The translations under genes and the position numbers were made by a program. A stretch of 64,000 nt of DNA from Lujinxingiaceae bacterium (GTDB lineage: Bacteria; Myxococcota_A; Bradymonadia; Bradymonadales; Bradymonadaceae), in NCBI GenBank assembly GCA_013697635.1, contig JACCWM010000058.1:1-64000 (forward strand), given 5' to 3'. The notes under the pieces are model-generated. The model was not told the origin of the DNA. It did no database searches and worked only from the letters and a program-made list of their open reading frames with translations. Of this stretch, positions 1-64,000 are shown piece by piece. The stretch's first letter is position 1. Each line of letters begins with the position of its first letter.

Positions 1-496
1 GCGTGAGCACGCACAGCTGCACCTGGACCTTCTCTTGGGCGATCATGACGTGCATCGTGCCAAAATCGACCTGAAGCTGCTTTCCAGGCGGCGTTTCAAA
101 GCGCACGGTCGCCTTGGCCTGGCTGACGAGCTCATGGCGATAGGGCTCGACGGCGCGCTCTACGGTGCGAAGGCTGGTGACGATCCCATGCTCATGCTCG
201 AGCTCCTGGCGCACGACGTCGGCATTTCCACCGTGGCTCAAAAAGCGCTGTTTGAGCCAGCTCTCAAGCCCATCGAGTGTCTTTTTTCGCTGCGGGCTCT
301 TGTAGGCCACGTAGCCATTGGCGCGAATGTAATGTTTGACGGTGTTGCGGCTGATCTTTAGCTCTCGAGAGATTCTACGGCTCCCCCAACCGAGCTGCTT
401 AAGCCGCACGATTGCTGCGACATCTTCCGGTGTCATCATCGGGCTGCCCCCTCCTAAATGGGCGGCAGCACCATACGTCAATTGTCTGGTTTGCAT
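1..496 (-). CDS. istA: IS21-family transposase IstA, N-terminal part
   Basis: This is the N-terminal 165 codons of an IstA-type transposase, which would cut and join the ends of the IS with help from the IstB ATPase. Translation from ATG at 496 gives an HTH of resolvase/IS21 type (residues about 20-55, with LGWGSRRISRELKISRNTVK) and then the start of the DDE catalytic core (QLQVDFGTMHV near residue 150, where the D of VDFG is the first catalytic Asp of the family). A GGAGGAAG ribosome site precedes the ATG. The frame stays open to base 1, so the gene is cut by the window edge and not visibly broken. Confidence 0.85.
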   Translation of the reverse strand, partial: MQTRQLTYGAAAHLGGGSPMMTPEDVAAIVRLKQLGWGSRRISRELKISRNTVKHYIRANGYVAYKSPQRKKTLDGLESWLKQRFLSHGGNADVVRQELEHEHGIVTSLRTVERAVEPYRHELVSQAKATVRFETPPGKQLQVDFGTMHVMIAQEKVQVQLCVLT

Positions 497-513
497 CGTT
501 CTTCCTCCTGACG

Positions 514-566
514 AGGGGGTCAATTCCTCGTGTCGTCAGGGGGTCAATTTCTCATGTCGCCTAACA
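514..566. repeat. IS21 terminal repeats
   Basis: Two 22-base direct repeats at 514-535 and 538-559, each containing AGGGGGTCAATT, lie between the transposase start and the element tip at 566. Such sub-terminal repeats are the likely transposase binding sites in IS21 relatives. Confidence 0.7.
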
Positions 567-661
567 GGGCGCGAAGGGCTTTTAGGCGGGGGGGTGAAGC
601 GCCGGACGAATATATTTTTAGATGAGTGCAGCCAGCGGACAGATAAATTCGCGCACAAAAA

Positions 662-704
662 AGCCCGCCGGGGTCTGGAGGACCCTGGCGGGCTGGTTTT
701 TTGC
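662..704. terminator. Bidirectional rho-independent terminator
   Basis: Stem AGCCCGCC-GGGTC against GACCC-GGCGGGCT (662-694) is followed by a T run on the plus strand (GGTTTTTT) and by an A run before it, so it also reads as a terminator for the minus-strand Cys-rich gene ending at 778. The rest of 567-777 holds no gene that I can support. Confidence 0.75.
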
Positions 705-777
705 GTCGATCGAGCGAAGACCGAGCGCAGCGCCTGAGCATATGTAGGCAGGCCCTGCGCAAGTCTCGTGGACGGGA

Positions 778-2364
778 TCAGCGGGTACAGTAGCCGTAGT
801 CACAGGCACCAGCGCCGGATCGACACTGGTTGTCCGACTCGCAGGCCACCGTGCAGTAGCCATTGAAGCAGGTTGCACCCGTTCCGCAGTGGGTATTGCG
901 CGTGCACTCCGGGCCGGGTCGGTAGTCGGGTTGGCAGACGCCGTTTTCGCACATCATCTGAGAGCCGCAATCAGTGTGAGAGTTGCAATGGTCGAAGCAC
1001 AGGCTGCCGATGCAGCTGTTTGCGCTGCTGCACTCGTTGTTCACCGTGCACTGGGCAACCGGGCTGGGGTTGATCTTGCAGGTTCCTGACTGGCACGTGT
1101 GGCTGGTTGGGCAGTCTGAGTTTGCGCTGCACTCATAGTTGCAAAAGCCGCTGACGCAATTCTTGCCAAGGCCACACTGCGCATCGGTCACGCAGATGCG
1201 CTGGACCACCTTACACGCACCGCTGACACAGACTTCACAAGGCTGGCAGTCCTCAGTCGAGCGGCAACTCAAGTCGGCGGCCGTGGGCGTCTGACAGACA
1301 CCGGCCTCACAGGTTTCTCCGCTGCGGCAGTGGCCGTTCTCGGTGCAACCAAGGCGGCACTGGCCGCGCTGGCATGTCGAGCCCTCGGAGCAGTCCAGAC
1401 TCGTGATGCAAATACCGCGCTCCACGCATAGTCCATCCTCACAGCGCTCACTGGCGCCACATTGAGTATTGGTTGTGCATCCAGGCGCATCCTCACGATT
1501 TGGCGAAGGCTCTTGATGGATCGGCGTTCCGGAGTCTTCGAGGCCAGAGTCGTAGCCGGCATCGACGTCTCCCGGACCGGGCACGACCGGTTCGACGATT
1601 TCGTCGATCGGAGCGGGACGCGTCGGGTCAAGCGGAGAGACCGGCACGCAAGCTCCTCGCCAGCAAAGTCCCTGTCCGCACTCCGCATTGGTCTGGCAGC
1701 CCGATGAGCACTGATCGAGGTAGCAGGTGGCGTCACGCCCACACTGGTCGTCGGCAGCACAGGTGATTTTACAGCTTCCATTGCTGCATGTGCCACCGAC
1801 GCCGCACTCGGCGTCTATTTCGCAGCCACCGCCGATGACGCACCGGCCGCCGTGGCAGATCTCACCACCATCGCAGTGAAAGTTACCCTGGCACTGAGGC
1901 ACGCAGAAGCCATCGAGATTGCAAAACTCGCCGTCAAAGCAGGTGGTAGCCGTGTCGCAGCGGCGCGCCGGAGCGCATTGCCCATCATCGCAGCGGCGAG
2001 AGGCGCAGTCGTTATCGGCCTGGCAGACGGAGTCCTCGTCGCCGGGGGTGCAGTAGCGGCCGCGCGTGCAAAACTCACCCTCAGAACAATCGGCGTTGAG
2101 GCCGCAGGGCAGAGTGCAGCGATTCGCTCGGCAAATCTCTCCATCGACACACAGATCACCGGCGCCACAGGCGGCACCTGGCTGCGGACAATTCGTGCCT
2201 TCGCACTCGAGATCCTTGTTCGGGGGATCCTCGCAGCCCAGGCAGCCGCTACCCAGAGTGAGCATCATCAACAAGGCCATTGCCAGTGCTCTCAGCGTAC
2301 AGACGTCGGGCAGCTTGGGTTGGATCCCCTTGGACGAAGAAACGAATTTTGCGGTGGGTATCAT
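778..2364 (-). CDS. Cys-rich repeat lipoprotein (Dickkopf/EGF-like repeats)
   Basis: Predicted exported protein of 528 residues, function unknown. The start is ATG at 2364, preceded by GGAG six bases upstream; a longer reading from TTG at 2376 has no such site. A hydrophobic segment (ALAMALLMMLTLGSGC, residues about 26-41) ends in a lipobox-like LGSGC, so I infer a lipoprotein. The rest is a run of short modules of the type C-x4-C-x2-G-x-x-C, such as CRSGETCEAGVC and CGLGKNCVSGFC, with a Pro/Asp/Glu-rich linker near the middle (residues about 245-295). These Cys-rich repeats are abundant in Myxococcota surface proteins and probably form disulphide-bonded rods. A related protein lies at 43248-44006. 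A bidirectional terminator follows. Confidence 0.75.
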   Translation of the reverse strand: MIPTAKFVSSSKGIQPKLPDVCTLRALAMALLMMLTLGSGCLGCEDPPNKDLECEGTNCPQPGAACGAGDLCVDGEICRANRCTLPCGLNADCSEGEFCTRGRYCTPGDEDSVCQADNDCASRRCDDGQCAPARRCDTATTCFDGEFCNLDGFCVPQCQGNFHCDGGEICHGGRCVIGGGCEIDAECGVGGTCSNGSCKITCAADDQCGRDATCYLDQCSSGCQTNAECGQGLCWRGACVPVSPLDPTRPAPIDEIVEPVVPGPGDVDAGYDSGLEDSGTPIHQEPSPNREDAPGCTTNTQCGASERCEDGLCVERGICITSLDCSEGSTCQRGQCRLGCTENGHCRSGETCEAGVCQTPTAADLSCRSTEDCQPCEVCVSGACKVVQRICVTDAQCGLGKNCVSGFCNYECSANSDCPTSHTCQSGTCKINPSPVAQCTVNNECSSANSCIGSLCFDHCNSHTDCGSQMMCENGVCQPDYRPGPECTRNTHCGTGATCFNGYCTVACESDNQCRSGAGACDYGYCTR

Positions 2365-2735
2365 AGCCTGCTCCAAAACACGGGTTGGTCAGCATCATAT
2401 AGTCGAACGAATTTTGAATTCCCGAGTGCATCCCACTGTTGACCTCGAAAGTGGGGCACTGTGACTCAAAGCACTTGGACTATCGATTGTAGGACATATT
2501 CAAAAACAGATCGCCCTCTCAGAGCGCTGTCTGGTCCAGGGGTGGAGCGATGAAATGGTGTGGCGACGGCCGATTAATTTATCTTGTAAAAAACCACCAA
2601 AGGTGCAAAAACGAAGTCATAAAGGTTGGACCATCCTCAGGCGTCAATGGTCGAGCGACCAGGTGTTTTTGGTTTGCTGCGATTAGAGATGGTGGATGCC
2701 CGTTTGGGTCGACGAAACGCCTTACAGGAGAAATG
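2365..2735. other. Divergent intergenic region, no gene
   Basis: 371 bases between two divergent genes. It must hold promoters for both, but I find no convincing -35/-10 pair. A weak hairpin (TGGTC-GAGC-GACCA at about 2649-2662) is followed by GTGTTTTT. An open frame runs in from 2550 upstream of the DUF507 protein, but its translation resembles no part of that family. Confidence 0.5.
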
Positions 2736-3248
2736 ATGCGCTTATATGGCGGACAGGTAGCGGTAATCGCAGAGGAGATTCTGCGAACCCTGACCAGGTC
2801 AGGTGATCTCGAGATCGCTCCTGAAAACATGCCGGAAGTCGAACTCGATATCCAGTCGGTGCTGCGTGAGTACATCCGCATGGATCGCGATCTGACTGAG
2901 CGAGCAAAAGACTCGATTGCCAAACACGGCGATGGCAGTGTCGGTCGCGAGAAGCGCAAGCTGGCGAAGGACAAGGGGTTCTCCGTTGGTGAAGACGCGA
3001 TTGGCTACATCATCGACCAGCTCATCGAGACGTTTTTTCATTCCCAGTTTGTCGACGAGGTCTTCTCGGCCGACAATGACTTGCGCAAGAAGATCAATCT
3101 GATTTTGCGCAGGCATATGAGCATGGATGACGAACTCGATCGCGAAGTTCGTGACAAGATCAAGAACCTCGAAGAAGGCAGCCAGGCGTGGGAGGTGGAG
3201 TATGAGCGTGTGCTCTCCAATCTCAAGCGCGCCAAGAAGCTCGAGTAG
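2736..3248 (+). CDS. DUF507 family protein
   Basis: A 170-residue soluble protein that fits the DUF507 family over its whole length. It begins MRLYGGQVAVIAEEIL and holds two similar halves: each has a VDEVFSADNDLRKKI or MPEVELDIQSVLREYI type segment followed by an MDDELDREV or MDRDLTERA segment. The family is widespread in delta-proteobacteria and Aquificota and has no established function. Two ATGs lie side by side (2733 and 2736); AGGAG at 2726-2730 is better spaced for the second. The frame is open back to 2550, but the extra 60 residues are not part of the family. The next gene is convergent, with only 14 bases between stops. Confidence 0.85.
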   Translation: MRLYGGQVAVIAEEILRTLTRSGDLEIAPENMPEVELDIQSVLREYIRMDRDLTERAKDSIAKHGDGSVGREKRKLAKDKGFSVGEDAIGYIIDQLIETFFHSQFVDEVFSADNDLRKKINLILRRHMSMDDELDREVRDKIKNLEEGSQAWEVEYERVLSNLKRAKKLE

Positions 3249-3262
3249 CAAGGGGCTTTGCT

Positions 3263-5134
3263 TTAGTCGTTATCGTTTGTCGCGCGACTGAGCATGCGCC
3301 CTCGGTTCTTATCCCACCAACCAGACCAGTAGCGATGGAGGTTCTCTCCATTGGTCTCTTCGAGCGGTGCCCAGCGGCGCGTGATGTTTTGCAACATGCG
3401 GTTGGTGTTGTAGACCACATGTTCGGGGCCTTTTCGCAAAAGTGCGATGAGGTGATCGACCACGACGAGTCGCGAGTCTTCGGGCAGAACGACGCCATAG
3501 CCTGTGTAACTATTGAGCAGCCATGTCTCTCGAGGCTGATGGCCGTTTGTGTCCCACCATCGCTGCCAAAGGGCGATGCCTTCGGCGATCGCTTGGGCGC
3601 TGGTGCTCGTCCAATTGACCGGCTGGGAGTGATTGGTGATGCGGTGCAACACGCGCGCGAGCTCTTCGCGAACGGAGGCCGGCTGGTGGGCCAGATGTTC
3701 GATTAGGATTGGGACGAGTTCGGGGCGCATGATGTGGCCAAGAGTCCGCGCTGCGAGCACTTTTTCACCGAGGAGCACTTCGGATGACTCCAAGCGAGCC
3801 AGGGCAAATTCCATGGCCAGAACATCGCCACTGCGCCGAAGGATCGCATAGGCCACGCGCCGCTCGGCGTCGGTGGTGTCGGTCGCAACGATGAACTGTT
3901 GGGCGGCGACGAGCGCGGTTGCCGACCACGAAGGGATGGCACTGGCCAATTCCAGTGCGCGTTGGCGGACCTGGGCATCCGGGTCGCGCACGCCGCGCAC
4001 AAGCGCCACTTCAGGGGTGTAAGGCGAGCGAATCTTCTCCAAAAAGTTCAATGCTTCCATGCGCTGAGTGGGGCGCGGGTCGTCGAAGGCTCGCATCAAC
4101 TCTACGGATCGTGCGAGCAAGGCCTCGTCGTGCCAGTCAACCCAGCTCCAGCGTGGGCCGCCGTCGAGGCAGCCTTCTATGCGGTCGCGGCGCGAGCAAG
4201 GGATTCTCAGATGAAAGTGATCGTTGTGGGGCAAGGCATCCGTGGGCTGATGGAGCACCTGGCTTGCTCGCTCGATCAGCGCATCTTCCTCACCTTGCTG
4301 GCGGGCGTGATCGAGCAGCATGTGCTTGAGGCCCTCGCTGATGAACAGCCACTGGACGCCGATCTCCTCATGGGTGATCAAAGCTTTTGCCAACTCCCAG
4401 TTTCGAACGACATCGAAACGAAGATCGGTGCGTCCGATCGCCCGGCCTTCGTTGTCGAAGTGCAAAAGGTCCGGGGCGAGCACAGGTTGGCCGTCCTTGG
4501 TGCTGATGCAATAGAAAGCGATGTCCGCATCGCGCCCGGCGTGGTGCGATCCGCTCCAGGGAATGCGGCCACCGCCTTTTCTTCCAATGTTTCCGACGCG
4601 TAACACGGAGCCGGGAAAGCGCTCATCGACTCGGGCAGCGCCGTATTTGATGAGGTCAATCATCTGCTGGGTACCGTAGCGCGTCTGGCGGGCGCGGTGG
4701 CGTTCGATAATCGAGTGATGTTTACCTTCAAAGGGCAGTTCAGCGGCCTCTCGCAGGGTGCCATCGCGCGTCGTCCCAAGGGACAAAGAGCCTGAGAAAC
4801 TGCGGTTTGTGTTGAGAATGGCTCGGTAATCGAGCGGATCTTCGAGCGGCTGCCACCAGCCAATGACCCGGCCACCGGCATGGGTGAGGGCGGCATCAAC
4901 GGCGGCCTGTGCTGACTGCAAGGCCGGCCCGGCATCGAGTACGAAGCGTGGCGCTGGAGCGGGATCTGCGACGAGCACCATGGGCTCTGTTGGCGCACTT
5001 TTTGCGGCACTCTCCTCAGAGGTCTTTTCGACGGGATCGGGTCTGCTCGAGGCACTTTCACTGGTTGCGCATGATCCACAAGCCGATGCGAGTGCAAAGA
5101 GCAAGATCTGGCGGCGGAATCGATTGTGAATCAT
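3263..5134 (-). CDS. MepA-like murein endopeptidase lipoprotein with HEAT-like C-terminus
   Basis: Probable zinc-dependent D,D-endopeptidase that cuts peptide cross-links in peptidoglycan. The N-terminus has a signal and lipobox-like ASAC/GSC (residues 17-22). Residues about 100-320 match the penicillin-insensitive endopeptidase family (MEROPS M74, LAS fold): SGSHHAGRDADI gives H197 and D204 as zinc ligands, and HNDHFHLRIPC gives H306/H308. The E. coli enzyme has about 274 residues; here a further 300 residues follow, with repeated helical pairs (SPYTPEVALVRGVRDPDAQVRQRALELA and later copies) that look like HEAT repeats. These might tether the enzyme to a partner. All metal ligands are kept, so activity is likely; substrate is inferred from the family only. 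Confidence 0.8.
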   Translation of the reverse strand: MIHNRFRRQILLFALASACGSCATSESASSRPDPVEKTSEESAAKSAPTEPMVLVADPAPAPRFVLDAGPALQSAQAAVDAALTHAGGRVIGWWQPLEDPLDYRAILNTNRSFSGSLSLGTTRDGTLREAAELPFEGKHHSIIERHRARQTRYGTQQMIDLIKYGAARVDERFPGSVLRVGNIGRKGGGRIPWSGSHHAGRDADIAFYCISTKDGQPVLAPDLLHFDNEGRAIGRTDLRFDVVRNWELAKALITHEEIGVQWLFISEGLKHMLLDHARQQGEEDALIERASQVLHQPTDALPHNDHFHLRIPCSRRDRIEGCLDGGPRWSWVDWHDEALLARSVELMRAFDDPRPTQRMEALNFLEKIRSPYTPEVALVRGVRDPDAQVRQRALELASAIPSWSATALVAAQQFIVATDTTDAERRVAYAILRRSGDVLAMEFALARLESSEVLLGEKVLAARTLGHIMRPELVPILIEHLAHQPASVREELARVLHRITNHSQPVNWTSTSAQAIAEGIALWQRWWDTNGHQPRETWLLNSYTGYGVVLPEDSRLVVVDHLIALLRKGPEHVVYNTNRMLQNITRRWAPLEETNGENLHRYWSGWWDKNRGRMLSRATNDND

Positions 5135-5393
5135 TGGTGTTGTCCGAGGCAGTCAATGTCGTGGAGATGGCCCGGCGCGTTGATTCGCCGCCGCATCCAC
5201 ACGTTGCGCGCTTTTAAAAAATCGCCTTGTGAGCTAATGCGCTCTACGATGGCATCGATGGACCTGGGGTCACTATAGTGATCCAAAGGCACCCGCGCAA
5301 ATTTAGCTCATCAATTCTACGCGTTCGCCGCTTGTTAAGTGCTTGAAACTATAGGTGCTTTTCTTGAGGCTCGCTTCGCTTACAAGCTGGTCG

Positions 5394-7991
5394 ATGATTC
5401 CCGTATCTCGTGGGTATTTGATTCTTTGGATAGGCGTGTTGGTCGCGGTCGTGGCCAGCCTGGCGATCGCAACGGTTCGCCTGGCGGGCCTCTCGGAGCT
5501 CCCCGTCTTTTTGGGGCCGGATCTGACCGTGCGCACGGTGCGCATGGATCGCGGCGCGGGCCCCGAGGTACAACAGTTTCAACGCGGCGATAGGCTGGTT
5601 GCAGTCCAGCGCCAGGCTGTCGACGATCTGCGAGACCTTCGACTTGTCCTGCCAAACTTTCCGGCGCAGACCGAGCAAGTCATCGAGGAGGCCTTCGAAG
5701 ATGATGGCAATCTCTTGGTGGACTATCAGATCGTGCGACCCTTGCATCGTTTCACGCTGGCACTGCAAGGTGATCCACTCGATCCACTCACTCTGCCACC
5801 GGGAGTCGAGCCCAAAGACCGCCTGGTTGAGATTGACGGCCGCCAACTGCCCGGCGTTGGGCCCGAGGGCCTGCGCAGTATCATGGCAAGCCGTCCCGAT
5901 GCGCTGCTTGGCTTTGAGCGGCCCAATGCCGTCTTTGTGGGTCAGATGCGCGTGCCAAAGCCGATGATCCACTATGGCATCGTACTGACGTTTGGGCTGG
6001 CGTTGCTGATTATCCTCATCTTGTGGCGCTTTCGAAGCGAAACGCTGCATCCCCTCACGACATTGGCGATCGCGCTCGAGACACTGGGCATCGCCTGGCT
6101 CTTCTTGCTGGCCTTTCAATACCAGTGGTTGATCGCCGATTACACGTTGACGGCCTGCTTGATCGTCGGGCTCGTGATGATGCGCCCGCTGGCAATCTAT
6201 GCGCGCGACCAATCGGTCAACGATGATGCGACGCGAGGAAAGGTCGCTCTCGGGCTGGGCGTGTTGGTGGCGTTGTCGCTTGTGGTGTTGCTCTATTACC
6301 AGTTGCCCAACGCGGAGACGGCCCTTCATATGGCCGCCATCTTGACGGGACTGTTCATCATCTACGAGATCGTGATCACCGGCTATGAGCAGGGTTCGCG
6401 GGCCATGCTTGGCGAGCGAGGTGGCTATCTGGTGGGGATAGTCATTCTGGTGCTCTTTGCCGGTCTGGTCGCGGCATTGATGGAGCCGCTGGCCTTTGAA
6501 GAAGACCGGTGGCGTTGGTTTGTCGTGCTCATTCCAACGCTGGTTTGGTTCGGAGACGTGCTCTTTTGCCTTCGCCAAAGCGGCGGGCACGGATGGGCCG
6601 ACATTGGCGATAAGCAGGCCCGTCAGATCACATTGCTCGAGTACTTTCGCCTTCTTGGTCGGGAGTTGCCTCAGACCAGTTTACAGTTCGTCTTGCATCG
6701 CAACGAGCGTTCGATCGTTTTGGCCGACCGTGGAAGCGAAGTTGAAGTTCTGCCGGCTTCGGGCGCGCTCAACGATGCGGTGGCGATTTTGATCCAGGAG
6801 AATGCACGCATTCCCCTGGCTGAGAGTGCCGAGCGCCAGGTCCATCCGATGGCCGGCATCGCCCAGACCATGCAAATGGCACTGGCGCTTCGCCTGAGCG
6901 CGCCCTCTCATGGCATTCAAGTCGACCAGGCCTACCTGGTTTTGATCGCGCTGCAACATCTGCGGGCGGGTGAGATGCCCACGTATGCGTCCGCTGAGAC
7001 CCTCGATCACGCTCAAAAGCACATGACCAGCCAGATATGGTCCGCCGCGATGATCGAAGGCCTCGAGGGCTTCGCGAGTATGATCGGTCAAGTTAGCGGC
7101 ACGACCCGCGTGGGGGCCGACCCTGAGACACCGGTCAAGCTGATCGAGCTGCAAGTCCGCATTGAGGAGGCCAGTGCGCAACTCGTCGAGAGTGAGGAGA
7201 GCCTTCGCCTCATGAACCGAGAGTGCGCCGAATTGGCGACGCGTGTTCAGTTTTTTGAGCACCAATGGAGCCAGACGCGCCTCGGCCTCTCCGATTGCCA
7301 GCGCCTGCTCGAAGTTGAGCTGATTGAGGGCGTGCAATACTTGTTGGCGTCCGACGACGCGATCGTCGTCGCCGGTGCCAATGGCGTGGGTCGGGAGTTC
7401 GTCGCATGGTGTGCGCATCTGCTCGAGGGGCGACCGCAGGCACTGTTCGGAATCTACGATGCATCCCGCGGCAGTGACAAAAAGGACGTTCGCGTTCTGC
7501 TGGGAGCTGGCCCTGGCGTGGGTCGTCAGCCCAGTGGGTTGCTCGAGCAGTGCCAGGGTGGAACGGTGTTCGTGCGCTCGAGCGAGAATCTGAGCGATAC
7601 TTTGTTGGTCGATCTTTGCAACGCTGCCAGAGAGTTCGAGGTGCGCTTGTTTTTGGCCTTTACCAGCCATGACGCCGAGAAACACTCGGTTTTGGAAGGC
7701 CGCCCGGGGGAGCTTCGCGCACGCCTGGGAGAGCGCGAGTTGATACTTCCGAGCTTTTTTCGCCGTCGCACGATCATGCGTCCGGTGCTCCTGCACTTTC
7801 TGGCCGAAGCCGCCCAGACTCGTGGAAAGGTCATCGATGGGTTTTCCAGCATGGCAATGCAGGCGCTCGAAGCCTATGATTATCCGGGCGAGATCAACGA
7901 GGCGCGCATGATCGTCGATCTGGCCGTTGCACGTGCCGCACACGATGTCATCGATCTCGAGGATCTCAGCCTCGAAGTGCGACCTTCCTGA
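5394..7991 (+). CDS. Polytopic membrane protein with PDZ-like, GAF-like and degenerate NtrC-type AAA+ domains
   Basis: An 865-residue protein that I do not recognise as a named family. After one N-terminal membrane segment comes a periplasmic stretch with a PDZ-like core (EPKDRLVEIDGRQLPG), then about seven membrane segments (residues about 180-395). The cytoplasmic part holds a GAF-like region, a short coiled coil (near LIELQVRIEEASAQLVESEE) and a C-terminal domain resembling sigma-54 activators. That domain is decayed: Walker A reads GANGVGRE (residue 661 on; Lys replaced by Arg), the Walker B site reads GGTVFVRS (722 on; no Asp/Glu), GAFTGA is missing, and the sensor II segment is YPGEINE in place of WPGNVRE. 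It probably senses or scaffolds and does not hydrolyse ATP. Start is uncertain: ATG 5394 or GTG 5355; neither has a strong ribosome site. Confidence 0.7.
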   Translation: MIPVSRGYLILWIGVLVAVVASLAIATVRLAGLSELPVFLGPDLTVRTVRMDRGAGPEVQQFQRGDRLVAVQRQAVDDLRDLRLVLPNFPAQTEQVIEEAFEDDGNLLVDYQIVRPLHRFTLALQGDPLDPLTLPPGVEPKDRLVEIDGRQLPGVGPEGLRSIMASRPDALLGFERPNAVFVGQMRVPKPMIHYGIVLTFGLALLIILILWRFRSETLHPLTTLAIALETLGIAWLFLLAFQYQWLIADYTLTACLIVGLVMMRPLAIYARDQSVNDDATRGKVALGLGVLVALSLVVLLYYQLPNAETALHMAAILTGLFIIYEIVITGYEQGSRAMLGERGGYLVGIVILVLFAGLVAALMEPLAFEEDRWRWFVVLIPTLVWFGDVLFCLRQSGGHGWADIGDKQARQITLLEYFRLLGRELPQTSLQFVLHRNERSIVLADRGSEVEVLPASGALNDAVAILIQENARIPLAESAERQVHPMAGIAQTMQMALALRLSAPSHGIQVDQAYLVLIALQHLRAGEMPTYASAETLDHAQKHMTSQIWSAAMIEGLEGFASMIGQVSGTTRVGADPETPVKLIELQVRIEEASAQLVESEESLRLMNRECAELATRVQFFEHQWSQTRLGLSDCQRLLEVELIEGVQYLLASDDAIVVAGANGVGREFVAWCAHLLEGRPQALFGIYDASRGSDKKDVRVLLGAGPGVGRQPSGLLEQCQGGTVFVRSSENLSDTLLVDLCNAAREFEVRLFLAFTSHDAEKHSVLEGRPGELRARLGERELILPSFFRRRTIMRPVLLHFLAEAAQTRGKVIDGFSSMAMQALEAYDYPGEINEARMIVDLAVARAAHDVIDLEDLSLEVRPS

Positions 7992-8117
7992 GATTGCCAG
8001 CCACAATAGGGCTCTGAGCAAGGCATTGGTGTCGATTGTTGACTTGGCCCTTAAGGGTTTTCATCATAGAAACCTGTTCGGCTCTCCAATCGGCACTCCC
8101 TCTTGCAAGGCAGCGCA

Positions 8118-10073
8118 ATGGCGTTTCAAACCACTCGATATGCTCAACTCTGGATCTTCGCTAGCTGTATTCTCGGCCTCATTGCTGGCAGTTGTCTGGC
8201 CGGCACGGAGCAGGAACCAGGCGACGATGAACGATTTGTGCGAACCATACCGATCGGTTTTGATCTGGACGTGGCCGTAGAGAGCTCCATCTTAAGTTTT
8301 CGCTTGCATGGCACGAACCGCCTGGTCGCTGAACAGGCGGTGGTCCACATCGTCGGAGTCAGTGGTACGGGGGGCGCAATCGATAGCTCCTTTGTGGTCG
8401 AGGCCAAGCGCGAGGGTGATGTCGGGGACATGTATTTGGAGCTGCCCGTGCGCCATATCTGGTCGCTGTTCAACCCGGCTCCACGCGATCGATTTTCAGG
8501 CCGCTTTGAAATCGAGCTGGTCGATTCGATTGGCGTGCTTGGCCGCGGACATGTCGAGCAGGTGACGCTGACGCTCGAGTCGCGCTTTCATCCGCGTCTT
8601 GAGCGACTCGTGGGCGGCCAGGTTCACGTCAATCAACTCATCGAGGTCAGCGGTGAGAACTTTTTGCGCCCCGAGGAGGGTACGACATGGGCCCTGGTCG
8701 AGCGCGGCAGTGTACGTTACTCGAACTCCAGGCAACGTGACATCGCGGGCACCCGGATCGCACTGGTGTGGAACGGGAGTCGAACAAGCGCGTATTTGCC
8801 GATTGCCCCGGCCGTTTTTGGCGTCGAGGTTGCTGAATTCGACGCTGATTTGCGCTTTGAGAATCAGCTGAGCACTGGCGTTCGCTTCGAGGGCAACCGT
8901 CAAGATGGCTTCAATGGCTCGATATTACAGTCCTATATTGCGGCTCTCACCCCTGAGCGGGGAAGTCGCGGACAGCGCATTCAGATGAGCGGGCGTGGTT
9001 TCGTTGCGACGTCGACCGACGATGGCTACGGGATGCTCCTGCGCTATGAGGGGACGTTTACGCCCTCCGACCGCTCGCAAGCCGTCTTGCAGTTGACCGG
9101 CGCCCATGCTCTGGAGCGAGTTCCTGACAAGGTCGAGCGTGAAGATTCGCTCGAGCAAAGCGTGTGGTACGCGATTCAAGGGCGTACCCTTTCGGGTTTT
9201 GGGGCCCAGCCCGGGGTATTTCGGGGCACGATTACGCCGCTGCTTGTCGACGCGTTTGGTGAACAAGAGGGATTGGCCTGGCAAGGCGACTTTACGATTT
9301 TGTCGACCAAACAGGTGGTCTACCTCAAATACCTTCCAGCCTTCTCCAAAGGCCTTGAGAAGTACGGCCTGGAGAACGTCGAGCGCGAGATTCGAGATCG
9401 CATCTTGGAGGTAGTTCGCCGCGACTACGCCGGCGTCAATGTTCGCTTCGGAGAGGATGAGCCACGTGATTTCATCGAGTTTTCAACCATTGAACTTGGC
9501 GGGCCCGATCCGTCAGGAAACGACGCGTTTGGCTATGACAACACCTTTAACGACGACGCCAAGGACACCGGTAATCTGTATCTGAGCGACTACCTTGGGG
9601 GGCTCAACGCCCAGAGCGGAGCCGAATTCAACAATCCTTATGGTGGTATCTTCATCGAGTCGTTCTCGAATTTCAGCCCAACGTTGTCACCGGACACCGC
9701 TTATAGCTCGCCGGAGTTCGATCGTATCCTCAAGCCGTTCATGCCGTTGCTTGCTGGAAGGCCGGTGCGAGCGACCGAGTGGCCTGCGGGCGCGCGCACC
9801 GAAGCGATTCGCGAGGCGATTTGGATGGTCGGAAACGTGGTTGCAAACACGGTCTCTCATGAGATCGGCCATTCGTTGGGCTTGACCTTTTATCCCGAGG
9901 ACTGGAATCAGCCGACGAATGTTTTTCACAATTCGATTCCTGGCGATTGCATCATGGACAGTGGTCAAGACCGCTCGTTCGAGGAACGCGCCGAGCTCGG
10001 AGGGCGCCAGCCTGCGCGCTTCAACGAGCGAAACCTCCAATACCTCAAACAGATCTTGCCGCTCACGGATTGA
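8118..10073 (+). CDS. Secreted putative metalloprotease with IPT/TIG-like region
   Basis: A 651-residue predicted lipoprotein: [11 protein letters not shown] at residues about 20-30 is a plausible lipobox. The middle contains Ig-like beta-rich segments; [17 protein letters not shown] (about residue 280) and [19 protein letters not shown] look like the openings of IPT/TIG domains. Near the C-terminus is HEIGHSLGL (H581, E582, H585), the zinc-binding helix of metzincin-like proteases, followed by CIMD, which may be the Met-turn. The position of the usual third ligand (HExxHxxGxxH) is Phe, so either another His/Asp serves or the site is impaired. Start ATG 8118 has AAGG nearby; an in-frame TTG at 8103 is less likely. 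Substrate unknown. Confidence 0.65.
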
Positions 10074-10151
10074 GAGCGATGGGCTCGCGGGTCGAAACAA
10101 TTCAGCGCTCAGCGCTGTTGTGGACGCGTCAGGAGTGCGAGCGTGCGAAGA

Positions 10152-10180
10152 CTTGACTTTCACCGGTCAGGCGACTACGG
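10152..10180 (+). promoter_or_regulatory. Possible sigma-70 promoter for rpsO
   Basis: TTGACT, a 17-base spacer and TACGGT lie about 115 bases before the rpsO start. The -35 is good and the -10 is poor, so this is a tentative call. Confidence 0.35.
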
Positions 10181-10296
10181 TCCCGCCCTCAATGCCAGGC
10201 TCGAACTACTCTCCATGGGTGGGTTATCGAGCCAAGATGTGCTCTCGGAGCACAAGTTACCGCGCATATTGCGCCAGAAACGAGAGAGGAAACCCC

Positions 10297-10566
10297 ATGG
10301 CTTTGCATCCAGACCGGAAGCACGAGATCATCGAGAAATTCAAACGTGGTGAGAGTGACACGGGAAGCCCAGAAGTGCAGGTCGCACTGTTGACGGAGCG
10401 CATCAACGAGCTCCAGAAGCACTTCGAGTTCCACAAGCACGATCATCACTCACGCCGAGGCCTGCTCAAGCTCGTCGGGCAGCGTCGTCGCTTGCTCAGC
10501 TACCTGCGCAAGAATGACGTCGCTCGCTACCGCGAGTTGATTGCAGCCCTTGGCCTGCGTAAGTGA
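10297..10566 (+). CDS. rpsO: 30S ribosomal protein S15
   Basis: An 89-residue protein of the normal length for S15, which binds the central domain of 16S rRNA and is an early assembly protein of the 30S subunit. The family signature is clear: [16 protein letters not shown], then [29 protein letters not shown]. The ATG at 10297 follows GAGAGGA at a good distance. As in many bacteria it lies upstream of pnp on the same strand, but here 497 bases with a long hairpin lie between them. The long leader before rpsO could carry the usual S15 autoregulation; I cannot show it. Confidence 0.97.
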
Positions 10567-10574
10567 AATAAATC

Positions 10575-10618
10575 GGAAATGCCTCCCGTTCACCCCTGTG
10601 GAAGCGGGAGGCATTTCC
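10575..10618 (+). terminator. Strong hairpin after rpsO
   Basis: A 13-bp perfect stem, GGAAATGCCTCCC against GGGAGGCATTTCC, with an 18-base loop. No T run follows, so it may act as a terminator, an RNA 3' stabiliser or a processing site between rpsO and pnp. Confidence 0.55.
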
Positions 10619-10793
10619 ATGTAAGCGCGTTACCTTGCTCAGATGAGTCGAGTGGTGGAGATGTGAAGTGGCCGTGGGGTAGCCTGTAACAAGCCGCATC
10701 AGAGTACCAATTCTGGTGAATCTCGTTACACGCTACGCAATCGCGACCATCCCAAACAAGCTTCCTTTTCCCACGCCCATTTGCGTTGTCGCA

Positions 10794-10887
10794 GGCGCCT
10801 TAACAGGCCTCGGGAGCCATGGCAGCGGTGCAACCGGCTTCCTCTTTAGGGGGCAAGCTTGCATCTCCTGCACTGTTGCAAGGCGCC
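10794..10887 (+). ncRNA. Possible structured RNA element in the pnp leader
   Basis: GGCGCCTT-AACAG (10794-10806) pairs with CTGTT-GC-AAGGCGCC (10873-10887), an 8+5 bp closing stem with a 2-base bulge. Inside, GGGAGCC (10812-10818) pairs with GGCTTCC (10836-10842), and GCAAGCTTGC (10854-10863) is self-complementary. This is a three-way-junction-like layout. I do not recognise it as a known riboswitch; it could equally be an RNase III target. Confidence 0.3.
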
Positions 10888-11021
10888 GGGAGAATTACCC
10901 GCTCTCCAGAGTGACGAGCAAGCAGCCACGACGCCATGTAAAGGCATCGGTTGCCCATTGTTTTTTCATCTGGCGGCCAGCGGATCGGACAGGAACTTTC
11001 ATTTTTGGTTTACCACTGGGA

Positions 11022-11039
11022 GGGGAGCAGGTGCTCCCC
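11022..11039 (+). promoter_or_regulatory. Leader hairpin before pnp
   Basis: GGGGAGCA and TGCTCCCC form an 8-bp perfect stem with almost no loop, ending 11 bases before the AAGGA ribosome site. Its position suits control of pnp translation or an RNase III cut. Confidence 0.4.
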
Positions 11040-11063
11040 CGACGACACTAAGGAACACGTTTT

Positions 11064-13175
11064 ATGGCAATCATTAGAGAAGGCGCAAAATTCGGTGAGA
11101 AAGAACTCGTCATTGAGACAGGCCGCATGGCTCGTCAGGCCAATGGTTCAGTTGTCATCCAATATGGCGACTGCATGGTGCTCTGCACTGCCACGGCTGG
11201 CGATGTGCGCCCAGAGCTCGGTTTTTTCCCGCTGATGTGCGACTACATCGAGAACATGTGGGCGGCCGGCAACATCCCGGGTGGCTACTTCAAGCGCGAA
11301 GGTCGACTCAGTGAGAAGGCGATCTTGACGTGCCGTTTGATCGACCGCCCGTTGCGCCCGCTGTTCCCCGATGGCTACATGAACAACACCCAGATCATCG
11401 CCTACGTGATCTCTGCGGACCGCGAATACGACACGGACATTTTGGGCATGACCGGTGCTTCGGCCGCCCTGATGGTCAGTGACATTCCCTGGAATGGCCC
11501 GATCGTTGGCGTGCGCGTGGCGCTGGTCGACAAGAAGTTCGTCGCCCATCCGAGCTTCGAGCAGCGTGCGCGCTCGGAGATGGACATCGTCATGGCCGTC
11601 AGCCTGACGGCGACCGTCATGGTCGAAGGCCAGGCCAGCGAGGTTCCCGAGAACGTGATGATCGAGGCACTGCAATTTGGCCGTGAGGCTGTCCAAGATG
11701 CCCTGCAGATGCAGGTCAAGTTGGCCAAGGCCGTGGGCAAGGCCAAGATGGAGCTTGCGCCGGTCGAGACCTTCCCCAAGATCGAGAAGGCCGTCGAGAA
11801 GTACGCCGAGGATTCGCTTCGCTCGGCCGTTCAGGTGCGCGAGAAGTTCAAGCGCTATGCCGCGCTCGATGCCCTCAAGGCCGAGGTCGTCAAGGCCGTC
11901 GGTGAGCAGTTTCCCGATCAAATCGGCCAGGTCAAAGAGGCGTACAACAACCTCAAAAAAGAGGTCGTACGCAACCTTGTGGTCGACACCGGTGTGCGCA
12001 TCGACGGACGCGGCTGCGCCGACATTCGCCAGATCAGCTGCGAGGTCGGCCTGATCCCCAAGGCCCACGGCTCAGCGCTCTTTACCCGTGGCGAGACGCA
12101 GGCGCTGGTGAGCACGACCCTTGGTACCGAGCGCGATGCTCAGCGCATCGAGGCCCTTGAGGGCGATGTGCGAAAGAGCTTCATGCTTCACTACAACTTT
12201 CCGCCGTTTTGCACAGGTGAGGCCAAGCCGCTTCGAGGCTCCTCTCGTCGCGAGATCGGCCATGGTTATCTGGCCGAGCGTGCCGTTACCGGCTCGCTTC
12301 CCGATCAGGTCACCGAGTTTCCCTATACGATTCGCATCGTCAGCGATACGCTGGAGTCCAACGGATCGAGCTCGATGGCTGCCGTCTGCGGCGCCAGCTT
12401 GTCGATGATGGACGCGGGCGTTCCGCTCAAGTACGCCACGGCCGGTATCGCCATGGGTCTGATCAAGCAGGGCGAGAAGTTTGCGATCCTCAGTGACATT
12501 CTCGGCGACGAGGATCACCTGGGCGACATGGACTTCAAGGTCTGCGGCACCGAGCGCGGGATCACGGCCTTTCAGCTCGACACCAAGATTGAGGGCATCA
12601 GCGCCGACATGATGGTCAGTGCTCTCAAGCAGGCTCGCGATGGGCGCGTTCACATCCTCAAGATCATGAACGAGGCCATTGCCGCTCCGCGGCTCGAACT
12701 CTCTCAGAACGCACCGCGCATCATCTCGATCAAGGTCGCATCCTCCGAGATCGGCCTGATCATCGGACCGGGAGGCAAGAACATCCGCGCCATCCAAGAG
12801 ACGACCGGCACCACGATCAACATCCAGGACGACGGCACGGTCATGATCGCATCGAGCAACCAGAAGGCGGCTCAGCAGGCGATCGAAATCATTGCTGGGC
12901 TTACGGCCAAGCCGGAGGTCAACACCATTTACCTTGGAACCGTCAAGACGATCACCGACTTCGGTGCTTTCATCGAGATTCTGCCGGGCGTTGATGGTCT
13001 TTGCCATATCTCGGAGCTCACCGACGGTCGCGTCGACAAGGTCGAGGACATTTTGCGCGAAGGCGATGAATGCCTCGTCAAGGTGCTGGCAGTCGATAGC
13101 CGCTCGGGCAAGATCAAGCTCTCGCGCAAAGAGGCTTTGGCCGAGCGCGGCGCCGCGACGACTGAGTCCGAGTAA
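11064..13175 (+). CDS. pnp: Polyribonucleotide nucleotidyltransferase (PNPase)
   Basis: A 703-residue enzyme of full family length. It degrades RNA 3' to 5' with phosphate and is a core exonuclease of mRNA turnover, often part of a degradosome. Two RNase PH-like domains are present (residues about 1-215 and 300-530), joined by an all-helical linker; the second holds the active region around GTERGITAFQLDTKIEGIS. A KH domain follows (IGPGGKNIRAIQE, about residue 568) and then an S1 domain (YLGTVKTITDFGAFIEILPGVDGLCHIS, about 625-690). ATG 11064 follows AAGGA. A rho-independent terminator lies 44 bases after the stop. Regulation is probably through the hairpin-rich leader. Confidence 0.97.
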   Translation: MAIIREGAKFGEKELVIETGRMARQANGSVVIQYGDCMVLCTATAGDVRPELGFFPLMCDYIENMWAAGNIPGGYFKREGRLSEKAILTCRLIDRPLRPLFPDGYMNNTQIIAYVISADREYDTDILGMTGASAALMVSDIPWNGPIVGVRVALVDKKFVAHPSFEQRARSEMDIVMAVSLTATVMVEGQASEVPENVMIEALQFGREAVQDALQMQVKLAKAVGKAKMELAPVETFPKIEKAVEKYAEDSLRSAVQVREKFKRYAALDALKAEVVKAVGEQFPDQIGQVKEAYNNLKKEVVRNLVVDTGVRIDGRGCADIRQISCEVGLIPKAHGSALFTRGETQALVSTTLGTERDAQRIEALEGDVRKSFMLHYNFPPFCTGEAKPLRGSSRREIGHGYLAERAVTGSLPDQVTEFPYTIRIVSDTLESNGSSSMAAVCGASLSMMDAGVPLKYATAGIAMGLIKQGEKFAILSDILGDEDHLGDMDFKVCGTERGITAFQLDTKIEGISADMMVSALKQARDGRVHILKIMNEAIAAPRLELSQNAPRIISIKVASSEIGLIIGPGGKNIRAIQETTGTTINIQDDGTVMIASSNQKAAQQAIEIIAGLTAKPEVNTIYLGTVKTITDFGAFIEILPGVDGLCHISELTDGRVDKVEDILREGDECLVKVLAVDSRSGKIKLSRKEALAERGAATTESE

Positions 13176-13218
13176 GCCATAACGGGTGCGCAAAGCGCGC
13201 GCTCGAGTTGTGAACAGA

Positions 13219-13246
13219 AGCCGCCCGGATTTTCGGGCGGCTTTTG
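13219..13246 (+). terminator. Rho-independent terminator of pnp
   Basis: AGCCGCCCG and CGGGCGGCT form a 9-bp GC-rich stem with a 6-base loop, followed by TTTTGG. Confidence 0.85.
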
Positions 13247-13387
13247 GCTTTCTTGGCCATTTGGTTTCCGATCGTCACCGGGAATGCCTGTGTTGTTGGG
13301 CGGCATTGAATTTGTTATGCTCGGCGTCAGTCTCAGGAATGACACGTTTTTTTAAGTTATGTTTCATACCCGTCTCAGGAGAGACCA

Positions 13388-14404
13388 ATGCCATCGCGAT
13401 TCCTGTCCCTGTTCATATGTGTGGTTGTATCTCTGGCAGTGATGATGCAAACCGAGGAGTCCTTTGCCCAGAAAAAGGCCGCTGCCAAGCCCGGTCTTGC
13501 CGCGGTTCTCGGGGAGATCTCGTGGGGCGATCGCAAAGATGATGTCATTCAGAAGTTGCGAACCGACATGATCAACAAGCTCAATGATGACTCGAAGCTG
13601 CGAAGTGATCGTGTGCTGATGCAAGACGCGCGGCGCCGTGTTCTCGATAACATCAAGGTCGTCGAAGAGAGCTATACCCGCTTGCAGGGCGATCGCTCCG
13701 GCTACGAGGTCAGCGTCGTCGCCGGCGAGTTCACCAAGAACAACGGCGAATCGCTGCTTCGCGTGCGTGATGAAGTCGCTCAACGCTTTTACTTCTTTCT
13801 CGACGGCCAACTCTACAAGATGGTCGTAGCCTACAATCCGGATTACCTGGCCAATGTGGGTTTCGAGGCCTTTGTTGCACAGGCAGCACGCCGCTATGGC
13901 CGACCGGCCGGCACCGACTACGGACGTGTGCTTGGCGAGGAGAATTTGGTGCTGGCCCAGTGGAACGATGGCGAATCGGAGCTTCGCGTCGAGAACAAAA
14001 AGGAGTTCTTCGCCACCTTTACGATGGCCTTCTCGGACGCGGTCGTGCTCAAACGTCTCGAGGCGAGCAACCGCAAAGCGGGTGGTCAGGGCCGCCAAAG
14101 TGACGAGGTGTCAGCAACGGTTCAGGGTCTTTCCGATTCCGCGCTCAACGATCGCAACGAGCGTGTGGTCGATCACCTCGTGGGCGATATCAAAGTAAAT
14201 CTCAATGATGGTCGACCCAAGGAAGAAGAGGTTCGCCACTCCGAGGAGAGCGGCGCCACGGCTTCGGCCGAGACCGGCAAGGGGGCATCCAAGTCCAAGA
14301 CCAAGGCCGCCACCAAGTCCAAGGCTTCGACCAAGAAGAAGGGCGGGCGTGACTTCAGTGACATCGAAGCCAAGGGCGGAGGCGACGATCTGATCATCTA
14401 CTAA
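13388..14404 (+). CDS. Exported protein of unknown function with Lys-rich tail
   Basis: A 338-residue protein, family not recognised. A signal peptide is clear (FLSLFICVVVSLAVMM, ending near residue 27 at SFAQ). The body (residues 35-225) is mixed alpha/beta with ISWGDRKDDVIQKL at its start and QRFYFFLDGQLYKMVVAYN in the middle, which recalls proteins that compare short repeats of 'if-less' SmpA/OmlA-like or BLIP-like folds; I would not press this. The last 60 residues are Lys/Ser/Thr/Ala-rich (KSKTKAATKSKASTKKK) and end in an acidic DDLIIY. ATG 13388 follows AGGAGAGA. A hairpin after the stop separates it from the next gene, which may still be co-transcribed. Confidence 0.65.
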   Translation: MPSRFLSLFICVVVSLAVMMQTEESFAQKKAAAKPGLAAVLGEISWGDRKDDVIQKLRTDMINKLNDDSKLRSDRVLMQDARRRVLDNIKVVEESYTRLQGDRSGYEVSVVAGEFTKNNGESLLRVRDEVAQRFYFFLDGQLYKMVVAYNPDYLANVGFEAFVAQAARRYGRPAGTDYGRVLGEENLVLAQWNDGESELRVENKKEFFATFTMAFSDAVVLKRLEASNRKAGGQGRQSDEVSATVQGLSDSALNDRNERVVDHLVGDIKVNLNDGRPKEEEVRHSEESGATASAETGKGASKSKTKAATKSKASTKKKGGRDFSDIEAKGGGDDLIIY

Positions 14405-14420
14405 TGTGCTTTGCCAAGTC

Positions 14421-14442
14421 CGGGGCGCCGTAAGGTGCCCCG
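14421..14442 (+). terminator. Hairpin after 13388-14404 gene
   Basis: CGGGGCGCC and GGTGCCCCG form a 9-bp stem with one G-T pair and a 4-base loop. No T run follows, so it may be a weak terminator. Confidence 0.45.
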
Positions 14443-14468
14443 TCTATGTCATGAAACGAAGGTGAGCG

Positions 14469-15752
14469 ATGGGTTTGAAGTGTAATCGGGCTGCGGCAAT
14501 CGTCGCAGCCCTGTTTTGTTTTGTGGGCTGCTCCGATGATCCGCAAGAGGCATTTCCCGCTCTTGAGCCGGCGGCCGATCTGGTTCTTTCGGCTAATACG
14601 TTGGGCGTTGGATTTCGCCATGGTGAAGCGGCAGCGATAGCCTTCAATACGCCAGCAGACTTTGCGCGCGTTCCAACAGCGATGCAACATGCCGTTTTGC
14701 ATGTGCAATCCTACGATGAGTTTGCTCCGGTTTTTGGAGACCACTACGTTCATCCCACGCCCAGTCTCTTCACTTCGCGCGGTCCCGCAGGTTTTTCTGG
14801 TTCGAACTCGGCCGCGGCCCGCATGCAAAACCGCGTGGGTGATCTGCTCGCCGAGATCGACCTGGCGATCGCACATGCTGACGCCGGCGAGTTCGCTCAG
14901 GTTCACGTGGTGGTGGATTTCTGGCGCACGCGAGGCGATTGGTTTGTTCAATGGGGCGGCGCGCTCACCGAAGGGAGCAATACGGTTGGCAAAGGCAACT
15001 ATGGCTTCGATACGCCTTTGATGGTCGAGGAGTTGCTCGATGGGCTGGCCAAGATCGCCGCTGATCATAAACCGGCGACCATGGTTATCGGCCACCGCAT
15101 CGATCGTATGATCGCCACCGAAGGCGGTGAGGGCATTGCGCCGGAGCAATTTGAGCGCTTCGTGGAATTCTACGCAAAGGCCGCGGCGCGAGTTCGTCAG
15201 GCATCGCCTGAGACGCGCGTTGGAAGTGGTTTTCATTGGGACAATGTCGTCTCGCACGTGGCCGAGGCGTACGCCGATGGTGGTCCGGTCGACGAGGCGG
15301 CCATCGACCGAGCATTTACTGCGGTTTTGCTTCCGATCGCTCGCCAGAGCGACATCGTCGCCCTGGAGAGCTATACGAGCGTCGCAGCCGCGAACGAGCA
15401 AGGTTATCAGTACTTGCGGCGCCTGCCGGCTCGCCATGGCCTCAAGTTACCCGTGGTTTGGTACAGCGTGGGCTCCCCGGTGACTTCAAAGGTGGAGTAT
15501 GTCCAGCAACGTGTTTATCTGGAGCGATTTCGCAAATGGAACGCTGGTGTACCCGTCGATCTGGTCAGTTGGCGCATGTTGGCCAATTTCGACGGCGCCG
15601 ACACCTCCGATCAGGTCATTCGCGGACGTTGTGCGGCGATTATCGCTGCGGACAAACAATTTTTGATGGCGAAGTCGTACTGCTTCGACGGCCTTTTGAC
15701 GAGCCTGCAAGCCAAACCCGTGTTTGACTTTATTGACGCTCTTGCCCGTTGA
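14469..15752 (+). CDS. Predicted lipoprotein, glycoside-hydrolase-like barrel
   Basis: A 427-residue predicted lipoprotein. The signal peptide ends in a clear lipobox (CFVGC, Cys at residue 21). The rest has the alternating beta/alpha pattern of a TIM barrel: VHVVVDFWRTRGDWF, TMVIGHRIDRMIA, RVGSGFHWDNV, DIVALESYTSV, LPVVWYSVGSPV and PVDLVSWRML would be successive strands. This resembles glycoside hydrolases of clan A, with E366-type residues hard to assign by eye, so the catalytic role is an inference. ATG 14469 follows GGTGAGCG. Its 3' end overlaps by 23 bases the convergent gene that ends at 15730. Confidence 0.6.
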   Translation: MGLKCNRAAAIVAALFCFVGCSDDPQEAFPALEPAADLVLSANTLGVGFRHGEAAAIAFNTPADFARVPTAMQHAVLHVQSYDEFAPVFGDHYVHPTPSLFTSRGPAGFSGSNSAAARMQNRVGDLLAEIDLAIAHADAGEFAQVHVVVDFWRTRGDWFVQWGGALTEGSNTVGKGNYGFDTPLMVEELLDGLAKIAADHKPATMVIGHRIDRMIATEGGEGIAPEQFERFVEFYAKAAARVRQASPETRVGSGFHWDNVVSHVAEAYADGGPVDEAAIDRAFTAVLLPIARQSDIVALESYTSVAAANEQGYQYLRRLPARHGLKLPVVWYSVGSPVTSKVEYVQQRVYLERFRKWNAGVPVDLVSWRMLANFDGADTSDQVIRGRCAAIIAADKQFLMAKSYCFDGLLTSLQAKPVFDFIDALAR

Positions 15753-16569
15753 TCACTTTTGAGGGAAGGGGGTCGGGCTCGAGCAACTTGTCGAGGCGCG
15801 CCTCGATTTTGGCGCGCTGTTCGGTCCCAATGTAGATGCCAATGACCCGATGCTCAGCGTCGAGCAGAAACGCGATTGGATAGGTTCGCACAAAGAATGC
15901 GGCATGGCCGCGTTCGCCGAGGTCGTGGGCGAGTAAATAGGCTGCGCCGTGCTGGGCGGCATATTGGGTGATCGTTTTGGCGGGCTCCGAGCTGATGCCG
16001 ACGATGTGGATGCGATCGCCGTACTTGCTCGCGATCGCACCGAGATCGGCCGCGACAGCCTTGCAGGGTGTGCACCAGGTGGCCCAAAACTCGACGATGG
16101 TCGGTTTGCCCTTCATGGACGATAAATCGAGCGCACGCGAAGCCGGGGCAACAGTCTCGAAGGCAAAGGAGGGTGCAAGCTGGTCGAGCAATTGATCTTC
16201 GATGAGCTGGTGCATAGCCGGAGCCGGCGCCAGCGCAACGCTTGATTCGAGCCGCTTGCCTTTGCGTATCACGACAATCTTCACGGTTGCCTGGGCATCT
16301 TGGCCCCGAAGCAACATCTGCAACTTGCCCAGGCTGTTTACAGGCTCGCCGTTGATGCTGATTATGCGGTCGCCTGGGCGAAGATCGGATTTGATCGCGG
16401 GAGAATTGCGAAGCACGTTCTCAATGACGACCCCTTGGTCGTCGATTATAGTTGTTTTTTCGAGGATGACCCCCAGCCAGGGTTGGGGTGGAGTTTGGGC
16501 GAAAGCCTCAGCGCTCGAGTGAAGGAGCAAGACAATGATCAGAAGGCTGCGGAATAGAGCCAGATTCAT
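15730..16569 (-). CDS. Periplasmic PDZ-thioredoxin (TlpA-like) protein
   Basis: A 279-residue exported thiol-disulphide protein. A signal peptide ends near residue 25 (AEAFAQ). Residues about 30-115 are a PDZ domain (LRPGDRIISINGEPV); residues about 135-270 are a TlpA/ResA-like thioredoxin with FWATWCTPCK, so C166 and C169 form the redox pair. TlpA-like proteins reduce disulphides in the periplasm, often for cytochrome c or Cu sites, and need electrons from a DsbD or CcdA. A DsbD-like gene starts 160 bases away on the other strand, which makes a functional pair likely. The PDZ part may pick substrates or partners. A PDZ ahead of the TlpA domain is unusual. Confidence 0.8.
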   Translation of the reverse strand: MNLALFRSLLIIVLLLHSSAEAFAQTPPQPWLGVILEKTTIIDDQGVVIENVLRNSPAIKSDLRPGDRIISINGEPVNSLGKLQMLLRGQDAQATVKIVVIRKGKRLESSVALAPAPAMHQLIEDQLLDQLAPSFAFETVAPASRALDLSSMKGKPTIVEFWATWCTPCKAVAADLGAIASKYGDRIHIVGISSEPAKTITQYAAQHGAAYLLAHDLGERGHAAFFVRTYPIAFLLDAEHRVIGIYIGTEQRAKIEARLDKLLEPDPLPSKVINGQERQ

Positions 16570-16728
16570 AAGAACTTGTCGTTAGTATCAGGGACGCCGG
16601 GCCGGCTTGGCCCGGCAAGATGGCGCTCAAATCTCACAGTGAGGATCGGTGAGCGCAGCGGCTGCCTTACAGGCTAAGTGTAGGTGCAAAGAAAGCTGCT
16701 TTCCATGTTCAATTTTGCTGGAAGTATA

Positions 16729-18147
16729 ATGGCCAGGAAACGCGCGCTTCATCGGCTCTTTTGGATTTTGGGTGGGACATTGCTCGTGACCGCGGTGCCG
16801 GCGCTCGCGAGCATTTCTGAAGTAGGCGGGGGCCCGATCGCGCGTTGGCCTCTCATGGCCGTGGGTCTGGGCCTTGCGTTGGTGGGCCTTGTCGGTGGGC
16901 GGCTGCTGCGGCCCTGGCGCGAGCTTGAAGCTGCCTGGCGAATTGCCCGCGTCGTCGGTGTAGCGGTCTCGAGCATCGGACTCTTGGTGGCGATGTACGC
17001 GCTGACCGAAGTGCCTCCGTTTGCTGGCCATGAGGAGGGGCTTTCCTGGTGGAACTCATATGAAGACGCTGTGAGCGCCTCTCGCCAGTCCGGTCGACCG
17101 ATGATGGTCGACTTTACCGCAGACTGGTGCGGGGCGTGCAAAGAGTTGGAGGCTGAAGTCTTCCATGATGCCAGCGTGCGCGAGCGCCTCGAGCAAGAGC
17201 TGATCCTGGTCAAGGTCGATTTCGATCGCAATACGCCAGAAAACCGGGTTCTGATCCATCACTTCGAGGTGACGGGCCTGCCACGCGTCGCGTTCGTGTC
17301 GTCCGACGGGCAATTTCTGCGCGGACCAAGCTTCGATGGCAAGATTGGCGTCAATGACTTTTTGGACCGGCTCAACGCAGTGCAAACGGGCGATCATGGG
17401 CAAAGCAGCACCTCGAGTCGTCTGGAGCAGACTCTGGCTGAGAAGGGTTTGTGGAGCGTGTTGCTGCTGGTCTTCTTTGCTGGAGTGCTCTCCAGCCTCA
17501 CGCCCTGCGTCTATCCGCTCATTCCAATCACCATCAGCATTTTCGGCGCACGCCAGGCCGGCTCAAAACGCGAGGGTTTTTTGCTGAGCTTGACGTATGT
17601 TTTTGGCATCGCGATCACCTACGCCGCGATGGGGGTGGTTGCGGCAAGCGTCGGTGCAGTCTTTGGCGGCGCGATGCAGAATCCCTGGTTGCTTGCTGCG
17701 ATCGCGGCGCTGTTCTTCGGGCTGGGCCTGAGCAGCCTGGGTGTTTTTGATTTTCGCCTGCCCGGTGCCTTGCAGACCAAGCTCAGCCAAAAGGGCGGCG
17801 TGGGCTACGGAGGGGCGTTCGTGATGGGGTTGGTCGCCGGGATCATCGCGGCGCCCTGCGTTGGGCCGATCGTTGCCGGCATCTTGTTGTACGTTGCCGG
17901 CCAGCAAGACCTGTTTTTGGGATGGGCTTTGCTGATGGTATTCGCGCTGGGCATGGGAATGCTGTTTTTGGTGCTTGGCACGTTCTCGTCGCTGCTCAAT
18001 CGGCTTCCACGGGCCGGCGGCTGGATGGAGGGGGTGAAAGCCTTCTTCGGCGTTGTTTTCATTGCTATGTCGCTGTATTACCTTCGTTTTGCGCTGCGCT
18101 CTCTCAACGTCGTGATCGACGGGTTGTGGTTGTGGGTGGCCGGATGA
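16729..18147 (+). CDS. DsbD-like thiol:disulphide interchange protein, rearranged domain order
   Basis: A 472-residue inner-membrane protein that should carry electrons from cytoplasmic thioredoxin to the periplasm. Three membrane segments (about 10-95) come first, then a thioredoxin domain (about 105-215) with DWCGACK (C134, C137), then the DsbD/CcdA membrane domain (about 240-465) with its two conserved cysteines in LTPC (C260) and AAPC (C377). Classical DsbD has the order alpha, membrane, thioredoxin; here the thioredoxin is before the membrane domain and the alpha domain is absent. ATG 16729 is preceded by GGAAG; ATG 16705 and GTG 16684 are upstream options. The divergent neighbour is a TlpA-like protein, a likely electron acceptor. 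Confidence 0.85.
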   Translation: MARKRALHRLFWILGGTLLVTAVPALASISEVGGGPIARWPLMAVGLGLALVGLVGGRLLRPWRELEAAWRIARVVGVAVSSIGLLVAMYALTEVPPFAGHEEGLSWWNSYEDAVSASRQSGRPMMVDFTADWCGACKELEAEVFHDASVRERLEQELILVKVDFDRNTPENRVLIHHFEVTGLPRVAFVSSDGQFLRGPSFDGKIGVNDFLDRLNAVQTGDHGQSSTSSRLEQTLAEKGLWSVLLLVFFAGVLSSLTPCVYPLIPITISIFGARQAGSKREGFLLSLTYVFGIAITYAAMGVVAASVGAVFGGAMQNPWLLAAIAALFFGLGLSSLGVFDFRLPGALQTKLSQKGGVGYGGAFVMGLVAGIIAAPCVGPIVAGILLYVAGQQDLFLGWALLMVFALGMGMLFLVLGTFSSLLNRLPRAGGWMEGVKAFFGVVFIAMSLYYLRFALRSLNVVIDGLWLWVAG

Positions 18148-18271
18148 TCAAAAAAACATGGCCTTCAGCGGTTTTGACTTGACCGGGGCTGGCATGTAAA
18201 TAGTTTGGCGGCATCAGGCGGCCTTTATGGAAAAGGTAATCTTATGTCGTCCCTTTGTAGAGGTTGGTGTC

Positions 18272-18652
18272 ATGCCGATTTACGAGTACCGATGCGATGG
18301 CTGTGAACATGTCTTCGAGGAGCTTCAACGCCTCAGCGATCCAGATCCGGAGGCCTGTCCGAAATGCGCGTCGGCCACGGTGCGTCGGTTGATGTCGAGT
18401 ACCTCCTTTCAGCTCAAAGGTGGTGGTTGGTACGTGACCGACTACAAGGCGGCCGCGCCCGGCACGCCCGCACCAGCGACGCCAGATTCGCCCTCAGCGG
18501 CGAGTGAACCGGGCACGAACGCCAACAGCGATAGCTCGAGCGATTCGGCGAGCGTTTCCAGTGCGCCAAGCGAGCATGCCCACAGTTCGAGCTGTGGCTG
18601 TGGGCCGAGCAAGCCCAGCAAACCCAGCAAACCCAGCACGGAAGCCGCCTGA
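18272..18652 (+). CDS. FmdB-family zinc ribbon protein
   Basis: A 126-residue protein. Residues 1-45 are the FmdB/CxxC_CXXC_SSSS zinc ribbon: MPIYEYRCDGCEHVFE and then ACPKCAS supply the two CxxC pairs. The family is common, small and of uncertain role (proposed regulator). The tail is low complexity, rich in Ser/Ala/Pro, with SCGCG and a four-fold SKP repeat coded by 9-base tandem units near 18610-18640. ATG 18272 was chosen because the family always begins MPIYEY; the frame is open back to 18227 without support. It lies 196 bases ahead of dnaK. Confidence 0.85.
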   Translation: MPIYEYRCDGCEHVFEELQRLSDPDPEACPKCASATVRRLMSSTSFQLKGGGWYVTDYKAAAPGTPAPATPDSPSAASEPGTNANSDSSSDSASVSSAPSEHAHSSSCGCGPSKPSKPSKPSTEAA

Positions 18653-18848
18653 AAAATTACACTTGTCTCTTGAGGGGAAGTGCCTAGTTTCGCGCTGGGA
18701 AGAGAATTTCCAATTATTGGGTCATTTACCCAGATACTTGGTGGATGCTCGATTGAAGCAATGGGTGAAATTGAGATGAGGTTTGGACAGTATTTGTACG
18801 TGAGCACATGTGAGTAACACGCGTCGTAACCAGTAAGGAGAACGGGCA

Positions 18849-20762
<1,914 letters not shown>

Positions 20763-20819
20763 GAGTCAGTATTGGCTGGCCTAAGGCGTTGACTTCTAGG
20801 TGTTTTTGACCTAAATGAA

Positions 20820-20860
20820 CTGCCGACTCACGAATCAATCGTGAGTCGGCAGTTTTGTTT
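20820..20860 (+). terminator. Rho-independent terminator of dnaK
   Basis: A perfect 14-bp stem (CTGCCGACTCACGA with TCGTGAGTCGGCAG) with a 5-base loop, followed by TTTTGTTTT. Confidence 0.9.
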
Positions 20861-20972
20861 TGAGTTACGCCGATCGCAGAGGATTCTTGTTGCGCGGGCT
20901 TTAGTTTTTAATGGACAGGCGCTACGATGGCGTCTGCCATGCAAGTTGGCATCGTCCAAGGAGACTCTTCTT

Positions 20973-21812
20973 ATGTCTGATCAGGAGAGCGATCGCGTCA
21001 CCACCCAGCCGGGACTTAAGAAGAACGAGCTGTTGACCCGGCAAACTGGTGATGGAAGTTTTGAGTTCATCGTCGACGCTGCCGATGCCGAGCTTACCCC
21101 TGTTGGTGTAGAGGTCTCTGGTATCGAGGAACAGTTGCGCGCGCCCAAGCACTGGCGTACGGGGCTTATCGTCGGTTCCGTGGCCCTTTTGGTCGTTGTG
21201 CTCATCGGTGGCTACGCTTTGTTTGCCAATGATGAGGGCAAGAGCGGCTCGCGTGACGCCACGGCTTTGGGCTCCGAGGAAGTGAGCGGGTTCAAGCCCT
21301 ATGGTGGTGGGGAGCCGATGCCGCGTGCGATCAAGGCCCCGGCGGGTTCGCGCACAAAGCAAGTCGTCGAATTCGAAGAAGATTTCGATGAGGACGCTCT
21401 GCACGAAGATCGACGCCCGGCGATTCCTGCCAAGCGCGATCAGCCTGTCGAGCCGGATTGGGCACTCGAGGAATCCGCCGAAGTCTTCCAAGACGACACG
21501 GTGGACGATGGTGCCGTGCACATTCGTGGTGAAGACGAGTACGCACCCCAGGTCAAGCCGGTACTCCAAGATCGCGGCGACATGCGGATTAATCCACGTC
21601 TCTTGAGACCCGACAGGATGCATAACCTGCGGGAATCGGCAAGCGGTCGGCTGGCGCCCATGCAGGCCCCCTTTGAATCATCGCGGACCGGATCGGGAAA
21701 TGATGAGGACGATGAGCTCGTCGAAGACGAGACGATGTACGACGAAGAGCCCGTACGCGGTCTCGAGGAGACTGACGAAGAATGGGAAGAATCTGAGTCT
21801 GAAGGCTATTAA
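20973..21812 (+). CDS. Single-pass membrane protein with acidic C-terminal region
   Basis: A 279-residue protein of unknown function. Residues 1-62 are polar (cytoplasmic by the positive-inside rule, with KHWRT just before the membrane), about 63-85 form one membrane segment (GLIVGSVALLVVVLIGGYALF), and the rest is long, disordered-looking and very acidic, with clusters such as EFEEDFDEDALHED, DEDDELVEDE and EETDEEWEESESE at the end. This suggests a periplasmic or surface-facing spacer that could bind cations or basic proteins. ATG 20973 follows AAGGAG with good spacing; the longer frame from 20841 runs across the dnaK terminator and is not supported. Next is tRNA-Gly with its own promoter. 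Confidence 0.7.
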   Translation: MSDQESDRVTTQPGLKKNELLTRQTGDGSFEFIVDAADAELTPVGVEVSGIEEQLRAPKHWRTGLIVGSVALLVVVLIGGYALFANDEGKSGSRDATALGSEEVSGFKPYGGGEPMPRAIKAPAGSRTKQVVEFEEDFDEDALHEDRRPAIPAKRDQPVEPDWALEESAEVFQDDTVDDGAVHIRGEDEYAPQVKPVLQDRGDMRINPRLLRPDRMHNLRESASGRLAPMQAPFESSRTGSGNDEDDELVEDETMYDEEPVRGLEETDEEWEESESEGY

Positions 21813-21828
21813 ATAGGTGCGAATGTTG

Positions 21829-21857
21829 TTGACACTCGCACCACCCTTAGATAGAAA
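21829..21857 (+). promoter_or_regulatory. Sigma-70-type promoter for tRNA-Gly
   Basis: A perfect TTGACA (21829-21834), a 17-base spacer and TAGAAA (21852-21857) lie about 58 bases before the tRNA. The stop codon of the preceding gene is just upstream, so this promoter serves the tRNA. Confidence 0.7.
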
Positions 21858-21915
21858 GCTCATCGTTCGTTGGCGCTTGAAAGACGATGCAAAAAGCTAG
21901 CGAACGAATCAACAA

Positions 21916-21987
<72 letters not shown>

Positions 21988-21990
21988 CTC

Positions 21991-22032
21991 AAACAAGCCC
22001 CGATCCTTTGGATCGGGGCTTGTTTGTTTCTT
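21991..22032 (+). terminator. Rho-independent terminator of tRNA-Gly
   Basis: A perfect 16-bp stem (AAACAAGCCCCGATCC with GGATCGGGGCTTGTTT) closed by a TTT loop, followed by GTTTCTT. It starts four bases after the tRNA. Confidence 0.92.
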
Positions 22033-22215
22033 GCCCAATCCCAGGGAGGCTCGCGGATGAAGTGTTGTGGCTTGCTTGACCTGTGGCGCATGTGTCTAGT
22101 TTGACTGGCCATCAAGCCGTTCTTAAAAGCTATGCCAGTTTTTGGGTCTTCATTGCCCATCGAGGCGTTCAACATCCGTGGCGCTGTGTCGTCGCGTTAT
22201 GAGAGGACGAGAGTG

Positions 22216-23187
22216 ATGAGAGCCGACGATTGCTCGAGAGCGGCAGTATTGGTTGGTCCACGTCGCTTTGAGGTGCGCGAGGTGGCCAAGCGCGAGCCGC
22301 TTGCCGGTCAAGTGAGGGTTCGTCTGGAAGGGTGTGGCGTCGGCGCTTCAACCATTCCGCCCTTTGAGGGGCGTGGGTGGTTCGATTATCCGTTTGAACC
22401 GGGCGCTCTCGGCCACGAAGGCTGGGGTCTCATTGACGCGGTCGGCCCAGGTGTCGAAACCTTTTGCGTGGGCGAGCGGGTGGCCATGCTCAGCCATCAC
22501 GCGTATGCCACCCACGATATCGTCGAGCAAAAATCACTCCTTCGCCTGCCCGAGGCGCTTGCCGGTCAGCCGTTTCCCGGCGAACCGCTGGGTTGTGCGA
22601 TGAACGTTTTTGCTCGAAGTGAGATCGAGGCCGGTCAGACCGTTGCCATTGTAGGGGCGGGTTTTTTGGGGGCGCTGTTGTGCAGTCTCGTCCACAAGAG
22701 TGGCGCGCAGGTGATCGCGATCTCGCGCCGGGAGTTTTCGCTCGATGTGGCCAGGCGGTTTGGTGCGAGCCGGACGATCGCGATGAACGATCATGATGCG
22801 GTGGTCGAGCAAGTCCTGGAACTGACGAATGGCCAGGGGTGCCACCGCGTGATCGAGGCCACGGGCAAGCAATGGCCGCTGGATCTGGCGTCCGAGCTGG
22901 TACGCACCCGCGGTAGATTGATCGTTGCGGGCTACCACCAGGACGGCCCGCGGCAGGTGAACATGCAAATGTGGAACTTGCGCGGCCTGGATGTGATCAA
23001 CGCTCATGAGCGCGATCATGGTGTCTGCATGCACGGCATCGAGGCGGCCATTGAGGCCGCTCGTGCAGGACGCCTCGATGCCCGGCCATTGTACACCCAT
23101 GATTTCTCACTCGATGAACTCGGAGAGGCGTTGGAGATGGCGCGCACGCGGCCCCTGGGCTTCATCAAAGCTCTGATCCGCCTCTAG
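22216..23187 (+). CDS. Zinc-type medium-chain alcohol dehydrogenase family protein
   Basis: A 323-residue NAD(P)-dependent oxidoreductase of the MDR superfamily. The catalytic GroES-like half (1-135) has GHEGWGLIDAVGPGVETFCVGERVA; the Rossmann half has AIVGAGFLGALLCSLVHKSGA, the dinucleotide-binding turn, at about residues 141-160. The structural-zinc Cys cluster of classical ADH is absent and the usual catalytic Cys is at GCGVGAS, so zinc use is unclear. Substrate is unknown; homologues next to glycosyltransferases act on sugar or polyol-like molecules, and a broken glycosyltransferase-like stub follows here. ATG 22216 is preceded by GAGAGGA; an upstream ATG at 22132 is less likely. Confidence 0.8.
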   Translation: MRADDCSRAAVLVGPRRFEVREVAKREPLAGQVRVRLEGCGVGASTIPPFEGRGWFDYPFEPGALGHEGWGLIDAVGPGVETFCVGERVAMLSHHAYATHDIVEQKSLLRLPEALAGQPFPGEPLGCAMNVFARSEIEAGQTVAIVGAGFLGALLCSLVHKSGAQVIAISRREFSLDVARRFGASRTIAMNDHDAVVEQVLELTNGQGCHRVIEATGKQWPLDLASELVRTRGRLIVAGYHQDGPRQVNMQMWNLRGLDVINAHERDHGVCMHGIEAAIEAARAGRLDARPLYTHDFSLDELGEALEMARTRPLGFIKALIRL

Positions 23188-23198
23188 GTCGATGCTTC

Positions 23199-23390
23199 AA
23201 GACCAGCGGGATAGGGGTCTTCGATGCTTTGCTCGAGGAGGCCGTGTTGTGTTGGAGCTTCAGGGGCCAACGCGAGCCGTGATCTTTTTGGATGTTGATG
23301 CCTCAGCGACTCTTGGTCGTCTCCAACAGAGTCCCGACGATCCGTTTGCGGCGTTGATTCCTCGCTACGATGCCGTATTGACCAACGGTG
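23199..23390 (+). pseudogene. Remnant of a CgeB-like glycosyltransferase (frameshifted, truncated)
   Basis: Two frames together encode a stretch that reads as part of a CgeB-type glycosyltransferase: KTSGIGVFDALLEEAVL in one frame (23199-23249), then LELQGPTRAVIFLDVDA and PDDPFAALIPRYDAVLT in another (23252-23385). The break is at a TTGTGTTG at about 23247-23254, where two extra bases shift the frame. No N-terminal part lies upstream because the dehydrogenase ends at 23187, and the sequence after RYDAVLT does not continue the family and soon reaches a stop at 23411-23413. The match is from memory of the family motif DVDAPATL...DPFRALIPRYDL, so it needs a database search. An intact small gene (73 residues from 23192) is the alternative. 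Confidence 0.5.
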
Positions 23391-23435
23391 TGAAACAGAT
23401 CAGCTCGTCATAAAAAAAGAGCAGCAGCGCCAAAA

Positions 23436-23470
23436 AAAAGCCCCGTCCGGTTTGAGTGGACGGGGCTTTT
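23436..23470. terminator. Bidirectional rho-independent terminator
   Basis: AAAAGCCCCGTCC pairs with GGACGGGGCTTTT around a 9-base loop. With A and T runs on either side it can stop transcription from both directions, between the stub and the convergent chaperone gene. Confidence 0.9.
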
Positions 23471-23506
23471 GAAGGGACAGGGACTCACATACACGAGCCG
23501 GCTCAA

Positions 23507-25258
23507 TCAGCCAGGCTCGCCCAAGGAGACTTCCAGGGCGGCAGGCTCGGCCATCTGGCGAACGCGAGCCGCGGTGCTGCTGGTGCGATCATGGAGGCGA
23601 ATGCTGCCGTCCTTGAGTGCTTGTTTGAAGAGCCCCTCGACCCAGGGGCCGTAGTCCTCGGCAGGAACGACGAGCAAGGAGGCCGAACCGCCGAGTAAGG
23701 TCGATGCCTTGGCCTGGCGGGCCTCGCCGGCAAGCGCGAGTCGGTCAGTTGCTGAGATCTCGGGGGCCGGATCTTTGCGTTCTTTGAGTCGGGCAACGAC
23801 CTTGGCGCCATTGACGTCGTAGACCTTCTGAGCGAGCGGTGCCGCCTCGGTCAGCTTGAAGGCGGCCGTGGCGAGCTCGGCGCTCTTGCCGATCTCGGGG
23901 ATGCGATCCCAGGGTGAGCGGCCAAGTTGCAGGCCCGGGAACTGGGCACCGAACATGGCCGACATGTCCTGACCCTCGAGGCTGAACATTCCGGTGCTGG
24001 CTACCTGCACGGTGCTCCAAGGCGAGGCGGCGAGCTGCTCGCCGTCTTCCTCGGCACCTTCTTCGACAGGGGCGGGCTGGAAGGCCTCGAGCGCCTCTTT
24101 GAGCGAGCCGGTGGTCTTGGCCTTCTCGTGGAGCTTTTGCGCGAGCTCTGACGAGATGGATTCTACCTTGCGCTCCTGGATCAGGGTGCGTGCGATGTCC
24201 TCGCGTACATCTTCGATCGGGGTCTTCTTGGCATCCTTGCGGTCTTCGAGCTTGACAAGCATGAAGGCAAAATCGGTGTCGACTTCCTTGACCGATCCGA
24301 CATCAGCGCCTTGAAGAGCGGCAGCGATGTTCTGGTCGAGGTTCTCGAGGGTCGACCAATCCATCAGGCCCTGGCGTTCCTTGGCGTAATCCTCGGTGAG
24401 CTCGCCGGCAACGTCGGCGAAAGACTCCTTCTCCTCGGTGACGCGTCGTTTGGCATCTTCAAAGCGCTTCTTGGCGGCATCAAGTGCGCCGGCTTCCTCT
24501 GGCTTGACGATGAAGATGCGGCGAATGAGCACCTGCTCGGCCTCTTCGTACTTGCTACGATTGGCTTCGTAGTTCTTGGTGATGTCGTCACCGCTCTTGG
24601 CGACGAAGGCCTGAACGTCCTCGTCGGTGACCTCGATGAAGTCCTTGAGCGATTGGGCCGAGAAGCGCACGAACTCGAGGTTGACCTCGGTGTTTCGAAG
24701 GGCGTTGAACTCTTCAATTTCCTGAGGCGTGACATTGACTTGCATGTCGACGAGCGCCATGAACTTGCGCGCAAGCAATTCTTCGCGCTTGAATGATTCG
24801 TACTTGGGGATGCTCACGCGCAGATGGTTTTGTACGTAGGCCTTGTAGAAGGGGCCGTCAAAGTCGCCCGAGCGTCCATAGGCGAAGCGAAACTCCATGT
24901 TTCGATTCGGATCGAGGATGTACTCGCGAAACTCGTTGTCGTCGACGCGAAGCCCCGCCATACGTGCTTTGTCAGCGAGCAAGTAGGTGAGCACGACCAT
25001 GCGCAGCGACATGGCTTGCTGGCGCAGGAATTGGTCTTCGTCGCCCTGGCGTTGGCCGCCAAAGACGCGATTGTAGACGATGTTGACGTCGTCCGTGTAA
25101 ATATCGGTGCCGCCGGCATTGGCCATTAGAGTGCGCCCGCCGCTTGCGCGACAGCCGTCGGCAGGTGCACCGAAAAAGACGGCGAAGACAACAATGAGCA
25201 AGCCAACGAGGATGTAGGAGAAGCCGCTCTTTGTAGAGCGGCGAAGTTGTTCGAGCAT
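23507..25258 (-). CDS. SurA/PpiD-like periplasmic peptidyl-prolyl isomerase family chaperone
   Basis: A 583-residue membrane-anchored protein. One N-terminal membrane segment (SYILVGLLIVVFAVFFG, about 13-29) anchors it in the inner membrane; the rest faces the periplasm. Residues about 40-220 form a SurA-N-like helical chaperone domain, about 230-345 a parvulin-like domain (FADVAGELTEDYAKERQGLMDW and VKEVDTDFAFMLVKLEDR), and a C-terminal helical part follows. The layout is that of PpiD. The segment where parvulins have the conserved His (xHIL) reads IRRIFIV, so isomerase activity may be lost and chaperone function kept. ATG 25258 follows AGGAG. It lies divergent from mreB. Confidence 0.8.
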   Translation of the reverse strand: MLEQLRRSTKSGFSYILVGLLIVVFAVFFGAPADGCRASGGRTLMANAGGTDIYTDDVNIVYNRVFGGQRQGDEDQFLRQQAMSLRMVVLTYLLADKARMAGLRVDDNEFREYILDPNRNMEFRFAYGRSGDFDGPFYKAYVQNHLRVSIPKYESFKREELLARKFMALVDMQVNVTPQEIEEFNALRNTEVNLEFVRFSAQSLKDFIEVTDEDVQAFVAKSGDDITKNYEANRSKYEEAEQVLIRRIFIVKPEEAGALDAAKKRFEDAKRRVTEEKESFADVAGELTEDYAKERQGLMDWSTLENLDQNIAAALQGADVGSVKEVDTDFAFMLVKLEDRKDAKKTPIEDVREDIARTLIQERKVESISSELAQKLHEKAKTTGSLKEALEAFQPAPVEEGAEEDGEQLAASPWSTVQVASTGMFSLEGQDMSAMFGAQFPGLQLGRSPWDRIPEIGKSAELATAAFKLTEAAPLAQKVYDVNGAKVVARLKERKDPAPEISATDRLALAGEARQAKASTLLGGSASLLVVPAEDYGPWVEGLFKQALKDGSIRLHDRTSSTAARVRQMAEPAALEVSLGEPG

Positions 25259-25433
25259 GTGAGACTAACTCCTGCCAGAATTCATGTAAGGCGACCAGTT
25301 AAAACCGGTAAATCCCTGGAATCAAACTTGAAGAGCTCTGGTTAAATTCCACTAAGTGAGCCAAAGCGGGCGATGTTAACGATTCAATTCAGTCATTGCA
25401 AGGCGCTGCAGGCGCGCACCGTAGTATTTCCAC

Positions 25434-25463
25434 TTGAGATCGTCCACATAAAATTGGTACAAG
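25434..25463 (+). promoter_or_regulatory. Possible sigma-70 promoter for mreB
   Basis: TTGAGA (25434-25439), an 18-base spacer and TACAAG (25458-25463), about 90 bases before mreB. The -10 is imperfect. The 293 bases between the two divergent genes hold no other feature except a short GGGAG/CTCCC hairpin near 25482-25505. Confidence 0.35.
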
Positions 25464-25542
25464 GCAATGCCTCTGGTTAGCTCGGGAGTGAGAGCTTCTG
25501 CTCCCGCTCCCCAATGAGCCCCCCCGCCAGCGAGTACCATGA

Positions 25543-26589
<1,047 letters not shown>

Positions 26590-26610
26590 TCATCGGATTA
26601 GAATAGGCCC

Positions 26611-27447
26611 ATGTTCGAGCTGTTGAGAAACCATCGCAGGAAGGCGGCTGGACTGATCCTCGTCGTGATGCCTTTCGTCTTGATGGCCACCTCGGCCGGC
26701 GCGAGCATTGGCGAATCGCCAAGCCACTTGCCCATGCAGTGGATGCAACGCGGCGTCGGCTGGGCGCAGTACGGCGGCACCCTTGGCGTGGGTGGGCTCG
26801 GTGGTCTGTGGGCTCGGATAACGTCGGCCGAGTTGGTCGAGGAGAATCGTCGCCTCAAACACGAGGTCGCCAGGCTGCGTGAGGAGAAATCCCGGCTGAT
26901 CGGCATCCTTCAAGAGAATTCGAGACTTCGCGAGATGGTCGATCTGCAAAAGCGCCATCCTGAGTACGAGCTTGTACCGGCGATGGTCATCGGGCGTGAT
27001 GTTTCACCGTATTTTCGCGTGGTGACGATCAAGATTCAAAGCAACGCCAAGCTCAAAGCGCGCATGCCCGTCATTGCGGCCGGCGGGGTCGTCGGACAGA
27101 TTCATCGTGTCTATGGTGAATTTGCCGACGTCGTTGTACTCTCCGATCCGCGAAGTCGCATCGACGCGATCAGTCAGAGAAATCGTACACAGGGTGTCGT
27201 GCAGGGACTCGGCCACGAGCGCGATTATTTCGCCAAGATCGCCTATTTGTTGCAAAAAGACGAGATCCGAGCGGGCGATGTCATGGTGACCAGCGGCATG
27301 GGCGGCATCTTCCCCAAAGAGCTGATCATTGGCACCGTAACGGAGATTGGCACAAGTGAGCGCGGTCTCTTTCAAGAGGCCTCGATCGAGCCGGCCGTGG
27401 ACTTCTCGCGCCTCGAAGAGGTTTTCGTGATCATGGGATCTCATTGA
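26611..27447 (+). CDS. mreC: Rod shape-determining protein MreC
   Basis: A 278-residue bitopic protein. A membrane segment (AGLILVVMPFVLMATSAGA, about 11-29) is followed by a coiled coil (about 70-115, with VEENRRLKHEVARLREEKSRL) and the two beta-barrel domains of MreC (about 120-275, with VSPYFRVVTIKIQSNA and VMVTSGMGGIFPKELIIGTV). MreC links MreB and MreD to PBP2 and activates it. It sits 21 bases after mreB and 8 before mreD. Confidence 0.95.
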   Translation: MFELLRNHRRKAAGLILVVMPFVLMATSAGASIGESPSHLPMQWMQRGVGWAQYGGTLGVGGLGGLWARITSAELVEENRRLKHEVARLREEKSRLIGILQENSRLREMVDLQKRHPEYELVPAMVIGRDVSPYFRVVTIKIQSNAKLKARMPVIAAGGVVGQIHRVYGEFADVVVLSDPRSRIDAISQRNRTQGVVQGLGHERDYFAKIAYLLQKDEIRAGDVMVTSGMGGIFPKELIIGTVTEIGTSERGLFQEASIEPAVDFSRLEEVFVIMGSH

Positions 27448-27455
27448 GGTAAGTC

Positions 27456-27971
27456 GTGCCGGGTCCAGTCACTTGGTTGGTATGCGTGATTCTTCTCGTC
27501 GCCGAGAGCGTGCTGCTCTCGGCCTTTGGCGTGGAGTCGTTCGGCCTTCAAAGCGGCGTGGGCGTGACGATTTATCTGGGGCTTCGCCGTGAATTTGTGA
27601 CGGGAGCACTCACGCTTGCCGCGCTCTTGCCGGTGGTCGAGTGGCTGGTTTCTGGGCCGATGGGATTCTACTCCCTGGGATTGGTCGTCGTGTTCTTTGT
27701 ATTGCGCGCGCTTCGAGGCAACATCCAGAAGCGCTGGGGATTTGCTCAGATGATCCTGGCGGCGCTGATGGCGTTCTTGCATGCCGGGGTCATGGTCATC
27801 GCACTGCTGCTGGCCAACGCAAATTCGGCCATCATGCATTCGGTGCTTTGGAACGTGTGGATGGCCTGTGTCTTGGTCGGGCTGACGTTTGTGCCCCTCG
27901 CGCGTTTCTTGGAGCGAGGCGACCGCATGCTCAACCCGCGAAGCGGGCGAACCGTACTCGAGGTTAGCTAG
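27456..27971 (+). CDS. mreD: Rod shape-determining protein MreD
   Basis: A 171-residue integral membrane protein with five or six hydrophobic segments, as expected for MreD (LVCVILLVAESVLLSAFG, FVTGALTLAALLPVVEWL, LGLVVVFFVLRAL, ILAALMAFLHAGVMVIALLLA, WMACVLVGLTFVPLA). The start is GTG at 27456 with GAGGTAA upstream. It is conserved more by position than by sequence; between mreC and mrdA the assignment is safe. Confidence 0.9.
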   Translation: MPGPVTWLVCVILLVAESVLLSAFGVESFGLQSGVGVTIYLGLRREFVTGALTLAALLPVVEWLVSGPMGFYSLGLVVVFFVLRALRGNIQKRWGFAQMILAALMAFLHAGVMVIALLLANANSAIMHSVLWNVWMACVLVGLTFVPLARFLERGDRMLNPRSGRTVLEVS

Positions 27972-27974
27972 CCC

Positions 27975-29942
27975 ATGGCCGCATTCGAGCTCCCAAAGCG
28001 AGGGCAACGCGGTGAGATTGCCGAGTACGAGGGCCGCCATGTGTGGATGATGCTCTTTTGTATGTTGGCCTTCGTCGTGCTCTTGGGTCGACTGTGGCAG
28101 CTCCAAATTGCTCAGGGCGAGGAGTACCACCAGGCGAGCACGGAGAACATCATTCGCCAGATTGAGATTCGTCCGGCGCGTGGGCGCATTCTCGACCGCA
28201 AGGGCGCGGTCTTGGCCGACAATCGCCCCTCGTTCGACGTGTACATGGTGCCTCATATCTATCTGCGTCATCGCAGCGATGAGACCGTTGATTTGCTCAA
28301 GGAGTACTTGAACTTATCGAGCAGTGAGATCACGCGCCTCGATCGCAACATGCGCACCAATCTTGGAGAGGTCGTGGTGCGCCGTGACGTGACGCGCGCG
28401 CAGGTGGCGATGCTCGAGGAGGACAAGCTGCGATTGCCGGGCATCGAGGTGCGAGCCACGGCCCATCGCTATTATCCGTTGAACACGGTCTCGTCACACT
28501 CGATTGGTTTTGTCGGCGAGGTGGGCAGCGAGGAGCTTCGCGATGTGGAGAAGTTTGGCTATCGGGCAGGCGACTTTATCGGACGCATGGGGCTCGAGCG
28601 CGCCTTTGAGGAGGTGCTGCATGGATCGCCAGGCATCGATCGACGCGTGGTCGACGCGCGCGGTAACCAGCAAGGCGAGGCGCAGACGCGCTTTCTCATT
28701 GGAGACTATCAGTTGGTCAAGCCGATTCCAGGGCGCGACGTGGTCTCGACGCTCGACGCCGATCTGACGCTGATCATCGAGGAGGCAATGCGCAGTTATG
28801 CGGCCGGAGCGGTCGTCGCGCTCGATCCGCGCGATGGAAGCGTGCTCGCCCTCTACAGTAAACCCGGATTCAATCCCAACGCCTGGTCGGGACGGCTGTC
28901 CTCGATTGAAAAGAGTCGCAGCGACAACGATCCCTTTCGACCGATGCTCGACAAAACAGTGAGCGCGTATTTTCCAGGCTCGATTTACAAGATCGTGGCC
29001 TCGATAGCGGCGCTTGGTGAAGGCCTGATGGGCGCCGGTGACCGCGTTCATTGTCCGGGCTACTACCAGTTCGGCGGGCGTCGTTTTCGTTGTTGGAAGC
29101 GAGGCGGCCACGGCTCGGTCAATCTCGAGAAGGCCATGCAAGAGTCGTGTGATGTGTACTATTACAAGGTGGCCGATCTGATGGGCATGGACAAGCTCTC
29201 GGAGTACGCTCACAAGTTTGGCTTTGGTGAGCGCGCCGGGCTGCCTGTGAACAACGAATCGGCCGGGCGAATCCCGACGCGTGAGTGGCATCGCAAGAAC
29301 AGCTCGGAGGGCTACCAGCGTGGTTTTGACCTCAATACCGTGCTCGGTCAAGGCGATACGCTGGTCAGTCCTTTGCAGGCGGCGATCGCTTATGCGGCGA
29401 TCGCCAACGGCGGAGATATTTTTTATCCGCGCATCGTCAAAGAGCTTCGAAATGCCGAAGGTGAGTTGCTCTTCGAGTTTGTGCCGCGGGTTCGAAAACG
29501 CGTCGACATGAAGCCCGAGCATCTCAAGCTGCTGCAAAAGAGTTTGAAAAAGGTCGTGCACGAAGAGGGTGGCACAGCATACCGTGTGCGCCTGGCCGAC
29601 ATCGAGGTGGGTGGCAAGACCGGTACGGCCCAGGTCGCAAAGATCGGCGTTGTGCGCATGGCCAACGCCGACAAGCAGATGATGCTGCGCGACCATGCCT
29701 GGTTTGCCGCCTATGCGCCCTTCAACGCGCCCGAACTCGTCGTGGTGGTCTTTCTCGAACATGCGGGCCATGGCGGCGCGGAGGCAGCGCCGGTGGCGAT
29801 GCGAATCATCGAGGATTATTTCAACCGTGACCGCGTCTCGGCGCTGGGCGTCAAGGTCGGCGAAGAGGCCATGGTTGCGCCGCAGGTGCGGCTTTCGAGC
29901 GCCGCTGAGCTCGAGGCGCAGACTTCACAGGAGGCCGATTGA
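27975..29942 (+). CDS. mrdA: Penicillin-binding protein 2 (elongation transpeptidase)
   Basis: A 655-residue class B PBP that cross-links peptidoglycan in side-wall growth with RodA. One N-terminal membrane segment (WMMLFCMLAFVVLLGRLWQLQI, about 23-44) is followed by the pedestal domain (RPARGRILDRKGAVLADNRPSFDVY) and the transpeptidase domain: SIYK carries the catalytic Ser (about residue 337), SCD is the SxN-type motif (about 393) and KTGT the KTG motif (about 550). All are intact. It overlaps rodA by four bases at the stop, so the two are translationally coupled. Confidence 0.96.
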   Translation: MAAFELPKRGQRGEIAEYEGRHVWMMLFCMLAFVVLLGRLWQLQIAQGEEYHQASTENIIRQIEIRPARGRILDRKGAVLADNRPSFDVYMVPHIYLRHRSDETVDLLKEYLNLSSSEITRLDRNMRTNLGEVVVRRDVTRAQVAMLEEDKLRLPGIEVRATAHRYYPLNTVSSHSIGFVGEVGSEELRDVEKFGYRAGDFIGRMGLERAFEEVLHGSPGIDRRVVDARGNQQGEAQTRFLIGDYQLVKPIPGRDVVSTLDADLTLIIEEAMRSYAAGAVVALDPRDGSVLALYSKPGFNPNAWSGRLSSIEKSRSDNDPFRPMLDKTVSAYFPGSIYKIVASIAALGEGLMGAGDRVHCPGYYQFGGRRFRCWKRGGHGSVNLEKAMQESCDVYYYKVADLMGMDKLSEYAHKFGFGERAGLPVNNESAGRIPTREWHRKNSSEGYQRGFDLNTVLGQGDTLVSPLQAAIAYAAIANGGDIFYPRIVKELRNAEGELLFEFVPRVRKRVDMKPEHLKLLQKSLKKVVHEEGGTAYRVRLADIEVGGKTGTAQVAKIGVVRMANADKQMMLRDHAWFAAYAPFNAPELVVVVFLEHAGHGGAEAAPVAMRIIEDYFNRDRVSALGVKVGEEAMVAPQVRLSSAAELEAQTSQEAD

Positions 29943-31045
29943 AGCGTTCTGAAGGTCTGCGCGGTTTCTTTGAGCGTGTCGATTGGGTGTTGCTCGGTAT
30001 CGTCGTGTTGCTCTCGCTTTTGGGCGTGCTCAATTTGCACAGCGCGGCGTCGACCGTAGGACTGTCGTTTCATCTGGCGCAGTCGCTATGGTTCTTGTTC
30101 GGGGCGGTGATCATCGCGGTTCTGGCCCTGATGGACTATCGGATCTTCGAGCGCTGGGCGTACCTGTTTTTCTTCGCCGTGGTTGGCCTATTGGTTTTGG
30201 TCATGGCGATTGGAACCGAGCTCAACGGCTCCAAGCGCTGGATCAACCTGGGCTTTTTTCACATGCAGCCCTCCGAGCTGCTGAAGATCGCTGTGATCTT
30301 GTTGGCTGCACGCTTTTTTCAGGATCGCAATCAGACGGAATCGTTCTCGATTCGCCAACTTGTCATGCCCTTTGCTTTGGTCGGTGGTGGAGTGATCTTC
30401 GTGCTCAAGCAGCCGGACCTGGGGACATCATTGGTGATCTTGGCGATCTTCATGACGATGGTGCTCTTTGAAGGCGTACGCTGGAGCAGTCTGCTGGTGA
30501 TCGTGTTCGCGGGCTGTATTTCCCTGCCCCTGGCCTGGAACTTCGGACTCAAGGAGTATCAAAAGGATCGCGTCGTCTCTTTTTTGAACCTCGAGGCCGA
30601 CCGTTATGGCCAGTCATGGCAGGTGCGCCAATCGATCATTGCCTTTGGCTCGGGTCGTGTCTGGGGCAAGGGCTATGTCGAGGGCACGCAGGTTCAGCGA
30701 GGGTTCGTACCCGAGCACGAGAGTGACTTTGTTGCGGCCATCTGGGGCGAGGAGCACGGCTTCGTGGGGATGGTTTTCTTGCTGGCGGTCTATCTGGCCC
30801 TGATAGGCTGGGCGCTGCGCATCTCGCATAACGCGCGCGACCGCTTTGGGGCGCACGTCGGCGTCGGCGTGGCGGCGATGATATTCTGGCACACGTTGAT
30901 CAACCTGGGCATGGTCACCGGCCTGTTGCCAGTCGTCGGGCTGACGCTTCCGCTGATGAGCTATGGCGGCAGCAGTCTCTTGACGATGCTCATGGGCATT
31001 GGGCTGTTACTCAACGTAAGCATGCGTCGTGGACCGATGAGCTGA
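29939..31045 (+). CDS. rodA: Peptidoglycan glycosyltransferase RodA
   Basis: A 368-residue SEDS-family membrane enzyme that polymerises lipid II into glycan strands together with PBP2. About ten hydrophobic segments are present, and the SEDS signature is clear in the last third: SFGSGR-type AFGSGRVWGKGYVEGTQ, GFVPEHESDFVAA and EEHGFVG, then LPLMSYGGSS. The likely start is TTG at 29939, with GGAGG (29930-29934) four bases upstream; it overlaps the mrdA stop (29940-29942). It ends the elongasome cluster and converges on a thioredoxin-like gene. Confidence 0.95.
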   Translation: MKRSEGLRGFFERVDWVLLGIVVLLSLLGVLNLHSAASTVGLSFHLAQSLWFLFGAVIIAVLALMDYRIFERWAYLFFFAVVGLLVLVMAIGTELNGSKRWINLGFFHMQPSELLKIAVILLAARFFQDRNQTESFSIRQLVMPFALVGGGVIFVLKQPDLGTSLVILAIFMTMVLFEGVRWSSLLVIVFAGCISLPLAWNFGLKEYQKDRVVSFLNLEADRYGQSWQVRQSIIAFGSGRVWGKGYVEGTQVQRGFVPEHESDFVAAIWGEEHGFVGMVFLLAVYLALIGWALRISHNARDRFGAHVGVGVAAMIFWHTLINLGMVTGLLPVVGLTLPLMSYGGSSLLTMLMGIGLLLNVSMRRGPMS

Positions 31046-31071
31046 CTTCCGGCGCAAAAAGTTGAAGGAAA

Positions 31072-31401
31072 CTACTCGGCAATCGCGCGCTCGAGGAAGC
31101 TTTCGAGGCGGGTGCGCGAGACGGCGCCGACGAGTTGGTCAACAACGGTGCCGTTGATGAAGAGCAGCAAGGTGGGGATAGCCATGATGCCGTAGCTTGA
31201 TGGTGTCTGGGGATTTTCGTCAACGTCGATGCGGGTGAGCTTGATTTTATCGGCATAGTCGCCAGCGAGGGCGTCGAAGATAGGCGCGGCGGCGCGCGCC
31301 GGGCCGGACCAGCTGGCCCAAAACTGCACGACCGTGGGGATGTCGCTGCGCAGGATCTCGGTCTCGAAACTTGCGTCGGTGGCCGGGTTGATGTTGGGCA
31401 T
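31072..31401 (-). CDS. Thioredoxin-fold protein lacking both active-site cysteines
   Basis: A 109-residue protein with the exact size and pattern of thioredoxin. The active-site segment reads WASWSGPARAAAP: S32-G33-P34-A35 stand where thioredoxin has C32-G-P-C35, so it cannot do dithiol redox chemistry. The cis-proline loop is kept (AIPTLLLF, P76), as is the rest of the fold. There is no signal peptide with this start. ATG 31401 is preceded by AAGG ten bases upstream; an open frame to 31458 would add 19 Pro-rich residues. It may act as a binding or chaperone module. It converges on rodA with 26 bases between stops. Confidence 0.8.
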   Translation of the reverse strand: MPNINPATDASFETEILRSDIPTVVQFWASWSGPARAAAPIFDALAGDYADKIKLTRIDVDENPQTPSSYGIMAIPTLLLFINGTVVDQLVGAVSRTRLESFLERAIAE

Positions 31402-31526
31402 GGCGTCGAGACCTTGGGGTGAAATGGGTGGTGGGTCGGGTGCTTCTGCTTGCGGCAACAGTATGAACGAGTAGGGTGCTGGGTCAAGGCGTGATGGTGC
31501 GCCGCAATGTGTGAGGACAGGCGTGC

Positions 31527-33194
31527 ATGGCTGAAGATGCGACGGACAAACAAGTCGGCGAGGAGCAAAACGGTGGCAAGGATCTTCGCAACCTGTTGGT
31601 TCCAGATGTTGAGCGCTGGAAGGCTGACAATGAGGTGCCGATAGCCCGCCTGAGTGAAGTGCACAAGTCTTTTGGGGCGAATCATGTGCTCAACGGGCTC
31701 TCGCTGACCGTGGCGACAGGCAAGATCACGATCATCATTGGGGCATCTGGTTCTGGCAAGTCTGTGTTGATCAAGCATCTCAACGGATTGATTCGACCCG
31801 ATAGTGGCGAAGTAGAGCTCTTTGGGGAGAAGCTCAGCGCGCTCTCGGCCGATGGGTTGGACAAATCGCGAAAGCGCATTGGAACGATGTTTCAAAACTA
31901 TGCGCTCTTCGACTCGATGACGGTTGTCGAGAACGTTGCCTTTCCACTGGTCGAGAACAACGCGATGGGGGTGGACGAGGCCCATGTGCTGGCGCGCGAT
32001 CTGCTTGTCGATCTGGGACTCGAGCAGGCTTTGCAGCAGTATCCATCGACGCTCTCAGGCGGCATGAAGAAGCGTGTCAGCCTGGCGCGCGCGATTGTGA
32101 GCAACCCGGAGATTGTGCTCTTTGATGAGCCGACCACGGGCCTCGATCCGGTGATGATGGAGTTCGTCGACAACATGATCAAGGACATCACCGTTCGCTT
32201 TGGGCTGACGAGTGTGATCATAAGCCACGATCTGGCGACGATCTTTCGTCTGGCCGACTCGATCGCGGTTTTGCACGAGGGGCAGATCATCGCCCAGGGC
32301 TCGCCCGAAGAGATTCGCGCCAACGACGACGAGCGGGTTCAAAAGCTCGTCGGCGGTGCGAGTAAGGCCGATATCGAGGTCGGCGCGGGCGCAAGCGATG
32401 CCAGCGGCGACGACGATGCGCGTGACGCCGTCGTCAAGATCAGCGAGCTGCGCAAAGCCTTTGGCGACGTGACCGTGCTCGATGGCGTTGATTTTGTCGC
32501 GCCCAAGAACAAGCTCACGGTGCTCATTGGTGGTTCAGGATCGGGAAAGAGTGTGATGATGAAGCATATCCTGGGGCTTCTTCGTGGCGACTCGGGAAAG
32601 ATTGAGGTGTTTGGAAAGGATCTACAAACGATGAGTGAGTCCGAGATCCGCGAGTTGCGCACCCACGTTGGGATGCTGTTTCAGCACGCGGCACTCTTCG
32701 ATTCCATGACCGTTCGCGAAAACGTCGCGTTTCCGCTCATCGAGCGTCGTGTGTGCAAGCCTGCCGAAGCTCGAAAGCGCGTCGATAAGCTGCTCGAACA
32801 GCTCAAGCTTACGAGCATTGCCGATTCGAGCACGTTGCAGATCTCCAGCGGCCAGCAAAAGCGCGTCTCCCTGGCGCGCGCGCTCGTCACCGAGCCCCAG
32901 TTGATGATTTACGACGAGCCGACGACAGGCCAGGACCCGCTGATGTCGCGCTATGTCGAAGAAATGATCGTGGAGGTGCAGACGACCTTTGAGGTCACGA
33001 GCATCGTGATCAGCCACGACATGGCCTCGGCGTTTCGCATCGCCGACTACATCGCCATGTTGCACAAGGGCGTGATCATCGCCTCCGGGACGCCGGCGGC
33101 GATTCTCGAAATTGAAGATGAGCGTGTCCATGAGTTCGTCTATGCCGCAGACGTTGCCGAGGCGATTCGAAAGGACAAGGTCGAGCCGACGTGA
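31527..33194 (+). CDS. Fused double ABC ATPase (MlaF-like)
   Basis: A 555-residue protein made of two complete ABC ATPases of the MlaF/Ttg2A type. First half (about 38-278): Walker A GASGSGKS (72-79), signature LSGGM (176-180), Walker B and DEPTTGLDP (196-208). Second half (about 303-548): Walker A GGSGSGKS (335-342), a weak signature ISSGQ (439-443), DEPTTGQDP (463-471). The linker is acidic and low complexity. MlaF powers phospholipid transport between membranes; no MlaE permease or MCE protein is in the window, so its partner is elsewhere. The unequal signatures suggest one weaker site. ATG 31527, ribosome site weak. Confidence 0.85.
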   Translation: MAEDATDKQVGEEQNGGKDLRNLLVPDVERWKADNEVPIARLSEVHKSFGANHVLNGLSLTVATGKITIIIGASGSGKSVLIKHLNGLIRPDSGEVELFGEKLSALSADGLDKSRKRIGTMFQNYALFDSMTVVENVAFPLVENNAMGVDEAHVLARDLLVDLGLEQALQQYPSTLSGGMKKRVSLARAIVSNPEIVLFDEPTTGLDPVMMEFVDNMIKDITVRFGLTSVIISHDLATIFRLADSIAVLHEGQIIAQGSPEEIRANDDERVQKLVGGASKADIEVGAGASDASGDDDARDAVVKISELRKAFGDVTVLDGVDFVAPKNKLTVLIGGSGSGKSVMMKHILGLLRGDSGKIEVFGKDLQTMSESEIRELRTHVGMLFQHAALFDSMTVRENVAFPLIERRVCKPAEARKRVDKLLEQLKLTSIADSSTLQISSGQQKRVSLARALVTEPQLMIYDEPTTGQDPLMSRYVEEMIVEVQTTFEVTSIVISHDMASAFRIADYIAMLHKGVIIASGTPAAILEIEDERVHEFVYAADVAEAIRKDKVEPT

Positions 33195-33201
33195 GGACGG
33201 C

Positions 33202-33540
33202 TCAGGTGGCTTTGGTCCAGCGCTCGGCGTCGCGAAGGTCGTATTTGGCCATGGTTTTGGCGAACTCTTCGCTCAAGTCGATGTCGAGCGAGTTGGCCAG
33301 GGTTGCGACGACAAACAAGATGTCGGCAAGCTCTTCGCCGATGCTGCCCGTGCGCTCGCAGGCCTTCTTGGGCTTGTCGCCGTGGCTGTGGTTGACTTCT
33401 CGGGCGAGCTCGCCGACCTCCTCGGTGAGGCGGGCTAGGTTGGACAAGGGACTGAAATAGCCCTCGTCCCACTGTGAAATCCAGGCGTCAACGCTGGCCT
33501 GGATCTGGGCGAGCGTCGGTGAGGGCGAGGCTGAGCTCAT
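33202..33540 (-). CDS. MazG-like nucleotide pyrophosphohydrolase
   Basis: A 112-residue all-helical protein of the MazG-like family, which hydrolyses NTPs or modified dNTPs to monophosphates and pyrophosphate. The metal-binding pattern EExxE...EELAD is visible: RLTEEVGELAREVNH (about 42-56) and GEELADILFVVATLAN (about 77-92). The size is that of single-domain house-cleaning forms. ATG 33540 follows AAGGAA; the frame is open to 33747, but that extension overlaps the divergent Rieske gene and does not fit the family. It converges on the ABC gene with seven bases between stops. Confidence 0.85.
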   Translation of the reverse strand: MSSASPSPTLAQIQASVDAWISQWDEGYFSPLSNLARLTEEVGELAREVNHSHGDKPKKACERTGSIGEELADILFVVATLANSLDIDLSEEFAKTMAKYDLRDAERWTKAT

Positions 33541-33640
33541 CGGGAAAGTTCCTTGAAAGCGGTTGAGGTTTTGTTCAACGAGTACTTTAATGTTCTTGCG
33601 CGCTGTGTGCGCGTTGGTTCGTATCGTGTGGAGTTTTGGG

Positions 33641-33976
33641 ATGGAAAGAGACGCCAGTTTCGTCAAGGTTGCGCGCGCCGATGATCTGGCCAACGGCCAG
33701 AGCAAGATCGTGTTTCTGGGAATCAAGCGGCTCGCCTTGTTTCGCATCGATGACGTTTTCTACTGCATTCAGAACAATTGCCCGCACGCGGGGGGCTTTC
33801 TGGGCAATGGTACGATCGATGGCTGTGGGGTGCGCTGTCCGCGCCACGACTGGTGGTTCGACCTCAAGAACGGCCAGTGCCGCACCGATCCGCGCTATGA
33901 GGTTCAGACCTATGTGACGCGTGTCGAGGACGGCGACGTTTACATCGACACGGCGACAAGCGGTGGGATCGTTTGA
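33641..33976 (+). CDS. Rieske-type [2Fe-2S] protein (NirD/ferredoxin-like)
   Basis: A 111-residue soluble Rieske protein. Cluster ligands are in CPHAGGFLG (C-x-H, about 48-50) and CPRHDWWFD (C-x2-H, about 66-69), the two boxes of Rieske ferredoxins. Such proteins pass electrons to oxygenases or form the small subunit of nitrite reductase; no such partner is adjacent, so the pathway is unknown. ATG 33641 follows GGAG at eight bases; the longer frame from 33563 is not supported. Confidence 0.85.
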   Translation: MERDASFVKVARADDLANGQSKIVFLGIKRLALFRIDDVFYCIQNNCPHAGGFLGNGTIDGCGVRCPRHDWWFDLKNGQCRTDPRYEVQTYVTRVEDGDVYIDTATSGGIV

Positions 33977-33977
33977 G

Positions 33978-35174
33978 TTAACTCGGAGTCACCATGATCG
34001 TGACGCCGTCGGCAATCGTTTTGGCCAGCGCGCGCGCCTCGTCGGTGGTTTTGGCACGCGCGAGCGCAACGCCCATACGTCGTCCCGGTCGCGTGGTGGG
34101 TTTGGCAAAGATGCGCAGATCACTGCCCGGCGCCTCGAGCGCATCGGCGTCGATGGTGTAGCGCGGCTCACGGCCATGCTCGCCGGCCAGGATCACGTGG
34201 GATGCGGACGGGCTGACGAGTTCGATCGGTGGGATTGGCAAACCGAGGATGGCGCGCACATGCAGTGCAAATTCACTCAAGTGCTGGCTGATCATGGTGA
34301 CCATGCCTGTGTCATGGGGGCGCGGCGAGACCTCGCTGAAGTAGACGGTATTGGCGCAGATGAATAGCTCGACGCCGAAGAGGCCACTGCCGCCGAGCGC
34401 GTCGGTCACGCGCCGGGCGATGTCCTGGGAAGACTCGAGCACGCCCGCTGAGAGCGGCTCGGGCTGCCAAGACTCGATGTAGTCGCCTTTGACCTGACGG
34501 TGGCCGATTGGTGCGCAAAACGAGGTTTTTTCACCGTGACGAATGGTCAAGAGGGTGATTTCAGTATCGAAATCGACGAACCCCTCGACAATCACGCGCG
34601 CCGATCGGCCCCGTGAATTGGCAATGGCGTACTGCCAGGCCTCGATGGCTTTGCTGGCGTCGGTGACCAGCGATTGGCCCTTGCCGCTCGATGACATCAC
34701 CGGCTTGACCACGCAGGGCACGCCGATGCGTGCAACGCCGGCCAAGAACTCCTGCTCGGTGCCGGCAAAGGCATACGGCGAGGTGAGCAGGCCGAGCTCT
34801 TCGGCGGCGAGGCGACGAATGCCTTCGCGGTCCATGGTGAGCTGGGTTGCGCGGGCTGTGGGGATGACGTTGAAGCCCTCGGCCTCGAGCCCGACGAGGG
34901 CCTGGGTGGCGATCGATTCGACCTCGGGCACGATGAAGTCAGGCTTCTCAGCGTGCACCAGGGCGCGCAGGGCGTTTGCGTCTTGCATGTCGATCACGGC
35001 GCAGCGTTGAGCGATCTGCATCGCCGGCGCGCCGGGATAATTGTCGACGGCCACAACCTCGACGCCCAGGCGCATCGCCTCGATGGCCACCTCGCGTCCG
35101 AGCTCTCCGGAGCCCAGCAGCATGAGTTTGGTGGCGCCTGGCGAGTGGGGCGTGCCAATCGATATCGAAGGCAT
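33978..35174 (-). CDS. purT: Formate-dependent phosphoribosylglycinamide formyltransferase
   Basis: A 398-residue ATP-grasp enzyme that makes formyl-GAR from GAR, formate and ATP in purine synthesis. Recognisable stretches are [18 protein letters not shown] near the start, [28 protein letters not shown] (ATP-grasp lid), LFGVELFI and [17 protein letters not shown]. Length is normal for PurT. ATG 35174 follows GGAG at six bases; the open frame beyond it runs into the aldehyde dehydrogenase gene and is not real. The ALDH gene ends 17 bases upstream on the same strand, so co-transcription is likely. The stop lies one base from that of the convergent Rieske gene. Confidence 0.95.
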
Positions 35175-35191
35175 GTCGAGCTCCAGGTAAC

Positions 35192-36874
35192 CTATCCGCG
35201 AATGGCGTGTGACAGGATATTGACCAGCTTGAAAACCCCCGGACTGCCCTCGAAGTGGAGCAGGCGCGAGGCGATACGGTGGGTATTCTTGTTGGTGATG
35301 AACCAGGCCGGCGTGGGTGCGACACGAAACGGGCCGTAGATCACGCTCTTCTGGGGCTTGTCGAAGAGAAAAGTGTTGTGCACGACGCCGATGCCGCTCT
35401 GGATGTCGTCGAAGGTGTGGCCAGGGTGCGCGCCCCAGGTCGTGACGCCAAGGCCGTAGCTTAGGGCAGGCCAATGATTGACGACGATGCTGCCGTAGCG
35501 AAGCTCGGCGATCGCGCTCTCGAGGGCGGAGCCGAGCTCGCGCTGGGTCTCGGGGTGGATGATGATCGAGGCGCTCAGCGTGCCCCAGACATGGTCGTTG
35601 CAGAAGTTGACGGCGCGACGAAGAAAGTCGAGGGCGTCTTCACCGGGAAGGGCGGTCTCGGCGACGACGCCGCAGAAGGACTCGGTGGTGAAGCAGATGT
35701 TGTCGGTATCGTCGCATTTGACGTCGGGGATCAGCGTCCAGGGAAGCACGCCGGCGCCCTGTCGACCCAGGCGCTCGGCCGTCTCGTTGGCGCCGACAAA
35801 GGCCTCGTAGCGCTCCTCGGCGCCGGGATAATAGGCTACACGCGAGGGAATCGAGCGCAGCGTCGCGCGCACGGCGTCGAGCAGGGCGTCGCGCTGGTTC
35901 CAGTTGTCGTGGTTGATGATCACGCGCGCGGCGTTGCAATTGAAGCCGCCGTTGTTGGCGAGCTGGGTGGAGATGTTGGCTGCCTGAAAGCGCAAATCGC
36001 TCTCGGACCAAGGGCCTGGAACGACGATGATCGGGCTGACGTTGCCCAGCTCGCTTGTGATGCGCTTGTCGACGAGGCGCTCGTCAGCCGCCTTTCGTTT
36101 CTGGCCGGCCTCGCCCACGCCGTAGACGATCGCGTCGTGGGTCTTGTCGCTGCCGGTGATGTGGATCTCGTCGATGAGCTCGTGCTGGCACAGGTAGGCG
36201 CCGACATCGGCGCCGCCGTAGGCCATTTGCAAGTAGCCGGCCTCGATGAACTCGGCAAACGACTCCTCGATGAAGGGGCCGAGGTACTCGTTGACGGGGT
36301 TCATCTTGAGCATGCAGACCTGACCCTCTGCAAAGAGCTTGTAGACGACGTCAAGCGGGCCGATGCTGGCAACGTTTCCGGCGCCAAGCACGAGGGCGAC
36401 CTTGCCGCTGGGCTCATCCTCTTTGTAGAAGACGGCCATCGTGTCAGCGAGCTTGTTGGCGTTGACGCCAGGCTCCATCCAGACCTCGGCGGTGAAGCCC
36501 TGGTACATGAGTTTGTCCCAGGCGCTCATCGGGAAGACGTCGACGACGACCTGGCCGTCGGGGCGCGTGCGCGCGGCGTTGGGTTTGAGCTTGGGCGTGC
36601 CAAAGGCGGCGACGTCTTCGAGCGAGTCCACCAGAAGGCGCAAGTTGCGCACCGTGATCACCGGGCCACCAAGCCACTCCTCACCGACGAGCGGTGAGTC
36701 GGCGGGAATCTTCTTTGCGGCAATGGCGGCGGCGACCTGACGCTCACCGATGGCGATGTTGGTCTCGATGAGCTTCTTGGCCATCTCGATTTTGCGCGCG
36801 ATCGGCAACCGGGCCCATGAGTCTTTGTTGTCGCGCAAGATAGCGATTTTCGCGTCGAGTTCGGCGGTGTTCAT
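35192..36874 (-). CDS. Aldehyde dehydrogenase family protein
   Basis: A 560-residue NAD(P)-dependent dehydrogenase, longer than the usual 480-500 residues. The cofactor-binding region has [36 protein letters not shown] is the second Rossmann segment; [11 protein letters not shown] carries the catalytic Glu; and [12 protein letters not shown] the catalytic Cys. Substrate is unknown. This is a distinct ALDH subgroup (NGGFNC in place of GQxC). ATG 36874 follows a GGGAGCAAG ribosome site. It precedes purT by 17 bases on the same strand, but I see no metabolic reason for the pairing. The next gene upstream on this strand is a lipoprotein ending at 37126. Confidence 0.88.
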
Positions 36875-37033
36875 GACTTGCTCCCTGAGACAGAAGTCGA
36901 GATGGACCGGTAGATTGAGAGGGCTCTGACAAATTCGAAATGGGTTCTACCAGATCCAAGCAATCAACGTAAGACCAAGGCGCAAAATTGCGCGAAACGC
37001 GCATTCGACGCAGTTGACTGGCTTCATACGAGA

Positions 37034-37093
37034 AGACCCGACGATCACCTCTAGGAGCGCTTGTCAGCGCTTCTGAGGGTGATCGCCGGGTCT
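37034..37093 (-). terminator. Hairpin terminator after the beta-propeller gene
   Basis: AGACCCG-A-CGATCACC pairs with GGTGATCG-C-CGGGTCT, and an inner GAGCGC/GCGCTTC extends it: a long stem with one mismatch. The minus strand beyond it lacks a strong T run. The region 36875-37125 holds no gene. Confidence 0.5.
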
Positions 37094-37125
37094 GTCAGGC
37101 GGGGTCAGGCCGGTCCAGGCCAAAT

Positions 37126-40100
37126 TCAGGGCAGGACGAGGTTGAAGGTGTTGATGTCGAAGGTGTAGAGGCCGTGGCGGCCGGCGGCGAAGTAGATGTC
37201 ATCGCCGTTGACCACGACGTCCTGAGGCCAGCCCTGGGTGGCGAAGTAGGCCTGGGCAAAGGGGGCGGCGAGGTTGTCGAGGTTCATCACGAGCAGTCCG
37301 CCGGGCACCGAGAAGAGGGCGCGGCCGGTCTCAACCGCGCGTAGGCTGGCCCAGTCGTCGACGCGGGTCTCGGACATCAGGCGAAAACCGGCGTTTCGGG
37401 CGTCGATGACGCTGAGCTTCTGGCCGGAGTCGCGCTCAGGCTGGCTGGGGCCATAGAAGTAGTCGTAGTCGTCGTAGTAGCTGTTCCAGGCAAGGCGATG
37501 GCTGACCAACACGTGGCCGACGGCGTCGAGGTTGACCGATTGCACCTGCTGGTCGACGAAGCGTTGCACGGCGTCGAGGCGAGCGCGGCCGTTGACCATG
37601 GTGAGTCGGTTGATTGAGGTTTCGATGATGCTTGAGCCCCAGAGCAGATCGCGCGTCAGCAGGGAGTCACCGCGCACGGCGATCAGCTCGCCGGGCACAT
37701 TGACGGCGTCGCCGATGCGCGGGTTGTTCGGGTCGCTCAGGTCGAGGCTCTTGAAGAAGTAGCGCACAAAGGGGCGGCTGTCGCCGGCGACGGTCTGGGG
37801 CTGCTTGTAGGCGAAGAAGAGCTTGTTGCCCTCAAAGAGCGTGGCGACGGCTTCCTCGCCGGTAGCCATGGTGATCGTGGCGGCCATTTTGGGCGCGCCG
37901 GCGGTGCGAAGATCGAGCGGATGGAACTCGTTTCGCGTCCAGTAGCGGTAGGTGTCGTAGGTGTAGCTGTAGCTCTCGGTGGTGATGGTTTTGGGGTCGA
38001 TCTCGACGCAGGTGCGTTGTCCCTCGGCGTCCTGGGTGCACTTGCGAATAGCGCCGGTGCAGGTTTTGGGGCCGCTGGTGCCGTCGACGCGCTGGAGCGT
38101 TTTGCACCGAATGCTGCCGGTGAGATAGCTGCACACCTTGGGGTTGCCCTGGTTGTCGTAGCAGTTCGCGTTGTAGCGCTGCGCGGGATAAGTGCTCTCG
38201 TGGAGGGTCTGGCCCTGAAGCTCGCGCTCCTGGATGGTCGAGACGAAGACCAGAGCGTTGTTGAGGGCCACCGTGCTCAGATTGGGGTTTCCATAGCCGT
38301 AGTAGTCGCCGTCGCCAAAGCCGTAGTAATCGTAGTTGTAGTTGTAGGCGCTGTGGATGGCGTCGGTCTCGAGCGTGCCCTCGAGGATGGGCGCGGCCGG
38401 GTTGCTCAGCTTCCATATCTGCAGGTGATTGGTCGTCGTCTGTTTACCGTTGGAGTCGTTTTTGTAGCGCGTCTCAACGACGACGAGGTGGTTGCCGGCA
38501 CGGATGACCTGGCTGTGCGATGGGATCTCGATCTGGGCAATCGGCTTGGCCGAGTCGATGTCGTCGCCGATGCGCACAATCTCGAGTGTGTCGAGGCGGC
38601 CGTCATTGGAGCGCGAGCCCCACCAGCCGTAATACTGGCTGCGGCTCTGGCGGCGTACGGCGTAATCGCCAAAGGCGTAGACGTTGGTGAAGTTGGGGGC
38701 GAGCTCAAGGCGGCTTTTCTCGACGGGGCTGTCGGGGTTGGTGATGTCGAACAAGGTGAGCTCGGCCTCGGAGAGGTTGGCCGTGGTGTTCTCGGCGCGG
38801 TTGGCCACGAAGCTGCGCCGAACCGGCGTGCCGTGCTCCATGGTGCCGCGAAGCGTCAGGGTGGTCTCCGAGAAGGTGAAGATCTGCACCGCCGAGATGT
38901 AGCGCGAGTTGGCATAGCCGGTGAAGGGCAGCAGCACCAGGCCTGTCTCCAACTGGCCATCGGCGCTCTCGATGCGCACAGCTTTCTCAAGTACGGAGAA
39001 GGCGCGATGATCCCACTGCGCCTCGGACCAGCTGTGGTCGAGCTCGATCTCTTTGCGATCGATGAGCGGGTGGGGATTGCTCAGATCGGTGATGTCGTAG
39101 AGGCTGACGGCCATGGTGTTGCGGCCGTTCTCGTCATTCTTGCCGATGCCGATCAGGCGCGACTGCTGGGCCACGGGGCGAAAGAAGTCATTCCATCCGG
39201 AGACGATGAACTCGCTCTTCTCCTCGACCTTGCCGTCGGCCCCGATCGAGAAGGCATGGAAGGGATCTTGTCGAAAGTAGGTCACGAAGAACGCGCTGTC
39301 CTCCAAGAAGAGCGTGGCATAGAGGTCTTCGTTTGCGCCAAAGGTGGCCGAGTCGATGGGCTTGATGTCGTGAATGTTTGAGGCGTTGAAGGTCTCGACG
39401 TGGTTGGTCCTGGTGGAGTTCCAGTTTCCGGTCGAGACCACGCGCAAGATATTGTTGTGCATGTCCATGTTGAACTGGTTTTGCACGCGGCCTTTCGTGG
39501 CGACGCTCTGGCCCTCGACCATGGTGCCGTCGGCGCTGGAGATGTCGATGACCGAGACCTGGCTGACGTAGTAGTTGCGATTGCTCGTGTAGTCGGTGCG
39601 CGCCACGAGCAAGCGATCGGCGGTGGCCTGGATGTCGTTGACGTAGCCGCCGAGGCTGAGCTCGGTGCGCTCATCGAGTTGACCCGCGCCCGAGACCGAG
39701 AAGCTCTTGACGTAGGTCTCTGAGCCGTTGTTGGCGACGACGTAGAGCGCCTCTTTGTCGCCGCCGCGGGTGAGCCGGCTTGTGCGAATGAAGCCTGGCA
39801 CCTGGGCGCGCGCAACGATCGTGGGGTTTTTGCGATCGCTGATGTCAACGGCCACGACCACGCCGCCGTGGTAGTTGGAGACGGTGTCGTGTGCGCGGCT
39901 GCCGTAGTAGCCGTACCAGTTGTTCATCAAGATGTAGACGCGATCGGCGACCTGGTACATCTCGACGGGCGAGCCGGAGATGGCCACGCGTCCGACGATC
40001 TCGGGGTTGGTGACGTCGGCCAGATCGATGATCTGCAGGCCGCGGTAGTTGTTCAGGTTGAGCAACATGTTCGCGCCGCTCATCATGCGATAGATGTCGC

Positions 40101-40416
40101 CTTCTTCCACCGTGCGGGGCTCGGCGTCGGCGTCGGCGCCAGCCTCCGGGGCGGCTGCGAAATCGTCGTTGCCGCGGCCGACGTTGTTACCATCGTCGTT
40201 GTCCTGGGTGCGCTGGCCGTTATAGCCGTCGGCCGAGACGAAGTCGGTTTGACCCACGCGTGGGGCATTTTGCGGCCCGGCCGGGTAGGAGATCGCCGGG
40301 AATTCGTCGCCGTCTTTGGTCTCGCCGCAGGCGGCGAGGGTGAAGATCGTGAGAAGCGCGAGAACGCCAGGATAGAGCGGGCGGCGGCGGTGGAGGGTAG
40401 GGTGGAGGGTGGACAT
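37126..40416 (-). CDS. Large beta-propeller lipoprotein
   Basis: A 1096-residue surface or periplasmic lipoprotein. The signal peptide ends in a lipobox (TLAACGE, Cys at about residue 30). The body fits the secreted beta-propeller family (Pfam Beta_propel): repeated phrases such as LQIIDLADVTNPEIVGRVAI, VVAVDISDRKNPTIVARAQV, VSLYDITDLSNPHPLIDRKEI and LTLFDITNPDSPVEKSRL mark successive blades. Several loops are rich in Tyr, Gly and Asp (near residues 150, 580, 700 and 960). A Cys-rich insertion of about 60 residues (around residue 755-815) has six or more Cys, likely disulphide-bonded. Function unknown; such proteins are thought to bind partners at the cell surface. ATG 40416 follows GAGGA. 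Confidence 0.8.
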   Translation of the reverse strand: MSTLHPTLHRRRPLYPGVLALLTIFTLAACGETKDGDEFPAISYPAGPQNAPRVGQTDFVSADGYNGQRTQDNDDGNNVGRGNDDFAAAPEAGADADAEPRTVEEGDIYRMMSGANMLLNLNNYRGLQIIDLADVTNPEIVGRVAISGSPVEMYQVADRVYILMNNWYGYYGSRAHDTVSNYHGGVVVAVDISDRKNPTIVARAQVPGFIRTSRLTRGGDKEALYVVANNGSETYVKSFSVSGAGQLDERTELSLGGYVNDIQATADRLLVARTDYTSNRNYYVSQVSVIDISSADGTMVEGQSVATKGRVQNQFNMDMHNNILRVVSTGNWNSTRTNHVETFNASNIHDIKPIDSATFGANEDLYATLFLEDSAFFVTYFRQDPFHAFSIGADGKVEEKSEFIVSGWNDFFRPVAQQSRLIGIGKNDENGRNTMAVSLYDITDLSNPHPLIDRKEIELDHSWSEAQWDHRAFSVLEKAVRIESADGQLETGLVLLPFTGYANSRYISAVQIFTFSETTLTLRGTMEHGTPVRRSFVANRAENTTANLSEAELTLFDITNPDSPVEKSRLELAPNFTNVYAFGDYAVRRQSRSQYYGWWGSRSNDGRLDTLEIVRIGDDIDSAKPIAQIEIPSHSQVIRAGNHLVVVETRYKNDSNGKQTTTNHLQIWKLSNPAAPILEGTLETDAIHSAYNYNYDYYGFGDGDYYGYGNPNLSTVALNNALVFVSTIQERELQGQTLHESTYPAQRYNANCYDNQGNPKVCSYLTGSIRCKTLQRVDGTSGPKTCTGAIRKCTQDAEGQRTCVEIDPKTITTESYSYTYDTYRYWTRNEFHPLDLRTAGAPKMAATITMATGEEAVATLFEGNKLFFAYKQPQTVAGDSRPFVRYFFKSLDLSDPNNPRIGDAVNVPGELIAVRGDSLLTRDLLWGSSIIETSINRLTMVNGRARLDAVQRFVDQQVQSVNLDAVGHVLVSHRLAWNSYYDDYDYFYGPSQPERDSGQKLSVIDARNAGFRLMSETRVDDWASLRAVETGRALFSVPGGLLVMNLDNLAAPFAQAYFATQGWPQDVVVNGDDIYFAAGRHGLYTFDINTFNLVLP

Positions 40417-40729
40417 GGGTTCCTCGTCTTGGAAAGTGCAATCAGCAATCAGCAGTTAGCGAAGGCGTTACGACCTGTGATTGGGTAGAGAGCAAATTCA
40501 ATGCCAGGGGCGCAAGTTTGATGTGTTTGGCGTCGTTGCTAATCGTCAGGTGGGGCTGAACGATCTACGCTGGCGTGTGCGGGCTGAAAAATCTGAGGTC
40601 GGCGTCAGAGATTCGAGGGTGCGATCAGGGTTGGGGTGTAGGTGCGGGTTTTGCATCTTGAGATCGATCGCCTATAATCGCCAACGTGCCAGAATTTTGA
40701 CAGGTTTATGCCAATTGGAGAGAGCTTCG
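40417..40729. other. Divergent intergenic region
   Basis: 313 bases between the beta-propeller gene and the PfkB gene. It holds the promoter at 40651-40678, a small direct repeat (AATCAGC twice near 40440-40455) and nothing else that I can support. Confidence 0.5.
40651..40678 (+). promoter_or_regulatory. Sigma-70-type promoter for the PfkB kinase gene
   Basis: A perfect TATAAT (40673-40678) with TTGCAT 16 bases upstream. Transcription would start about 45 bases before the ATG. Confidence 0.5.
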
Positions 40730-41620
40730 ATGCGTGTATTGGGTGTTGGATATTGCACTCTGGACCAGATTGCGGTGGTGGATCGCTTCGCCGAGCCGGA
40801 TTTTAAGGTCGAGATGGCCAAATTCAGCGTACAAGGCGGCGGTACGGCGGCGACGGCGATAGCCTTGCTGGCCCGTTGGGGTATTGAGACGAGCTTTGCG
40901 GGCAAGGTTGGCGACGACGCGCGAGCTACACAGATTGCCAAGACTCTGTCCAATGAAGGCGTCGACACCGCAGCGATGGTTCACGAGGCCGGCGCGATCA
41001 GCCAATTGACCTTCATCGTCGTCGAAGAGGGCACCGGGCGAAAGCAAACCTATTTTACCCAGGGAAACGTCTCGGATCTTCGAGCGGACGAGATCGACTT
41101 GAATTTGCTCGATGGAGTGGATCTGTTGTTGGTCGATGATCGCTATCCGCTGGCCCAGATCGGCCTGGTGCAGGCCGCGCGTGAGCGGGGCATTCCGGTG
41201 GTCCTCGAGGTCAACCGCATGGCGCCCGGCGTGGCCGAGTTGGTGGGAGTTTGTGATTATTTGGTCGCCTCCGAGCGTTTTGCGACCCAGTTCACCGGCA
41301 TGGGCCAGCTTGGCAGCATGTGCCGCTCGTTGCTCGAGCGTGGACCGAAGAGCGTGGTCGTCACGCTGGGCGATGAGGGCAGTGTGGCACTTGCCAAGGG
41401 TCAGGAGCGTTTATTGCGCCAGAGTGCCTACGAGGTCGAGGTTGTCGATACGACCGGCGCGGGCGACGTCTTCCTCGGAGCCTTTGTCTATGGAATCTTG
41501 CAGGGATGGGAGCTCTCGCGCCAGGTGGGCGTGGCGAACATCGCGGCCGGGCTCTGCTGCAAGGACGTAGGAGGCCGCGGCGCGATTGCAACGCTGGCTC
41601 AGATCGAGGCGCTGCTTTAA
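40730..41620 (+). CDS. PfkB-family carbohydrate kinase
   Basis: A 296-residue kinase of the ribokinase/PfkB family, which phosphorylates a sugar or nucleoside. The N-terminal Gly-rich region reads GGGTAATAIALLARWG (about 37-52) and the C-terminal signature DTTGAGDVFLGAFVYG (about 242-257) carries the catalytic Asp in GAGD. Both are intact. Substrate cannot be read from the sequence, and the neighbours do not help. ATG 40730 follows GGAGAGAG, and a good promoter lies upstream. It converges on the PHP-like gene. Confidence 0.9.
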   Translation: MRVLGVGYCTLDQIAVVDRFAEPDFKVEMAKFSVQGGGTAATAIALLARWGIETSFAGKVGDDARATQIAKTLSNEGVDTAAMVHEAGAISQLTFIVVEEGTGRKQTYFTQGNVSDLRADEIDLNLLDGVDLLLVDDRYPLAQIGLVQAARERGIPVVLEVNRMAPGVAELVGVCDYLVASERFATQFTGMGQLGSMCRSLLERGPKSVVVTLGDEGSVALAKGQERLLRQSAYEVEVVDTTGAGDVFLGAFVYGILQGWELSRQVGVANIAAGLCCKDVGGRGAIATLAQIEALL

Positions 41621-41647
41621 TAAGCTGATGAATTGTGGGTGGGTCGC

Positions 41648-42505
41648 TTATGAGCGATTGCCGCTGCGGCCAGCGCCGCTCTTTCCGCCGCTGCGACCGC
41701 CGCCGCTGCGGCCACCGCCGTCACGACCACCACCGCCGCTTCGGCCGCCGCCGTCACGACCGGCGCCTCCGCTTCGGCCACCGCCGTCACGGCTTGCGCC
41801 ACCGCTGCTGCGCCCAGAGCTTGCGCGCTCAGCGCGCTCGGTGCGGCTCGACTTCTTGGGATTGGCATCGCCGATTTGTACGGCCCAGAATTCGGATGCG
41901 CGAAGCGCTTCGACGAACTGGCGCTGGGTTTTGAGATCGGAGTCGAAGAAGGTGGCGTATTGGCCGATGACGTCGAGCGAGTTGGTCGGGTCGCTGCCGC
42001 CCACCGTGGAGAGGCCCATCGAGGCCGCCGCTTCGAGAGCGAAGTTGTTCTGGATTTCGCCGACGCGGGGATTGAAGACCTCGACGCCTTTGATGTGCTC
42101 AAAGGAGAAGATGAAATCACCCATGTTGAAAGGGATATCGAGATCGTAGGGACGCGCGGCGATTACGGCGCCATTTTTGCTCTCGAAGAGCGCAATGACG
42201 GCCTCCGGCGAGGGGATGGTCACGTCGGTCAGCGCGCGCCACTCCTCGCCATTGTAGAAATCGTCGATCTCGGGCACGAAGCCCAGCAAGAGACCCTTCT
42301 CGGTGGGGATTTCGACGCCGATGAAGACGGCGATGTCGTCGTATTTGGCGGCGGCGTCCAAAATCTCCTGGCAGCGTGCGGTGTTGCGTGTCTCACAAAA
42401 GGCGATGGCGTCGAGGCCAACCTCGCGTGCGCGCTGGATGACCTGATCGGCTGAGAGGGTGACGCCTTCGGACAAAGACGATTTGGCGTGTACATCAACG
42501 AGCAT
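41648..42505 (-). CDS. Degenerate PHP-domain protein with Gly/Arg/Ser-rich tail
   Basis: A 285-residue protein. Residues 1-215 have the PHP phosphoesterase layout, but the metal ligands are altered: the first motif is DVHAKSSLSEG (His 6 kept, His 8 replaced by Lys), GVEIPT keeps Glu 65, the usual AHP reads ARP, and the usual SDAH reads SDPT (171-174). PHP proteins need these His for phosphate ester hydrolysis, so activity is doubtful. Residues 230-285 form a low-complexity tail with repeats of RDGGGRSGG, an RGG-like composition that in other proteins binds RNA or acidic partners. Similar pairings of PHP-like domain and basic Gly-rich tail are not known to me. ATG 42505 follows GGAG-like GAGC. 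Confidence 0.7.
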   Translation of the reverse strand: MLVDVHAKSSLSEGVTLSADQVIQRAREVGLDAIAFCETRNTARCQEILDAAAKYDDIAVFIGVEIPTEKGLLLGFVPEIDDFYNGEEWRALTDVTIPSPEAVIALFESKNGAVIAARPYDLDIPFNMGDFIFSFEHIKGVEVFNPRVGEIQNNFALEAAASMGLSTVGGSDPTNSLDVIGQYATFFDSDLKTQRQFVEALRASEFWAVQIGDANPKKSSRTERAERASSGRSSGGASRDGGGRSGGAGRDGGGRSGGGGRDGGGRSGGGRSGGKSGAGRSGNRS

Positions 42506-42627
42506 TTGCAGCTCCTTACAGGCTGTTCCCGGGGGCGCCAGATGCGCGTGGGATGGTGTGATTTCGGCGTCTCCGCAGTCGGGCGGCGTGAAAGTCCCAT
42601 GTGTATAGACAGATGAACGCCGAATTT

Positions 42628-43176
42628 CTACTTGTTTTCGTGATCTTTGCCCGATTCAACACGATGTGCAGGCGTGATGTCGATCACGCCATCATCATTG
42701 GGGCGACGAAAGGGCGATGCGTGATCAGCGAAGCCACCCAGATCGTCCATCGATCCGAAGCTCATAAACGAGATGTTGGGCGCCTCGAGCATCTTGGTGA
42801 AGCGGCCTTGAAGCAGGCGCTTGAGTGGTGCGCGGGCAAAGGGCAGTAATAAGAGAATTCCGGTGATGTCGCTCAAGATGCCCGGAGTAATCAAGAATGC
42901 AGCGGCGATCAGCACGGCGAGGCCGTCGAGGATCGCGTCGCCGGGCATGCGACCATGGCCAAGATCCTCACGGATGCGATGCCAAGCACGCAGGCCCTCG
43001 CTCTTTCCCAGCAACGCGCCGAGCAGACCGGTGCCAAAGACCAGCGCAATCGTTGGCCAAAGGCCCATGGCCTGACCGAGCGGAATCAGGATGGCCAGCT
43101 CGATGAGCGGAATAACGGTGAATAGCAAAAGTAGTTTAGCGAGCACGGTGCGTTCCGTGGCTGAAAGAGTGCGCAT
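42628..43176 (-). CDS. fxsA: FxsA family membrane protein
   Basis: A 182-residue small membrane protein of the FxsA family. Three or four hydrophobic segments are visible (LLLLFTVIPLIELAILIPLG, LWPTIALVFGTGLLGALLG, LIAAAFLITPGILSDITGILLLLPFA), with the family segments VIPLIELAIL and ITPGILSDITG. In E. coli FxsA affects phage T7 exclusion by F plasmid; its normal role is unclear. The C-terminal 60 residues are polar. The ATG at 43176 lacks a clear ribosome site. Confidence 0.88.
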   Translation of the reverse strand: MRTLSATERTVLAKLLLLFTVIPLIELAILIPLGQAMGLWPTIALVFGTGLLGALLGKSEGLRAWHRIREDLGHGRMPGDAILDGLAVLIAAAFLITPGILSDITGILLLLPFARAPLKRLLQGRFTKMLEAPNISFMSFGSMDDLGGFADHASPFRRPNDDGVIDITPAHRVESGKDHENK

Positions 43177-43247
43177 AATCGTCTGGCAAATGGAACCGTC
43201 GCCGATGGCCTAACATTCCGGTGTTGGGCGCGCAACCGTGCGTGGAC

Positions 43248-44006
43248 TCAGCCGCCCAGGCACGCGTGGTCGATGCAGCGGTAGCCGTTGTAGAAGCGGC
43301 AGTCCGCGTCGCTCGAGCACATTGAGAAGCACAGTGTGTCGTGGCAACGACCGTCTGGCGGGCAATCGTCGTCGCTCTCACAGGCGACGACGGTACACAT
43401 GGGGGCGGGCAGGGCGCTGTCGGTGATTTCGCTTGTGCAAAAGGCTGACTCGGGGGTGCAGTCCTCGGCGCCGTCGCAGGCCGCGCCAAGCTTCGTGCGA
43501 CAAACGCCGCGGTTAGGATTGAACATGTGGCAGTATTCGTTTTCTTGGCAGGTTGTGTGATTGCTGTGGCAGGCGCGAAGACAATAGGCCTCATTGGCAT
43601 CGGCGGGGTTGCCGGCGCAGATCGTGCCCGCTATGCAGTCGAGGTTGTTGTTGCAAGAGGCGTTGGTTTGAGTGTTGCCGCCGATGTAGCAAACGGCCGT
43701 GGGGGTTGCCGCCAGCGCCATGCAGACGCTGGAATCGTCGCAAAGCGCGCCGGGCTGATCGCAGCTGGCCATACAGATGAACCCATGGCCCCTGGTGCCG
43801 ATGCATGCTGCGCCGTCTTGGCAGTCCGTAGGGTTTCGGCAAGGCTCGCCAATCTGCGGCTTGAGCAAAGCGACGTCGCCGCCCGTGGTGGACTCGGCGT
43901 CGTGTGCGTCATGGCCGATATCGGCTACAATCGGTGGCCCGATGGGCGCCGAGCAGGACGACGCCAAGCCGACCAATGTGGTGAGGATGACAAGCAGCAC
44001 GAACAT
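43248..44006 (-). CDS. Cys-rich repeat lipoprotein
   Basis: A 252-residue exported protein of unknown function. The N-terminus (MFVLLVILTTLVGLASSCS) is a lipoprotein signal with SSC as the lipobox-like site. The mature part is a series of Cys-rich modules, such as CRNPTDCQDGAACIG, CNNNLDCIAGTICAG, CDGAEDCTPESAFC and CESDDDCPPDGRCHDTLC, of the same style as the larger protein at 778-2364. They probably form disulphide-stabilised repeats at the cell surface. ATG 44006 was chosen because it gives a compact signal peptide; the frame is open to 44543, across serS, and is not real beyond this point. Confidence 0.7.
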   Translation of the reverse strand: MFVLLVILTTLVGLASSCSAPIGPPIVADIGHDAHDAESTTGGDVALLKPQIGEPCRNPTDCQDGAACIGTRGHGFICMASCDQPGALCDDSSVCMALAATPTAVCYIGGNTQTNASCNNNLDCIAGTICAGNPADANEAYCLRACHSNHTTCQENEYCHMFNPNRGVCRTKLGAACDGAEDCTPESAFCTSEITDSALPAPMCTVVACESDDDCPPDGRCHDTLCFSMCSSDADCRFYNGYRCIDHACLGG

Positions 44007-44175
44007 CGTTGTCTTGGCTCTGAAGAGGGCACGGCGCGTGGAGCGTGGCGATTGTATTTGATTGTGATTGGCCTTGCCAACGTGGTAATTGACTGCCCGC
44101 GTCGTTGCTCGTTGCAGCGGCCTATGGAGAGCTGTCTGGGCCATGGTTTGGGTTAGCAGAACGGAGATTTGAGCG

Positions 44176-45453
44176 ATGCTGGACATCAGGTTTATTCGGG
44201 ACAATGTCGAGGCCGTCAAAGCGGCCGCAAAAAACAAGCGCTTTGACGTCGATATCGACGGGCTGGTCGCCACCGACACCCGTCGGCGCGATCTCTTGCA
44301 GCGCACCGAGGCCCTGCGCGCTCGTCGAAACGAGATCGCCTCGCAGATCCCCAAGGCGGCCAACGAGGACAAGAGGCCACTGATCGAGGAGGGCAAGCAG
44401 GTCAAGGAGGAGCTTGTTGGCATCGAGGCCGAGCTCAACGAGGCCACCGCGATCGTTGATCGCCTCTTGCTGATGGTGCCCAACCTGGCGCTGGCCGAGG
44501 TGCCCATTGGCGTGACCGACGAGGACAACGTCGTGGTGCGCACCTATGGCGAGCCGCGAAAGTTCGATTTTCCGATCCGAGACCATGAAGAACTCGGTCA
44601 GATGCTGGGCATCCTCGACAAAGAGCGCGCGATAAAGTTTGCCGGCGCACGCAGCTACTTGCTGCGCGGTGCGGGCGCGCTGCTCGAGATGGCCGTGATG
44701 CGTCTTGCGACCGACATCATGGTCGAGAAGGGCTTTGAAATGGTGCTCGGGCCGTTGATGGTCAATGAGAGTGCGATGACCGGTACGGGATTTTTTCCCT
44801 ACGGCAAGGAAGAGACCTACAACCTCGAGCGCGACGACAAATTTTTGATCGGCACGAGCGAGGTGTTCTTGGTCAGCCTCAACCGCGACGAGATCCTCGA
44901 TCTGGACGAGCTACCCAAGCGCTACTGTGGCTACTCGTCTTGTTTCCGCCGCGAGGCGGGCAGTGCGGGCAAGGATACGCGCGGCATCTACCGCGTGCAC
45001 CAGTTTACCAAGGTCGAGCAGGTCGCGATTTGCGAAGCCGATCCGGTCAAGTCGCGCGAGCTCCACGAGATGCTGCTCTCCAACTCCGAGAGCCTGATGC
45101 AGCGCCTCGAGCTGCCTCACCGCGTCTCGCTTGCCTGCACCGGCGAGATTGGCCTGGGACAGGTGCTCAAGCACGAGATCGAGACGTGGATGCCCTCGCG
45201 CCAGTCCTACTCCGAGACGCACTCCTGCTCGAGCTTGTACGACTATCAGGCGCGTCGAAGCGCGATTCGCTACCGCGACGCCGATGGCACGATCAAGCAC
45301 TGCTATACGCTCAACAATACCCTGGCTGCCAGCCCACGGATCTTGATTCCGATCCTCGAGCACTATCAAAATGAGGACGGATCGGTCACCGTGCCCGAGG
45401 TGTTGAGGCCCTACATGTACGGCATGGAGCGTATCGAGCCGAAGAAGGCTTGA
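44176..45453 (+). CDS. serS: Serine-tRNA ligase
   Basis: A 425-residue class II aminoacyl-tRNA synthetase of normal length that charges tRNA-Ser. The N-terminal coiled-coil arm (about 25-105) contacts the long variable arm of the tRNA; the catalytic core has motif 2 in FRREAGSAGKDTRGIYRVHQFTKVE (about 258-282) and motif 3 near the C-terminus (LAASPRILIPILEHYQ). MLDIRFIRDN is the standard start. It converges on the RND exporter gene with 21 bases between stops. Confidence 0.97.
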   Translation: MLDIRFIRDNVEAVKAAAKNKRFDVDIDGLVATDTRRRDLLQRTEALRARRNEIASQIPKAANEDKRPLIEEGKQVKEELVGIEAELNEATAIVDRLLLMVPNLALAEVPIGVTDEDNVVVRTYGEPRKFDFPIRDHEELGQMLGILDKERAIKFAGARSYLLRGAGALLEMAVMRLATDIMVEKGFEMVLGPLMVNESAMTGTGFFPYGKEETYNLERDDKFLIGTSEVFLVSLNRDEILDLDELPKRYCGYSSCFRREAGSAGKDTRGIYRVHQFTKVEQVAICEADPVKSRELHEMLLSNSESLMQRLELPHRVSLACTGEIGLGQVLKHEIETWMPSRQSYSETHSCSSLYDYQARRSAIRYRDADGTIKHCYTLNNTLAASPRILIPILEHYQNEDGSVTVPEVLRPYMYGMERIEPKKA

Positions 45454-45474
45454 TGGGCGGATCCAAGGTCGGCC

Positions 45475-47847
45475 TCAGCTGCGCTCTTCACGTCGGTAGA
45501 CGAGATAGAGCAGCACGGGCAGCAAGAAGAGGTCTGCGAGGATCGCGCCGAAGATTGTGATTCCGGTGAGGATGGCGAACTGGCGCGTGGGCATGAAGTC
45601 GCTCATGACGAGCACGATCAGGCCAACGAGTAGCATCACGCTGGTGAGCAAAATGGCGCGCCCGGCGCCAAAGTAGGTGGCAAGGATCGCCTCGCGGGTG
45701 TCGTCTGTTTTGGCCATCTCTTCTTTGAAGCGGGCGAAGAAATGGATCGAGTCGTCAACAGCGATGCCCAGGCTGATGGCGAAGATGATCACCGTCGAGG
45801 TGTTCAAATCGATGCCCATGATGCCCATGTAGCCAAAAGTCATGATCAGGGGGATCGAGTTTGGGAGCAGGCTTATCAGCCCAAGTTTGATCGAGCGAAA
45901 GACTAGCGTGAGCATCAAAAAGATCACGACGATCGCCATGAGCAGGCTGTAGAAGAGGTCGTGGATAAAGGAGTTGAGGGCAGCCGAGGCGACATAGGCG
46001 TCGCCGGTCAGAAAGTAGGTGACGCCGCTCTCGGGGCCGAAGAGTCTTGCCAGCTCCGCGTTGAGTTCGTCGCCCAGGCGAAGCTGGCGGCGTGCGCCGA
46101 CGTCGCCGACGCGAAGCAGCACGCGCACGTTTCGAAAGTCGCCGGTGACAAAGCGCCCGACGCCGCTCTGGGTATCGGGCGCGTCGGCAAGGAGCAGGTG
46201 GAGCTGTTCGACCTGCTCGCGTGAGTCGGGCATGCGCGTGCGTTCTGCGGGATCCGCGAGCAAGGCGGCGCGGGTGGCCTGGTGGTAGTCGACAAAGCTC
46301 TCCGTGGAGAGCACCTCGCTCTTGGCCTGGGCAAAGCGCTGAAGGGCGTAGATCTTGGCGACGAGCTCAGGGTCTTTGAAGTGATCGAATTCTTTGGCCT
46401 CAAGGCTGATCTCGACGGGCAGAATGCCACCCAGCTTTTCTTCGATGTGGCGTGTGGCGATATGTGCCGGATGCGACTCGTGAAAGACCTCGAGGATCGT
46501 CGTGTCGATGTTGACGCGTGTGCCCATGACGCCAAAGCCCAAGGCGATCAGCAAGCTGACGGTGAGCACCGTCCAAGGCCGGTCGAGCAGCGAGGAGCCC
46601 GTGCCGGTCAAGAATTTTTCGAGCAGCGGTGTTTGTCGATCGCCGGTGGCGCTGAATTTTACGCGGCGGGCAGGGCGCATATAGGTCAGCGCTGCGGGCA
46701 AAAAGAACAGCGTTCCGGCGTAGGCCAGCATGACGCCAAGGCCTGCCTGCCAGCCGAAGTTCTTGAGGATCTCGGTGTCGGCCGAGATCAGGCTCAAGAA
46801 GCCTACGGCCGTCGTCGTCGTGGTCAGCAGGCAAGCGCCGCCGGCGTGGCGGATCATCGAGCGCGTCGCCTCGATCGGCGACATACCGTGTTCGATCTCC
46901 TCGGCCTGGCGCGTGAGCATGTGAATGCTATCGGAGATGCCGATGATGAATATCAGGGGGGGCAAGATATTGTTGATGATGTTGATCGGAAAGTCCGTCA
47001 ACACCATGATCGCCATCGTCGCGGTGACGGCGAAGGCCACCGTGCCCAGTGGAAGCAGCACGCCGGAGGGGCGTCGAAACAAAAAGAGCAAGACGAGCAG
47101 GTAGACGAAGCCCGTCATCGGTATGAAGGTGAGCTGCTCGCGTCGAAGATTGTCGACGATCTCAACGCGAAGCGCGGGGATGCCGCTGACACGGTAGGTG
47201 TAGCCCTCTGGCAGCGGATAGAGTGTCAAACTCTCTTTGAGCGCGCCGACCACAGCCTTGAGCACATTGATGTCCTGGACCTCGTCGCCTATCCAGGCGA
47301 GCACGAGGCTTGTCTGGCGATCGGCGCTGGCGAGGCGGCCGGCGATCAGCGGCTCGCCGCCGGCCAACTCGGCGAGTTTCTCGGCCAGCGCCGCCTCGAC
47401 CGGTGGGCCGCGAACGGGTCTCGACAAGCCGTCGTGGCCGGCGCCGGCGAGCAGGTCGCCCACAATCGGGTCGACGGTCATCGCGCCAGGCTCGCTGCCG
47501 GGTCGGGGAATGGCCACGGTGGCGACCGATTGTGCGTCCTTGATATGCTCGAGGTAGCGCAGATCGAAGGTGAGATCGCGAAGCGTTGCGAGCACGTCGG
47601 GGCGAAAGATGTCCGGTCCGTCGACGAGCACGGCGATCAGATTGTCCTCGCGGCCAAAGCGCGCGGCAAAGCTCTCGCGGTAGACGGCGTTTCGGTCGTC
47701 GTCATGGCTGGAGCGAAACAATTGTTGGGGTGTGAAGTCGAATTGCAGGCTTGGCAGCAGCGCGCTCGAGGCCACGAAGAGGATGGCCACGCTTGCGAGC
47801 AAAGTGACGCGATAGTGTAAAATGAAGTCGGCGAGGATACGAAACAT
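45475..47847 (-). CDS. RND/MMPL-family exporter
   Basis: A 790-residue membrane protein of the RND superfamily exporter group (COG1033/MMPL). Twelve membrane segments are expected: one at the N-terminus, then two bundles (about residues 210-400 and 590-780), each after a large periplasmic loop. The signature NILPPLIFIIGISDSIHML and its counterpart VIIFAISLGIAVDDSIHFFARF are seen in the two halves. Such exporters move lipids or hydrophobic compounds (hopanoid transporter HpnN is a relative). No adaptor or outer-membrane partner is near. Start is ATG 47847; the longer frame to 48024 is not supported. Confidence 0.85.
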   Translation of the reverse strand: MFRILADFILHYRVTLLASVAILFVASSALLPSLQFDFTPQQLFRSSHDDDRNAVYRESFAARFGREDNLIAVLVDGPDIFRPDVLATLRDLTFDLRYLEHIKDAQSVATVAIPRPGSEPGAMTVDPIVGDLLAGAGHDGLSRPVRGPPVEAALAEKLAELAGGEPLIAGRLASADRQTSLVLAWIGDEVQDINVLKAVVGALKESLTLYPLPEGYTYRVSGIPALRVEIVDNLRREQLTFIPMTGFVYLLVLLFLFRRPSGVLLPLGTVAFAVTATMAIMVLTDFPINIINNILPPLIFIIGISDSIHMLTRQAEEIEHGMSPIEATRSMIRHAGGACLLTTTTTAVGFLSLISADTEILKNFGWQAGLGVMLAYAGTLFFLPAALTYMRPARRVKFSATGDRQTPLLEKFLTGTGSSLLDRPWTVLTVSLLIALGFGVMGTRVNIDTTILEVFHESHPAHIATRHIEEKLGGILPVEISLEAKEFDHFKDPELVAKIYALQRFAQAKSEVLSTESFVDYHQATRAALLADPAERTRMPDSREQVEQLHLLLADAPDTQSGVGRFVTGDFRNVRVLLRVGDVGARRQLRLGDELNAELARLFGPESGVTYFLTGDAYVASAALNSFIHDLFYSLLMAIVVIFLMLTLVFRSIKLGLISLLPNSIPLIMTFGYMGIMGIDLNTSTVIIFAISLGIAVDDSIHFFARFKEEMAKTDDTREAILATYFGAGRAILLTSVMLLVGLIVLVMSDFMPTRQFAILTGITIFGAILADLFLLPVLLYLVYRREERS

Positions 47848-48048
47848 GGGCAAACATCGTAGATGTGGAGGGGCAACGAACCGCGTTGTTGCACGGCCAT
47901 TGAGCGCTCGATCAATGGCACGTTTTGGGTTGGGGTTCAAGTTGGTGGTGACGCCTCGGTAGGGTGGGGGTAAGGGTTGATGCCCAGACGATCGGGGCAC
48001 GACGAGGCATGAGGCAGTGGCCAAAGAACGAGAAGGGATGCGAAGGCG

Positions 48049-48522
48049 ATGAGACGATATATTGGAGTAGACGTGGGGTCGCGGCGGATCGGCGTTGCGG
48101 TATCGGATCCGTTCGGGTCGATGGCCCTGCCGCTTGAGACCATCGATGGGCGAGATGGGGGCAAGGCTGCGCGGCGTATCGCGACCCTGGTCGCCGAATA
48201 CGAGGCTGCAGGTATCGTCGTGGGTTGGCCGATCGACATGCGCGGCAAGGAGGGGGCGGCCACGCGGATGGTTGCCGCATTCTTAGGGTTGCTCGACAAG
48301 GCGCTCGCGCGTGACAACCTTTCAGTCGATGTTCATCGCTGGGACGAGCGGCTGACGACGCATGCCGCCGAGGCGCTCATGATTGAGGCCGACATCTCAC
48401 GGGCCAAGCGCAAGGAGACGGTCGATCAGATCGCGGCTGCGCACATATTGCAGGGTTATTTGGACGCGCTGCGTATCCAGGCAGCGCGCGAGAGCGACGG
48501 CGAGGACAATGGCCAAGGCTAA
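48049..48522 (+). CDS. ruvX: Putative Holliday junction resolvase RuvX (YqgF)
   Basis: A 157-residue RNase H-like nuclease of the YqgF/RuvX family, proposed to act on Holliday junctions or on pre-16S rRNA 5' ends. The first acidic motif is IGVDVGSRRIGVA, the central one DERLTT and the last VDQIAAAHILQGYL, all intact. ATG 48049 follows a GAAGGCG. Its 3' end overlaps mltG by 14 bases, so they are translationally coupled; ruvX-mltG is a common neighbour pair. Confidence 0.93.
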   Translation: MRRYIGVDVGSRRIGVAVSDPFGSMALPLETIDGRDGGKAARRIATLVAEYEAAGIVVGWPIDMRGKEGAATRMVAAFLGLLDKALARDNLSVDVHRWDERLTTHAAEALMIEADISRAKRKETVDQIAAAHILQGYLDALRIQAARESDGEDNGQG

Positions 48523-49648
48523 AGGTAGCGCAAAGCTGAAAACAAAGGCCAAGCCCAAGGCCAAGTCGCCAGACTCGAGTCGGTGGAAGCTTGTGGGTCG
48601 AGCCGTGGTGGCGATGCTTGCTGGCGGGCTGCTTTTGGGCGCGATCGCTTTTGCCGGGCTGTACTTTCACTATACGGCCTGGGCCGACACGCTGGTCTTG
48701 GAGGCCGACCAGAGCCGCACGGTGGTCATTGAGCGAAACACCTCCTGGCCGGGCGTGATCGCGGCGCTGAGCGAGGCGCGCCTGGTCAAGCGGCCGATGT
48801 ACTTCGATTATTGGGGGCGAAAGCAGGGGCTTTCGGGCGCCGTGCGTGCGGGCACCTTCCGCCTGGCCGGGCCGATGCGCCTCGAGGAGCTCGACGCCGA
48901 ACTGCGTCGCGGTGGCATGGCCGAAGAGGTCACGGTGACTTTTCCCGAGGGCTTTACGATCTTTCACGTCGCCGAGCGCGTCGAGAGCTCGGGGCTTGCC
49001 AGCCGGGAGGACTTTTTGCGCGCCGCACGCGATCCTGACACGCTTTTGGCGGCCGGCATCGAGGCCGAGAGCTTTGAAGGCTACTTGTTTCCAGATACGT
49101 ATCGCTTCGAGCAGGGCACGAGCGCTGCGGCGATCGTCTTGCGCATGCATCGGCGCTGGAAGGGGGTCTGGGAGGAGCTCAAGTCACGCCATGCGCACAG
49201 CATCGAGGCGCTGGGCGAGCAATACAAGTTTGGGCAGCACGAACTTGTGATCCTGGCCAGTTTGGTCGAGCGCGAGACCGGCGTCGACGACGAGCGCGCG
49301 CTCGTCTCGCGCGTATTCTTGAATCGACTCGATTTGAACATGCGCCTTCAGACCGATCCGACCTGTGTCTATGGCGAGGAGACCTACATGTTGGTGCCGA
49401 CGCCGGCGATGTGCCGCGATCCGCTCAACCGCTATTCGACCTACGTGATCCACGGCTTGACGCCAGGGCCGATCGCCAATCCGGGGCGCGCAAGCCTCGA
49501 TGCTGCCCTTGCGCCCAGCACACAGCCCGATGCGAACAAGTTGCTGTACTTTGTCTCGCGCCGTGATGGCACCGGGCGCCACCACTTCTCCAAGAACTAT
49601 GACGAGCACCGTCAGGCGATTCGTCGCTATCTCAAGAGCGGTAAGTAA
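48509..49648 (+). CDS. mltG: Endolytic murein transglycosylase MltG
   Basis: A 379-residue inner-membrane enzyme that cuts nascent glycan strands and so helps set strand length. A Lys-rich cytoplasmic start (AKAKGSAKLKTKAKPKAK) is followed by a membrane segment (about 33-53) and the YceG-like domain, with LysM-like part first and then the catalytic Glu in ASLVERETG (E254). The C-terminus GLTPGPIANPGRASLDAAL and DGTGRHHFS are family features. ATG 48509 has GAGG six bases upstream and lies inside the end of ruvX. Confidence 0.96.
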   Translation: MAKAKGSAKLKTKAKPKAKSPDSSRWKLVGRAVVAMLAGGLLLGAIAFAGLYFHYTAWADTLVLEADQSRTVVIERNTSWPGVIAALSEARLVKRPMYFDYWGRKQGLSGAVRAGTFRLAGPMRLEELDAELRRGGMAEEVTVTFPEGFTIFHVAERVESSGLASREDFLRAARDPDTLLAAGIEAESFEGYLFPDTYRFEQGTSAAAIVLRMHRRWKGVWEELKSRHAHSIEALGEQYKFGQHELVILASLVERETGVDDERALVSRVFLNRLDLNMRLQTDPTCVYGEETYMLVPTPAMCRDPLNRYSTYVIHGLTPGPIANPGRASLDAALAPSTQPDANKLLYFVSRRDGTGRHHFSKNYDEHRQAIRRYLKSGK

Positions 49649-49664
49649 GCTCCATCTTGGGGGC

Positions 49665-50273
49665 TTACTGGGCGGCTGCGACCTGGGCGCTGGAGATCGG
49701 CAAGAAGAGCGTATCAAAGCGCACGACTGAGAGCTGGTTTCCTTCGGACTTGCCGAACTTCCAGGCTCGAATGTCCTTGAGCACGCAATTGGCCAGCGCA
49801 TCGCTGTTGGTCGTGTTCTGGCGAGTGACTGCGGCGATCACCTCGCCGTTGGAGCCTGAGACGGTGAACTGCAGCGAGACCTCGCCCTTGAGATCGGGGC
49901 GCTTGCTTAGCTCGCTTTGGTAGCATTTTTGGAAATTGAAGCGCTCGGTCGTGATGCGATTTCGCACCGCGGCGTGATCGAGCTTGCCTTCGATGCGAAG
50001 CGTCTCCTCGATCGGGTAGACCAGGGCGTAAACTTGTGGGGCGATCGCTTTGGCGACGGGCTGATCGACGTGCACGTGCACAGGCTCGGGTATGGGCTGC
50101 GCGTTCTCGATGCTCAACGTGGCGAGTGCGCCATCAACATAGGTCAGGTAGGCATAAAGGGCGCTGGCGCCGGCGAGAAAGCCAATGACCAGACAAAAAG
50201 TCGCGACCATGAAGACCACGATGCCGCTGCAGCCCTTCTTGATGGTGGGTTGTGTTATGGTAGGTGTTGCCAT
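49665..50273 (-). CDS. AgmX/PglI C-terminal domain protein (TonB-like)
   Basis: A 202-residue bitopic membrane protein. One membrane segment (SGIVVFMVATFCLVIGFLAGASALYAYL, about 16-43) precedes a periplasmic part. The C-terminal 100 residues match the AgmX/PglI C-terminal domain: FNFQKCYQSELSKRPDLKGEVSLQFTVSGSNGEV and ANCVLKDIRAWKFG. This TonB-like fold is frequent in gliding and outer-membrane systems of myxobacteria. Two Cys (in KCYQ and NCVL) are the conserved pair. Partner unknown. ATG 50273 follows an AGGAGGCA-type ribosome site. It converges on mltG and diverges from the sigma-54 activator. Confidence 0.85.
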   Translation of the reverse strand: MATPTITQPTIKKGCSGIVVFMVATFCLVIGFLAGASALYAYLTYVDGALATLSIENAQPIPEPVHVHVDQPVAKAIAPQVYALVYPIEETLRIEGKLDHAAVRNRITTERFNFQKCYQSELSKRPDLKGEVSLQFTVSGSNGEVIAAVTRQNTTNSDALANCVLKDIRAWKFGKSEGNQLSVVRFDTLFLPISSAQVAAAQ

Positions 50274-50467
50274 TACTGCCTCCTAAAAATCTCAGATCCG
50301 ACGATGATGAGCGTTTATACAGTGTTGCCATCGCCGCTGTCACGTTCGACGCGCTCTGGGCGCTCGACGATCGAACCAAGGTTGTGCACAATGTCTGACA
50401 GCAAAGCGATAACTCGATGATCCAGACGTACCACCTATGTGTTGATTCAACCCCTTCCTGACAGACA

Positions 50468-52039
50468 ATGACTCAGATATCGACAGAAATGATGGATTTC
50501 AACGAGCTGGCGCTCAATCCGGCGGTCACCCGGCTCGCCGCGATCTTGCGCGAGGGCTATGGGCTGCGCAGTGGACTGGTGGGGCTCGACGGGGCCGTGA
50601 CCGCGCTTGGCGACAGCTATGCGAGCGCGGACAAGATGCTCTTCGATCACTTTGTCTTTGGCACTCAGGAGTGGCAAGACGGCGGGCTTCCCACGTCGCT
50701 GGGAAAAAATGCGCGCCAGTGGGGTGCCAAAATCGCCGAGTCCAGCGCGGCGACGCGCTGTCTTGCCGTGACGATGGACGTGGGGTTTTCGGGGTTTCTC
50801 TTTCCGATCATGGTCAAGGATCAGGCCGTTTTGGGCTTATTTATCGCCGGTTTTGTGCCCTCCGAGGGCGCGGCGGCGGCGCTGGATGCGATCCGTCGGC
50901 GGGTGCCGGCCGAGTTGACCGCACGCCTTGGCGACAAAGACAACATGCGCATCGCTCAGCTCGACACCGAGCAACGCCGCTTTGCACAGACACTGGGCTT
51001 TGGAATCGCCGAGGAGCTGGCCTTGCTCGCTGAGCGGGTGAGCTCGGCGACCGAGACGCGCTTTGAAGGCGTGGTTCGCTTTGGCGACATGCTGGGCACC
51101 AGCGCCAGAATGCGAAATCTCTTCAGCGTGATCGCCAAGATCTCGCGCAGCAACTCGTCGGTGCTCATTGAGGGCGAAAACGGCACGGGCAAGGAGCTCG
51201 TGGCGCGCGCCATCCACCAGAATAGCCGCCGGCGCGACGCGCCTTTTGTCGCGGTCAACTGTGCGGCGATTCCCGGCGAGTTGATCGCAAGCGAGCTTTT
51301 TGGCCACACGCGCGGCGCCTTCTCCGGTGCGCACAGGGAGCGCACCGGGCTGTTTGAAGCAGCCCACGGCGGCACGCTGCTGCTCGACGAGATCGGCGAC
51401 ATGGACCCGACCCTGCAGGTCAAGCTGCTGCGTGTACTCCAGGAGGGCACATTTTTGCGCGTCGGCGACAGCCAGGTGCGCAAGGTCGATGTGCGCGTGC
51501 TCTGCGCGACCAACCGCGATCTCAAGACCATGGTCGCCGAGAATACCTTTCGAGAAGATTTGTACTACCGCGTCAAGGTGATCGCGATTCCAGTGCCGGC
51601 GCTGCGTGAGCGCGCGACGGACATCCCGCTGCTGTCGAGCTTTTTTGTCAACCGGGCCGCACGCGAGCAGGGCCGGTCCAAGAAGACGTTCAGCGAGTCG
51701 TGTCTGGACCGCATGATGCAGTACCGCTGGCCTGGAAACGTGCGCGAACTCGAGAACGAGATCGAGCGGCTCGTGATCATGTCGGGAGACTCCGAGCTTA
51801 TCGATGTCGATCTGCTCAGCCCAAGGATTACCGGAAAGCGTGACGAGGCTCCGATGCCGGTGATCAGCGGCCTCAACCTGCCGCAAGCCGTTGAGCACCT
51901 CGAGCGGCGCATGATCCTCGACAGCCTGCAAAAAACTGGCTGGAACAAGACTCAAACGGCCAAAGATTTAGGTGTGAGCCGGCGAAACCTGATCCGCAAG
52001 GTCGCCCACTACGGCCTCGAAGACGAACCAATCATCTGA
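50468..52039 (+). CDS. Sigma-54-dependent transcriptional activator with PocR-like sensor
   Basis: A 523-residue bacterial enhancer-binding protein. Residues about 15-160 resemble the PocR ligand-sensing domain (LAAILREGYGLRSGLVG), so it is probably a direct sensor and not a phospho-receiver regulator. The AAA+ domain (210-440) has Walker A GENGTGKE (236-243), GAFSGA (283-288) in place of the common GAFTGA, Walker B GGTLLLDE (301-308) and WPGNVRELENEIE. A Fis-type HTH (TGWNKTQTAKDLGVSRRNLIRK) ends it. It should activate RpoN promoters. The next genes, an Omp85 protein (27 bases on) and a TPR-like protein, may be co-transcribed with it. Ribosome site is weak. Confidence 0.9.
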   Translation: MTQISTEMMDFNELALNPAVTRLAAILREGYGLRSGLVGLDGAVTALGDSYASADKMLFDHFVFGTQEWQDGGLPTSLGKNARQWGAKIAESSAATRCLAVTMDVGFSGFLFPIMVKDQAVLGLFIAGFVPSEGAAAALDAIRRRVPAELTARLGDKDNMRIAQLDTEQRRFAQTLGFGIAEELALLAERVSSATETRFEGVVRFGDMLGTSARMRNLFSVIAKISRSNSSVLIEGENGTGKELVARAIHQNSRRRDAPFVAVNCAAIPGELIASELFGHTRGAFSGAHRERTGLFEAAHGGTLLLDEIGDMDPTLQVKLLRVLQEGTFLRVGDSQVRKVDVRVLCATNRDLKTMVAENTFREDLYYRVKVIAIPVPALRERATDIPLLSSFFVNRAAREQGRSKKTFSESCLDRMMQYRWPGNVRELENEIERLVIMSGDSELIDVDLLSPRITGKRDEAPMPVISGLNLPQAVEHLERRMILDSLQKTGWNKTQTAKDLGVSRRNLIRKVAHYGLEDEPII

Positions 52040-52065
52040 ACCCGTCGTCGGGTATACCTGGCACA

Positions 52066-53475
52066 ATGACTCCTTCTCGACATCGCCTCGCGCTCTTGTT
52101 GCTGATCTTGTGGCTGTGGACCTCGCCAGGGATCTCGGTCTCGGCCCATGGCCAGGGCAAGCCGGTCAACTGTGAGCGCTCGGCCGAGCAGCTCACCGGT
52201 CGCCTTGAGCTTTGCCAGCGCTACCGTGTCGATCAGATCGAGGTTGAGGGCCTGTTTCGAACTCGGCGCTACGTGGTCGAGCGTGAGCTCGTCTTTGAAG
52301 AGGGCGATGTCGCAACGCTTGCCGAGATCGAAGAGAGCGTGCAGCGCCTTCGCAACACGGGGCTGTTTCGCACCGTGGCGTACGATCTCGTCGATCAGCG
52401 CCTGGTGGCCGTGGTCGGCGAAGATTTGCCGCAGCTTGGCGATGGCGAGCACGACGGGCGCCTGCTGCGCCTGAGCGTCGATGAGCGTTGGACGCTGCTG
52501 CCGCAGACGCGCTTTAGTCGCGGCGGCGGGGTCTTGCATCTGATCCTGGGCCTGTCCGATGCAAACCTGTTTGGAACCTACCTGCAGCTTGGCGGCTACT
52601 ACGAGCGCCTGGGTCCGGCGAACTCCTTTGCGCTGTGGTTTCGAGACCCGCGCTTCTTGGGTGAGCGCCTGGTGCTGAGCGCAGACGCAGGCATCAGCAA
52701 CCGCGTCGTCGCGCTTTATGCGCGAGACGGCGCGCTCGAGGGCGGCTTTTTACTCGAGCGCCAGTTCGCAAGCCTTGCGCTCGAGAAAGAATGGCGCTGG
52801 TGGTGGCGCACGGGCGTTGGTCTGGGCGTGGTCAACGACGCCTTTGGCTACACGCTCGTCTCCGAGACCATGCGATCGGGCCAGGAGCATCTGGGTGGCC
52901 TGCCCGATGCCCAGGCCGCGCTCAGCCTGTCGGTCTCCTCGCGCTGGGGCCGGCTCAACCTGGACAATTACCTTGTCGACGGCGCGCAATTCAGCCTGCG
53001 CCTGGGCCGATACATCACGGTGCCCGAATTGGAGACCCAGTTCACTCGCCTCGATGCAACGGTGCTGCATTTTACGACCCTGCCACTGAAGAGCACGCTG
53101 GCGCTTCGCATGGCCGTAGGTCTAAGTGACGCAAGGGCTGCCCACCACGCCTATTTCGCCGGCGGCTTGGACGCTGTGCGCGGTTTTGTAAACCAGCGTT
53201 TTCGTGGCAATTTCTACGCCCTGACCAACGCCGAGTTCCGCATTCCCTCGTTCGATATGCGCTGGATTGCTGTGCAGCATGTGTTTTTCGTCGATGGGTT
53301 GGGCATCTCGGATCACGCCTTTGAGATTTTTGGGCTGCGCGCAGCCAGCGCCGGCGTAGGTCTTCGCTTTGTTTCCCCCAAAATCTACGGTTTTTTGGCC
53401 CGGATCGATTTTGCCTTTCAGCTCGAGGGCGGCAGCGGGCCATCCTTGAGCTTTGGCGGCGGGCAATTTTTCTGA
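52066..53475 (+). CDS. Omp85/BamA-like outer-membrane protein with one POTRA
   Basis: A 469-residue outer-membrane protein. After a signal peptide (about 1-30, ending SVSAHG) comes one POTRA-like segment (YRVDQIEVEGLFRTRRYVVERELVFEEGDV, about 52-130), then a 16-strand-type barrel to the C-terminus. The barrel has the Omp85 region AGGLDAVRGFVNQRFRGNF (about 364-382), with VRGF at the position of the family motif, and ends in Phe (GGGQFF). BamA has five POTRAs and TamA three; one POTRA is typical of short Omp85 forms that may insert or secrete a specific client. It follows the sigma-54 activator by 27 bases and precedes the TPR-like gene by 12. Confidence 0.85.
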   Translation: MTPSRHRLALLLLILWLWTSPGISVSAHGQGKPVNCERSAEQLTGRLELCQRYRVDQIEVEGLFRTRRYVVERELVFEEGDVATLAEIEESVQRLRNTGLFRTVAYDLVDQRLVAVVGEDLPQLGDGEHDGRLLRLSVDERWTLLPQTRFSRGGGVLHLILGLSDANLFGTYLQLGGYYERLGPANSFALWFRDPRFLGERLVLSADAGISNRVVALYARDGALEGGFLLERQFASLALEKEWRWWWRTGVGLGVVNDAFGYTLVSETMRSGQEHLGGLPDAQAALSLSVSSRWGRLNLDNYLVDGAQFSLRLGRYITVPELETQFTRLDATVLHFTTLPLKSTLALRMAVGLSDARAAHHAYFAGGLDAVRGFVNQRFRGNFYALTNAEFRIPSFDMRWIAVQHVFFVDGLGISDHAFEIFGLRAASAGVGLRFVSPKIYGFLARIDFAFQLEGGSGPSLSFGGGQFF

Positions 53476-53487
53476 CGGACTCAAGCT

Positions 53488-54042
53488 ATGCCCATCGAGA
53501 TCATTCTCGGCCCCGATCTGCGCGACCATGCCGCCGACCCCGATGCGCTGTGCGCGATCATCGCCTTCGAAAAAGAGGAGCTCGCCAAGCAGCGCCTGAT
53601 CACGGCTGCGGACCCAAGCGAAGTTGAGCGCGGCCGCGTCGCGCGCGCCGCACAGCGCCTCTCGGAGCATCTGCGACTGGTCGGCGAACTTGACGAGGCG
53701 CTCGAGTTAAACGAGCAGGCAAGCCAAGCGTGGGCCGCGATGGACAAGAAGATGGCCTACTATCTGTGCCGACTCAAGGGCGCAGTGATCGTGCAGTATC
53801 TGGGGCGTGCCGAGCAGGCCGAGGCCGTGCTGCGAGGGCTGCTCGAGGAGCGCGATGCGCAGACCAGTCTATACGAGGATTTTGTGCGCGAGGCGCTCGG
53901 TCGATTGCTCTGGGAAGTGGGCGAGGTCGAGGCCGGGCGCGAGCAGATATCGATGGCGCTGGCGTTGAGAATCGCCCGGAAAAACGCCGGACATATTGCG
54001 TATACGCAACAACTTCAGGAGCGCCTGGAAGCCCGGGCCTAG
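53488..54042 (+). CDS. TPR-like helical repeat protein
   Basis: A 184-residue soluble protein, all helical. Pairs of helices such as AAQRLSEHLRLVGELDEALELNEQASQAW (about 53-81), KGAVIVQYLGRAEQAEAVLRGLLEE and ALGRLLWEVGEVEAGREQISMALAL suggest three TPR-like units. No signal peptide. It starts 12 bases after the Omp85 gene, so co-transcription is likely. It may bind a client peptide or another protein of that cluster; specific role unknown. Its stop is 31 bases from that of the convergent transglycosylase gene. Confidence 0.65.
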   Translation: MPIEIILGPDLRDHAADPDALCAIIAFEKEELAKQRLITAADPSEVERGRVARAAQRLSEHLRLVGELDEALELNEQASQAWAAMDKKMAYYLCRLKGAVIVQYLGRAEQAEAVLRGLLEERDAQTSLYEDFVREALGRLLWEVGEVEAGREQISMALALRIARKNAGHIAYTQQLQERLEARA

Positions 54043-54072
54043 GCGTTGATGCGGCTCGCCCGGGTCGTGCCT

Positions 54073-56337
54073 TCAGCGTTTGGCCGGCCTGGCGACCTTG
54101 GCGTCGAGCTCGGTTTGGCCGAGCAGCCACTGGTAGGCGGCGTAGCTGCCGATCACGCGCTTGGTGTAGTCGCGCGTCTCGAGATAGGGGATGTCTTCGA
54201 CCCAAAGCGCGATGTCGTCGTTGGGTTGGCTGCCCAACCAGCCATTGATGCGACCGCCGCCGGCATTGTAGGCGGCGGCCATGAGCACAGGATGAGAGTC
54301 GAAGCGGTTGGCCAGATGAAAGATGTGGTCGACACCGACGCGGATGTTGACGTCGGCCGTCTTGAGCCGCTCGGGGGTGGCGCGCCCCTCGATGTCCTTG
54401 TCGTGGTCGAGCGCGGTCTTGGGCATCAATTGCATCAGGCCAAGCGCGCCGGCCCAGGAGGTGACATCCTCAATGAAGCTCGACTCCTCGCGCATGATCG
54501 AGGTGGGGAAGGCGCGGTGAACCGTGGGGCCTTTCCATTGGGGTGCTTCGGCGGCGATCGCGGCGGCGATTTTTTCGCCAAAGGGATCAGGCCAGGCCAC
54601 CTCCCAGCGCACAAGGCGCGCATCGCCGGGTTGCAGCCAGGGGCTGCCGGAGATCTGGCGGCGTGCGATGTTGTGGCTCAGCGGAAAGCGCCCGGCGGCA
54701 TGGCAAAGCGTGGCAAGGCGCCAGCGATCGGTGTCGGTCGAGTCGATCGTGCGCTGGCGCGTAGCCTCAAAATCGCAAGCACCCTCGTACATCGAGAGGC
54801 TGGCAAGCCTGTGGCCGCCGGTCGCCTTCCAATCGCCGCCAAACCAGGGTGTCGTGCGCGAGCTGGCATCGACCGTAATCGGGGGCACGACCTGCTTGTT
54901 CTCGCCCAGGCGAAGGTGGGACACATAGCCGTAGAAGCTGAAGGGGTACTTGGCCCAGGCGCGCTGCCAATACTCGTAGGCCTTTTGGGGCTCCTTGAGG
55001 CGAAAGTGGGCCAGAGCGACAAAATACTCGAGGCGGCCCTGACTGAAGTACTGATCATCGCGATCGGGCAACTCGAGGCGCGCAATGGCTGCGATGAATT
55101 CCTTGAATTTCTTCTGGCGAAACAGCGACTCGTGCACCTCCCAGACCATCTCGTGGACCATGTCCTCGCCAGGATAGTCGCGTAGCGCACGCGCCAGGAG
55201 TTCATGCTCTTTGGCCGTGTTGGAGCGCTTTCGCTCGATGCGCGCCAGATAGAAGAGCGCGTCGTCGGCGTGGCTTGCCTTGGGATAGTCAGCGAGCAGG
55301 GTCTCGAAGAGGGGTTGGGCCTCGTCGATGCGATTCTGCTCGAAGTGGCGCCGGCCGACGGCGTAGATCGCACGGATTCGCTCGCCCTGGTTGAGCTTGT
55401 CTTTGCAATGGTCGACCAGGTGCATGTACTCGGTGCTGGCGTTGTCCGGTTGGCGCAGCCGATAGATCGCGCGGGCCGTGCGAAAGTGTGCGCTGCAGCG
55501 GTCGGTCGCGGTGAGCTTCTTGAAGTCGATGGCTTTGAGCTGTTCGTGGGCTTCGCGAAAGCGCACCTGACCGAGCAGGTACTCGGAGCGGCGAAGCCGG
55601 GCGGCATCGCTTGGACGCTTGACCAGTGCAGCAAGCGAAGTGGTGTGCGCCTCATCGACGCAATACCCGTAACCCAAATCGGCCAGCGCCAAGACGCGCG
55701 AAGCAAGCTTCTTGTCCTTTGCCCCCTGCGCCAGCGATGTGACGAGCCAAGCACAGGCGTCGTCCTTGCTGGAGCTGTCCAGAGCGGTTTTCATGCTGGC
55801 TTGGGTGGGAAGGCCACTGTCGAGCACGGCCTCGATCTGGGCCAATAAGAGCTGGGAGCCAGCGTAGCCTTTTTTGAGAGAATCGGAATCGCGCAGGTCC
55901 TTGAGCAGATCGACAGTCCTCGAGCCGAGCATGATGCTTCGTCCGGCCTGAACGCGCAAAAAGTCCTTGAGCTCGGCGTCATGGCGGCTGGCTTCGAGAT
56001 AAAAGCGCGCGGCGTCGTCGAAGCTGGCGGCCTTCTCGTGGGCGTGGGCTGCACGAAGCGCCCAATCGATGTAGCTCGCAAGCTGCGGGGGCTGGGCTGC
56101 ACGAACGGCCTCGGCGCGTTGCACGAAGAACTGTGCAGCCTCTTTGTATTTGCCACCATCGATCGCCGTCTGGGCTTTGATGCAGACCGGGTCGCTGCAA
56201 GCGCGCGAGGGCAGGGCGTCGGCCACCGGTGAGGGGCTACGATCCTGGGCCAGCAGCGATGGAGCGCCAAGCCCCAGACAGATCAGGGCAAGGAAAAACG
56301 CCCCAGGATGAGTGGGCAACGTCAAGGCTTTGGTCAT
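54073..56337 (-). CDS. Soluble lytic murein transglycosylase (Slt70-like)
   Basis: A 754-residue periplasmic enzyme that cleaves the beta-1,4 bond between MurNAc and GlcNAc, forming 1,6-anhydro ends. The signal peptide (MTKALTLPTHPGAFFLALICLGLG) is cleaved near residue 32. Residues about 50-560 are helical repeats, as in the doughnut of Slt70, including TPR-like units. The catalytic domain (about 595-735) has IMREESSF with the catalytic Glu, GALGLMQLMP and AAAYNAGGGRINGWL, all expected of family-1 transglycosylases. ATG 56337 has GGAAG nearby; the frame is open to 56379 without a ribosome site. Confidence 0.93.
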   Translation of the reverse strand: MTKALTLPTHPGAFFLALICLGLGAPSLLAQDRSPSPVADALPSRACSDPVCIKAQTAIDGGKYKEAAQFFVQRAEAVRAAQPPQLASYIDWALRAAHAHEKAASFDDAARFYLEASRHDAELKDFLRVQAGRSIMLGSRTVDLLKDLRDSDSLKKGYAGSQLLLAQIEAVLDSGLPTQASMKTALDSSSKDDACAWLVTSLAQGAKDKKLASRVLALADLGYGYCVDEAHTTSLAALVKRPSDAARLRRSEYLLGQVRFREAHEQLKAIDFKKLTATDRCSAHFRTARAIYRLRQPDNASTEYMHLVDHCKDKLNQGERIRAIYAVGRRHFEQNRIDEAQPLFETLLADYPKASHADDALFYLARIERKRSNTAKEHELLARALRDYPGEDMVHEMVWEVHESLFRQKKFKEFIAAIARLELPDRDDQYFSQGRLEYFVALAHFRLKEPQKAYEYWQRAWAKYPFSFYGYVSHLRLGENKQVVPPITVDASSRTTPWFGGDWKATGGHRLASLSMYEGACDFEATRQRTIDSTDTDRWRLATLCHAAGRFPLSHNIARRQISGSPWLQPGDARLVRWEVAWPDPFGEKIAAAIAAEAPQWKGPTVHRAFPTSIMREESSFIEDVTSWAGALGLMQLMPKTALDHDKDIEGRATPERLKTADVNIRVGVDHIFHLANRFDSHPVLMAAAYNAGGGRINGWLGSQPNDDIALWVEDIPYLETRDYTKRVIGSYAAYQWLLGQTELDAKVARPAKR

Positions 56338-56415
56338 CTTCCGATCCACGGCTAAAAGTAAGGAGGGCGCGATGTTCATGGGCCGGTTGGCCGATGGAGC
56401 TGTAACACCGCAAAA

Positions 56416-57063
56416 TCAGAATAATAATCCGTTTACACGCCAGCTCAGGCCGACGAACGCGGTGTGCGTGCCAAGAGAGATGCCCGGGCCTTCGGCCAAA
56501 TCGAGATGGCCACCACGGTAGCGGTAGAGCACGTTGAGCCAGGGCGCGTAGCCCCGATTGGGATTGAACAGCGGCAGATCGAAGCCCGCGCCCAGACTCC
56601 AGGCAAAGCCCAGATCGCTCTCAGCAAGCTCGGGGCTGGCGTCGGCGCGGTAGAGCGCATACTGGGCGCCAAGGCCAATCTCGAGGTGCAGCGAGGCCAG
56701 AACGTGGCCCGTGAAGCCATTGGAGAGCAGGGCCAGGTAGAGCGGGTGGATGCCCAGGGTCAAGCCGGCGCCATGGATCGCGACGTTGGCGTCGTCGCTG
56801 GCGAGGTTGTCATAGCGGTAGGCCAGGCGCGTGTCGCCCAGATACATCGGGAAGCTGTGGCGGATGCCGGCGTCCAGCGACCAGCCGGATAGCCCGCTCG
56901 AGGGCAGCGCGCTCAGCCCGGCGCGCACGCCGTATTCGACAAAGGCACCGTTAAACTGATCACTGTAGGGCTCTTGAACAGGGTTGGCTTGGGCTGGCGA
57001 TGGCGTGCCAAACGCCATCGCCAGTGCGATAGCCGCTGTGGATAAGAGCCTAGGATTGTTCAT
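56416..57063 (-). CDS. Predicted outer-membrane beta-barrel protein
   Basis: A 215-residue exported protein, function unknown. A signal peptide (about 1-26, ending SPAQA) is followed by alternating hydrophobic strands, such as FVEYGVRAGLSALPS, RLAYRYDNLASDDANVAIHGAGLTLGI, LHLEIGLGAQYALYR, WSLGAGFDLPL and AWLNVLYRYRGG, that fit a small eight-to-ten strand barrel, and the last residue is Phe (NGLLF), the usual outer-membrane sorting signal. It lies 79 bases from the transglycosylase on the same strand, and may be transcribed with it. No clear ribosome site before ATG 57063. Confidence 0.7.
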   Translation of the reverse strand: MNNPRLLSTAAIALAMAFGTPSPAQANPVQEPYSDQFNGAFVEYGVRAGLSALPSSGLSGWSLDAGIRHSFPMYLGDTRLAYRYDNLASDDANVAIHGAGLTLGIHPLYLALLSNGFTGHVLASLHLEIGLGAQYALYRADASPELAESDLGFAWSLGAGFDLPLFNPNRGYAPWLNVLYRYRGGHLDLAEGPGISLGTHTAFVGLSWRVNGLLF

Positions 57064-57174
57064 GGAGTGGCAACGTCGGTATTTTAAGTTGCGTAGATTG
57101 TGAGGAATCTTTTAGGATGCCCCACGCCGAGGCGTCTGACCCCCGGATTTTTGCACACGAGCACGAGGGAGTAA

Positions 57175-57732
57175 ATGTTTCTCAGGAACAAGAAATTTAT
57201 AGCGTTGATCGTGGTGACTTCGTTCACCCAATTTGCTTGTTACAACACTTATTTCATCAGCACCACGGAGCTCTCCAAGCTCGAGAGTGACGTCGAGCCT
57301 CGCGAAGTGGTCGAAGTGCTCGCGGACTGCCCCGGATCGAAGAGTGCCTACCGCTCGGTGAGCTTGCATGGCACGCAGTGGGCCGAGGTGGCAGGCGAGG
57401 GCTCGGCGGCAAGCGATCAGACGAGCAGTGCCGATGTGCCGCGCGCTGACGGCTGCACGGCCGTTCCGGTCTCGACGGCCAACCCGGTCACGGTGCGCAC
57501 CTCCGATGGCGGCGCCCACCGTGTCACCCCGTTTAACTTCGTGATGAGCGAGAGTCAGCTCGTTTCGCCGGAGTATGACCTCCTGCTCAGCATGAGCGTG
57601 GTCGAGGGCGCCGATGTCAAGCAGTTCAGCACCTGGAAGACGGTGGCAACGATCACGGGAGTGAGCGTGCTCACGATCGGCACGTTCATCGGCATCAGCC
57701 TGCTCGCCCCGGAGGGCGACGGCTTCAAGTAA
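57175..57732 (+). CDS. Predicted lipoprotein, function unknown
   Basis: A 185-residue lipoprotein. The signal (KKFIALIVVTSFTQFAC) ends in a lipobox-like QFAC, Cys at about residue 22. The mature protein has no motif that I recognise. A hydrophobic C-terminal segment (VATITGVSVLTIGTFIGISLL, about 157-177) could be a second membrane anchor, unusual for a lipoprotein. ATG 57175 follows GAGGGAG. A short inverted repeat comes after the stop, before the next lipoprotein gene. Confidence 0.65.
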   Translation: MFLRNKKFIALIVVTSFTQFACYNTYFISTTELSKLESDVEPREVVEVLADCPGSKSAYRSVSLHGTQWAEVAGEGSAASDQTSSADVPRADGCTAVPVSTANPVTVRTSDGGAHRVTPFNFVMSESQLVSPEYDLLLSMSVVEGADVKQFSTWKTVATITGVSVLTIGTFIGISLLAPEGDGFK

Positions 57733-57758
57733 TCGCCACCGAAGATTGAACAGTCCTT

Positions 57759-57789
57759 CGAGGGACGGCGCCACAAGCGTCGTCCCTCG
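57759..57789 (+). terminator. Hairpin after 57175-57732 gene
   Basis: CGAGGGACG pairs with CGTCCCTCG around a 13-base loop that can pair further. No T run follows, so termination is uncertain. Confidence 0.5.
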
Positions 57790-57918
57790 CTGCGTTCTTG
57801 GCCCGCGTTGAGCGGACGCAACCAATCAAGTCGTTGATTTGCACGCAATATGTTGCTAATCTCCCCGCTGTACGCAAATGGATATTTATTGAATGAACAT
57901 CCCTGCCTCGGGGCTCTG

Positions 57919-59718
57919 ATGAATCGCGTTAATTTCTGTCGCTTTCCTTTCTATCTGGTGGTGGTTGCACTGCTCTTACTGGCCTTTGGCTGCGCCGACT
58001 CGACGGTCAATTCCAACGTCAAGACGGGTCCGCGAGTCGACGACGAGCAGGATGGCGTTCTTCGTCCCAGCGACGAGTATCTGCTCGTGCCGGCAGGCGA
58101 GCGTGAGCGCACGATCAATGTCAGCGAGAACGTGGCGCTCAAGGTTTTTTTGGTTCACCGAGAGACGGGCAGCCCGGCCGTCGATCAGCCGGTCGGCTTT
58201 GAGATCCTCGAGGGCGCAGAGTCCAATGGAACCCTGGGTGCGCGAAACAGCACGACGGGCGACGACGGCGAGGGTCAGATCATCTTTCGGGCAGGCAGCG
58301 AAGCCGGCACGGTCAAAGTTCGTGCACGCCACAGCTCATCGAATGCCGTGGATTTCACCTTGCATGTGCAGCCCTTGGCCACGGGTCATCTCAAGGTCAA
58401 GCTGACAAACACCGCACCGACGATCATGCGCCTGCAAGACATCGACGTGCGTTTGTACCGAAATGACGAGTTCACCTGCGATGACTTCTTCCCCCTGATT
58501 AATTTGCATCCCCAGGCGCTCGCTGAGCGCCAGGCAGCCTATGCAGGCGACAGCGTCACCTTTGAGTCGCTGGGCACGCTGCCACACTTCGTGGTCACGG
58601 CGGTCGCTCGCGGCGATCGTGGACAGATCGCCGCCGGAAGTTGCTACGATCGGATCCGCATGGATGCTGATCGCACGGTTGAGGTCGAGCTGCTCTTGCA
58701 ACTGATCCCGCTCAACCCGGTCGGACGCTACGATGTTTTGAGCCACTGGGACTTCACCGATGCGCTGGCCGATTCGGGCTCGGTTGGTGCGATCGTGGTG
58801 CGCGTTCTCAACGTCTTCGATAATCCCGGCCTGGCCATCTACAACGAGATCATCAATCTGGTGCGCGCGGCCGTGGGCGGGATCATCAGCGGCACGTTGA
58901 GCACGTTTTTGAACTGGACCAATCTCGATACGGCCTTTCAGAACATGATCAACAACTTCATCGAGAACAACGCCGTGCTTCGCAAGCTGCGCGATGCCGG
59001 CCGCGATCTGCGCGACGTCGTGGCCAACCTCGAGGTGCACAGCGAGCTGACGATCGGCAAGTTGAGCTCCAATTACGAGTTTCGCGGCACCGACAACTGG
59101 GTCGGAATCACCTTGTACTGGCGCTGGAACTGCGACGACACCTCGCCGCCCGACTGCGGCGCGATTCGTCTGGTGCCCGATGCCAACGGCCAGTTCGGCA
59201 CGCTGGGCCTGCTCAGCTCGGATTGGGGCGGTCGCGTGGTGGCCTACAATCAACTCCAGATCGACCGCCACAGCGTCAGTCTGCGCTACGGCAACTTGAT
59301 TATCTACATCCTCAACCAGGTGATCTTGCCGGGCTTGACCGACGGCAATGCCCACTCAATGAGCGAAGCGTTTGCCTACTGGATCGGCTGCGATAGGCTG
59401 GCCAACTCGATCATTCCCAACGGTGAGGTCTGCGCGCTCAGTGTGTGCATCCGCGCCTCACAAATCGAGGGTTTCTGTTCGACGGCCGTCTCGACCTTGT
59501 TCGGTTTTGCCGACCTGCTCGTGCGTGGCCTGGAGTTTGACATGGGCCTTCATCTCGGTGGCAGTGGCAAGCTGATTGAGACCACCTCGGATGGTTTTGT
59601 CGACCTGATCGAGAATGGCCTCTTTGAGGGCATCATCCAAAACGCCGATGGTCAGTCATCCTCGCCGTTTGCGGCCACCTGGCAAGGCGAGCGCATCGAC
59701 TTTAATATCAATCCATAA
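57919..59718 (+). CDS. Large lipoprotein with bacterial Ig-like domain
   Basis: A 599-residue predicted lipoprotein. The signal (FYLVVVALLLLAFGC) has a lipobox with Cys at about residue 27. Residues about 65-155 look like a bacterial Ig-like (Big-1 type) domain: the pattern PVGFEILEGAESNGTLG, GDDGEGQIIFRAGSEAGTVKVRAR is typical. The remaining 440 residues, with several Cys pairs (CDDTSPPDC, CDRL, CALSVC), match no family I know. ATG 57919 gives a compact signal; the frame opens at 57850, but this start is worse. The Ig-like part suggests a surface role. A weak hairpin follows at 59735-59769. Confidence 0.65.
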   Translation: MNRVNFCRFPFYLVVVALLLLAFGCADSTVNSNVKTGPRVDDEQDGVLRPSDEYLLVPAGERERTINVSENVALKVFLVHRETGSPAVDQPVGFEILEGAESNGTLGARNSTTGDDGEGQIIFRAGSEAGTVKVRARHSSSNAVDFTLHVQPLATGHLKVKLTNTAPTIMRLQDIDVRLYRNDEFTCDDFFPLINLHPQALAERQAAYAGDSVTFESLGTLPHFVVTAVARGDRGQIAAGSCYDRIRMDADRTVEVELLLQLIPLNPVGRYDVLSHWDFTDALADSGSVGAIVVRVLNVFDNPGLAIYNEIINLVRAAVGGIISGTLSTFLNWTNLDTAFQNMINNFIENNAVLRKLRDAGRDLRDVVANLEVHSELTIGKLSSNYEFRGTDNWVGITLYWRWNCDDTSPPDCGAIRLVPDANGQFGTLGLLSSDWGGRVVAYNQLQIDRHSVSLRYGNLIIYILNQVILPGLTDGNAHSMSEAFAYWIGCDRLANSIIPNGEVCALSVCIRASQIEGFCSTAVSTLFGFADLLVRGLEFDMGLHLGGSGKLIETTSDGFVDLIENGLFEGIIQNADGQSSSPFAATWQGERIDFNINP

Positions 59719-60071
59719 GTTTTTCGAAGGGGGCGCGAACATCGGGGCCTGGTACGGACCCATGTTCGCTTCGCAGCGCAGAGCCCAAAAAGCAGGGGTT
59801 TGACTCGAAAAAGCAGGCTACAGTTGCGTTTTGGATTGCTTTACTAGGAAACAAACACTCAATATACTCCCCGACGCAAGACACCCTCAGCCGCCGCTGT
59901 AAATGTGGTAAGGCTCCATAGGTTGGATGTACTTTGAAAAAGAAGAAGCCAAGAAGCGGCAACAAAAGCCCTCGGCCAATGCCTGAAGCCCGCGAGAACT
60001 CAGCCCAGGCCATGGTTTTAGATGATCCACCGCCCGTGAGCGGTGGGAACATGCCTGTCAAGGAAGTGCGC

Positions 60072-60845
60072 ATGAAGCTAGAGTGTGCTGGCATTACCGA
60101 CGTTGGAACCACCCGTGATCACAACGAAGACGATTTCTACCTCTCACAGGGTGAAGAGGCGCTGTGCATCGTCGCCGACGGCATGGGCGGCCATCGCTCC
60201 GGCGAGGTGGCGAGCGCGATGGCCATACGGGCGATCGTCGAGTACTACCGCGAGACCATGCCGGGCTCAGGATTTAGCCCGGCCAAGAATGGCGAAGAAT
60301 CTCCCAGCGAAGTTGATCTCGATCAGTACCGCCTCAGCCACGCGCTGCTGACGGCAAACCGCGTGGTCTTCGACGCCGCCTCGGGAAACGAGGACTACCA
60401 GGGCATGGGCACGACGATCGTCACCGGATACTTCACCGAGACCGGCGTCTACATGGCCCACATCGGCGATTCGCGCGGCTATCGCCTGCGCGACGGCAAG
60501 CTCCAGCAAATCACCCACGACCACTCCCTGGCGAATGAATACGTGCGCATGGGTATCCTGCTCGCCGAAGATGTCGAGTTCTTCCCTTACAAGAATGTGA
60601 TCACGCGCGCCTGTGGACTCTCGGACAACGTCGAAGTCGACGTGCTCTTCGACGAGTTTCAGGCCGGTGATCTCTACCTGCTTTGCTCAGACGGACTCTC
60701 CGATATGGTGCCTGACCGCGAGCTGGTCGAGATCGTCAAGAGAGACCTCACCCTTGACGCGATGTGCCAGGAGCTTGTGCGCTGCGCCAATGAGAATGGC
60801 GGCGCCGACAACATCACGCTGATTCTTGCGCGCGTGGTCGCATAG
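60072..60845 (+). CDS. PP2C-family protein serine/threonine phosphatase
   Basis: A 257-residue metal-dependent phosphatase that reverses Ser/Thr kinase signalling. All PP2C motifs are present: ITDVGTTRDHNEDDF, VADGMGGHRSGEVAS, GMGTTIV, HIGDSRGYRL, ITHDHSL, LCSDGLSD and ADNITLI, with the Asp residues that bind two metal ions intact. ATG 60072 has AAGGAA seven bases upstream. The frame is open back to a TTG at 59934, which would add 46 residues with a Lys-rich start, so that longer form is possible. No kinase is adjacent. A terminator follows. Confidence 0.9.
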   Translation: MKLECAGITDVGTTRDHNEDDFYLSQGEEALCIVADGMGGHRSGEVASAMAIRAIVEYYRETMPGSGFSPAKNGEESPSEVDLDQYRLSHALLTANRVVFDAASGNEDYQGMGTTIVTGYFTETGVYMAHIGDSRGYRLRDGKLQQITHDHSLANEYVRMGILLAEDVEFFPYKNVITRACGLSDNVEVDVLFDEFQAGDLYLLCSDGLSDMVPDRELVEIVKRDLTLDAMCQELVRCANENGGADNITLILARVVA

Positions 60846-60873
60846 CCTCAGATGGGCTGCGACAGTCAACGGC

Positions 60874-60905
60874 CGGCCACCTGACTCGAGGTGGCCGTTT
60901 TCGTT
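60874..60905 (+). terminator. Rho-independent terminator after the PP2C gene
   Basis: CGGCCACCT and AGGTGGCCG form a 9-bp stem with a 6-base loop, followed by TTTTCGTTT. Confidence 0.85.
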
Positions 60906-61011
60906 TCTTGGCAAGATTGTAGGCAACAAAGGGGGCCTTTCTCTCGAAAACAGATCGGGCGCGCCAAGTGCGCCGTGATGCTGGCTGAATTGGGACCACG
61001 AGAGGCAATCC

Positions 61012-62265
61012 ATGGATGAGAGCGAGAGAGCAAGCGCTGTGGCGCGGCACGCACCGATTTGGCGCGTCGAGGTGGACGAGCAGGAGCGTGCGGCGCGCTG
61101 GTGTATCTGGTCAGGCCAGGGCATTGGCGCGCAGGGCATGCAGGCCGTGCTCGCACGCTGCGGCGGCGAGCTCGCCGGGCTGTGGAAGAGCGGCGCACGC
61201 GCGGCCACGCGCGATCTGCGCGCAAGTGGTGTGAACAAGCGCCTCGTTACACGCCTCGAAGAGGTGCTCGCGATCTGTCCGATGCGCGCCTGGGAAGACG
61301 AGCAGGCGCGCCTGCCCGCTGGCGCGAGCATCGTGCACCTTTGTGACAAAGACTACCCACCGAGCTTCTGGGAGCTCACCAGCCCACCGGTGTTTTTGTA
61401 CGTCTGGGGCCAGCTTGAGGTGCTCTCCAGCCAGCGAAGAGTTGCGATCGTGGGCAGTCGCGTAGCCGATCAGCTCAGGCGTGAGCTGGCCGAGTCGATG
61501 GCCGCCCGGCTTTCCCAGTCTGCAATTCTGGTGATCAGCGGCGGTGCCCTTGGCATCGATGCCTGCGCCCATGAAGGCAGCCTCCTGGATGGTGGGCAGA
61601 CCGTGGCGTTTTTGCCCGGTGGCCTCGGCTGTTTGACGCCGCCGCGCCACCGGGAGTTGTTTGAGCGCATTGCCACCCAGGGTGCAGTCGTCAGCGAATA
61701 TCCTCTGGGCGTCGGCGCGAGGCCCTATCACTTTGCGCGGCGCAACCAGTTGATCGCCGCGCTGAGCGAGGCGGTCGTGGTCGTTTGCGCGGCCATTGGC
61801 AGTGGCACGATGATCACGGCCGAGGCCGGCGCAAAGCTTGGCCGGCTGCTGTGCGTGGTGCCCGCAGCGATCGACGACGCGCTCGCTCAGGGCTCGCTCG
61901 AGCTGCTCGTTGCCGGCGCGCTGGCTGTTCGCGACGGCGACGACGTGTGGCGCCATGTCTATGAGCAAGAAGACGATCGGCCAGCGCCGCTGCTGCGTGC
62001 ACGCCGTGCGCCGGCCGCACCCGCGGGGCCCACCGGCGATCGGCCCGTCGACGTGTCGGGATTAGCCTTGGACAAACAACAGGTTCTCCTTGCCCTCGAC
62101 GCGCTTGCTCGCGCCACAGGTGAGCGTGATGTTCACGTCGACGAGCTGGCCCGACACCTTGGCTGGGCCGTGATGCAGGTGAGCACGGCGCTCGTCGAGT
62201 TGGAGATCAACCAACGTGTGCAAAAGATGGCCGGGACAAACGCCTATCGCTTGCTCGGGGGTTGA
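61012..62265 (+). CDS. dprA: DNA-processing protein DprA
   Basis: A 417-residue protein that loads RecA on incoming single-stranded DNA in natural transformation. The Rossmann-like core has VAIVGSRVADQLRRELAESMAARL (about 143-166), ISGGALGIDACAHEGSL and VSEYPLGVGARPYHFARRNQLIAALSEAVVVV (about 225-256). A winged-helix domain ends it (HVDELARHLGWAVMQVSTALVELEINQRVQ), as in longer DprA forms. ATG 61012 is the first good start, within a leader after the PP2C terminator. No other competence gene is in the window. Confidence 0.93.
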   Translation: MDESERASAVARHAPIWRVEVDEQERAARWCIWSGQGIGAQGMQAVLARCGGELAGLWKSGARAATRDLRASGVNKRLVTRLEEVLAICPMRAWEDEQARLPAGASIVHLCDKDYPPSFWELTSPPVFLYVWGQLEVLSSQRRVAIVGSRVADQLRRELAESMAARLSQSAILVISGGALGIDACAHEGSLLDGGQTVAFLPGGLGCLTPPRHRELFERIATQGAVVSEYPLGVGARPYHFARRNQLIAALSEAVVVVCAAIGSGTMITAEAGAKLGRLLCVVPAAIDDALAQGSLELLVAGALAVRDGDDVWRHVYEQEDDRPAPLLRARRAPAAPAGPTGDRPVDVSGLALDKQQVLLALDALARATGERDVHVDELARHLGWAVMQVSTALVELEINQRVQKMAGTNAYRLLGG

Positions 62266-62362
62266 GCCGGCCTTGCGGATGGCGTTGACAGGGCAGGGCG
62301 GCGCATGTAGCAAAGAGAACCGCACAGCACGGGTATTTCGCATATTTTGACAGGGTTTCACG

Positions 62363-64000
<1,638 letters not shown>

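Follow-up and report, generated by a model that had tools for sequence, protein, structure and literature searches.

In textbook accounts bEBPs are soluble ATPases that work with sigma-54, and canonical members place a Fis HTH after the lid of the AAA+ domain. A number of relatives without a working GAFTGA motif (TyrR, DhaR, HupR, VpsR, YplP and Caulobacter NtrC) are soluble, DNA-binding proteins. These relatives have left sigma-54, and TyrR, DhaR, HupR and Caulobacter NtrC serve as regulators at sigma-70-type promoters (PMC3162934, PMC12421884). Other bEBPs have no DNA-binding domain at all, namely Chlamydia CtcC, Helicobacter FlgR and Rhodobacter FleT, which are listed as sigma-54 EBPs (PMC3162934). 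One-component regulators that work from the membrane, e.g., ToxR and CadC, are common (PMC10269533).

Here we analyze a gene that shares features with each of these groups; its product resembles a transcription factor that has been retired from that role and continues to be used as a membrane signalling protein. It belongs to a member of the Bradymonadia, a class known for predatory bacteria, and lies in a stretch of 64,000 nucleotides, hereafter the window, from a genome of 6.2 Mb in 213 contigs. The gene, its parts and its closest neighbours are as follows.

2550..3248 (+), DUF507 protein, conserved, adjoining the M74 gene (Pfam 1.4e-30)
3263..5134 (-), M74 murein endopeptidase with HEAT repeats, divergent and conserved neighbour (Pfam Peptidase_M74 2.8e-11)
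5394..7991 (+), whole gene of the membrane pseudo-AAA+ protein; full-length orthologues at ~34-47% identity
5400..5483 (+), TM1, residues 3-30 (AlphaFold helix and hydropathy)
5484..5969 (+), periplasmic tandem PDZ region, residues 31-192 (family profile A6 matches and Pfam PDZ_6 in orthologue L005)
5973..6575 (+), TM2-TM8, seven helices, residues 194-394 (hydropathy and AlphaFold)
6591..7094 (+), GAF-like domain, residues 400-567 (AlphaFold, weak GAF fold matches and homology to HTH-bearing relatives)
7134..7274 (+), coiled-coil helix, residues 581-627 (AlphaFold)
7305..7763 (+), degenerate bEBP-type AAA+ core, about residues 638-790
7374..7397 (+), Walker A GANGVGRE, residues 661-668, with Lys replaced by Arg at 667 (CGG)
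7557..7592 (+), GGTVFVRSSENL, the strand of the former Walker B, without its acids, residues 722-733 (aligned to four intact bEBPs from this genome)
7785..7982 (+), AAA+ lid, residues 798-863 (Pfam AAA_lid_14 1.3e-9)
7881..7904 (+), YPGEINEA within the lid, with the sensor II Arg replaced by Asn
7992..8102 (+), gap to the next gene, with no trace of a C-terminal HTH
8103..10073 (+), secreted protein of 656 aa, frequent downstream neighbour, no Pfam match

The reading frame is intact (865 codons, ATG start), and in a 17-sequence alignment the starts of the orthologues line up with the Met at 5394, in agreement with the coordinates of the initial annotation; an upstream GTG at 5355 was not preferred, since the orthologues align from 5394. 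Hydropathy and AlphaFold together predict eight TM helices, as that annotation had proposed, and the odd number of helices (seven) after the periplasmic part would leave the C-terminal half in the cytoplasm. What had been described as a PDZ-like periplasmic part is in fact a pair of PDZ domains: the family profile matches DegQ/DegP (two stretches, E 4e-8) and the PDZ tandems of site-2 proteases, and Pfam PDZ_6 matches one orthologue at 1.1e-5, while a Pfam search with the window protein alone returned no PDZ match. DegP/DegQ, RseP and other site-2 proteases share the periplasmic PDZ pair with the window's family; unlike them, the window protein has no protease domain. The AlphaFold model (pLDDT 76 overall, about 85-90 across most of the AAA+ part) resolves a mixed alpha/beta domain at residues 400-567 and an AAA+ part at 632-865. 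The alpha/beta domain, earlier called GAF-like, is modelled confidently (pLDDT 89), but its identity as a GAF domain is less secure: its top fold matches are GAF domains, yet weak ones (best E 0.008, TM about 0.4), and a Pfam GAF match was not obtained for this region.

The reading of the C-terminal part as a sigma-54-activator-like AAA+ domain was borne out by predicted structure and by sequence. The best Foldseek match was NtrC1 (1ny6, E 1e-10, TM-score by target 0.73), followed closely by ZraR, VpsR and PspF, and sequence searches against NCBIfam and PDB matched the whole C-terminal domain to NtrX, ZraR, PspF and NtrC1. Pfam Sigma54_activat itself gave a sub-threshold match to the window protein (0.0078). 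The NtrC-type AAA+ fold with its lid is thus present, and fold, lid and motif order are shared with bEBPs such as NtrC1, ZraR and PspF.

To characterize the losses, we aligned members from across the class against four intact bEBPs from the window's genome. The GAFTGA (L1) loop, whose former site in the window protein lies just upstream of the former Walker B strand, is deleted in every member aligned, HTH-bearing relatives included, and so is, or is shortened, the L2 / pre-sensor-I insertion of about 13 residues, a loss that the initial annotation had not recorded. Within the window's family the Walker B acidic pair is not conserved (three of the four f2 members, by comparison, retain an acidic ED pair at this position), the sensor I Asn is lost throughout, and among 17 aligned family members a sensor II Arg is found only in L016. 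Walker A has fared otherwise: position 667 is Lys in 16 of these 17 sequences, the GxxGxGK motif being kept in the same proportion and in most class members, and Arg occurs in the window copy only. The exchange therefore appears private to this copy within its family's aligned members. An error of assembly is conceivable here, but an HTH-bearing f2 orthologue (G021, L115 1535-4477) also has Arg in place of the Walker A Lys (GPPGIGRRF), a parallel change of independent origin. Walker A decays further in an HTH-less orthologue (L154 3220-6900, genome G030), where the P-loop reads GEPGTCKG with Cys in place of Gly.

The claim that every catalytic feature is gone, with GAFTGA deleted, Walker B acids and sensor II Arg lost and Lys turned to Arg, thus describes the window copy correctly and overstates the case for its family, in which all of these losses recur (that of sensor II with the one exception) apart from that of the Walker A Lys. 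Judged by sequence, a protein that differs from bEBPs in Walker B, L1/L2, sensor I, sensor II and, in the window copy, the Walker A Lys should not be a functional bEBP. Its family also differs from bEBPs in carrying a polytopic membrane part with a PDZ tandem and no HTH. The retained P-loop of the relatives would fit a nucleotide-gated membrane switch, in which ATP or ADP in the P-loop sets ring assembly and the conformation of the GAF and TM parts and the window copy is a locked variant. We consider this very improbable: neither Walker B nor sensor I is left, sensor II has almost entirely disappeared, and both the window copy and G021 carry Arg.

The missing HTH, on which the initial annotation was silent, is the key to the identity of the protein: relatives of the same architecture carry one. 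Four families of the class (f2, f4, f5 and f6) encode similarly arranged proteins, roughly 900-1075 aa long, that have a C-terminal HTH in addition. It is recognized as Pfam HTH_8 (1e-6 to 4e-11) in f2, f4 and f6 and as Fis-like in f5; its profile matches Fis in PDB, and these relatives share a Fis-type HTH with bEBPs. Profile comparison of the HTH-bearing and HTH-less groups linked their GAF-like domains (97.5%, hhalign) and their AAA+ domains (E 2.6e-38). We asked whether the HTH had been split off or frameshifted downstream. A scan with an HTH profile found no remnant downstream of the gene at 13 family loci, where the top score was 2.1 bits against 78 and 46 bits for the positive controls. 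The explanation was likewise rejected for genus g23 of f4, in which G030 and G036 have a syntenic gene with PDZ, TMs and pseudo-AAA+ and without HTH. In a maximum-likelihood tree, well-supported branches force at least two changes of HTH state (f1; g23 of f4). Loss is a simpler reading than gain, since a Fis HTH behind the lid is canonical in bEBPs and is found in four families, and we infer at least two independent losses of the HTH, in the window's family and in g23. The opposite truncation occurs in G033 (L114 7853-9556), where one TM, the GAF-like domain, the pseudo-AAA+ and the HTH remain, the PDZ domains and the other TMs are gone, and the locus neighbours are kept. Class-level proteins alike in the AAA+ part only, e.g., a Ser/Thr-kinase-AAA fusion (L082) and a response regulator (L083), are ordinary bEBPs and were set aside.

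Since the L1 and L2 losses extend to the HTH-bearing relatives, the lineage seems to have parted from sigma-54 first and from DNA later. The initial annotation had offered a role at RpoN-dependent genes, which is not supported, as both loops are absent or reduced in all members examined; with these loops missing, contact of the window protein with sigma-54/RpoN is unlikely. A related possibility is that the protein docks or titrates intact RpoN activators, co-assembling with true bEBPs into mixed rings at the membrane and thereby relaying a periplasmic signal to sigma-54 promoters. The bEBP fold of the AAA+ part, the presence of RpoN and intact bEBPs in the same genome, the precedent of bEBPs without a DNA-binding domain (CtcC, FlgR and FleT; PMC3162934) and the effect of Caulobacter NtrC mutants on sigma-54 genes despite the missing GAFTGA (PMC12421884) would all fit such docking. 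Nevertheless, the early exit from sigma-54 suggested by the HTH-bearing relatives, and RpoN promoter matches within the window that do not exceed chance, make it improbable in our view.

Synteny ties the two forms of the gene together. In the window's family the pseudo-AAA+ gene is divergent from the M74 gene, with DUF507 beyond, and the M74 orthologue adjoins it in those family members whose contigs extend that far. A divergent M74 gene and DUF507 also lie beside the HTH-bearing f4 members of G027 (L072) and G033, and in G031 of f6 an M74 gene and a TIG-type secreted protein are found near the HTH-bearing gene. This shared synteny indicates that HTH-bearing and HTH-less forms are orthologous. 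In f2 and f5 the gene was not seen adjoining M74. The three family members without the gene have just weak M74 matches, in other surroundings. The link to murein thus rests on neighbourhood and shared absence, both of which joint deletion by adjacency, or draft assemblies, could produce.

Several neighbouring features were noted at these loci. In G031 a GAF-HATPase histidine-kinase-like gene (L076 7801-9051) separates the HTH-bearing regulator from M74; the secreted protein at 8103-10073 (+) of the window has a motif like that of a metzincin without the third His; and a Cys-rich secreted protein with repeated DUF7107 domains (778-2376, -) is kept beside the DUF507 gene in the family. We also compared the divergent spacers of the window locus and its relatives and found no conserved operator. 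The window's spacer holds a perfect 12-bp palindrome (TCACTATAGTGA, 5270-5281) that occurs once in the window, with none expected by chance, but it is absent from the relatives' loci and was rejected as a conserved operator. Inverted repeats upstream of f5 members were rejected too, as they look like terminators of a neighbouring rplC-type gene.

The gene is widespread in its family and confined in its reach. It is present once per genome in 18 of the 21 genomes of the window's family (Bradymonadaceae-type Bradymonadia), the window's included, i.e., in 17 of the 20 others, in one of which (G002) it is split across two contigs; G001, G008 and G012 have no copy. All of these genomes are draft assemblies. 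Beyond the class, we covered a phylum-wide sample of 379 genomes, in which full-length members were found in class Bradymonadia only and matches elsewhere were short and mostly PDZ-sized. GTDB genomes were covered by a single motif scan, and the matches confirmed there were Bradymonadaceae, Lujinxingia or Myxococcales-type MAG records. Within one genus of the window's family, the AAA+ domain had a dN/dS of 0.05-0.10, and the membrane and periplasmic parts one of 0.01-0.04. Purifying selection thus acts on the gene, most tightly in the TM and periplasmic parts.

These values, together with the orthologues in 17 further genomes, rule out a recent pseudogene. That reading had been tied to relatives with both an intact P-loop and an intact GAFTGA; the relatives do have the P-loop Lys, but GAFTGA is absent from them, and they give no reason to infer a recent pseudogene, given the age of the other losses and the strength of selection. 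Another reading is that the AAA+ part is a decaying, functionless tail and the PDZ/TM part does the work, e.g., by presenting or holding the M74 endopeptidase. Freely varying catalytic sites, the loss of the Walker A Lys from the window copy and from G021, the HTH lost twice and the tightest constraint falling outside the AAA+ domain would all fit such a tail. We nonetheless think it unlikely, as a dispensable tail would be cut by stops over such divergence, whereas the AAA+ and lid domain is complete in all family members, is itself constrained and keeps a set of invariant residues (R751, L754, R781, E782, P786, R791 and E836).

The best overall explanation, to which we assign a probability of roughly 0.6 as a whole, is that the window protein descends, in truncated form, from an NtrC-derived one-component transcription regulator that was embedded in the membrane and is peculiar to Bradymonadia, and that it is now a pseudo-AAA+ signalling protein acting by protein contact. 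The ancestor would have used its PDZ domains to sense the state of the envelope and would have regulated promoters of the sigma-70 type close to the membrane, with that of the divergent M74 gene as a plausible target; the sigma-70 role is suggested solely by the missing sigma-54 loops, as in other GAFTGA-less relatives. In the window's family a periplasmic signal would still reach the AAA+ module by way of the membrane and GAF parts; this module has probably lost ATP hydrolysis and promoter opening and may serve as an assembly or docking platform acting on a partner. Nucleotide binding may persist in members with the P-loop Lys, and the window copy may be more inert. The protein would thereby serve envelope or murein remodelling, probably beside the M74 enzyme. 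A stronger version, which we put forward only tentatively, is that the AAA+ module of a transcription factor became, on at least two independent occasions, a DNA-free and ATPase-dead signalling platform in the membrane, in which the PDZ domains would read the periplasm and the pseudo-AAA+ assembly would pass the signal on by protein contact, controlling the activity of the murein endopeptidase and not its gene.

Each piece of this architecture has a known counterpart. The GAFTGA-less bEBP relatives have also left sigma-54, and one of them, VpsR, is among the nearest solved structures; unlike those soluble proteins, the window protein has a membrane part and periplasmic sensor, has lost L2 and has no DNA-binding domain. 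CtcC, FlgR and FleT likewise have an AAA+ module without HTH, but the window protein is without sigma-54 loops and Walker B. ToxR and CadC resemble the HTH-bearing relatives as one-component regulators working from the membrane, and differ in that here there are eight TMs, a PDZ tandem and an AAA+ domain between membrane and HTH, the DNA-binding domain being absent from the window's family and g23. Searches of the open-access literature gave no polytopic or PDZ-bearing bEBP or bEBP descendant, and no case that joins these traits to repeated loss of the HTH; in that sense the combination appears new. In one lineage, a bEBP module seems to have moved into the membrane behind PDZ sensors, had its sigma-54 surface removed and dropped DNA binding twice, with the remainder still selected. 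This provides a natural series at one locus by a cell-wall hydrolase (HTH kept, HTH lost, membrane part lost) and enables a direct test of what a bEBP AAA+ module does without ATP hydrolysis, sigma-54 or DNA. A DNA-free, ATPase-dead platform, if true, would be a new mode of transmembrane signalling in bacteria, evolved from sigma-54 machinery. Elsewhere in the window, a PDZ domain also occurs in a small exported protein (15730-16569, -), where it is fused to a thioredoxin/redoxin domain.
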